A DNA stretch of 39,154 nt from Candidatus Woesearchaeota archaeon (GTDB taxonomy: Archaea > Nanobdellota > Nanobdellia > Woesearchaeales > UBA10216), in assembly GCA_002688315.1 (NCBI GenBank), contig NZCN01000006.1, positions 1 through 39,154 of the forward strand, written 5' to 3'. Below the pieces are notes generated by a model. That model ran no database searches. It was not told where the DNA came from and saw nothing but the letters and a program-made list of their open reading frames with translations. The position numbers were made by a program, and so were the translations under genes. Below, piece after piece: positions 1-39,154 of the stretch (within the stretch, counting starts at the first letter, position 1; each line of letters opens with the position of its first letter).

Positions 1-169
1 AGACCGAAAAGCATAATTTAGGAGTTTTGCGTGTCCTCAGAGCAATTAAGAATTAGTCCTTTATATACCCTATCCGTGTATGTCCAGTGTCCAATGGTAT
101 TTCTCTCGTCGTAAAAATTCTGAAAATCTTTTGGATATCCAGCGAAATATTCAGAAAAATTAATAAACC

Positions 170-194
170 GTGAGTTCAAATCTCCTCACCGGCA
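170..194 (+). tRNA. tRNA 3'-end-like fragment (T-arm + acceptor 3' strand + discriminator); 5' part not in window
   Basis: GTGAG-TTCAAAT-CTCCT followed by CACCGGC-A resembles T-arm and acceptor 3' strand; no matching 5' GCCGGTG upstream within the window; T-run follows. Confidence 0.35.
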
Positions 195-217
195 TACTTT
201 TCTTTTTAAGAATAAAC

Positions 218-329
218 GCCGGGACTGGGACTTTCATGCTTTTGCAGTTTGAACCCAGATATCCTTAAGGAAAGTTGCTATCTTGCAGCGGTTCGAGGCA
301 ACCGAACAGCCAGATTGTTCAACCCCGGC
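218..329 (+). ncRNA. possible structured RNA closed by a long-range stem
   Basis: GCCGGG (218-223) pairs with CCCGGC (324-329); internal CTGGG/CCCAG (225-229/254-258) and CGGTT/AACCG (289-293/300-304). Family not recognised; strand uncertain. Confidence 0.25.
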
Positions 330-372
330 ATATAAAAGAAAATAACTTGTTGCAATTTAAATGTTTTTAGAA

Positions 373-801
373 TTATTCCGACGATTCTGTTGGAGATGCC
401 AAAAGTTCCATGTAAGACGGCTGAATTCTTAGTATTTCCATTGCAGTTATGATGCCAACCACTGCATTATCACTTACAACAGGGAGATGCTTTATCTTTT
501 TGTTATTAAGCAGTACCATAGCATCGTAAAGGCTTGTTGAAGGCTCAACGGTTATTACCCCTGTAGTCATTATATCTTTTACCATTATTTTATTGGCGTC
601 AACGCCTTTTGCAACTATCTTTCTAGCCAAATCTTTTTCAGTTACTATTCCTGCTAAAGCACTGTTTTCAGTTACAACAGCGCTGCTTACTTTTTCAGCA
701 GCCATTACCTCTGCGCATTCCTTTGCAGTAGTTCTTGGATTTACAGCTACTAAATCCTTATTCATGAACTCTGAAACTGTATAATCTTGTTCTGGTTTCA
801 T
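373..801 (-). CDS. tandem CBS-domain protein
   Basis: Two CBS-like repeats (VSSAVVTENSALAGIVTEKDL ... IKHLPVVSDNAVVGIITAMEIL). Confidence 0.85.
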   Translation of the reverse strand: MKPEQDYTVSEFMNKDLVAVNPRTTAKECAEVMAAEKVSSAVVTENSALAGIVTEKDLARKIVAKGVDANKIMVKDIMTTGVITVEPSTSLYDAMVLLNNKKIKHLPVVSDNAVVGIITAMEILRIQPSYMELLASPTESSE

Positions 802-891
802 ATTAAAAAAAGGATAAGCTCTACTTATAAAAATCTTTTCAAAACAAAATTATTTATATCAGTAAGAAATGCTAACGTTTGGGGTGATTAT

Positions 892-1656
892 GTGGCTATT
901 TTTGGTATATCCGCAATTGTTTATGTCATATTCTTCTTAGCTGCAATTGTATTGCCTGCTGTCTTTAAAATCGTGAACCAGTACGAAAGAGGCGTGAGAT
1001 TCACTCTTGGAAGATTCTCAGGAATAATGAACCCGGGCTTAAGAGTGGTGATTCCTGTTCTTCAGAGCTGGAACAGGATAGACATGCGCATAAGAGCAGT
1101 TGACGTGCCAAGCCAGGACTGTGTAAGCAAAGATAATGTTACTATAAAAGTCAATGCTGTGCTTTACTTCAGAGTAATTGATTCTAAAAACGCCGTCATA
1201 GAGATTGAAAATTTTGGTTTTGCAGTCTCACAACTTGCTCAAACTACTATGAGAAACATTATTGGAGAATTTGAACTTGATGAAATACTTCAAAAAAGGG
1301 AGGAAGTTTCCAGTAAAATAAAATCTATTGTTGACAAGGATACTGACCCGTGGGGAATTAAAGTTGAGAAGATTGAACTTAAGGATATTGCATTGCCGGA
1401 TACAATGAAAAGGGCAATGGCTCACCAGGCAGAGGCAGAACGCGATAGAAGAGCCAGGGTTACTTTAGCGCTTGGTGAACAGCAGGCTGCTACAAAACTA
1501 ACAGAAGCAGGAAGACTTATAGGAAGCCAGCCAGCCGCGTTGCAGCTCAGACTGTTCCAGACAATGTCTGATATTTCTTCAGAAAAGAATAGTACAATCA
1601 TAGTGCCTGTTCCTATTGAACTGATGGAATTCTTCAAGAAAACCAAGGGAACTTAA
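892..1656 (+). CDS. SPFH/Band 7 (stomatin/slipin-like) membrane protein
   Basis: N-terminal TM, NQYERGVRFTLGRF..NPGLRVVIPVLQ, RAVDVPSQDCVSKDNVTIKVNAVLYF. Likely GTG start at 892 after GGTGA; track ORF starts at 787. Confidence 0.88.
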   Translation: MAIFGISAIVYVIFFLAAIVLPAVFKIVNQYERGVRFTLGRFSGIMNPGLRVVIPVLQSWNRIDMRIRAVDVPSQDCVSKDNVTIKVNAVLYFRVIDSKNAVIEIENFGFAVSQLAQTTMRNIIGEFELDEILQKREEVSSKIKSIVDKDTDPWGIKVEKIELKDIALPDTMKRAMAHQAEAERDRRARVTLALGEQQAATKLTEAGRLIGSQPAALQLRLFQTMSDISSEKNSTIIVPVPIELMEFFKKTKGT

Positions 1657-2513
1657 TTTAAATTTTCTCTTAAAAATTTCAAAATTCGTTTCTCGTAGTC
1701 TTTTGCAACATTTCCCGCCATTCCATGATTTGCACCCTCAACAATCCACAGCTCAACATTCTCATTAGCTTTTTTCAATTGATGCGCATTCTCCACAGAT
1801 ATCTGGTCATCAACAGAGCCGTGAACAATCAACAGAGGAATGCCAAGTTCTTTAATACTTTTTTCAGGAGAAACCTCTGCTATGTTAATGCCAAGTAGTA
1901 GCTTGGAAAAAAGTTTAGTTGTAATTACAAACGGAAACTTAAAAGGTCCAAACAAGCCATAGCTTTCTTTAAGCATATTTTCCAAAGAAGCATAACTGCT
2001 TTCTGTAACTACAGCATTTACGTTACTGTTTTTTGCTTCCATTAAAGCAACTGCGCCTCCTAAAGAAAATCCGAAAGCACCCAACTTTGTTTGGTTTCTT
2101 CTGCGCAAATACTTGGTAGCTGCCCTCAAATCTTTTTGCTCGTGAAAGCCAACAGAGCTGTACGAGCCTTTGCTTTTTCCTAAATATCTGAAATCAAACA
2201 AAAACAAATTGAACTCATCGTGCAAGAAGATTGAATGAGGCAGAATATTCCCTTTATCAAAAGGGTAACCGTGCAGCACAATAACTGTTTTATCAGTTTT
2301 CTTGCCTGCCGGAATAAACCACGCGTCTAATTCAACATCGTCTTCAGTTACTAATTTAACGCTTTCATACTTTAAATTCAAATCAGCAGGTGTTACGTGG
2401 CTAACATATTTAGGCGGTCTAATGGCAGAATAAAATGTGAGTAAGGAAACTGCAGTCACCACTAAAACTGCCATTAATAAAATAAGCAACAGTTTGGTAT
2501 AAGGCATACTCAT
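1653..2513 (-). CDS. alpha/beta hydrolase
   Basis: VLHGYPFDKGN, GFSLGG nucleophile elbow, VHGSVDDQI, ANHG; N-terminal TM. Confidence 0.85.
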   Translation of the reverse strand: MSMPYTKLLLILLMAVLVVTAVSLLTFYSAIRPPKYVSHVTPADLNLKYESVKLVTEDDVELDAWFIPAGKKTDKTVIVLHGYPFDKGNILPHSIFLHDEFNLFLFDFRYLGKSKGSYSSVGFHEQKDLRAATKYLRRRNQTKLGAFGFSLGGAVALMEAKNSNVNAVVTESSYASLENMLKESYGLFGPFKFPFVITTKLFSKLLLGINIAEVSPEKSIKELGIPLLIVHGSVDDQISVENAHQLKKANENVELWIVEGANHGMAGNVAKDYEKRILKFLRENLN

Positions 2514-2560
2514 TTAGAAATAAAAAGTCTATAAAAGACTTTGTAAAAAATAAAATGATG

Positions 2561-2572
2561 CCTCGTCCGAGC
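2561..2572 (-). repeat. 12-nt duplicate of the tRNA-Glu 3' end
   Basis: atgcctcgtccg is identical to 3056-3067, the 3' end of the intact tRNA, same orientation. Confidence 0.5.
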
Positions 2573-2734
2573 AATACCAGAAAAGTGAAATATAACCCGT
2601 TTTTCTCTGTTTGTATTCAAATCCTTAAATACTACTGCTCCCCCTATGATAAATATAAATCTTTTTGTTACGGAAGCAGATTCGGATGGCCCAATAGTAA
2701 ATCGGGAGTTGAGTTTAATCTATAAAGGCAAAAA

Positions 2735-2959
2735 TTATTCGTTAATAGATTTCTTTTTATTAGATAGCACATCCAGAATTTTATTTTTTATTTTACTGAA
2801 CTTATCATGAACCCATAGAGAATCAGAAGCTATTCCGCCACCCATACCTCCCATTATACCATCCCCTATTTTTTTACGTTCAAAATAAAGTCCAGTGCCA
2901 CCATCATTTCCAGGCCAAGCAATTTTACAGGTACGGCTAGGTATATTTGACCTCCCCAA
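2735..2959 (-). CDS. hypothetical small Gly-rich protein
   Basis: 74-aa ORF between tRNA-Glu and the duplicated tRNA 3' end; no family recognised. Confidence 0.3.
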   Translation of the reverse strand: MGRSNIPSRTCKIAWPGNDGGTGLYFERKKIGDGIMGGMGGGIASDSLWVHDKFSKIKNKILDVLSNKKKSINE

Positions 2960-3056
2960 TCACCCTCCATAATCAGATAGGCTAAGTGTGCCGCTTAAAA
3001 ATTTTTTGTATATAAGCATTTGAGAAAAAGCGGCCATTATTTCACTTAATAAGGAA

Positions 3057-3172
3057 TGCCTCGTCCGGGATTCGAACCCGGGTCTCGGCCTTTCTTCTGT
3101 GCTCGAAAGGGCCGAATGATTCTCCGGAACGGATTTTACTTGATCCGTTGGGCCGGACTACACCAACGAGGC
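3057..3172 (-). tRNA. tRNA-Glu(UUC) with two introns
   Basis: Acceptor GCCTCGT/ACGAGGC, T-arm CCGGG-TTCGAAT-CCCGG, anticodon arm CGGCC-CTTTCGA-GGCCG after removing a 12-nt intron (3092-3103) and a roughly 29-nt D-loop intron (about 3122-3150). Mature about 75 nt. Confidence 0.9.
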
Positions 3173-3278
3173 ATTGGGTATTTTGAGGCAAGGAATGCTT
3201 TTTAAAGGTTATTACTATTCTTGGAATCTCTGCAAAACTTTAAATAACTAATGGACTAACTAATTTACTGAGGTTTAA

Positions 3279-3881
3279 ATGGATAAAATAACTGTAACTT
3301 ATGACTCGATTTTTGAAATTTTAATGAGAGAGAAAAGCAAAGAAGAACTGCAGAAACTAAGCCCTGAATTCTTTAAAGACCTGGTTAAATATGTTTCTGA
3401 TAAAAGAAAATCAGCCAGTAGTGAAGCTACAGACACTTTTTCACTTGAAGAAAAAGAAAGAGCATCAAAACAACTGCAAAACATAAAAAGAATGATGACA
3501 GAACTTTATGAAAGGCGTGAAAAGAAGATTATGAACATGTCTATGATACGATCAAGAACAGGCGCAGATATAATAGACACTACTCCTTTGCTTTCAGAAG
3601 AAAAAATGTTCTTCGACGCTATTGTTGCACAGCTGGATTATTACAGAAACAGTATCTTATTCAAGCTGCTTAATGCGCAGCCAATGTCTGCAGAAGAAAA
3701 ACCTGAAATTCCTGAAACGAAAAAAAATACAAAACTAATCAGGTTTTTGCATGATGTCCCTAAATTTGTAGGAAAAGAGCTTGAAGTGTACGGGCCGTTT
3801 GTAGAGGAAGACATGGCAAATATACCTTCAGAAATGGCTGACATACTAATTAAAAAAGGTCGTGCAGAAGAAGTTACGTGA
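3279..3881 (+). CDS. archaeal GINS complex subunit (Gins51/Sld5-Psf1-like)
   Basis: C-terminal FLHDVPKFVGKELEVYGPFVEEDMANIPSEMADILIKKGRAEEV plus helical A-domain. Confidence 0.8.
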   Translation: MDKITVTYDSIFEILMREKSKEELQKLSPEFFKDLVKYVSDKRKSASSEATDTFSLEEKERASKQLQNIKRMMTELYERREKKIMNMSMIRSRTGADIIDTTPLLSEEKMFFDAIVAQLDYYRNSILFKLLNAQPMSAEEKPEIPETKKNTKLIRFLHDVPKFVGKELEVYGPFVEEDMANIPSEMADILIKKGRAEEVT

Positions 3882-3926
3882 ACAAATCCATGTTCTAACT
3901 TTGAAACTGTTTTCTCCTTCCTTTAT

Positions 3927-3971
3927 TTTTTTCTTACTCTCCTTAACTAGTTAGAGGAGAGTGAGAAAAAA
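3927..3971. terminator. bidirectional hairpin terminator candidate between convergent genes
   Basis: TTTTTTCTTACTCTCC ... GGAGAGTGAGAAAAAA: 16-bp inverted repeat (one G-U) with U-tract on each strand; loop contains TAACTAGTTA palindrome. Confidence 0.7.
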
Positions 3972-3999
3972 GAAGCAGCGAAAAACAGAGTTTGAAAAT

Positions 4000-4302
4000 T
4001 TAAGTAAACTCAATCTTTTTAATTCTGAAGCCAGAGCTTTGCGTTTGTGTTTTCTTGCAAACACTGCATTGATACCTTAAATCAGTCTTCTTTGTCTGCT
4101 TCTTTCCTGTCATCTTCCACTTGGTAACTGCAGGCTTTGAGTACCTTCCCAAGTTTCCTTTTCCCCTGGCTCTTCCACGGAGTTTTGCTCTCATTTTAGA
4201 ACCGTATTTAAGCGAGCTTGGGCTTTTTCTTTTAACTGAAGAAACTTTATGCTCTGTATGCTTATTACACTTAGGACAGTACTTTTTCCTGGTTTTAGGC
4301 AT
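4000..4302 (-). CDS. rpl44e: ribosomal protein eL42 (L44e)
   Basis: MPKTRKKYCPKCNKHTEHKVSSVK ... RYQCSVCKKTQTQSSGFRIKKIEF; CxxC zinc pairs. Confidence 0.95.
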   Translation of the reverse strand: MPKTRKKYCPKCNKHTEHKVSSVKRKSPSSLKYGSKMRAKLRGRARGKGNLGRYSKPAVTKWKMTGKKQTKKTDLRYQCSVCKKTQTQSSGFRIKKIEFT

Positions 4303-4435
4303 TTTCATAGAGTTATGAGAAAAATAGTGTGTTTAAAAATATATTGATTGTTTCCCTGTTTCAAAGTTTCATATAACATCTTACTTTATCATACGAACAG
4401 AAACTTTTTTATAGGAAATATAATTTTTATTTGGT

Positions 4436-5272
4436 ATGAAAGAGCGTGTTACTCTTACACTTGATTCCAACTTACTTAGAGAAATCGACCACAAAATAGA
4501 CGGGCATAGGATAAAAAGCAGATCCCATGCAATTGAACTCACTTTAATGCAGAGTTATGGCGCAAGTGTTCCTAAAACTGCGTTGATACTTGCAGGCGGC
4601 ATAGGAACAAGATTGCAGCCAATAACATTTGAAGTGCCAAAACCATTGCTGACTGTACATGACAAAACACTTTTGGAGCATTTGTTTGACTTATTCAAAA
4701 AATACGGAATAAAAAACATAATTCTGTCAATTGGCTATAAAGGAGAAAAAATTAAAGAAGCTATAGGTAATGGCAGAAAATTCGGAGTGAATGTAACTTA
4801 TGTCGAAGAGTCAAAAGCGCTAGGAACAGCAGGACCTCTAAAACTCGCTAAACCCTTTTTGACTGATACATTTATTGTTTCAAATGCAGACGAACTCAAA
4901 GAACTTGACCTGATGGATATGTATATTTTCCATAAAGAAAATAAGGCAACTGCAACCATAGCATTGGCTTCTGTTCAGGATCCGAGCGCTTACGGTGTTG
5001 CTAAGCTTCAAGGTAACCGCATACTTGAGTTTATTGAGAAACCAAAAAAAGAAAACGCACCTTCCAATCTTATAAATTCAGGAATATATATTCTTGAACC
5101 TGAAGTTATAGACCTGATACCAGACGGCTTTTCAATGCTTGAGAAAGATATTTTCCCAAGACTAGCACGCGAAGGAAGGCTTTACGGCTATCCTTTTTCC
5201 GGCCAGTGGTTAAATACAGGAACGCTAGAATTGTATGAGCAAGCGATAAAAGAATGGAAAGATATTTCGTGA
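4436..5272 (+). CDS. sugar-phosphate nucleotidyltransferase with N-terminal ribbon-helix-helix domain
   Basis: Residues 1-42 VTLTLDSNLLREIDHKIDGHRIKSRSHAIELTL are RHH-like, then LILAGGIGTRLQPITFEVPKPLLTV. Confidence 0.85.
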   Translation: MKERVTLTLDSNLLREIDHKIDGHRIKSRSHAIELTLMQSYGASVPKTALILAGGIGTRLQPITFEVPKPLLTVHDKTLLEHLFDLFKKYGIKNIILSIGYKGEKIKEAIGNGRKFGVNVTYVEESKALGTAGPLKLAKPFLTDTFIVSNADELKELDLMDMYIFHKENKATATIALASVQDPSAYGVAKLQGNRILEFIEKPKKENAPSNLINSGIYILEPEVIDLIPDGFSMLEKDIFPRLAREGRLYGYPFSGQWLNTGTLELYEQAIKEWKDIS

Positions 5273-5276
5273 TTCT

Positions 5277-6611
5277 ATGAGCCTATTCAAAGCGTATGAC
5301 ATACGGGGCGTATATGGTGAAGATTTAACAGATGAAATTGCATACAAATTTGGAAGAGCTTTTGTAAGCTTTCTTAAGTGCAAAGTTGTGGTAGTGGGAA
5401 GAGACATGCGCGATACTTCTCCAAAAATAGAAGAAAAACTTATCCAAGGCCTTACTGACCAAGGAGCAGATGTTGTAAGAATAGGTATGGCAACAACTCC
5501 AATGCTTTACTTTGCTACTGCAAAATTTGGGTATGATGCAGGAATAAACGTAACAGCCTCTCACAACCCAGCAAAGTACAACGGCTTCAAACTTGTACGA
5601 AAAGATGCTGTTCCGATAAGCGGAGACACTGGTATATATGAAATGCGCGACTTGGTTAATGAAGGGAAATTTGAAGATGTTGAGAAAAAAGGAAATGTAA
5701 CTGAGCGAGCTGGTGTTCTTGATGAATACATAAAAAACGCGCTTTCTTCTGTTGATGTTAGCAATCTAAAAAAATTCAAAATAGTTGTTGATACAGCCAA
5801 TGGAATGGGGGGATTAGTGATTCCTGATTTGTTGGGCAAAGTTCCGTGCGAATTTGAACACATGTTTCCGGAGTTGGATGGAACTTTCCCAAACCATGAA
5901 GCAAATCCTTTGAAAGCAGAAACTCTAAGATGGCTCCAGGCAGAAGTTAAAAACAAAAACGCAAACTTAGGAGTTGCGTTTGACGGCGATGCAGACCGCA
6001 TAGGCTTTGTTGATGAAAAAGGAGAAATAGTTCCAATGGACTTGTTCACAGCATTAATCGCAATGGAATTATTAAAGCACAACAAAGGAGCAAAAATACT
6101 TCACGACTTAAGATCAAGCAAAGCAGTTTCTGAAACCATAACCTCAAATGGAGGGCAGGCAATAGAAACAAGAGTAGGCCACTCATTCATAAAAGCGCAC
6201 ATGAGAGAAGAGAAGGCGGCATTTGCAGGAGAAGTCTCAGGACATTATTATCTTCAGAGCAATTACTACATAGAATCGCCTTACATTGTGATGCTGCTTC
6301 TGTTAAAGCTTATGACTGAAACAAACAAGCCGCTTTCAGAACTTATGAAGCCACTTAAAAAATATTTCAATACAGGAGAAGTTAATTTTGAAGTTAAAGA
6401 CAAAGAAGCTGCAATGGAAAAAGTAAAGCAAGCATTCCCAGACGCAAAGCGAGTTTACAATCTTGACGGGTTAAGCATGATATTTGATGACTGGTGGCTG
6501 AACTTACGGCCTTCCAATACTGAATCACTTCTTCGATTAAATCTAGAAGCAAACACTGCTGAGAAGAGAGACGAAATGAAAGAGAAAATTATTGGAATTC
6601 TAGAAAGCTGA
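5277..6611 (+). CDS. phosphomannomutase/phosphoglucomutase
   Basis: FKAYDIRGVYG, TASHNPAKYNGFK, DGDADR, GEVSGHYY, RPSNTESLLRLNLEA. Confidence 0.93.
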   Translation: MSLFKAYDIRGVYGEDLTDEIAYKFGRAFVSFLKCKVVVVGRDMRDTSPKIEEKLIQGLTDQGADVVRIGMATTPMLYFATAKFGYDAGINVTASHNPAKYNGFKLVRKDAVPISGDTGIYEMRDLVNEGKFEDVEKKGNVTERAGVLDEYIKNALSSVDVSNLKKFKIVVDTANGMGGLVIPDLLGKVPCEFEHMFPELDGTFPNHEANPLKAETLRWLQAEVKNKNANLGVAFDGDADRIGFVDEKGEIVPMDLFTALIAMELLKHNKGAKILHDLRSSKAVSETITSNGGQAIETRVGHSFIKAHMREEKAAFAGEVSGHYYLQSNYYIESPYIVMLLLLKLMTETNKPLSELMKPLKKYFNTGEVNFEVKDKEAAMEKVKQAFPDAKRVYNLDGLSMIFDDWWLNLRPSNTESLLRLNLEANTAEKRDEMKEKIIGILES

Positions 6612-6760
6612 AAATTTTTCATATATTTTGAAAATCTTCCAAGTTGTTTAAATACCAATTGAAAAACTTTCGGAATAACTGTAATAATTTGCGGTTTTGC
6701 CGGAAATTTTGCGGAAAACACGCAGGAAGATTTAAATAGATCAAAATGTAGGTTGATTTT

Positions 6761-6892
6761 ATGTCTGAAGAAGATTTTTGGAAAAAAGTTGAACAATATA
6801 TGGGTAAAAGTATAGCTGAAGAGATAAAGAGTGGTGAAATATGGAAGGAGAAAAAGAAGCAAACAAAAAAAGGGCTTTCTGCTTGGTTCTAG
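6761..6892 (+). CDS. small hypothetical protein (43 aa)
   Basis: MSEEDFWKKVEQYMGKSIAEEIKSGEIWKEKKKQTKKGLSAWF; TATA-like tttaaata about 25-30 nt upstream. Confidence 0.45.
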   Translation: MSEEDFWKKVEQYMGKSIAEEIKSGEIWKEKKKQTKKGLSAWF

Positions 6893-6948
6893 AAAATTAT
6901 ACGAGTGTAAGTAATACTGTAATAAGGATTAAACCTATAAACTATAAA

Positions 6949-7056
6949 ATGCCTCGCACCGAGATAATTCTTTTAGTTGAAGCATGGTTGGAACGTTTCA
7001 AACAAGATTTTAGTGATGCCGTTCAAAGCAGTATTGGTTCTATTGAGGATAGATAA
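6949..7056 (+). CDS. small hypothetical protein (35 aa)
   Basis: MPRTEIILLVEAWLERFKQDFSDAVQSSIGSIEDR; in frame with track ORF 6841-7056 but more protein-like from this ATG. Confidence 0.3.
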   Translation: MPRTEIILLVEAWLERFKQDFSDAVQSSIGSIEDR

Positions 7057-7114
7057 AATTTAGAATAAAAACAGAAACCCTTAAAAACAAAAATCTAATT
7101 CTTTTGTGTTATAT

Positions 7115-7218
7115 GGGCCCATAGCTTAGCCTGGTAGAGCGGAAGTTATAGAAGATCCGGAACTCTTATCGGGCAGGTAGAAATCTTCAGGTCAGGGGTT
7201 CGAATCCCCTTGGGCCCA
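7115..7218 (+). tRNA. tRNA-Lys(CUU) with two introns
   Basis: Removing 7146-7161 (TTATAGAAGATCCGGA) and 7169-7182 (TCGGGCAGGTAGAA) gives a 74-nt cloverleaf with anticodon arm GAAGA-CTCTTAA-TCTTC, variable AGGTC, T-arm AGGGG-TTCGAAT-CCCCT, acceptor GGGCCCA/TGGGCCC. Confidence 0.9.
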
Positions 7219-7254
7219 TTTTATCATAAAACTTTTAAATAGTTCTTCAAGTAG

Positions 7255-8889
7255 ATGGTGATAATGGAAAAGAATGAAAAGAAAGAGCTTTTCTGGGCTG
7301 ACCAGATTGCTAATAAAATAATTGAACGGGAAACGTTTCGCTACTCTGACAAAAAGATGCGGAAATTCGACAAATACACTTCTAAATCAGCAGCTTCTCT
7401 TTCCGGAGTTTTGCACATCGGCAGATTAAGTGATGTCATAAGACACATTTCAGTTCATCGCGCTTTGCTGGATAAAGGAGTTAAGTCCCGTGTAATCTGG
7501 ATTGCTGATGATACAGATCCTTTACGAAAAATTCCAAAAGGAATGCCTGCGGACTTTGAAAAATATATTGGAGCGCCTGTTGACAGAATTCCGGATTTTG
7601 AAAAATGCCATAAAAGTTATGCTGACCATCATATTGAAGAATACCTTGGAGTTATTCACAAATACTCTTATGAAGACTTAGAGATTTATAGAATGAGCGA
7701 GGAATACAAGAAAAGCAGCTTTACTCCTCAAATTAAGAAAATCCTTGCAAACGTGGATAAGATACGGGAAATACAAAACAAACACCGCACTAACCCTTTA
7801 AAGAAAGACTGGAGCCCTTGGCGGGTAATTTGCGAGAACTGCGGAAAATCAATGACTGCTCAGGCAAAGATTACAGAAGACGGAAAAGCAGTTTACAGAT
7901 GCAAAGACTACACTTTTGAAACAACTGTTGCAAAAGGATGCGGGCATAAAGCAGAGTCTAACCCTTTAAAAGATGACGGAAAACTAGCTTTCAAAAGTGA
8001 ATGGGCTGCTCAATGGGATTTTTGGCAAGTCACTTGCGAAGGAGCAGGAAAAGAATACCAGGTTCCTAACAGCGCTTACTGGATAAACCAGGAAATAAGC
8101 GAATCAGTTCTGGACTTTCCAGGACCTGAGCCTTTTTTCTATGAACACTTGTTTATTGACGGAACTAAAATGTCTGCATCTTTAGGAAATGTCATCTACC
8201 CAAAAGGCTGGCTGCAGGTTGCAACTCCTGAATTGCTAAGATTTTTCTACAATAAAAGGCTTATGATGCACCGAACTTTTTCATGGAGAGAACTGCCTCA
8301 TCTTTACGACGAATACGATGAAGCTGCCAAAATATTTGCAGGACAAGTTAAAGTTGATAATGAAAAAGAAGAAGTTCACTTAAAAAGACAATTTGAAATT
8401 TCTAATAAAAGAAAAGCTGCTGGCAAACCTCTGGAGATGTCTTTTATTCACGCATCAATGATTGCCCAGACTTTTAAAGATGACAAAAGCATAATCTCGA
8501 ATCTTAAAAAAACAGGCCAGTATGAAAAGTCAGTTGAAAAAGAACTGCTTGAGAGAGTCGCGAAAGCAAGTGAATGGGTTAAACTGTATGCTCCTGAAGA
8601 ATACAAGTTTGAAGTGAAAGAAAACGTATCTGAAGATATGAAGAAAAAACTATCGCCTCAACAAAAGAAAGCAATTTCTAAATTTGCAAAGTTATTAAAA
8701 TCAAAATCCTGGAAACAAAAAGAATTAATAAATGAAACTAAGAAAATTTTTGAGTCAGAAAAACTTAAGCCTAATGAATTCTTTGAGGCAGCTTACCTTG
8801 TTTTGCTTGGCAAAGAAAAAGGGCCCAGACTAGTTCCTTTTGTTCTTACACTTGGAGATAAGGCTGTTAACTTGTTTGAGCAAATCTGA
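7255..8889 (+). CDS. lysK: class I lysyl-tRNA synthetase
   Basis: HIGH-like GVLHIGRLSDVIR, KMSKS-like GTKMSASLGN, DDTDPLRKIP. Start may be 7264. Confidence 0.93.
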   Translation: MVIMEKNEKKELFWADQIANKIIERETFRYSDKKMRKFDKYTSKSAASLSGVLHIGRLSDVIRHISVHRALLDKGVKSRVIWIADDTDPLRKIPKGMPADFEKYIGAPVDRIPDFEKCHKSYADHHIEEYLGVIHKYSYEDLEIYRMSEEYKKSSFTPQIKKILANVDKIREIQNKHRTNPLKKDWSPWRVICENCGKSMTAQAKITEDGKAVYRCKDYTFETTVAKGCGHKAESNPLKDDGKLAFKSEWAAQWDFWQVTCEGAGKEYQVPNSAYWINQEISESVLDFPGPEPFFYEHLFIDGTKMSASLGNVIYPKGWLQVATPELLRFFYNKRLMMHRTFSWRELPHLYDEYDEAAKIFAGQVKVDNEKEEVHLKRQFEISNKRKAAGKPLEMSFIHASMIAQTFKDDKSIISNLKKTGQYEKSVEKELLERVAKASEWVKLYAPEEYKFEVKENVSEDMKKKLSPQQKKAISKFAKLLKSKSWKQKELINETKKIFESEKLKPNEFFEAAYLVLLGKEKGPRLVPFVLTLGDKAVNLFEQI

Positions 8890-9020
8890 ATGTTATTCTA
8901 ATTATAGTGCGTATTGCCTAAACTTCACTTAATTTTCTCCTCATTAACTTATTTAAGGGAGGATAAAATTAATTTTGGAGAACCAGAACAACTAACGAAA
9001 AAATGATAAGAAGTTTATAA

Positions 9021-11033
9021 TCATTCCATTCTTGTTCCGCTCCAGAGCTGCCATGACTCAGGGTCAGGCGCAGCTTCGCCGTACAAGAAGTAAGGCGGAG
9101 CATTTCTTCCGAAGTATGAGCGCTCAACATCAAGCCATGAATCACGTTGGCCCATCTCTAAGCCGTAAATAGAACTGCCGAAAAGCCTCCAGCCTCCAAG
9201 CATTGCCTTGTAATCCTGATGAGCAGGCTCAACAATTACATCTACTTCCCCTTTTTCTGTTTTGTCTTTCATTAACTGAATAAATTCTTTTATAGGAGCA
9301 TTTCCTTGTCCAGGAGTAACGTGCTCATCTTCCCAGCCGAAATTATCAGAAACGTGAACATGCCCGATTATGTTTTCGTCTTTCCATTCTTTTGCTTTAT
9401 CAAGATACCATTTTTTAAACCGCTCGTCAGTTTTTTCCATCGATTCGCCAGGATTGGACTTGAAGTATTTGCGCCACATGTTTGCGTGGCTGGTATCCCA
9501 TGTTGCTTTTATTCTGCTTTCAGCTTCTTTCCAAGCTTGTTCCTGGCTCATGCCGCGGTGTTCTTGCAAGCGTTTAGAAAGCATTTCTCTGGAGCCTAAT
9601 ACCATTCTCTTAACATCATCAGGATGTCCTCCATGAATCTCAGGAAAGAAATTTTCAATAGCAATGAACAAAGGCTTTTCGAATTTATCTCCGCCTCTAA
9701 CATCCCATCCCCACAATCCTTCTTTGGATGGTTTTTTCTCTCGGTCCATTGTATACATGGCAGCTCTGACAATTGTGTCTTCTGTTTTTTCCTCTGCGTA
9801 ATCTTGTATTGGGATTGTATTGTCTATGTTTTCCTGAACTTCTTTTGCTCTTGCATCGCTTGAAGCAGAAGATTCGTGAATAAATCTCATGTTCATTTCT
9901 TCCTGCTTTAGGCTTTCTTCAATCCATTCAGAAGGTAGTTTGCTTTCGCTTGGAAGGTAGTTGCCTCCTGTTCCTGCGAAACGTCCAACATTGAAGCTGT
10001 CCATAAGCTTCCATTGCTCTTCCACAGGCATGTCTTTTTCTACTTTTTTGTAAAATTCCAAAGCTTTTTTGAGTTTGTTGTAAGAGTTTCTGTTTTCTTC
10101 ATATGAGCGGGCATGAAATAATGAGCCTCCTTTAGCCTGCAATACCTGGTTTTCCATCTGAATCTTAAACCACATTTCTTCTGGTGTTCTTTGGTCTTCC
10201 GGATTGTCCTTATTCCATTGGTCTGCTTTTTCTTCAAAATCTTTCCAGTCTCGTTTTACTGCTTCGAAATCTGTTGTATCTTCGTTCCATTTCGGAACCC
10301 GTTTGAACAGTAATTGTGAATTAGAAGTGGTTTTTGGAATTTTATTGTAATCAACGTCTCTCCAAGAGTTTTCAGGGTCATCTGGATGATCTTCGTAAAC
10401 TGGTTCGTAGACAGGAACGTTTTTTCTTACAGGAGTTATTTGACCGTGGCGTTTGTCAACTAAATAGCGAATAGCTCGCTTATCTTCCTCTGGATACGCT
10501 TCAAAACCTTCATGTTGGAAATAATCGCGGATAGCTCTTGGATATTCTTGGGCGTGGACAACAACAGCCCCTCCATTAGTTGTATCAGCAGCAAAATCAA
10601 CTGCGCGCTGGATTTCGTGCAGGGTAGTTTCTCGAATAGCTTCGTCAAATTTGTCCTGCTGGAACCCAGCCAGGCTGCCTGCGTTTGGAGTTGCGTGAGT
10701 TGTTAGTTGAATCTTGTTTATTTTTGCAAGCTCTCTTATGTCAATACGCTCTTCTTTTCCAAACATTCCAGGAGTTGTATTGCCGCCTTGCATGCTTCCT
10801 TTTCCTTTTCCCATGAAACCAAGCTCAACTTTAGAAGCACCCTGGAAAACTTTTGCTTTTAACCCTTGGAGCTGGTCTCCAAATGGCGGAGCAGAAATAC
10901 CAATGTTTTCAGGGCTTAATCCGATTTCAGGAACAGTATCAGGAGACGCTTCTGCCGGAGGCTGCTCACCTGGCTTAAGGTCGATGTAATAGCCGCGGTC
11001 CATTGCAGTGTAATAGCTTTGGTTAAAAATCAT
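9021..11033 (-). CDS. large TIM-barrel protein, xylose isomerase/AP endonuclease family 2-like
   Basis: Strand-end motifs VVVHAQEYPRA, LFIAIENFFPEIHGG, NIIGHVHVSDNFGWEDEHVTPGQGN, VDVIVEPAHQD; long insertions. Confidence 0.7.
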   Translation of the reverse strand: MIFNQSYYTAMDRGYYIDLKPGEQPPAEASPDTVPEIGLSPENIGISAPPFGDQLQGLKAKVFQGASKVELGFMGKGKGSMQGGNTTPGMFGKEERIDIRELAKINKIQLTTHATPNAGSLAGFQQDKFDEAIRETTLHEIQRAVDFAADTTNGGAVVVHAQEYPRAIRDYFQHEGFEAYPEEDKRAIRYLVDKRHGQITPVRKNVPVYEPVYEDHPDDPENSWRDVDYNKIPKTTSNSQLLFKRVPKWNEDTTDFEAVKRDWKDFEEKADQWNKDNPEDQRTPEEMWFKIQMENQVLQAKGGSLFHARSYEENRNSYNKLKKALEFYKKVEKDMPVEEQWKLMDSFNVGRFAGTGGNYLPSESKLPSEWIEESLKQEEMNMRFIHESSASSDARAKEVQENIDNTIPIQDYAEEKTEDTIVRAAMYTMDREKKPSKEGLWGWDVRGGDKFEKPLFIAIENFFPEIHGGHPDDVKRMVLGSREMLSKRLQEHRGMSQEQAWKEAESRIKATWDTSHANMWRKYFKSNPGESMEKTDERFKKWYLDKAKEWKDENIIGHVHVSDNFGWEDEHVTPGQGNAPIKEFIQLMKDKTEKGEVDVIVEPAHQDYKAMLGGWRLFGSSIYGLEMGQRDSWLDVERSYFGRNAPPYFLYGEAAPDPESWQLWSGTRME

Positions 11034-11036
11034 TTT

Positions 11037-11627
11037 TTACCAAGGTTGTTGTTCTTCTCTTCTTTTTTTCTCTTTCTCTTCTTCTCTTTTCACATAACTG
11101 TCAGACACGTCTCCTCCTGTTTCCCTTTCATACATTTGTTGGGGTCCATCAGAAGCTCCTGTTCTGTAAACTTGTTGAGAGCCTTCTCCGCTAGTGTCTG
11201 CGCCTGTTGTTGTTACCTTAGAACTGTAATCCACTTTTGCTTTTGCGTCTTCAATAGCTTGGCCGTATATCGGCTTATGGTCTATTTTTCCTTTTTCTTT
11301 GGCTTCACTATCAGCCAGCTCCTCAAGGTTTTGCATTTCTGCTTCAGCAACAGTTTCTCCTAACTCTTCTATTTTTTTATCTCCTTCAAACCTTGCAGTC
11401 TTGAATATGCTTTTCTCTTCAGCAGTTGCAAGTTGTGAAATGTCACGAGCTTTTACCTGCTCTATGGGAGCGTGTTTTTTTTCTTCAGCATCTCCTATCT
11501 CGCGCATAGAGTCTCTAATCAGAGATTCAGCTTCTTCTATTTCACGCTTTCTTCCTTCTTCAATCTCTTTTAAGCGCTTGATTCGCTCTTCAGGATCCAA
11601 TTTTTTTATTTCTTCGAGTTCACTCAT
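11037..11627 (-). CDS. charged coiled-coil hypothetical protein
   Basis: 196 aa, E/K/R-rich; 3-nt spacing to the TIM-barrel gene. Confidence 0.7.
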   Translation of the reverse strand: MSELEEIKKLDPEERIKRLKEIEEGRKREIEEAESLIRDSMREIGDAEEKKHAPIEQVKARDISQLATAEEKSIFKTARFEGDKKIEELGETVAEAEMQNLEELADSEAKEKGKIDHKPIYGQAIEDAKAKVDYSSKVTTTGADTSGEGSQQVYRTGASDGPQQMYERETGGDVSDSYVKREEEKEKKRREEQQPW

Positions 11628-11628
11628 T

Positions 11629-13149
11629 TTACCAAGTCATTAAACCATGCATTTTCTTATAATTTTTGTATGTTTGGAATATTGAACGCTTAAGGTCTCT
11701 TTTCATTGATGCTATTTGTAGTGTGTCATCTACATCTTTTCCTTTTTTAGGCCCTCCTTTCTTTTTTAATGAAGGTATGCCTTCTGTTAATGGTGAAACT
11801 ATTTCTTTAATTCCTCCTAGCACTCCTACAAAAGGCTCGGCAGCTCCTTTTACTGTTTCAGCCAATTCATTTGGCTCTTTCTTTTCTTTTTTCTCCTCTT
11901 CAAATATCTCGCCGCCTTCTTTCAAGTAAGTTTTGAGCTCTTCTCCAAGGCTGTCAAGAGCTTCTTTTATTGATTCGTTAACACTGCTGAGAAGATTTAA
12001 ATCTTCCTCTTCCTTCATGTTGATATAATTTTTTATCTGGTCCTCGCTCCAAACATAGCCGCGCAAAATCAGGTCGAACTTTCCTGTGTGCATAGGCCCT
12101 CGTTGATAGCCTTCCTGTACATAACTTAGCGCAGGCCTTGTTCTGTAGTACATGTGCACTAAAACACAGGGCTTGTACTTGCTCTTGGTCTCCTTATACG
12201 TAAGCACTTCAATTTCAACTAAAGCGCCTTCAAAAGCAGTTATCAAGTCAGGCATGTCGCTCCTTACAAGCTTTTCAGCCATTTGCAATCTTTGAATGTT
12301 TCTTAAGTAAGGCTTAATCCAGCCCATGTAAAGCTTTATGGTGTCATAGTGCTGCTTGAGATATTTTATAGTGAACTTGCGCCTGGTTTTGAGTTCCTGA
12401 TAAGTTCGGAGCTTCCACATATAGTATTGGGTGAGCTTGCGTTTCAAAACTTCTTTTACTTTCTCATTGAATTTTAGTCCGTCAACTGCTTTGTCAACAT
12501 TGCTTACCACTCTGTTTGTTGCTGAATCAAAATTTTCAGCAGCCACTTCGTGAAGCCCAATGTCATCTGCTCTTACTCTAAAAAACAAGTCAGGAAGAAT
12601 AGTAAAGCCTACTGTCTGCGAAAGGCCGTAAACAGAAGCAGCATTCTTAACACCGCCTTCAACCTGGTCAACCCATATTCCCTTTAGCGTAATTTCAGAG
12701 CCAGAAGCGTCTTCATCTTTCTTCTTTGCGTTGCGGTTAAATGTGTGATTGTAATATCCAAGGCGCTCATCAATAATTCTAAGCTCACGAACAATCTGGA
12801 AAAGCGCTTTAAGCATTTCACTTATCCCTTTCAAAAATTGGGCAGCTTTATCCTGCTGCATTCCAATACGCTGCTCTCCAAGCCCAAAAAAAGAAGAGCC
12901 TTCAGAAGCAGCATTTATGTCTGTAATCTTGACAGCCCTGTTATAGCTCCAGCCATACTTGAGTTCATCAATTGTCCAGAAATATGCTTCTTCTATTGGA
13001 AGATTTATTGCTTCGGTAACAAGCCTGTAAAAATATTCTGGCTTTGGAAAGCCTGTTTTTTCCTTTACTCCGCTCACTAGCTCAGCTTCCTCCTCTGCTT
13101 GAAAGAAAAACTTCTTCAATAATTCCTTTTTTTTATCTTCGTCTGCCAT
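11629..13149 (-). CDS. uncharacterised 506-aa protein heading a three-gene operon
   Basis: Long ORF with aligned promoter (TATA-like cttatatatt) just upstream; no family recognised. Confidence 0.75.
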   Translation of the reverse strand: MADEDKKKELLKKFFFQAEEEAELVSGVKEKTGFPKPEYFYRLVTEAINLPIEEAYFWTIDELKYGWSYNRAVKITDINAASEGSSFFGLGEQRIGMQQDKAAQFLKGISEMLKALFQIVRELRIIDERLGYYNHTFNRNAKKKDEDASGSEITLKGIWVDQVEGGVKNAASVYGLSQTVGFTILPDLFFRVRADDIGLHEVAAENFDSATNRVVSNVDKAVDGLKFNEKVKEVLKRKLTQYYMWKLRTYQELKTRRKFTIKYLKQHYDTIKLYMGWIKPYLRNIQRLQMAEKLVRSDMPDLITAFEGALVEIEVLTYKETKSKYKPCVLVHMYYRTRPALSYVQEGYQRGPMHTGKFDLILRGYVWSEDQIKNYINMKEEEDLNLLSSVNESIKEALDSLGEELKTYLKEGGEIFEEEKKEKKEPNELAETVKGAAEPFVGVLGGIKEIVSPLTEGIPSLKKKGGPKKGKDVDDTLQIASMKRDLKRSIFQTYKNYKKMHGLMTW

Positions 13150-13194
13150 TTTCTCTTAATATGCAAATTTGTATACTAATATATAAGTATTTTT

Positions 13195-14862
13195 CTATGC
13201 TGGGTGGTCATGCCCTAATATTTTACGCTTGTGAAGCTCTTTCATGTGGTTGAATTTGTGCTGCATTATGCTTGGAATATTGTTGAAATTTTCAAGAAGC
13301 AATGCAACATGCTCTCCTCCAAGGAAATGAGGCAGTATAACATAATTTGCTCCAAAATTATAAAGCTTTAAAGCATTTTCAACATGGTTTGAGGTTACTA
13401 TTGCAACAGCACGGCCTTTTTTAGCTTCTTTTATGAGGAGCTCATTCTCGTAATTAGTTGGTATGGTGCTTACAACAAGCTCAGCATTATCTATGTTCAG
13501 TTTTTTTATGAATTCCACATTCCCTATGTCTCCATAAATGCACGGTATCTTTTGTTTTTTAAGCTTGGCAACAACATCAGGGTCAAAATCAACAATAACA
13601 AAAGACTTTCCAAGATCTTTTAATTTGCGGGCAATGCTATAGCCTATCCTGTTGTAACCGCATAATATAACATCAAACTTTGACTTGGGAATTTGCTCAA
13701 CACCAGCAGGCTTGAAATGGAAAATTCCTTTGAGAGTGTTGTAAACTTTTTCATCATACTTGACAACATAAGTTGTTGTAGTTATTGTAACAGCAGCAAC
13801 AGCTATTATAATTGCGCTAACTTGCCCTGCTATGTGGCCTAAGGAAACTCCCAACGCAATGATTATGAGAGAAAACTCGCTAATCTGCCCTGTAGGCAAG
13901 CCTGTCATTATTGAAATCTTCTTGTTATATCCAAGCAAAGAACTCATTAAAACCACTATGATTGTCTTCCCTATAATTGCAAATAATGAAAAAACTATTA
14001 TTGGAACAAGCATCGAGCTAAATGAAGGCAAAACAAACTGCATTCCTAGAGAAACAAAAAAGATTGTAGCGAAGAAATCTCTTAAAGACTTAACTCTGCT
14101 GACTACCTCGAGCTTGTAAGAAGAAGACGCAAGGGTAACTCCAGCAACAAACGCGCCTATAGCAATTGAATAACCCAGAAAATTTGCAAAAAATGCAAAC
14201 GAGAAAAGCCAGGAAACTGCAGATAAAAACAGCAACTCAGTTGACCTTGCTGAAATTTTAAACACAACAGGAAGCACAGTTTTTGCAGCAACAAAAGCAA
14301 CAATGAAAATTAAAGCACCTTTAGCAAGCGATAAAGCAATAAGCTGATAGCTCTGTCCAAGGCTTGGAAGCAAAGCAAGCACTAATATTGCAACCACATC
14401 CTGAATCAGCAAAATTCCAAGAATAATTTTTCCATAAAGCGTATCCAAGCTTCCCCTGTCGCTTAGTAACTTAATTACAATCATAGTGCTGCTTAAAGTA
14501 AGCGCAGCTGCAATGTAAAAAGACGCAATTGTACTGAAGCCAAGCAATGCAGCAATAACAAAACTAATTCCGCCAGTAAGTGCTACTTGCCCTGTTCCTA
14601 TGATTCCTGCTTTCAAACCTAAACTGCGAATCTTATTGAAATCTATCTCTAAGCCCACTATGAAAAGAACAAAAGCAATTCCAAGCTCTGACAGAAGCGC
14701 AATAGTCTCTGTGCTGGTAATAAGCCCTGTAAGGTAAGGCCCGACAATAAAACCAGCAATTATGTATCCCAAAATCATTGGCTGCTTAATTAAACGGGCA
14801 GCATAAGCAAGCAACGTGGCAACAATAATTACAGTTCCGATTTCAAACATCAAGTTAGCCAT
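13195..14862 (-). CDS. CPA2-family Na+(K+)/H+ antiporter with C-terminal TrkA-N domain (Kef-like)
   Basis: PMILGYIIAGFIVGPYLTG, FVLFIVGLEIDF, TLSSTMIVIKLL; FDVILCGYNRIGYSIARKL..VIVDFD. Confidence 0.92.
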   Translation of the reverse strand: MANLMFEIGTVIIVATLLAYAARLIKQPMILGYIIAGFIVGPYLTGLITSTETIALLSELGIAFVLFIVGLEIDFNKIRSLGLKAGIIGTGQVALTGGISFVIAALLGFSTIASFYIAAALTLSSTMIVIKLLSDRGSLDTLYGKIILGILLIQDVVAILVLALLPSLGQSYQLIALSLAKGALIFIVAFVAAKTVLPVVFKISARSTELLFLSAVSWLFSFAFFANFLGYSIAIGAFVAGVTLASSSYKLEVVSRVKSLRDFFATIFFVSLGMQFVLPSFSSMLVPIIVFSLFAIIGKTIIVVLMSSLLGYNKKISIMTGLPTGQISEFSLIIIALGVSLGHIAGQVSAIIIAVAAVTITTTTYVVKYDEKVYNTLKGIFHFKPAGVEQIPKSKFDVILCGYNRIGYSIARKLKDLGKSFVIVDFDPDVVAKLKKQKIPCIYGDIGNVEFIKKLNIDNAELVVSTIPTNYENELLIKEAKKGRAVAIVTSNHVENALKLYNFGANYVILPHFLGGEHVALLLENFNNIPSIMQHKFNHMKELHKRKILGHDHPA

Positions 14863-15632
14863 AACTCACTCCCTATCAAATCAAGCATGTCGCTAGCAGT
14901 CATTCCATACCCGAATTTTTTTGATAATTTTTCTCCAATCTTTCCATTAACATAAGCAGCAACAACAGCAGCTTTCCATAGATTACGTTCCTGTGCGAGA
15001 ATGCCGGCAGCCATCCCTGCAAGAACATCTCCTGTTCCAGAGACAGTCATGCCAGCATGCCCTGTTTTGTTGTAAGCAATTTTGTTTTTTGAAATGATTT
15101 TGTCTTCAGCAGCTTTTACTATTATTACGTTGCTTCCAATTTTACTTTTAACATTTTTTTCAGTACACCCGCTGTTTTTCAGCAAAATCTCAAACTCCTT
15201 TTCATGAGGGGTAATGATTGAGTTAGAAACATCCTGAAGCTTTACTGATTTGATTGCGTCTGCGTCAATTACTTTGAATGCTTTTATTTTCTTTGCAACA
15301 GCAGCAGCAAACTTTTTCGTTTCTTTTCTAACACCAATTCCATTGCCAATAACCACCACATCAAACTTTTTTGAAAGCTCAACTATTTTATTGACAGAAC
15401 TAGTGGTAAAGTAGTCTCCCTTAACTTTTACAGTAATAAAATCAGGGCTTAAGCAGTTAACAACCCAAGCAACTTTTTCAGGAGCAACAATGGTTACATT
15501 ATCAACACCAGCTCTGAAAGCAGCCATCCCTGCAAGATAAACCGCTCCTGCATAGTCAATAGAGCCTCCGATTACCAAAACCCGTCCATTATCTCCTTTG
15601 TGAGATTTCCTGCTTCTTTTTTTCAATTTCAT
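14850..15632 (-). CDS. nnrD: NAD(P)H-hydrate dehydratase (YjeF C-terminal/carbohydrate kinase family)
   Basis: VLVIGGSIDYAGAVYLAGMAAFRAGVDNV, TPHEKEFE, GTGDVLAGMAAGILAQ. Confidence 0.9.
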   Translation of the reverse strand: MKLKKRSRKSHKGDNGRVLVIGGSIDYAGAVYLAGMAAFRAGVDNVTIVAPEKVAWVVNCLSPDFITVKVKGDYFTTSSVNKIVELSKKFDVVVIGNGIGVRKETKKFAAAVAKKIKAFKVIDADAIKSVKLQDVSNSIITPHEKEFEILLKNSGCTEKNVKSKIGSNVIIVKAAEDKIISKNKIAYNKTGHAGMTVSGTGDVLAGMAAGILAQERNLWKAAVVAAYVNGKIGEKLSKKFGYGMTASDMLDLIGSELWLT

Positions 15633-15733
15633 TTTCTTAGTTTTTTCATTGCAATAACATGGCTGATAACCATATTTCTTAGCTCGCTAAAATCAGAAAG
15701 CTTCTTGTTTCCAATTATTGATGATTTTTTCAT
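15629..15733 (-). CDS. small hypothetical protein (34 aa)
   Basis: MKKSSIIGNKKLSDFSELRNMVISHVIAMKKLRK; ATGA overlaps with both neighbours. Not in ORF track (size). Confidence 0.4.
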   Translation of the reverse strand: MKKSSIIGNKKLSDFSELRNMVISHVIAMKKLRK

Positions 15734-15873
15734 TTTCTTTTTATTACAATATTGCCCTCATCATCTATTTCAAACAATAACTTATCGCCTTTCTTCCACT
15801 TCTTAGCAAGAACTATCTGCTTTGGCAAAGTTATCTTGAACTGCTTATTCGTGTCATACTGAAGCCTAACCAT
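15730..15873 (-). CDS. SpoVT-AbrB-like DNA-binding protein (47 aa)
   Basis: MVRLQYDTNKQFKITLPKQIVLAKKWKKGDKLLFEIDDEGNIVIKRK is an AbrB swapped-hairpin pattern. Not in ORF track (size). Confidence 0.75.
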   Translation of the reverse strand: MVRLQYDTNKQFKITLPKQIVLAKKWKKGDKLLFEIDDEGNIVIKRK

Positions 15874-15990
15874 AACAGAACAAACTGCGTTCATTATATA
15901 TAAATGTATCTATTTAAATATGATTTAAAATATACTTAAAACTAGGTATATTTGTTTTGTTTTCTGACTAGAAAAACAAAGATTTATATA

Positions 15991-16010
15991 GTACACGTAC
16001 ATACACGTAC
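15991..16010 (+). promoter_or_regulatory. candidate VapB operator: tandem 10-bp repeats between TATA and start codon
   Basis: gtacacgtac-atacacgtac directly after tttatata and 4 nt before ATG 16015. Confidence 0.55.
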
Positions 16011-16014
16011 ATTT

Positions 16015-16257
16015 ATGGCAACGAAAACAATAACAATTACAGAAGAAGCGTACAATAAATTGAAGATAAGGAAAAAAGGCAAGGAAAGCTTTAGCGATGT
16101 GATTAACAGAACAATGCCTTATAGCGACTGGGAAGACCTTGTCGGAGTTCTTAGTAAGAAATCTGCTGACAATTTGATGAAATCTGTTGAAGAATCAAGA
16201 AAAAGCTGGGATGAGCCTATGAGATTTATTGGTAAGCCAAAGAAGGTGTCGCATTGA
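16015..16257 (+). CDS. VapB-type antitoxin
   Basis: MATKTITITEEAYNKLKIRKKGKESFSDVINR; overlaps the PIN gene. Confidence 0.85.
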   Translation: MATKTITITEEAYNKLKIRKKGKESFSDVINRTMPYSDWEDLVGVLSKKSADNLMKSVEESRKSWDEPMRFIGKPKKVSH

Positions 16258-16640
16258 TTTCTGACACTACTTTTTTAATTGATTTAAGCAGAGGAGACAA
16301 TGGAGCCTTTAAGAAACTTCGAGAGCTTAAGAAAAGAAAAGAACCTTTAACTACAACTGTAATTACTCAGTACGAACTTTGGCGAGGTCGTGGCGGTTTA
16401 ACAGATAAGGAACGACACGTCATAGGAAATGTTGTTGATAACTCACTTATTATATCGCTTGAATTTGATAGTGCAAAACTTGCAGGAATAATCAACAATA
16501 AGTTGCGCAAGGCAGGCATAACAGTTGGTAGTAGAGATTGCCTCATAGCCGGAATAACAATTGCAGGCGGAGATACTTTACTAACAAGAAACATTAAAGA
16601 CTTTTCCAGAATCGAAGGAATTCAATTAGAAACCTATTAG
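16254..16640 (+). CDS. VapC-type PIN-domain toxin
   Basis: ISDTTFLIDLSRG, ITQYELWRG, GSRDCLIAGITIAGGDTLLTRNIKDF; TTG start. Confidence 0.88.
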   Translation: MISDTTFLIDLSRGDNGAFKKLRELKKRKEPLTTTVITQYELWRGRGGLTDKERHVIGNVVDNSLIISLEFDSAKLAGIINNKLRKAGITVGSRDCLIAGITIAGGDTLLTRNIKDFSRIEGIQLETY

Positions 16641-16683
16641 AGTACGAAAACTTTATATACAAATCTTTCCAAAAGTGGTTGTA

Positions 16684-17121
16684 ATGAATCTTTTACTAAG
16701 CAAAAAAGCTATTTTTGGTCCTGGAGGCGGAGTAGGCGGTCCAAGGCAGCCAATAAGCGGAGTGCTTGGTCTCTTATTTCTTGCGTTAGGTATTATTCCT
16801 TTGCTTAACACTTTTGGAGTTATACCTTTTAACATTCCGCCTGTGCCACATGGAATAATACTTTGGGTGCTTGCTGTTGTGGGCGGTGCTGTTTTGCTGT
16901 GGGATGCTTTGATTGAAAACATGCCTACTGGCATAGAAGGCCAATTAAGAATGGCAAGTCTTATTGGAGGGCTTATCCTGCTTGTTATCGGAATAATACC
17001 AATACTTAACCACTTTGGAATACTTGGCTTTGGTTTGCCAAGCTTTATAGACATGATAAAAAACGTTTTATTCACTATTGCAGGAGTTCTGTTGCTGTAC
17101 GGAGCTGCCAAGCAGTTCTGA
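16684..17121 (+). CDS. small multi-TM membrane protein
   Basis: About four hydrophobic helices; ATG at 16684 (track start 16675). Confidence 0.7.
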   Translation: MNLLLSKKAIFGPGGGVGGPRQPISGVLGLLFLALGIIPLLNTFGVIPFNIPPVPHGIILWVLAVVGGAVLLWDALIENMPTGIEGQLRMASLIGGLILLVIGIIPILNHFGILGFGLPSFIDMIKNVLFTIAGVLLLYGAAKQF

Positions 17122-17195
17122 TTCTATAGAAAGCTTTAAATATCACAAACACGAAAAAAGCATCATTAAGTAGTTATAGCTTTAAACGGTGCCTT

Positions 17196-18422
17196 TTGAT
17201 GAAGAAAAAACTCGTCACTATCATTCTGCTTAGTTTAATGTTTACGGTTTTATTTAGTAATGCGGTGTATGCAGATCCTATCATTGACTGGTTTAAAGAA
17301 GAACGGGAATGGCCTCCTTTTGGTGTTGCTGCAGAGAGTACAGACCCTATTCCTATATGGCTTATAGGGCTTATGTGGTTGACTCTTGGAACTGCGTTTT
17401 TTTTGGTTTTAACCAGAATTGAATTCATAAAAGGAAGCACCCATAAGAACGCTGTTCTGGTGCTTGCCCTTGGTATTTCTGGCGTAGCCATATCATCAAC
17501 AGCTTTTGTGAACACTTTTGTAAGCATTTTTGGATTAACTTCTTTTGCAGCATCTATACTTGCAATTATTACCATAATTTCATTAGTATGGGGGTTAGGC
17601 CATAAGGCTGTTGGTGTTGGATCTGAACTGGCAGCTGAAGGTAAGGAAACAATTAAAGATATGAAAGATGTTGAAGGGAAAGAAGAAACAGAGAAACGAA
17701 TGCTTAGTACTCTTGAGAAAATTGAGAGTGATGGCATAACGAAAGCTGAACATATAAGAGAATATCTTGCTGAAATAAACCGTTTATTACGAGATACTAG
17801 TCAACTTAAAGGTAAAAAGTTAAGACAGCGATTTATTGACAGGTTAAGCACTGTTCAAGCTACGGCTCGTGGTTTGAAGCTAGATGTCAAAGAAATTGAA
17901 AGGCTTAAGGAAAAAGTAAGGCAAACCTTGACTGAGAACAAACGCATATTGCGCAGAAATATGGAAACGAAATTTAATACCTTTTTGCATAGTTCGAAAG
18001 TGGTAATACCAGCAGGCTCTACTCTCGCCACGGAAAGATCTAAACTATCAAACTACCTTAACACTTTAGAAGCAAGTTTAAAAACCGGTTTAGACATAGA
18101 CAATAAGATAAACCAAATTAGTGTTGAATTAGGAGGTACAGGAGGTGGTGGGGGGAAACTAAAAGAGTTTCTGGATGCATTTGAAAATGGGATTGCCGCT
18201 TTACGTTCTCGGAAGTATGCAGATGCGCAAACAGATTTTGGAGTAGCATTTGCTGCGATAGAAGAGATAAGAGCTCAGCTCGCTGAACTCGAGAGGTTAG
18301 AGGAACAATTCGATACTAGGATAAATACTGATTTAAACTTAGAGGAAAATATAGAAGAACACTTAAGAAGAGCGACTATAATCATAAGTGATCCAACAGG
18401 TCCACCTCCTGTTCCTCCTTGA
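17196..18422 (+). CDS. secreted/membrane protein with signal peptide, TM helices and coiled coil
   Basis: MMKKKLVTIILLSLMFTVLFSNAVYA signal; TM segments; C-terminal helical region ending PTGPPPVPP. Confidence 0.7.
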   Translation: MMKKKLVTIILLSLMFTVLFSNAVYADPIIDWFKEEREWPPFGVAAESTDPIPIWLIGLMWLTLGTAFFLVLTRIEFIKGSTHKNAVLVLALGISGVAISSTAFVNTFVSIFGLTSFAASILAIITIISLVWGLGHKAVGVGSELAAEGKETIKDMKDVEGKEETEKRMLSTLEKIESDGITKAEHIREYLAEINRLLRDTSQLKGKKLRQRFIDRLSTVQATARGLKLDVKEIERLKEKVRQTLTENKRILRRNMETKFNTFLHSSKVVIPAGSTLATERSKLSNYLNTLEASLKTGLDIDNKINQISVELGGTGGGGGKLKEFLDAFENGIAALRSRKYADAQTDFGVAFAAIEEIRAQLAELERLEEQFDTRINTDLNLEENIEEHLRRATIIISDPTGPPPVPP

Positions 18423-18427
18423 GTATA

Positions 18428-18515
18428 AGCTTTCAACCATCTCAATTTCTATGTTGAGGCCTTTTGGCAATGGTACACGCATGACAAGTCTTAGTGCGCG
18501 TTCGTCTGTGGCTAA
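18428..18515 (-). pseudogene. displaced 3'-end fragment of rps10
   Basis: Translates LATDERALRLVMRVPLPKGLNIEIEMVES, identical to the S10 C-terminus; about 19 nt differences over 88 nt, all synonymous; stop codon replaced by TTA. Homology may extend a few nt to about 18524. Confidence 0.93.
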
Positions 18516-18557
18516 TAATGAGAACATTTAAATAACAATTGAACTACTTTTAATAAC

Positions 18558-18836
18558 ATGACACAACTGGTTTTAAACGTTGTTATAAAGGAAGAGAAAA
18601 AAGGCGGTTATTCAGCTGTTTGCACTGGACTTGATGTTGCAAGCCAAGGCGAAACAGTAGAAGAAGCTATATCTAATGTTAAAGAAGCTGTAGAGCTGTA
18701 TTTTGAAAGTGCAGAACAACTGGGGGAACTTGACACTGTTCTTGATGGACTTGGCTTGACTAAAGAAGACTTAAAAAAGAAATCAATAATAGCTAAGGCA
18801 ATAACAGCTAATGTGCCGATAGAAGTTACAGTGTGA
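18558..18836 (+). CDS. hicB: HicB-family antitoxin
   Basis: KEEKKGGYSAVCTGLDVASQGETVEEAISNVKEAVELYFE. Confidence 0.88.
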   Translation: MTQLVLNVVIKEEKKGGYSAVCTGLDVASQGETVEEAISNVKEAVELYFESAEQLGELDTVLDGLGLTKEDLKKKSIIAKAITANVPIEVTV

Positions 18837-18843
18837 TTGGCAA

Positions 18844-19068
18844 ATGAAACTGCCTGTTATTTCTGGCAAGGAAATGCTTAAGCTACTACAACAACAAGGA
18901 TTTGTGGTTGTTAGACAGCGCGGCAGCCATGTATCATTACACAAAAAATTAGAAGGTAAAACTTTGCTAGTTGTTGTACCACTTAAGAAAGAAATAAAGA
19001 AAGGAACTTTATTGAGTATTCTAAGACAAGCTAATTTAACCAGAAACGAATTTCTTGAGCTTTTATAA
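18844..19068 (+). CDS. hicA: HicA-family toxin (YcfA-like)
   Basis: ISGKEMLKLLQQQGFVVVRQRGSHVSLHKK ... VPLKKEIKKGTLLSILRQANLTRNEF. Confidence 0.92.
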   Translation: MKLPVISGKEMLKLLQQQGFVVVRQRGSHVSLHKKLEGKTLLVVVPLKKEIKKGTLLSILRQANLTRNEFLELL

Positions 19069-19380
19069 TCAGCTTTCCACCATTTCAATTTCTATATTGA
19101 GACCTTTAGGAAGAGGAACTCTCATGACAAGACGTAAAGCGCGTTCATCAGTAGCTAGGTCAATAAGACGCTTGTGAACTCGCATCTCAAACCTGTCCCA
19201 GGATGCTTTGCCGTCTCCGCAAGGGCATTTTCTTGTTGTAATTTTTAATTTCTTAGAAGGAAGAGGAATTGGACCGCGTAAATCAACGCCTGTTTTCTCG
19301 GCAATCTCTTGGATGGAAGTGCTAACTTGGTTAATCTTTTCTATGTCCGTGCTAACCAGCTTTATTCTTGCTTTTTGCAT
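19069..19380 (-). CDS. rps10: ribosomal protein uS10
   Basis: QKARIKLVSTDIEKINQVSTSIQEIAEKTGVDLRGPIPLPSKKL ... FEMRVHKRLIDLATDERALRLVMRVPLPKGLNIEIEMVES; stop abuts hicA stop (0 nt gap). Confidence 0.96.
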   Translation of the reverse strand: MQKARIKLVSTDIEKINQVSTSIQEIAEKTGVDLRGPIPLPSKKLKITTRKCPCGDGKASWDRFEMRVHKRLIDLATDERALRLVMRVPLPKGLNIEIEMVES

Positions 19381-19455
19381 TTTGTTCTTCCATCATGATG
19401 AATGTTTATTCACCATAAATAATCAATTGCTAATATAAACGGCGGTGATTGATAA

Positions 19456-20760
19456 TTATGCTTTCTTAACTATGTCTATACACATGCCAGCAGCGACTGT
19501 GCTGCCTGAATCACGAATAGCAAATCTTGCTAGCTGAGGAATCTCTTTCTGCAACTCTATAACTAAAGGCTGTATTGGCTTAATCTTAACTACTGCAACA
19601 TCGCCGTTCTTGATAAAGTCAGGCTTTTCTTGCAGTGTTTCGCCAGTTGCAGGGTTAATCTTCTTTACTAGCTCTGTAATTGTGCATGCAACCTGTGCTG
19701 TGTGAATGTGAAATACAGGTGTGTAACCAGCAGTTAAAACGCTTGGGTGGTTAAGCACAACAATTTGCGCTGTAAATTCAGAAGCAACAGTAGGTGGATT
19801 GTCTGACTTTCCTAAGACATCTCCTCTTGTTATTTCTTTCTCGCTTATTCCTCTAACTGAAAAGCCTACGTTATCGCCAGGCTCAGCATTTTGTAATTGC
19901 TCATGATGCATTTCAATAGTTTTAACTTCTCCAGAAACTCCTTTACCTTCTCTTGCTGGAACAACAGTAACCTGATCGTTAACTTTCATGATTCCTGTTT
20001 CAACTCTGCCAACTGGAACAGCGCCTATACCCTTAATAGCGTAAACATCCTGAATTGGAAGTCTTAAAGGCAAGTCAACAGGCTTTTCAGGCTCTTTAAT
20101 GCTGTTAATAGCTTCAAGCAATGTTGGGCCTTTATCCCAAGCCATTTTGTCACACTTCTTAACAAGGTTATCGCCAGGATATGCAGCTGTAGGAATAAAC
20201 TGTACTTCATCAACATTAAATCCAACTGCTTTTAATCTTTCAGAAATCAATTTCTTAACTTCGTTAAATCTTGCTTCATCATAATTTGCCATATCCATCT
20301 TGTTTACAGATACAACTATCTGATTAACTCCTAGTGTTTTTGCTAGAAATATGTGTTCAGAAGTTTGGCCTTTAGCGTCAAGACCTGCTTCTGCTTCTCC
20401 TTTGTTGCCAGAAACTACCAAAACAGCAGCATCTGCCTGAGAAGCGCCAGTAATCATGTTCTTGATAAAGTCTCTGTGGCCAGGAGCGTCAATTATTGTT
20501 ATTTCATACTTATCTGTCTTGAATTTCTTGTGAGAAAGATCAATAGTAACACCGCGCTTTTGCTCTTCCTGTAAATTATCCATAACAAAAGCAAACTCAA
20601 AGCCTGACTTTCCGAGTTCCTTGGCTTTTTCCTGAAGCTTTCTTAATTCCTGCTCAGGAAGAGAACCTGAATCGTAAAGTATCCTGCCTACTGTAGTGCT
20701 TTTACCGTGGTCTACGTGACCGATAAATACAAGGTTTAAATGAGGCTTTTCGCGTGCCAT
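19456..20760 (-). CDS. tuf: translation elongation factor aEF1A
   Basis: [36 protein letters not shown]. Confidence 0.97.
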
Positions 20761-20805
20761 AGTGAAAAAAAAGTATCCACGGGTAATATATAAATGTTGC
20801 TGTTT

Positions 20806-21471
20806 TTAAATATACTTAACTAATCCTTTCAGAGCAGCTTCGTGGTTTTTTGCTTTGGTGACTGCGGTTGCTATTAGAACGCCTTTGGTGCCAAGCTCTA
20901 TTGCCTTTTTGACGTCTTCTCCGTTGGCAACGCCAGCTCCGCAAAGAACTGGTGTGCTGCTTACTTTTCTTATAGCAGCAATTGAAGAAATAACAACATC
21001 CGGCTCTACTTTTGAAACTGAAACTAATTTTCCTATCAGTTCAGGAGGCTCAACTGCAATGAAATTAGGTTTAAATTTTGCAACAACAGCTGCTTCTTTC
21101 TTATTGGCAGCGCAAACAACTGTTGTTAGCTTTAACTTTTTGCAACTATTAATAGTATCTTTGAGTATTTTGTAATCAAGCTTGTGTTCTGCATGATTCA
21201 ATAGTGTTCCAGAAGCGCCTGACTTCTTAACTGACTCAGGCAAAATAAATCCTGTGTTTTTTCCATAACTTATTTTGTCAACATGCTGCGCAAAAACAGG
21301 AATCTTAACAGCATTTGCAACTTTTGAGATGTCAGCTGTCTGAACTGCTGCAACAATTTCTACTTTGCTTTCTTTTGCAACTTTTTCGCAGGCTTTTGCT
21401 AGTTTAACAGCATTCTTTCCAGTAGCTTGCTGGTAAGTCTTGAAATTCACTATTATAACTGGTGTTCTCAT
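20806..21471 (-). CDS. tpiA: triosephosphate isomerase (archaeal type)
   Basis: TPVIIVNFKTYQQATG, FAQHVD, LLNHAEHKL, AVEPPELIG, VLCGAGVANGEDV. Track ORF extends to 21645; ATG 21471 fits. Confidence 0.93.
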   Translation of the reverse strand: MRTPVIIVNFKTYQQATGKNAVKLAKACEKVAKESKVEIVAAVQTADISKVANAVKIPVFAQHVDKISYGKNTGFILPESVKKSGASGTLLNHAEHKLDYKILKDTINSCKKLKLTTVVCAANKKEAAVVAKFKPNFIAVEPPELIGKLVSVSKVEPDVVISSIAAIRKVSSTPVLCGAGVANGEDVKKAIELGTKGVLIATAVTKAKNHEAALKGLVKYI

Positions 21472-21626
21472 ACAGCAAAAATTGATTAATCTGTTTATAA
21501 AAGTTTTGAAAAATAATTCATGACTTCGTCCCCAATTTAAGATTACACTTTCGTCCATAAAAACCACAAACTTTAAATAGATTAGCGATAATAAAATGAT
21601 AAAACTTTTAAGGGGTTGAAAGGAAA

Positions 21627-22103
21627 ATGGCTGAATTTTTATCAAACGTTAAATCTAGATTAAATGAATTTCTTGGTGGAGGCGAAGAGCCTCAGGAAAT
21701 GCAGCAAGGCGAACAGGAATATGTTGAGCTTGATACGTCATCAAACACAGAAACAAAAGACAAAGTACTGGTAAGACCTTACGTAGTTGAAAACTTTGAA
21801 GATATTAAAGGTGTACTAGATTCTTTAAGAGAAGGCTCAACCATTGCTTTAGTTAACATCAAAGCTTTGAAAGAACGCGATATAATTGAGCTAAAGCGCG
21901 CTATCAATAAACTGAAGAAAACTACAGATGCAATTTCTGGTGATATAGCAGGCTTTGGAGAAGACTACATCGTTGCAACACCAAACTTTGCCAGAATACA
22001 CCGCTTCAAAGCAGAAACACCTGCGCCAGAAGCATCTTCTGCAACACCAACTACAACTCCTACATCTGAACCAACCACTCCGCAGAACCAGGAGATAATT
22101 TAA
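21627..22103 (+). CDS. sepF: archaeal SepF-like cell division protein
   Basis: KVLVRPYVVENFEDIKGVLDSLREGSTIALVNIKALKERDIIELKRAINKLKKTTDAISGDIAGFGEDYIVATP. Confidence 0.82.
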   Translation: MAEFLSNVKSRLNEFLGGGEEPQEMQQGEQEYVELDTSSNTETKDKVLVRPYVVENFEDIKGVLDSLREGSTIALVNIKALKERDIIELKRAINKLKKTTDAISGDIAGFGEDYIVATPNFARIHRFKAETPAPEASSATPTTTPTSEPTTPQNQEII

Positions 22104-22167
22104 GCTTTCTTGGTATAGTATATATATCGGTAAGATTTATATAGATTTCTCGATTGTCTTTATTTCT

Positions 22168-23235
22168 ATGTCCAATACATTAGTGGATTTTCTTGAAGAA
22201 GATACAGCTGATGATGTTTACTATCCTATCTTGAATAAACGCAGTTCTATTAAAAAAATACCTGCTAGACATAATGTAGAGCAATTAGCATTGCTTGGAG
22301 CAAGACTAGACGATATGGTTGATGTTGATGATACTACAAGCAGAGGCGATGCGCATAATTATCTAGAACGTATGCATTTTGAGGGAGATTATGATGGTGA
22401 TGATGAATTTAAATTCCATCATCGTAGTGGTTGTGAACAAAATCATATGACTTTACTTGAATTCTGGACGCAAAAACGCAGAAGGATTAAATCTAATGAA
22501 AGAAGAAGTAAAAGAAAACGAGAGACAAAATTGCGTGAAGAACGTCAGCAGTTGCATGATGCTGGTCAAAGTTTGCGCGACAACATACTTTTAGTAGGTG
22601 ATAGATTTTTCTTGCAGGAAGAAACTGAATTACCCGTTCAACTCGCTTGGCGCTTTTATAGAGGAAATCCTACTATGAATGTTAACTTAGAACGTGTTGT
22701 TAACTTGTATGATACGTATCTAACTGCAAAAGAAGCTGGAAAAACTATTTCTTTTAGAGCTCTTGCTGAGTATTCTGAAGTTGGCAGTGCGATGACTGTT
22801 AGACACATACTGGCTTATCATGGTTTCGAATCACTTGTACGCAGTGTTGATAGAACTTATTCTGACTATGTTAAAGTAACTCCTGATATGTTATCTCTTG
22901 CAAAAAAACTGAGAAGATCTCCTTTAAAACCTATGGAACTTTTTTGTTTAACAGACTGGCCAGGAAGCTACAGCAATTTTAGCAAACTTTTAACAAATAT
23001 GGGAAGCAGACCTTGGGCACAAAAAAGAGGAAGTTTTCGAAGTAGAAGAGTTGTTGATAACTACAGGATAGCAAACGAAATCTATGAAGGCTTAGACGAA
23101 GGGTTATCTCCTGCAGATATTGGAACTATTCTGGATTTAACACCTTTTACCGTGAAGATATACCTTGATAATGAGAAAAAAGCGAGAAAACACCTCGCTA
23201 GAGTAGCTGAAGTTAATCGAACTATATTTAACTAA
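22168..23235 (+). CDS. uncharacterised 355-aa protein, possible multi-HTH DNA-binding protein
   Basis: Basic region RRRIKSNERRSKRKRETK; HTH-like segments (KTISFRALAEYSEVGSAMTVRHIL; LSPADIGTILDLTPFTVKIYL). Own TATA upstream. Confidence 0.6.
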   Translation: MSNTLVDFLEEDTADDVYYPILNKRSSIKKIPARHNVEQLALLGARLDDMVDVDDTTSRGDAHNYLERMHFEGDYDGDDEFKFHHRSGCEQNHMTLLEFWTQKRRRIKSNERRSKRKRETKLREERQQLHDAGQSLRDNILLVGDRFFLQEETELPVQLAWRFYRGNPTMNVNLERVVNLYDTYLTAKEAGKTISFRALAEYSEVGSAMTVRHILAYHGFESLVRSVDRTYSDYVKVTPDMLSLAKKLRRSPLKPMELFCLTDWPGSYSNFSKLLTNMGSRPWAQKRGSFRSRRVVDNYRIANEIYEGLDEGLSPADIGTILDLTPFTVKIYLDNEKKARKHLARVAEVNRTIFN

Positions 23236-23639
23236 AGCCCCAACTCATCATCAAGTTCTTTAGCTATTGATTTTAAGTTTTCCATTGTCCTGCGGATGTC
23301 TCTTTTTAGCTCATCCACCAAAATTTCCAAGTTAGCCACTCGCAGAGCATATCTGTTGCCTTCTGAAACAATAATTCCAGACTCAATAAGCTTATTTAAG
23401 TGATGCACAACTGTGCCTCTGCTTAAATTAAGGCGGTAAGCAAGCTCATCGCTTGTTAAAGCATGGTCGCGCCTGCTGCTTTTAATAAGCTCAACAAACA
23501 GCCTGTACAAAGAACTGTCTTTATCACGCTCACTAAACAAGCCAAGAGACTGGCCAAGCCACTTAAGCTCATCATTAACATTCCTGCGTTTAGGACGGGC
23601 TGTTCTGATAATGGTTATACGCTGTCTTCTAATTATCAT
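23232..23639 (-). CDS. winged-HTH transcriptional regulator, divergent from heat-shock operon
   Basis: ALTSDELAYRLNLSRGTVVHHLNKLIESGIIVSEGNRYAL. Confidence 0.85.
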   Translation of the reverse strand: MIIRRQRITIIRTARPKRRNVNDELKWLGQSLGLFSERDKDSSLYRLFVELIKSSRRDHALTSDELAYRLNLSRGTVVHHLNKLIESGIIVSEGNRYALRVANLEILVDELKRDIRRTMENLKSIAKELDDELGL

Positions 23640-23730
23640 AAAAACATTGTTAATGTTGTCCTATTTAAATCTTTCTCGAGAAAAAGGTTAAATATTGCCT
23701 AAAAAAGCGAAATATTTATATATTAGCTCT

Positions 23731-23760
23731 TGTTTCTGTTGGTTTAAAGTCAACGAAACA
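23731..23760 (+). promoter_or_regulatory. inverted repeat / leader hairpin upstream of grpE
   Basis: TGTTTC-T-GTTG gtttaaagt CAAC-GAAACA: 10 bp with one bulge, 8 nt before ATG 23769. Confidence 0.6.
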
Positions 23761-23768
23761 GGTATGAA

Positions 23769-24251
23769 ATGAAAAAAGAACCTAAAAAACAGAAAGAAGC
23801 TGACTATAAAGATGCTTTGCAACGCTTGCAAGCAGAGTTTGAGAATTACAAGAAGCGCGTTGAGAAAGAAAACACTACCTTTAGGAAATTGGCAACTGCA
23901 GATGTTGTTCATCAAATGCTGCCAACATTAGACAGTTTTGAGCAGGCATTAAAAAATACAGATGACAAAGAAAAATTTGTGAAAGGCGTTGAATTGATTT
24001 ATGCGCAATTTCATTCAATGCTTGAAGAAATGGGATTAAGGCAAATAAAAGCTGCTGGAGAAAGATTTGACCCATACAAGCACGAAGTTTTGCTGCAGGA
24101 AGAATCAGATAAAGACGAAATTATTCTGGAAGAACTGCAGAAAGGCTACATGCTGAATGATATGGTGATAAGGCACAGCAAAGTAAAAGTTGGAAAAAAG
24201 AAAAGCAAAGACGAAAATAAAGGTGGAAAAGATGAAAATGGAAATAAATGA
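23769..24251 (+). CDS. grpE: GrpE nucleotide exchange factor
   Basis: LQRLQAEFENYKKRVEKE, LPTLDSFEQALK, GERFDPYKHEVLLQEES. Confidence 0.93.
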   Translation: MKKEPKKQKEADYKDALQRLQAEFENYKKRVEKENTTFRKLATADVVHQMLPTLDSFEQALKNTDDKEKFVKGVELIYAQFHSMLEEMGLRQIKAAGERFDPYKHEVLLQEESDKDEIILEELQKGYMLNDMVIRHSKVKVGKKKSKDENKGGKDENGNK

Positions 24252-24600
24252 TAACAACAGCGATAAAAGAACTAAAAATCACAATGTTAGTAAACAACAG
24301 TATTTCCTGACAGCAGAAGCATTGCTAAAATACCTGCTTGGAAAAAACGAGCGCATAACTACCTTAATTCTGTGCAAGAACATGGATTGTGATTTAATAA
24401 CTACTGATTACGAGCTTTACCAGGCATTTGGAAGCATAAAGAAATACGACAATGTTACAAAAGCAAAGCTTGTCAAGCTTTTTGAAAACGTTGACATATT
24501 ATCGCATAGAAAAGAAAGAGGAAAAGAAAAGAAAATACTGACTCACGAAAGAGTTGAACAGCTAAGAAACAAATCCTTGGGGGATGATAAAAATGAGTAA
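24232..24600 (+). CDS. uncharacterised protein between grpE and dnaK
   Basis: ATG 24232 preceded by [31 protein letters not shown] weakly PIN-like. Confidence 0.65.
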
Positions 24601-26455
24601 AATCGTAGGCGTAGATTTAGGTACAAGCAACTCGGCAGCTTCTTTTTTAGAAGCAGGAAAGCCAAAAATAATTCCAAGCGCAGAAGGCGCTACGCAGTAC
24701 GGCAAAGCATTTCCTTCTGTAGTTGCGTTTACAAAAGACGAGCAGCTCTTAGTCGGAGAACCGGCAAGAAGGCAGGCTGTAAGCAATCCTGAAAGAACGA
24801 TAACTGCTGCAAAAAGAAAAATTGGTTCAGACCACAAGTACAAAATTAACGGCAAAGAGTACACTCCTCAGCAAATATCAGCGTATGTTCTGCAGAAAAT
24901 TAAGAAAGATGCAGAAGAGTTTTTAGGGGATAAAGTTGAGAAAGCAGTAATAACTGTTCCTGCTTATTTCAATGATGATCAAAGACAGGCAACTAAAGAT
25001 GCGGGAGCTATTGCAGACCTTGAAGTTATCAGGCTGGTTAACGAGCCGACTGCAGCAGCATTTGCATACGGACTTGACAAAACAGGTAAAGAATTAACAG
25101 TTCTGGTGTTTGATTTTGGAGGCGGAACATTAGACGTAACAATAATGCAAATGTCTGGTGAAGGAGTTTTCGAAGTTAAATCAACCCACGGTGATACACA
25201 GCTTGGCGGAACAGATATGGACGAAGCGTTGACTGACTTTCTTGTAGAAGAATTCAAAAAAGCAGAAGGCATTGATATAACAAATGACTCTGCTGCAATG
25301 CAAAGACTGCTTGAAGCTGCTGAAAAAGCAAAGATAGAACTGTCAACAACACTGGAGACAGACATAAACCTGCCTTTCCTTTCAGCTACAAATGAAGGAC
25401 CAAAGCACTTCCAGCACAAGCTAACCAGAGCAAAGCTTGAATCATTAGTAAATCCAATCATAGAGCGTTGCAGAAAATCAATGGAGCAAGCCATAGAAGA
25501 CGCTAAGTTAACAAACGAAGATCTTGATAAAATTATACTGGTTGGAGGCCCAACAAGAATGCCTGCTGTCCAAAAATTTGTAGAAGAAGTAGCAGGTAAG
25601 AAAGTAGAACGCGGCATAGATCCAATGGAATGTGTTGCAATGGGCGCTGCAATACAAGCAGGAATACTTGCTGGAGACGTAAAAGATGTTTTGTTGCTGG
25701 ATGTAACACCACTTTCTCTAGGTATAGAGACACTTGGCGGCATAAACACTCAGTTGATAGAGAAAAACACAACAATTCCAACAAAGAAAAGCCAAACATT
25801 CAGCACAGCAGCAGATAATCAGCCTGCAGTAAGCATAGTTGTGCTGCAAGGCGAACGCTCAATGTCTGCTGATAACAAGAAGCTTGGAACCTTTGATTTA
25901 GTTGGCATACCGCCAGCTCCTAGAGGAATTCCACAAATAGAAGTTACATTTGACATAGACGCAGACGGCATAGTACACGTAACTGCAAAGGATTTGGGAA
26001 CAGGAAAAGAGCAGTCTATCAAGATAACTGCATCTCAAAAGCTTGACAAAGATGAAATAGAAAAAATGAAAAAGCAAGCAGAAGAGCATTCAGAAGAAGA
26101 TAAAAAAAGAAAGGAAGATATTGAAACAATTAATCAAGCAGACACTTTGATTTACACCACTGAAAAAACTTTTAAAGAGCTTAAAGGAAAAGTGGATGAG
26201 TCAAAGATTGCTGAAGTAAAGAAAGAAGTTAATGAGCTTAAAGAACTCATGAAACCTGAAAAGAAAGATATTGCAAAAATAAAAGAAAAACTAGAGCAAG
26301 TAAACAAAGTATTCCAGGCAGTATCCACTGAAATGTATCAAAAAGCAGCCCAGGCCCAGCAAGCAAAGACACAGCCGCAAAAAGACTCAAAAAAAGAGAA
26401 GAAAGATAAAGTAGTGGATGCAGATTACAAAGTCAAAGACGACAAGAAGAAATAG
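24593..26455 (+). CDS. dnaK: molecular chaperone DnaK (Hsp70)
   Basis: [40 protein letters not shown]. Confidence 0.97.
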
Positions 26456-26464
26456 GATGAAATA

Positions 26465-27067
26465 ATGATTAAATGCGTAATCTTTGATTTGGGAGGTGTT
26501 ATACTAAATAATTATCCCATGCGCGCCTGCAAAAGACTGGCAAAGCATTGTCCTTTAACTCCTGATGAGGTTGCATGGTTTGCCCCAAAGAGAATGCATA
26601 AACTTATGGACACTGGCAAGATAAGCAAAAAAAAGCTATATCAGCAAGCTGTTAAAAATCTTGGATTGAAAAACATTACGCAGAAACGGTTTGAAGAAAT
26701 ATACGCAAACATTTTCACAAGCAACAAGCCTGTCCAAGACCTTGTTAAGAAGCTCAGTAAAAACTACAAATTACTGCTTTTGTCAAACACAGATGATATT
26801 CATTTTACCCATGTGAAAAAGAAATTCCCTATTTTGAAACTATTTAAACACTTAATAGTTTCATATGAGGTTGGTTATGTTAAACCTAGTAAACAAATAT
26901 ACGAAGAAGCACTGAAAAAATCAGGCTTTGCTGCCAAAGAATGCGTATTTATTGATGATCACAAAGAAAATGTACCAGGCGCAAAGAAATTAGGAATAAA
27001 AGGATTGCATTACACTACCGCTGCAAAGCTTAAAAAAGACTTGAAAAGTTACGGAGCGAAATTTTAA
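26465..27067 (+). CDS. HAD-superfamily hydrolase
   Basis: CVIFDLGGVILNN, LLLLSNTD, VGYVKPSKQIYEEAL, VFIDDHKENVPGAKKLG. Confidence 0.9.
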   Translation: MIKCVIFDLGGVILNNYPMRACKRLAKHCPLTPDEVAWFAPKRMHKLMDTGKISKKKLYQQAVKNLGLKNITQKRFEEIYANIFTSNKPVQDLVKKLSKNYKLLLLSNTDDIHFTHVKKKFPILKLFKHLIVSYEVGYVKPSKQIYEEALKKSGFAAKECVFIDDHKENVPGAKKLGIKGLHYTTAAKLKKDLKSYGAKF

Positions 27068-28156
27068 ATGGCAAAAGACTATTATGATGTTTTGGGAGTT
27101 TCCAAGAACGCTTCAAAAGCAGAAGTAAAAAAAGCTTATTTAAGACTGGCAAAAAAATACCATCCAGACCTTAACAAAGAAGCTGACGCTTCTGAAAAAT
27201 TCAAAGAAATTAATGAGGCAGCTTCTGTTCTTGGCGACGATAAAAAACGAGAGCAGTACGACCGTTTTGGAACAACTTCTTCAGGCTTTGGAGCAGGAGC
27301 TGGAGGATTTGATTTTGGAGATATGCAGGGCTTTGGCTTTGACTTTGGAGAAATATTTGACCGTTTTTTCAACCAAAGAGCAGGTTTCGGAAGGCAGCGC
27401 AGAGCAAGAGGAGCTGACCTGCATTATGACTTAGAAATTGATTTGGAAGAAGTTGCATCTGGAATCACTAAAAACATTCACTTGCCTAGACTTGAGCCAT
27501 GCACTAAATGTGATGGAACAGGCGCAGAACATAAAAATGATATTAAGACATGCGAAGACTGCAACGGCCATGGAGCTGTTCAGCAAACCCAAAATATTGC
27601 TTTTGGAACATTTACAGCAACAACTGTCTGCAGAAAATGCAAAGGAACAGGCCAATTTATTAAAAATGCATGCAAACTATGTGATGGCGAAGGAAGAGTA
27701 GAAAAAAGCAGGACCATAGAAGTAAAAGTTCCTGCTGGAATCGACACAGGAAACGCATTGAGAATCGGCGGAGAAGGCGAAGCAGGAGAGCACGGCGCTG
27801 CTCAGGGAGATTTGTACATAACAATTCACGTAAGGCACCATAAGCTATTTGAAAGAGAAAACAATGACCTGAAAATAGAAATTCCCATAAGCTTTACAAC
27901 AGCAGTTCTTGGAGGAGACCTTGAAGTGCCGACTCTGGAAGGAAAAGCCACGCTTAAAATTCCTGCAGGAACCCAGGCAAACACTGTTTTCAGAATGAAA
28001 AACAAAGGAATTCCTGATTTAAACACAGGAGCTAAAGGCAGCGAGAATGTTGAAGTTATTGTTAACGTGCCTAAGAAACTCACAAAAAAGCAAAAAACGC
28101 TTTTGAAAGACTTCGCAAAAGAAGAGAAAAAAAGCTTTTTGAAGAAGATTTTCTAG
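27068..28156 (+). CDS. dnaJ: co-chaperone DnaJ
   Basis: [33 protein letters not shown]; CxxCxGxG repeats. Confidence 0.96.
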
Positions 28157-28180
28157 AGAATAGAAAGAGTTAAGTAATTG

Positions 28181-28597
28181 TTACTGAATTAATTGCTCAT
28201 ATAATCTATGAGTTTTCCAAGTCTTAATATTATTTTGTCTTTCAAAATGTTTATCATCACTCCATATGCCATCGTTATCTATCGCTAAAGCCAAAGCAAT
28301 AAATGGCGTGTCGTCTGGATCAATATTATCCATAATCTTTTTTGCTTCATTCATTTTTTTATCTATTATAGAATCATCAACAACAGAAACCTTTCTGAAT
28401 AGCATTGAAAGCGTAGTATCAAACTCCTCTTCTGTGAGCTTTGATACCTCTAACAACCTTTGCCTATGCTCCTCAATTTCTGATTCAGTAACTCTAACAC
28501 TTAGAAATTCAAATTTTTCAGACAATAAAATTTCCCTAGAAACAGAATCCTTTACCAAAGCAGCAATTATCCTGTTAGTGTTTACAATAAGCCTCAT
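28181..28597 (-). CDS. PIN-domain putative toxin
   Basis: MRLIVNTNRIIAALVKDSVSREILLSEKFEF ... DDTPFIALALAIDNDGIWSDDKHF. Confidence 0.82.
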   Translation of the reverse strand: MRLIVNTNRIIAALVKDSVSREILLSEKFEFLSVRVTESEIEEHRQRLLEVSKLTEEEFDTTLSMLFRKVSVVDDSIIDKKMNEAKKIMDNIDPDDTPFIALALAIDNDGIWSDDKHFERQNNIKTWKTHRLYEQLIQ

Positions 28598-28824
28598 TTA
28601 CTAAACCTTTTCCTCATACTTGCTTTGATTTTGTGACCTATTATTTCAGCATCTTTTTCTGTCAATCTGCTTTTTTCAAGTAATTTTTCCATCAATTCAA
28701 CTTCAATTAGTTTTTTTTCAAAAGCCTGTCTGGCCACATCGCTCCATTTAAATTCTGTGTGTTTCTTCATTTTTTCATGAAGTTTCTCAGGTACTGACAA
28801 AGTCATATTAACCATTTTTATCAC
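28594..28824 (-). CDS. RHH-like antitoxin paired with the PIN gene
   Basis: VNMTLSVPEKLHEKMKKHTEFKWSDVARQAFEKKL; 4-nt overlap with PIN ORF. Confidence 0.75.
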   Translation of the reverse strand: MIKMVNMTLSVPEKLHEKMKKHTEFKWSDVARQAFEKKLIEVELMEKLLEKSRLTEKDAEIIGHKIKASMRKRFSK

Positions 28825-28834
28825 CTATGTGAGT

Positions 28835-28850
28835 TATGTGTTAACACATA
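28835..28850 (-). promoter_or_regulatory. 16-bp perfect palindrome, candidate antitoxin operator
   Basis: TATGTGTTAACACATA abutting TATA-like tttatata on the minus strand. Confidence 0.6.
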
Positions 28851-28994
28851 TATAAAACTTTCTGTTTTCCAGCAGTTTCTATATAATTATGCGAAGAATC
28901 GAAAGGATGATAAGATCGCGAGCACAAACGAAACCTTTAAATACGAGCAAGGTATACACTAAGAATAAGGTTTCTGAGGAGTTTTGACTAAAAA

Positions 28995-29639
28995 ATGGCA
29001 GATTCGGAAATAAAAGTTAAGAAAGGCACAACAACTGTTGGACTAATCTGTAAAGACGGGATAGTTCTGGCTGCAGAGAAAAGAGCCACTATTGGCGGGT
29101 TTATAGCAGACAAAAAAGCAGAGAAAATAGTCCTAATAACAGATAAAATGGCATTGACAACTGCCGGAACTGTTAGCGATGCACAACTAATTGTTAAACT
29201 AGTGAGAGCAGAGCTAAAGCTAAAGCAAGTTCGAACAAACCGCGAGTCAACACTCAAAGAAGCAGCAAACCTTCTCGGAGGAATGATTTACGGCAACATA
29301 AGAAAATTTTCCGCAATACCAGGCATAACACAATTTCTTTTAGCAGGCGTAGACGATCAAGGAACACATTTGTATGACTTGTTTGTAGACGGTTCAGTTA
29401 TAGACATTACTGACTATGTTTCTTCAGGTTCAGGAAGCATAATTGTTTACGGCATCCTTGAAGCTTTATACAAAAAAGACATGACTATTAAAGAAGGAAC
29501 CGAATTAGCATTGAAATCAATAAATGCAGCAATACAAAGAGACTCTGCAAGTGGAAACGGAATTGTTGTTTATACAATTACGAACGCTGGCATTAAGAAA
29601 ATCTTAGACAAGAACATGGAAGCAATGCTTAAAATGTAA
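28995..29639 (+). CDS. psmB: 20S proteasome beta subunit
   Basis: KKG-TTTVGLICKDGIVLAAEKRATIGGFI, GSGSIIVYGILE. Confidence 0.95.
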   Translation: MADSEIKVKKGTTTVGLICKDGIVLAAEKRATIGGFIADKKAEKIVLITDKMALTTAGTVSDAQLIVKLVRAELKLKQVRTNRESTLKEAANLLGGMIYGNIRKFSAIPGITQFLLAGVDDQGTHLYDLFVDGSVIDITDYVSSGSGSIIVYGILEALYKKDMTIKEGTELALKSINAAIQRDSASGNGIVVYTITNAGIKKILDKNMEAMLKM

Positions 29640-29700
29640 TGCCTTGTCTCTTAATGATAATGAACATAAAATTTCTAAAGAAATCAAAAAGGCAGTTCTC

Positions 29701-31593
29701 ATGGCTGACATAATAAAAGAAATACTGAAAAACCTTCCGGAAGAAAAAATAAGCGTAGCAGCTTTTGAAGGCGCAAATATAGTGCTCTACACAAAAGACG
29801 CAAACTTTTTTCTGAACAACGAAGGCATGATAAAAAAAGCAGTTGATGAAGTGAGGAAACGCATAGAACTTCGCTCTGACCCAAGCATAACAGCAGACCA
29901 AGACAAAGCAGAAGACATAATTAAAAAACTGGTTCCAAAAGAAGCAAAAGTTGCCAACATACTCTTTGACCAGCAAAGAAGCCAGGTTGTTATCGAAGCA
30001 GAAAAACCTGGGCTGGCTATTGGAAAACAAGGAAGCATACTCCACGACATAAGAAAAGAGACCTTATGGGTTCCAATAATAAGAAGAACACCTGCACTAC
30101 GCTCAAAAATCATAGAAAACATAAGAGCAGTTCTTTATCAATATTCTGACTACAGAAGAAAATTCCTTGACAAAATCGGCCACAGAATATACGATGGCTG
30201 GATAAGAGGAAAAAAGAACGAATGGATTAGAGCAACCTATCTTGGAGGAGGACGGCAAGTAGGAAGAAGCTGCATATTGCTGCAAACACCAGAATCAAGA
30301 GTTATGCTGGACTGCGGAGTTGATGTAGCAAGCTCAACAGAGCCATACCCATTCTTAGAATCACCAGACTTTAACATAAACGAACTGGATGCTGTAATAA
30401 TAAGCCACGCTCACCTTGACCACATAGGATTTCTGCCTTACTTGTTTAAGTTTGGATACCGCGGCCCTGTATACATGACAGAACCATCACGCGATATAGG
30501 AGCACTTTTGCTTTTAGACTTTGTAAAAATAATGAAATCAGAAAACAAAGAACCTCTTTTTGACGTGGATGACATAAAAGAAATGGTAAAACACACAGTA
30601 ACACTTAATTATGAAGAAGTTACTGATGTTACCCCTGATGTTCGTATTACTCTATACAACGCAGGGCATGTTCTCGGAAGCTCAATGATACACTTGCACG
30701 TTGGAAACGGACTTCATAATCTCTTATACACTGGAGACATGAAATATGGAAAAACACAAATGCTCGAGCCAGCAGCAACAAAATTCCCAAGACTGGAAAC
30801 ACTAATGCTGGAATCAACCTACGGCGGAAAAGAAAACATAGGCACTTCAAGAGAAGAAACCGATGAAAACATGGCAGAATTTATAATAGAAGTAGCTAAG
30901 AAAAAAGGAAAAGTTCTTCTCCCTGTCCTTGGTTCAGGACGCGCTCAAGAAATAATGGTCACTATTCACAACCTTGTAAAAGCCGGGCGTTTGGAACCTT
31001 TGCCAGTATACATAGACGGAATGGTATGGGACATAACAGCAATTCATACAGCATACCCTGAATTTCTGAATTCAACCTTAAGAAGGCAAATATTCCACAA
31101 AGATGAAAACCCATTCCTCTGGGAAATGTTTAAAGAAGTTGGAAGCCAGAAAGAACGAAAACAAGTCATAGAATCAACAGGACCTTGCGTAATCATAGCA
31201 ACATCCGGAATGCTTGTAGGAGGTCCATCTGTTGAATACCTGCGCGCATTAGGAGAAGACCCTAAAAACGCAATGGCTTTGACTTGCTACCAAGGAGAAG
31301 GCTCACTTGGAAGAAGAATTCAAAGAGGAGAGCGTGAAATCGCCTTTAGTAACGGCTCTAAGCAGGAAGTACTCCAGCTAAAATGCAGAACAGAAACAAT
31401 TGAAGGCTTTAGCGCCCATTCAAACAGAAAGCAACTGCTTGACTTTATCTACCAATGCAGCCCAAGACCTAAAAAAGTCATAGTCAACCACGGCGAATCT
31501 TCAAAATGCCTTGACTTGGCAAGCGGAATACACAAACTAAACAGAATAGAGACTTCTGCTCCAAGAAACCTTGACTCAGTAAGAATAAAATAA
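29701..31593 (+). CDS. aCPSF1 (beta-CASP KH-domain ribonuclease)
   Basis: N-terminal KH (PGLAIGKQGSILHDIRKETLWVPIIRR), SHAHLDHIGFLPYL, GHVLGSSMI, GFSAHSN. Track ORF begins 29644. Confidence 0.96.
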   Translation: MADIIKEILKNLPEEKISVAAFEGANIVLYTKDANFFLNNEGMIKKAVDEVRKRIELRSDPSITADQDKAEDIIKKLVPKEAKVANILFDQQRSQVVIEAEKPGLAIGKQGSILHDIRKETLWVPIIRRTPALRSKIIENIRAVLYQYSDYRRKFLDKIGHRIYDGWIRGKKNEWIRATYLGGGRQVGRSCILLQTPESRVMLDCGVDVASSTEPYPFLESPDFNINELDAVIISHAHLDHIGFLPYLFKFGYRGPVYMTEPSRDIGALLLLDFVKIMKSENKEPLFDVDDIKEMVKHTVTLNYEEVTDVTPDVRITLYNAGHVLGSSMIHLHVGNGLHNLLYTGDMKYGKTQMLEPAATKFPRLETLMLESTYGGKENIGTSREETDENMAEFIIEVAKKKGKVLLPVLGSGRAQEIMVTIHNLVKAGRLEPLPVYIDGMVWDITAIHTAYPEFLNSTLRRQIFHKDENPFLWEMFKEVGSQKERKQVIESTGPCVIIATSGMLVGGPSVEYLRALGEDPKNAMALTCYQGEGSLGRRIQRGEREIAFSNGSKQEVLQLKCRTETIEGFSAHSNRKQLLDFIYQCSPRPKKVIVNHGESSKCLDLASGIHKLNRIETSAPRNLDSVRIK

Positions 31594-31595
31594 GC

Positions 31596-31883
31596 TTAAC
31601 TATTTTCTGAATCTCTCCACTGATAAACTTTATCATGGTGGTCATAATAGTAAACATCCACAACCTTATCTTTGTGATTTATTTTAAAAATTAACACAAA
31701 ATGTTTATCAATATGAACTCTGTTAAATGTTTGAAAAGGTTTTCTTAAGAATTTGTATTCGTGCTGAGGATGCTCTCTTATGCTAAGAAGTTTCTTATTA
31801 ATTATTCTTAACTGATTCGGATTTTTATTTGCGAGCTTCTTAAATATCTTATCTACTTCAGGTTTTATGCCTAAATCATACAT
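31596..31883 (-). CDS. RelE-family toxin
   Basis: DKIFKKLANKNPNQLRIINKKLLSIREHPQHEYKFLRKPFQTFNRVHIDKHFVLIFKINHKDKVVDVYYYDHHDKVYQW. Confidence 0.87.
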   Translation of the reverse strand: MYDLGIKPEVDKIFKKLANKNPNQLRIINKKLLSIREHPQHEYKFLRKPFQTFNRVHIDKHFVLIFKINHKDKVVDVYYYDHHDKVYQWRDSENS

Positions 31884-31884
31884 T

Positions 31885-32115
31885 CTATTTCAATCCATAT
31901 CTTTTTTCAAAATCTTTTACCCGAATACTTCTTTGTTTCTGTATTCGCTTGATTTTTTCAATAAACTCAGGTCTCAATTCTGGTTCCTCTTCTTCTATGT
32001 ACTTGCTGACAACAAACTCTATAGCTTCGCCTTTATCGTTTAAATCATACTTTGCTTTCACAACATTCAATGCTCTATTTGTATTTTCATCGAGTTTAAT
32101 CAACGCTTTAACCAT
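31885..32115 (-). CDS. cognate RelB-like antitoxin
   Basis: MVKALIKLDENTNRALNVVKAKYDLNDKGEAIEFVVSKYIEEEE; adjacent to RelE. Confidence 0.8.
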   Translation of the reverse strand: MVKALIKLDENTNRALNVVKAKYDLNDKGEAIEFVVSKYIEEEEPELRPEFIEKIKRIQKQRSIRVKDFEKRYGLK

Positions 32116-32135
32116 TTATATCACTTTATTTTAAC

Positions 32136-32148
32136 TAAGTGCAACTTA
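32136..32148 (-). promoter_or_regulatory. candidate RelB operator palindrome
   Basis: TAAGT-GCA-ACTTA next to TATA-like ttataaat (minus strand). Confidence 0.45.
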
Positions 32149-32240
32149 TTTATAATGCTTTTGTTTATTCATTACTGACTCTTTTCTATAAAATAAAGTA
32201 ATCGCAACTTTTATAAGAAAGCACACTAACTCTAAAAATT

Positions 32241-33122
32241 ATGCAGGAAATAATCATAGTAATTGCACTTGCCGTGCTAGCAGCCGGAAGCTATACAGAC
32301 ATTAAAAAAAGAGAAGTTCCTGACTGGCTCAACTATGGCTTAATGGTGTTCGGATTAGGAACTAACCTTCTGTTATCAATTGTATTCTGGACATGGACTT
32401 ACATTGCTTACAGCATAACAGGAATGCTTGCCTTTTTTGCTATAGCTTATGTTATGTTCTACACAGGACAATGGGGTGGAGGAGACAGCAAAATGCTTAT
32501 CGGATTAGGAGCTGTTTTCGGACTTCCATTATCACTGACAAGCCCATACCTTAATTCAAACAGCTTCCTGATATCCTTTTGGTTTAACCTTCTTTTAGCC
32601 GGAGTGATTTACGCATTTTTGTGGAGCATTATCATAGCTGTAAGAAACAGGAAAAAATTTGTGAAAGAAGCAAAGATAAGGCTTAATAAAAATGTAAAAA
32701 CAAGAAGAACCTTGTTGTTAATAGCAACTATGATTTTTTTAGCTTCCCTTGTTGTTGATGATTACCTAACCAAGCTTCTCCTAGCAACTTTTGCATCGCT
32801 TTCAATCCTTATGATTTACATGTCAGTGTTCTCAAAATCTGTTGAAAAAGTCGGCATGCTCAAGCTGGTGAAGCCTGAAGTTTTGACAGAAGGAGACTGG
32901 ATAGCGAAAAACATTTCTTCAGGAAAAAAAATAATTGCAGGGCCAAAAGATTTGGGAATTTCCAAAAAACAGATAAAACAACTCAACAAACTTTATTCAC
33001 AGAAAAAAATAAAAAAAGTTTTGATAAAAGTAGGAATTCCGTTTGTTCCAAGCTTTCTTGTTGCGTTTATCGTGACTATATTTTATGGAAACATTCTTTT
33101 GAAATGGGTGAATATTTTTTAA
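32241..33122 (+). CDS. A24-family prepilin/prearchaellin peptidase
   Basis: SYTDIKKREVPDWLNYGLM and GGGDSKMLIGLGAVFG motifs; multiple TMs. Confidence 0.9.
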   Translation: MQEIIIVIALAVLAAGSYTDIKKREVPDWLNYGLMVFGLGTNLLLSIVFWTWTYIAYSITGMLAFFAIAYVMFYTGQWGGGDSKMLIGLGAVFGLPLSLTSPYLNSNSFLISFWFNLLLAGVIYAFLWSIIIAVRNRKKFVKEAKIRLNKNVKTRRTLLLIATMIFLASLVVDDYLTKLLLATFASLSILMIYMSVFSKSVEKVGMLKLVKPEVLTEGDWIAKNISSGKKIIAGPKDLGISKKQIKQLNKLYSQKKIKKVLIKVGIPFVPSFLVAFIVTIFYGNILLKWVNIF

Positions 33123-33634
33123 GGAAGCCTATTTAACTGCTTTAGCATATAATCGTCTTCGTTGGTAGGAATAGTTTCATGCGCGTCATCAACAGTTAAT
33201 GCTTTTTTCTCTTCCTTTTCAAAACCGCCTATGGTATCTGTTTGCTCCTTAAGCTGAAGTTCAACAGTAGACATCTCTTCGTCATCAAACTTTTTTGGCG
33301 TCCAATTAAAACCAAGACCGTCGTTCTCTGAGCGGGGAACAATATTTATCGCAAAATGAGCAATGCGCTGGCCTGCAGAAATTCCATTTTCGATAATTAT
33401 GTTAATGCCGTGAACCCTTAGAGTTTCAAAAACACTTGTTGAAACAGTATTTGTAACATTAAACAAATGCCCTGCAATGAAATCAGGAATCTGCTCAAGA
33501 ATAGTGAAATGCTCTTTAGGAATAACAAGAACATGGCCAAGGCTTGCTGGAACAGGACTTAAAGCCACAACTAACTTGTCATCCTCAAAAAGCTTCTCCC
33601 CTTTTTCAACTATTTCGCAATAATCACAGTTCAT
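33119..33634 (-). CDS. HIT-family protein with degenerate triad
   Basis: CDYCEIVEKGE, LGHVLVIPKEHFTILEQIP, AHFAINIVPR. Confidence 0.88.
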   Translation of the reverse strand: MNCDYCEIVEKGEKLFEDDKLVVALSPVPASLGHVLVIPKEHFTILEQIPDFIAGHLFNVTNTVSTSVFETLRVHGINIIIENGISAGQRIAHFAINIVPRSENDGLGFNWTPKKFDDEEMSTVELQLKEQTDTIGGFEKEEKKALTVDDAHETIPTNEDDYMLKQLNRLP

Positions 33635-33636
33635 AG

Positions 33637-34293
33637 TTAATCTCCCAATACTTTGGTAATGTCATCCAAATCAAACTTTTCTTTTTTAGCTTCCTTTTTA
33701 CTGCTGCCTTTTTTCTTGTTGCTTGCTTTCTTTTTTTTACTGCTGTCTTTTGTTTTGGTTTTCTTAACTTTAGCAGGCTCAGCTTTTTCTTCCTTAACAA
33801 CTTCAGCATCGACTTTCTGCTTCTTAGCCAAAACTTTCTTAAGAATAGCGCCAACAGCTTCCATGTCTTTCTTTGGGAAGCTTTTTGAAGGAATTTCCAT
33901 GGAAAGCCCGTCATCATCGTTTCTTGGAATTATGTGAATCATAAAATGAGGTGCTTTTTGTCCTGCAGCAACACCATTAGCAATAAAGATAGTAGTCCCT
34001 TTGCAATTCAATGCTTTCAGAGCAGCCTGTGAAAGGCTCTTGCAAACCATAAACAAATGCTCAGCTAATTCTTCTGGAAGCTGAGGCATAACAGAAAAAT
34101 GCTCCTTAGGCATTAAAAGTATATGGCCTTTAGCAGCAGGATTAATGTCAAGAACAGCAATTGACTCTTCATCAGAGTAAACTGTTTTTGAAGGAACCTT
34201 GCCAGAAGCAATCTGGCAAAACACGCAGTTCTGTTTCTGAAACTCTGCAATTTCTTCTGGACTCATCTGCGAAAGCTCTTCTTCTGTGACCAT
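33637..34293 (-). CDS. HIT-family protein with degenerate triad and Lys-rich C-terminal tail
   Basis: NCVFCQIASGKVPSKTVYSDEESIAVLDINPAAKGHILLMPKEHF, APHFMIHIIPR; KKKKASNKKKGSSKKEAKKEK tail. Confidence 0.92.
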   Translation of the reverse strand: MVTEEELSQMSPEEIAEFQKQNCVFCQIASGKVPSKTVYSDEESIAVLDINPAAKGHILLMPKEHFSVMPQLPEELAEHLFMVCKSLSQAALKALNCKGTTIFIANGVAAGQKAPHFMIHIIPRNDDDGLSMEIPSKSFPKKDMEAVGAILKKVLAKKQKVDAEVVKEEKAEPAKVKKTKTKDSSKKKKASNKKKGSSKKEAKKEKFDLDDITKVLGD

Positions 34294-34318
34294 TTTCAAT
34301 CAAAATATGCACATGTTA

Positions 34319-34828
34319 TTATTCTTCAATTATTACTTTTGCCTTTGAGATAAGCTCTTTTGCCAATTCAAAAAGTTCTTCATAAAGGTCATCCTTAATT
34401 GAGAGACTTGTCCCATACTGATACTGTTCTCTTATATCAACACTTGTTTTTTCATTCGTTTTTTCAATATTCAAAGAGGCTACTTTGTTTAATAATTCTT
34501 TTTCAATATCTACCTTTCCTTCGCTAATTAAACTATGGACCAATGCCAGAGTACATTCCTGATTTCTGCTTTCGTATCCAAATTTCACAGTAATAGCTAA
34601 CAGAGAATGATACATTGAATAAAAAACTGTGCTTGCACTTATATCTGAAAATTTTCCCTTTTTCAAATAATCAGTGGCTTTAAGGTAATGTTCAGCTTTA
34701 CTTATATGTTCTTTTGCTTTATTCAAATCCGGTTCTGTTTTAACTAACCCCCTATGCTTTCCAAACTCTTTTAACTCTCTTTCCGCTTTTTTCAAGCACC
34801 AATCAACTTTATTCTTTGCATGACTCAT
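34319..34828 (-). CDS. HEPN-domain putative toxin
   Basis: KAEHYLKATDYLKKGKFSDISASTVFYSMYHSLLAITVKFGYESRNQECTLALV; 4-nt overlap with MNT gene. Confidence 0.85.
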   Translation of the reverse strand: MSHAKNKVDWCLKKAERELKEFGKHRGLVKTEPDLNKAKEHISKAEHYLKATDYLKKGKFSDISASTVFYSMYHSLLAITVKFGYESRNQECTLALVHSLISEGKVDIEKELLNKVASLNIEKTNEKTSVDIREQYQYGTSLSIKDDLYEELFELAKELISKAKVIIEE

Positions 34829-35409
34829 TTTCTAATTAAGCTTATTGCTACATCCTCGCCAAAAACAATAACCCCTTTTATAGCATTTAATATAACTTTA
34901 TCCTCTTTTTTAATATTTTTTTTGAAATCATCCTTTGTTTGATAAATGGGATGTAATTTCTTAACGTTTACAAGATTGATATCCTCTAGTTCTTTCTTCA
35001 ATTTAGCAAATGCCTTTTTATCTGTTATTAAAAGAGCATCTATGTCTCTAGCTTCTTTATGCTTTTTCAGGACAGAACCAAACAAAATAGCAAGATTAGC
35101 GCTCTTAATATTTTTAAGTTCACTAATCCATCTTTTTACATAAAAGTGAGCCTGCTCAGACTCTCGCTTCAATAAGAATTTAATATATTGTTTTGCGTAT
35201 TCATTATTGAAATTTAATTTATAGAATCTTGCTTTCCCAAGTTTTCTAGATACGAGAATGTTTTCCTCTTCAAGCCTCTTAGCTATTTTTAAAGCTCCCA
35301 TAGAGCTAATTCCTATGCTCTTTGCTATGCTGTTTGCATTATACTCCACTTCAGGACTTTTAAAAATCGTTAGTACAAAAAGCATCTCCTTGTTTGTTAT
35401 ATCTTTCAT
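34825..35409 (-). CDS. MNT-type nucleotidyltransferase fused to N-terminal winged HTH
   Basis: wHTH YNANSIAKSIGISSMGALKIAKRLEEENILVSRKLGKARFYKL; NTase LAILFGSVLKKHKEARDIDALLIT. Confidence 0.88.
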   Translation of the reverse strand: MKDITNKEMLFVLTIFKSPEVEYNANSIAKSIGISSMGALKIAKRLEEENILVSRKLGKARFYKLNFNNEYAKQYIKFLLKRESEQAHFYVKRWISELKNIKSANLAILFGSVLKKHKEARDIDALLITDKKAFAKLKKELEDINLVNVKKLHPIYQTKDDFKKNIKKEDKVILNAIKGVIVFGEDVAISLIRK

Positions 35410-35411
35410 AT

Positions 35412-35445
35412 AAACTCACAGTTTATATATATAAACTTGTAGTTT
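35412..35445 (-). promoter_or_regulatory. double palindromic operator candidate for the wHTH-MNT protein
   Basis: AAACT-CAC-AGTTT (35412-35424) and AAACT-TGT-AGTTT (35433-35445), centres 21 bp apart, around a TATA-like core. Confidence 0.7.
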
Positions 35446-35473
35446 AAATATTTTTTGTTTTCAGTTTTAAAAT

Positions 35474-35497
35474 AGAAAGTTCTTCTTCTGTTACCAT
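35474..35497 (-). pseudogene. displaced 5' end of the HIT gene (codons 1-8)
   Basis: ATG GTA ACA GAA GAA GAA CTT TCT = MVTEEELS; intact gene has GTC, GAG, TCG (all synonymous). TATA atttatatat 24-33 nt upstream. Confidence 0.85.
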
Positions 35498-35655
35498 AAT
35501 TGATCCTTTTAGCATGCTGCATATATAAATTTTGGCAGTAATACACAGTTATTTTCAATATTGAAAATTAATGCTGTTAAATACGTTAAAATCTATCTTC
35601 ACTGAACAGTTATAGCTAAAGTTTATATAGTAAAACCATATAAATATGGATTAGT

Positions 35656-35811
35656 ATGGGGAAAATCAAGATTTCTATGACTATAGAGGAGACTGTCTTT
35701 ACTACTTTTAAATCCTACTGTCAACAAAATGGCATGAAAATAAGTACAAAAGTCGAACAACTTATGAGAGAAAACATTAGGGATATGCCTTTACAAAGTT
35801 TCATGAAATAA
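35656..35811 (+). CDS. small RHH-like protein (51 aa)
   Basis: MGKIKISMTIEETVFTTFKSYCQQNGMKISTKVEQLMRENIRDMPLQSFMK. Not in ORF track (size). Confidence 0.55.
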   Translation: MGKIKISMTIEETVFTTFKSYCQQNGMKISTKVEQLMRENIRDMPLQSFMK

Positions 35812-35892
35812 TATTTATTTGTTTTATTAAAGAAAATAAAGTTGAGCACTCGGAGAAAGTGCTTGAAATTAAGACGTGAGTAACCCTCAAAA

Positions 35893-36078
35893 AGGGGCGT
35901 GTTGCATATGAAGTTAGGGGAAAAGAGTAGTGATAGCATTACCTATAGTCCTAGCCATCTCAATCCTGTTCATTTGTTTTCTATATCTGATAAAAATCTT
36001 AGTAGCATTAGAAACAGCATCGAAATAACATCACTTTCTTCCAGGAATTCGGAATTAGTATGCAATACGCCCCTGTCT
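35893..36078. repeat. about 180-bp segment bounded by a near-perfect 15-bp inverted repeat
   Basis: GGGGCGTGTTGCATA (about 35894-35908) versus TATGCAATACGCCCC (about 36060-36074): one mismatch. Confidence 0.6.
35930..36028 (+). CDS. possible 32-aa single-TM peptide
   Basis: GTG start: (M)IALPIVLAISILFICFLYLIKILVALETASK; lies inside the inverted repeat. Confidence 0.3.
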   Translation: MIALPIVLAISILFICFLYLIKILVALETASK

Positions 36079-36095
36079 ATTTCTCCAGACAGGGG
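36070..36095. terminator. hairpin (terminator-like) at inverted-repeat end
   Basis: CCCCTGTCT-atttctcc-AGACAGGGG, 9-bp stem. Confidence 0.45.
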
Positions 36096-36116
36096 TTTAT
36101 GCTCATTAGAAAACTA

Positions 36117-36545
36117 TTATCCAAGCAGATTTATCATTTCTTCTGTTGAGAAAACAGGCACAGTTGATTGCTTCTTAAAGAGTTTGTCGTTAGACCATAT
36201 TGCGCATTTAAGTTTCAATGCTAGTGCAAATAAATCGATATCTTTGAGAAATTCATCTTTATCTCTCTCTGAAAAGTCTTTTGAAAGGACTTTTGCTTCT
36301 CTGAACTGTGATTGGTATTCTTCCAAAGGTATGAATTCAACTCTCTGTACCAATTCTTCCAACTTTTTGTCAAATTCTTTCTGCGATAGCCTTGTTTTGG
36401 TTAACAAGTCCTGGTTGTACTTTTTGATTTCCCCTAACACCATTTCAGGAGCAAAAAGAGCTGATAAGTGCTTAACTGTATTTAAGAATACAGAATCTTT
36501 CCAGAAAAACGTAAATAAGACGTTCGAGTCAACAACCAACTTCAT
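36117..36545 (-). CDS. PIN-domain putative toxin
   Basis: KLVVDSNVLFTFFWKDS ... DIDLFALALKLKCAIWSNDKLFKKQ. Confidence 0.83.
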   Translation of the reverse strand: MKLVVDSNVLFTFFWKDSVFLNTVKHLSALFAPEMVLGEIKKYNQDLLTKTRLSQKEFDKKLEELVQRVEFIPLEEYQSQFREAKVLSKDFSERDKDEFLKDIDLFALALKLKCAIWSNDKLFKKQSTVPVFSTEEMINLLG

Positions 36546-36791
36546 TTACAACAGCCCTTTCCTCTTTAATTTCTTGAGACGATCTCTTCGCGATTCTCTC
36601 TGCGCCTTAACCGCCCACTGTGTAAACGCTTCCTCGCCTTTGAGTTTCTTCAACATTTCCTCTTTCCAAGAAAGCTGCTTGACTTTTTCCTCTATAGATG
36701 TCCGTATGAAGCCCGACCAATTCACTTCAGGGAACTTATTCATTAATGCCCTGATTTCAGGCGGAACTGATAATGTTACGCTTACCATTCT
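36546..36791 (-). CDS. RHH-like antitoxin
   Basis: MVSVTLSVPPEIRALMNKFPEVNWSGFIRTSIEEKV; abuts PIN gene. Track ORF starts 36803. Confidence 0.72.
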   Translation of the reverse strand, partial: RMVSVTLSVPPEIRALMNKFPEVNWSGFIRTSIEEKVKQLSWKEEMLKKLKGEEAFTQWAVKAQRESRRDRLKKLKRKGLL

Positions 36792-36814
36792 TAACACCTC
36801 CAAACATGTTAAAA

Positions 36815-36828
36815 AACGTAATTACGTT
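36815..36828 (-). promoter_or_regulatory. 14-bp perfect palindrome, candidate antitoxin operator
   Basis: AACGTAATTACGTT between atttaaatatt (TATA, minus strand) and the antitoxin start. Confidence 0.6.
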
Positions 36829-36864
36829 GAAATATTTAAATGTTTCGCTTTAAAATATTCATCA

Positions 36865-36937
36865 GGACAGCGGTTCGTTGGTGAAGCTCCACCGCGGCCT
36901 CTCTTCGGAGAGGTAGGCAGCTTTGCCCGTACCGTCC
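36865..36937 (+). ncRNA. GC-rich structured RNA candidate upstream of a PIN gene
   Basis: GGAC...GTCC closing pair; CCTCTC-TTCG-GAGAGG, GGTG/CACC and GGC/GCC hairpins; GC-rich island in AT-rich DNA. Confidence 0.45.
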
Positions 36938-36983
36938 AAAATGTAACAGACAATAACACTTCAACAGCAGGAGGTGATGCTCT

Positions 36984-37511
36984 TTGAAGCGAGTACTGAT
37001 TGACACTAACGTTTATGGAGAGTTAATCTTGGATGAAGTAGCTACAAACATGCTGGTTGATTTGATACCATCAGAACTGATAATTTACGGCAGTGAAATT
37101 AATAGAACGGAATTAAGGGATGTAGCTAAACAAGCAAAGTTAGATCATAGAAGCAAGAGGATATCGCTACTAAACCTTTATGACTTCTTAACTCAAAAAG
37201 AAAAGCGCACATACAGAACAACACCGTTCATAGAACTTCTATCATTGAAATATTTTGAAGAATATACTAGACTGAAAGGTAAAAAAGGATATGAACTTTT
37301 GAGGAAGGATTTCATCATAGTAGCTACAGCCACTATCCACAACATGGACCTAGTAGTTTCCAAGGATACTAAAACTATGTTGAGCAAAGAAGCGAAAAAA
37401 GCATACGAGAACTTAAACCAGAGAAACCAGCTTAGAATACCTGAATTGCTTGACTATGCTGATTTTAAGAAAGAACTTGAGAGGTTGTACAATGAAGAAC
37501 GAACTACTTAG
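36984..37511 (+). CDS. PIN-domain putative toxin, orphan
   Basis: KRVLIDTNVYGELILDE ... RKDFIIVATATIHNMDLVVSKDTKTML; TTG start after GGAGGTGA. Confidence 0.82.
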   Translation: MKRVLIDTNVYGELILDEVATNMLVDLIPSELIIYGSEINRTELRDVAKQAKLDHRSKRISLLNLYDFLTQKEKRTYRTTPFIELLSLKYFEEYTRLKGKKGYELLRKDFIIVATATIHNMDLVVSKDTKTMLSKEAKKAYENLNQRNQLRIPELLDYADFKKELERLYNEERTT

Positions 37512-37641
37512 AGTGTACCTTAATAAAACGCTTGATATCCTTAACAAACTCAGGATCCTTAACAGCTTCAGCTATCTGTTGCTTCAAAACCTTCCACTCC
37601 TTGCTTTCAGACAATGGCTTAACACTTACAGACTTTTGCAT
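37504..37641 (-). CDS. small protein (45 aa), convergent and overlapping with PIN gene
   Basis: MQKSVSVKPLSESKEWKVLKQQIAEAVKDPEFVKDIKRFIKVHSK; TATA-like tttataaac about 30 nt upstream. Not in ORF track (size). Confidence 0.55.
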   Translation of the reverse strand: MQKSVSVKPLSESKEWKVLKQQIAEAVKDPEFVKDIKRFIKVHSK

Positions 37642-37709
37642 TTTGCTTCACTAACCCTTATTACATCAAATCACGTTTATAAAACTTTCCATAAAGAGGT
37701 GTTCAGGCA

Positions 37710-39154
37710 ATTAGGAATCTATTAAACAACAAAACGAGCAAGCTGTACCTGAAGTTTTTGATAGCAGTAGCAGTCCTGATAGCGATAGCTTACTCTGCCC
37801 TTGTTCTCGCAGAACTGCCTATAGCCACCCCGCGCATAATAACAGACCAAAACGCTTCTTTAAGTGATAACGTAACCAAAGCATTCAACACTGAACAGTT
37901 GTTCGGCTATGCTAACTTCAGCCAGAGCAACGCTACTTTTGAAGAAAACTCAACATTCAAATGGTACAAACGAACATTGTATCAGCCGCAGAACAGAAGC
38001 TTGATTAGCTATTGGAAGATGGATGGGAACGCGAATGATTCGAGTAAATTTAAGAATGATGGAACAGTAAGCGGAGCTACTCCTAACCAAAGCGAAGATT
38101 GTATTGCTGACGAATGCCTGTTCTTTGATGGAGGCGATTACATTAGCATAGCAACAACAGAATATGATGTGGCTGGAACAACCTTTGAATTTTGGGCAAA
38201 AAGACTTACTGTAACTGCAGGTGGAATCAGCATTCGCGATGTAATATTTGGTAGATCAGGAACATGCTGTCAAAATTTTATCGCCTTTAGAGAGGCAGAT
38301 GACGGTCTACAATTGGAAACAGATACAAACGCTGATTCATGTACTGTTACAACTGGTTTTCCAACTGCTGATAACAATTGGCACCACTATGCGATTAGTA
38401 TAGCCGCTCAAACTTGTACCTTTTATTATGATGGAACTGAAGTAACTGCCCTTGATACAATAGTTACTGACAACATTACACTAAACCAAATCGGCGTGGG
38501 CTATCCCGGTTTTAAACATTTTAACGGCAGTTTAGACGAAGTAGCCATCTACAATTACGCCAAAGACGCTGGAGAGATTTGGAATGACTACATTAACTCA
38601 ACCTATACTCCGTTGATTTACAGGGGTTCTGTTGGTTACTGGCATTTGGATGGGGATGCTCTGGATACTAGTTCTCAAGGGAATGATGGGACTGTGACTC
38701 AGGCGACGAGTGTTGATGGCGGAATTATTAACGGAGCTTATGATTTTGATGGATCAGGAGATTATATTACTATTGGCGACGATGACGCTTTAGACGGAAT
38801 GGATGAATTGACTTTATCAGCATGGATTTACAGAACAACAACAGACACACAAGACGCAATTTTAAGCAAATATGACGCGCAAAATCAACAAAGATCTTAC
38901 GCTTTTGAGGTTTATAGTGACAATAAATTAAGAATTATGCTTTACACAGTTGATGGTCTTACAGACTTTCGAACTGGTTATGTTTCACCAAACGCATGGC
39001 ACCATGCAGCTGCTACGTATAATGGCAGCTCTGTTTCTCTATACCTTGATGGTGTTTATCTTGGCACTTCGGCTAGAACAGGAGCTGTTAACACCACAAG
39101 TGAAGAACTATACATAGGCGTAACTGAAAACTCTGGGTTTAGCGTGCCTTGGAA
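37710..39154 (+). CDS. secreted protein with tandem LamG/ConA-like domains (runs off window)
   Basis: KLYLKFLIAVAVLIAIAYSALVLA signal; two repeats SLISYWKMDGNANDSSKFKNDGTV and SVGYWHLDGDALDTSSQGNDGTV. Start codon unclear (ATT 37710 or TTG 37758). Confidence 0.8.
   Translation, partial: MRNLLNNKTSKLYLKFLIAVAVLIAIAYSALVLAELPIATPRIITDQNASLSDNVTKAFNTEQLFGYANFSQSNATFEENSTFKWYKRTLYQPQNRSLISYWKMDGNANDSSKFKNDGTVSGATPNQSEDCIADECLFFDGGDYISIATTEYDVAGTTFEFWAKRLTVTAGGISIRDVIFGRSGTCCQNFIAFREADDGLQLETDTNADSCTVTTGFPTADNNWHHYAISIAAQTCTFYYDGTEVTALDTIVTDNITLNQIGVGYPGFKHFNGSLDEVAIYNYAKDAGEIWNDYINSTYTPLIYRGSVGYWHLDGDALDTSSQGNDGTVTQATSVDGGIINGAYDFDGSGDYITIGDDDALDGMDELTLSAWIYRTTTDTQDAILSKYDAQNQQRSYAFEVYSDNKLRIMLYTVDGLTDFRTGYVSPNAWHHAAATYNGSSVSLYLDGVYLGTSARTGAVNTTSEELYIGVTENSGFSVPW

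Follow-up and report, generated by a model that had tools for sequence, protein, structure and literature searches.

Results

A nucleotidyltransferase fused to a ribbon-helix-helix domain

The window, which is the whole stretch of 39,154 nt of Candidatus Woesearchaeota DNA analysed here, carries on its forward strand an uninterrupted ORF of 278 amino acids with an ATG start (positions 4436-5272). The first-pass annotation had read this ORF as a ribbon-helix-helix (RHH) domain joined to a sugar nucleotidyltransferase, and this architecture was borne out by Pfam, by a profile match to NikR and by AlphaFold2. The RHH domain comprises residues 1-45 (4436..4570, + strand); Pfam RHH_1 matched residues 4-38 above its gathering score, at 1.7e-4 with the whole protein and at 1.3e-5 using the first 48 residues alone. 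A profile of 18 N-termini found E. coli NikR as its best PDB match (1.5e-6), followed by the antitoxin Rv0298 and, weakly, CopG and other RHH proteins; the profile was required for the NikR match, as the RHH alone gave no match as a single-sequence PDB query. The domain has a strand, MKERVTLTLD, with R4, T6 and T8, and a helix B starting KSRSHAIE, in keeping with the superfamily, which is characterised by a strand-helix-helix of about 45 residues with helix B beginning RS(x)A(I). In the AlphaFold2 model (mean pLDDT 92.5; 77-90 at the N-terminus), an extended stretch (residues 1-10) and two helices (11-20 and 29-40) precede the NTase fold, so that the N-terminus models with RHH topology and not as something else. 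The RHH strand forms in the dimer only, and the lack of a strand in this monomer model is therefore expected. By alignment and profile, the RHH is a real and conserved domain of the DNA-binding kind.

The remainder of the protein, residues 48-278 (4577..5269, + strand), is a sugar-1-phosphate nucleotidyltransferase (NTase) domain, identified by Pfam NTP_transferase (PF00483, residues 49-273; 3.8e-46), Foldseek and active-site alignment. All NTase motifs are intact, namely the GGxGTRLxPxT...PKP loop (here GGIGTRLQPIT...PKP), the metal-binding Asp (D152), EKP (201-203) and N260 as second metal ligand. GMPPB and tlr0611 were the best Foldseek matches of the model, which is devoid of a C-terminal left-handed beta-helix, and the best NCBIfam match was NF052502, a mannose-1-phosphate guanylyltransferase, at 165 bits against a cut-off of 440.

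The phosphomannomutase/phosphoglucomutase gene reported 4 nt past the fusion ORF does start there (5277..6611, + strand; Pfam PGM_PMM I-IV; NCBIfam PRK09542 at 2.5e-140, below its cut-off), and is probably co-transcribed with it. On the other side lies the divergent gene for ribosomal protein L44e (4000..4308, - strand; Pfam Ribosomal_L44), and the intergenic region common to both genes contains a predicted operator. The window also encodes GINS, class I LysRS, EF-1 alpha and FttA, which together with L44e mark the DNA as that of a Woesearchaeota-like archaeon. A run of large genes on the minus strand (9021-14862) comprises a Na+/H+ exchanger with TrkA_N, a 506-aa ORF without Pfam match and a protein that ends in a xylose-isomerase-like barrel.

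Distribution and conservation of the fusion

When homologues with the same fusion were counted, some 86 genomes in a sample of 279 from this phylum (Woesearchaeota and relatives) had the full-length protein, RHH included, a figure blurred by MAG incompleteness and wrong starts. Protein searches placed its closest named relatives in Candidatus Woesearchaeota MAGs, with full-length fusions at 85-87% identity in close relatives and 45-75% further out. Nearly all homologues keep MKERVTLTLD...IKNRSHAIE and start at the same MKER, not at a Met or Val of the NTase domain; M1, T8, D18, R29, S30 and E34 do not vary at all among 18 N-termini that were aligned. Judged by this conservation, the fusion is old and common, and neither a chance event nor a mis-called start. 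A mis-annotated start or upstream read-through was considered separately and ruled out, since the homologues share the Met and the TATA box suits a leaderless start.

The same protein searches returned homologues on contigs from Altiarchaeota, Patescibacteria and Aminicenantes bins. The genes in an Aminicenantes bin (L007) and a Patescibacteria bin (L019) are RHH-NTases of archaeal type, and may reflect misbinning or transfer. A Pacearchaeota locus (L018:4653-5687) encodes a related NTase in which an N-terminal domain, cupin-like by eye, replaces the RHH, with a second, standalone NTase copy nearby.

A predicted tandem operator next to the promoter

The predicted operator (4369..4394, + strand) consists of three half-sites with a 10-bp period, TCATAT (4369-4374), TCTTAC (4379-4384) and TCATAC (4389-4394), separated by AACA and TTTA. 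Its best 16-mer scored 23.6 bits, a value that none of 5000 Markov-shuffled versions of the intergenic stretch reached, with a matrix that was derived from family upstream regions and whose training set contains the window site and close relatives. Its own genome contains just one other exact TCWTACNNNNTCATAC match, and in relatives the site has the same position and spacing. A probable archaeal TATA box, TTTTTATA (4406..4413, + strand), follows 11 bp past the operator and 30 nt before the ATG, a position that would fit a leaderless transcript beginning with the RHH. This order of operator and TATA box recurs in 24 of the 29 homologues with a site, the gap being mostly 11-12 bp. The region 4380-4436 that had been proposed as the promoter covers the operator in part, since the whole site begins at 4369. 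A search of the intergenic region for a palindromic operator revealed weak inverted repeats only, and none of the sigma-70 promoters and terminators sought rose above shuffles, the models for these not being applicable to archaea. At 2 mismatches a scan of the own genome was not enriched (131 matches versus 160 in the control), and therefore only exact or near-exact sites are informative.

Alignment of upstream regions placed TCATACTTTATCATAC-like tandem half-sites before genes of the catalytic branch of RHH-NTases to which the window fusion belongs (branch A). In the 279 genomes, the exact tandem TCATACNNNNTCATAC (TCATAC-N4-TCATAC) occurs at 66 sites versus 43 for the reversed control. Comparison of the coordinates of motif sites and branch A genes showed that 22 of these 66 sites precede a branch A gene by no more than 150 bp, where about 0.003 would be expected (66 sites x 86 genes x 150 bp over about 0.29 Gb). 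The site was present in 29 of 51 RHH-bearing members versus none of 8 NTases without RHH (p = 0.003, kinship ignored). These site-less standalone NTases are mostly nested in or near branch A, no separate RHH gene was found beside standalone NTases in the stretches examined, and the standalone NTase that adjoins a dead fusion in genome G017 is one of the eight. The other 22 of the 51 family members had no exact-form site within 90 bp; some carry TATTAC-type variants, and for some the MAG start may be wrong. The E. coli NikR operator is GTATGA-N16-TCATAC, and the TCATAC half-site of the fusion operators is the NikR half-site (PMC7055735).

Paralogues that have lost the catalytic loop

With a branch B paralogue from the same genome (G000:C2:14669-15460) as query, further RHH-NTase branches were found, and 104 RHH-NTases were aligned with 18 standalone NTases. 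Branch A shows GGxGTRLxPxT...PK, D152 and EKP, while the GTRLxPxT loop is gone in branches B, C and D and in five members of branch A. The RHH signature R29-S30, nearly invariant in the alignment, is kept in these loop-less members (as K-S in one D group). In the tree, B, C and D fall together on one side (99/90), and the five branch A pseudo-enzymes form one clade inside A (97/97). A B-type protein was predicted to have both the RHH and the NTase fold (pLDDT 92.2). The clade of the window fusion has Asn as second metal ligand (WLNTG) where most others have Asp; as GlmU, an active enzyme, uses Asn at this position, the residue is no argument for inactivity.

The neighbourhoods of these branches differ. 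Branch B genes are divergent to UDP-glucose dehydrogenase, NTase and epimerase genes in most of 20 loci, the genome of the window included. The branch B pattern TCTTACCNTTATCCTACYTTAT, with up to 1 mismatch, gave 30 matches and 0 in the control, 24 of them adjoining a B gene; in the own genome the site (G000:C2:15610-15631) lies between the divergent promoters of the B gene and UDP-glucose dehydrogenase. RHH strand residues and half-sites vary together, R-T-T with TCATAC in branch A and K-S-T with TCTTAC or TCCTAC in branch B. Branch C genes have on one side genes for a SIS-domain protein, a PfkB-type kinase, a HAD phosphatase and a cytidylyltransferase-like protein, and on the other a GT9 heptosyltransferase, a GT2 and an STT3 oligosaccharyltransferase; by our reading the SIS-domain protein would be a phosphoheptose isomerase, and the block an ADP-heptose pathway. 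This pathway looks complete in the branch C loci of Woesearchaeota relatives (L164-L177). One D group has nucleotide-sugar epimerases and a cupin-like protein as neighbours, and the other stands near housekeeping genes. In genus g129 (L178-L182), divergent RHH-pseudoNTases were seen away from sugar genes, close to genes that by eye are proteasome-like and tRNA-synthetase-like.

In G017 (L223:5320-8193), an RHH-pseudoNTase, a separate, active-looking NTase without RHH and a phosphomannomutase share one operon. By its gene content, this operon is a natural split of regulator and enzyme. A phosphomannomutase homologue also lies 3' of the branch A fusion in most of 28 loci.

Other candidate targets

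Exact TCATACTTTATCATAC occurs at 12 sites in the 279 genomes, 6 of them upstream of branch A fusion genes. The remainder precede genes for GAPDH (G000, G067 and G222; in one of these three a small ORF stands between the site and GAPDH), enolase (G121), PFK (G142) and H+-pyrophosphatase (G008). With one mismatch, 46 sites were found versus 21 in the control; about 23 are before branch A genes, one is before a branch C gene, about 10 precede central-metabolism genes (among them FBP aldolase/phosphatase, GlpX FBPase and PMM) or the small ORF, and 12 are others, several of them intragenic.

Among GlpX FBPase genes collected independently of the site, 9 of 21 carry it, compared with a background of 17 of 838 ORFs that takes in family genes. 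About half of these nine sites are common to a divergent fusion gene, and at four GlpX loci (L336, L339, L340 and L349) no divergent fusion neighbour was seen. Before GAPDH the site was present in just 3 of 24 genomes, so that the predicted metabolic regulon is patchy. The second exact site of the window's genome (G000:C10:14602) precedes an ORF of 36-39 codons and then GAPDH; in the sister species G063, the site and the small ORF are kept and that GAPDH is absent. This small ORF, of about 36-45 aa (L225:1526-1645, near the site in G000:C10; L370:2518-2670, minus strand), has the conserved motif EFMxKKxxKxEQxxFLxQxLFG and lies directly 3' of the TCATAC array; no further copies were found in the loci examined.

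Discussion

Taken together, the gene structure, its conservation and the operator make it quite probable that the fusion is a trigger enzyme, at once enzyme and regulator, and represents the catalytic branch of a larger family of sensors and regulators. By sequence and model, an intact enzyme domain is joined to a DNA-binding domain, and conservation and genome-wide enrichment place a predicted operator at the gene's own promoter. In the mechanism that we propose, the phosphomannomutase of the same operon would supply the sugar-1-phosphate, which the NTase domain would convert with an NTP to a sugar nucleotide, GDP-mannose being our best guess. The RHH domains of two chains would pair to form a DNA-binding ribbon that reads the tandem TCATAC half-sites shortly before the operon's own BRE/TATA. 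Substrate or product in the NTase pocket would then alter the RHH-pair geometry and so switch the operon and, in several relatives, glycolysis and gluconeogenesis genes too. We infer that the pocket acts as the sensor because the dead branches keep the NTase fold beside matching sugar-nucleotide genes; these branches, having lost catalysis, would now be local regulators that sense sugar nucleotides.

As to the direction of regulation, TrmBL1 activates from a site upstream of the TATA box and represses from one downstream (PMC4706686). By the same rule, branch A would activate itself and, in several relatives, GlpX and GAPDH, and it would repress PFK and enolase, the sites of which are close before the start codon.

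The coupling of sugar-nucleotide synthesis to transcription by autoregulation, one of two roles suggested in the first-pass annotation, is thus well supported computationally by a conserved RHH of the DNA-binding type and an operator-like array. Its other suggestion, an RHH used for dimerisation, survives as a part of this mechanism and not as an alternative to it, because RHH domains dimerise anyway. That the RHH merely dimerises or tetramerises the enzyme, with no role on DNA, we regard as highly improbable. In favour of such a reading, RHH domains always dimerise, that of PutA mediates dimerisation (PMC5293562), and the fusion does without the beta-helix that oligomerises many of its relatives. 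Against this, the operator arrays, at fixed promoter spacing, come and go with the RHH, being absent where related NTases are without it, and the RHH is kept, with predicted operators of its own, in dead-enzyme paralogues without the catalytic loop; for both reasons dimerisation is unlikely as the sole role. In addition, R4, T6 and T8, which we take to be the DNA-facing residues in CopG/NikR, are conserved in the catalytic branch.

The fusion could also be mainly a regulator, its NTase a sensor with little or no catalysis. Such a reading would agree with the loss of catalysis in B, C and D, which recurred within A, and with the Asn that replaces Asp at the second metal position in the window's clade. 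It is nevertheless unlikely, as the nucleotide-binding loop, the PKP lysine, D152 and EKP are intact, the Asn is also that of active GlmU, and a phosphomannomutase lies in the same operon. The arrays might be read by some other RHH regulator, NikR-like or a free CopG, with the fusion a mere target. NikR does use the same half-site (PMC7055735), and G213, in which the fusion was not detected, has sites at GlpX and PMM; this genome, however, is incomplete (93%), site presence tracks RHH presence in close relatives, and the branches pair with distinct operator variants as described above, all of which makes another binder quite doubtful. The trigger enzyme is our preferred explanation.

On a wider reading we are evenly divided: the RHH-NTases may form an undescribed family of DPANN regulators that sense through their NTase domains, with a broad branch A and at least 3 dead branches that are cluster-specific. 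Branch A, as enzyme and regulator, would then link sugar-nucleotide demand to glycolysis and gluconeogenesis (GAPDH, FBPases, enolase, PFK and H+-pyrophosphatase), and the dead branches would act on UDP-glucose dehydrogenase, on ADP-heptose synthesis with heptosyltransferase and oligosaccharyltransferase, and on nucleotide-sugar epimerases. The RHH-NTases would be living intermediates in the passage from enzyme to transcription factor, from the active fusion, through a dead fusion that shares its operon with a separate active enzyme (G017), to fully dead branches serving other pathways. To our knowledge, very little is known of metabolic regulation in DPANN archaea; here sequence alone suffices to name the fusion, its predicted operator, the promoter geometry and candidate targets, all of them testable in vitro. 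A search of the open full-text literature found no paper describing the family.

Among known systems, NadR (HTH, NMN adenylyltransferase and kinase) likewise joins a regulator to a nucleotidyl-transferring enzyme from the pathway under its control, but it has an HTH in place of the RHH and an unrelated NTase fold, and it is bacterial and serves NAD metabolism. The GMPPB/ManC-like NTases share the fold and motifs of the catalytic domain; unlike the fusion, they have no RHH and possess a C-terminal left-handed beta-helix. PutA resembles the fusion in having, on a metabolic enzyme, an N-terminal RHH that mediates both dimerisation and autogenous repression (PMC5293562). It differs in that its enzyme domains are flavin dehydrogenases, in that it is bacterial, and in that it switches by moving to the membrane. 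We know of no family of dead-enzyme regulators that accompanies PutA. NikR is the closest solved RHH by profile and has the identical half-site, GTATGA/TCATAC (PMC7055735), whereas its sensor domain binds nickel and its operator is one palindrome with a 16-bp spacer, that of the fusion being a tandem direct repeat with a 10-bp period. Finally, TrmB, TrmBL1 and Tgr of the euryarchaea offer a precedent for archaeal sugar-sensing control of glycolysis and gluconeogenesis genes (PMC4706686), although these regulators combine winged-helix and sugar-binding domains, have no NTase and read the palindromic TGM site.
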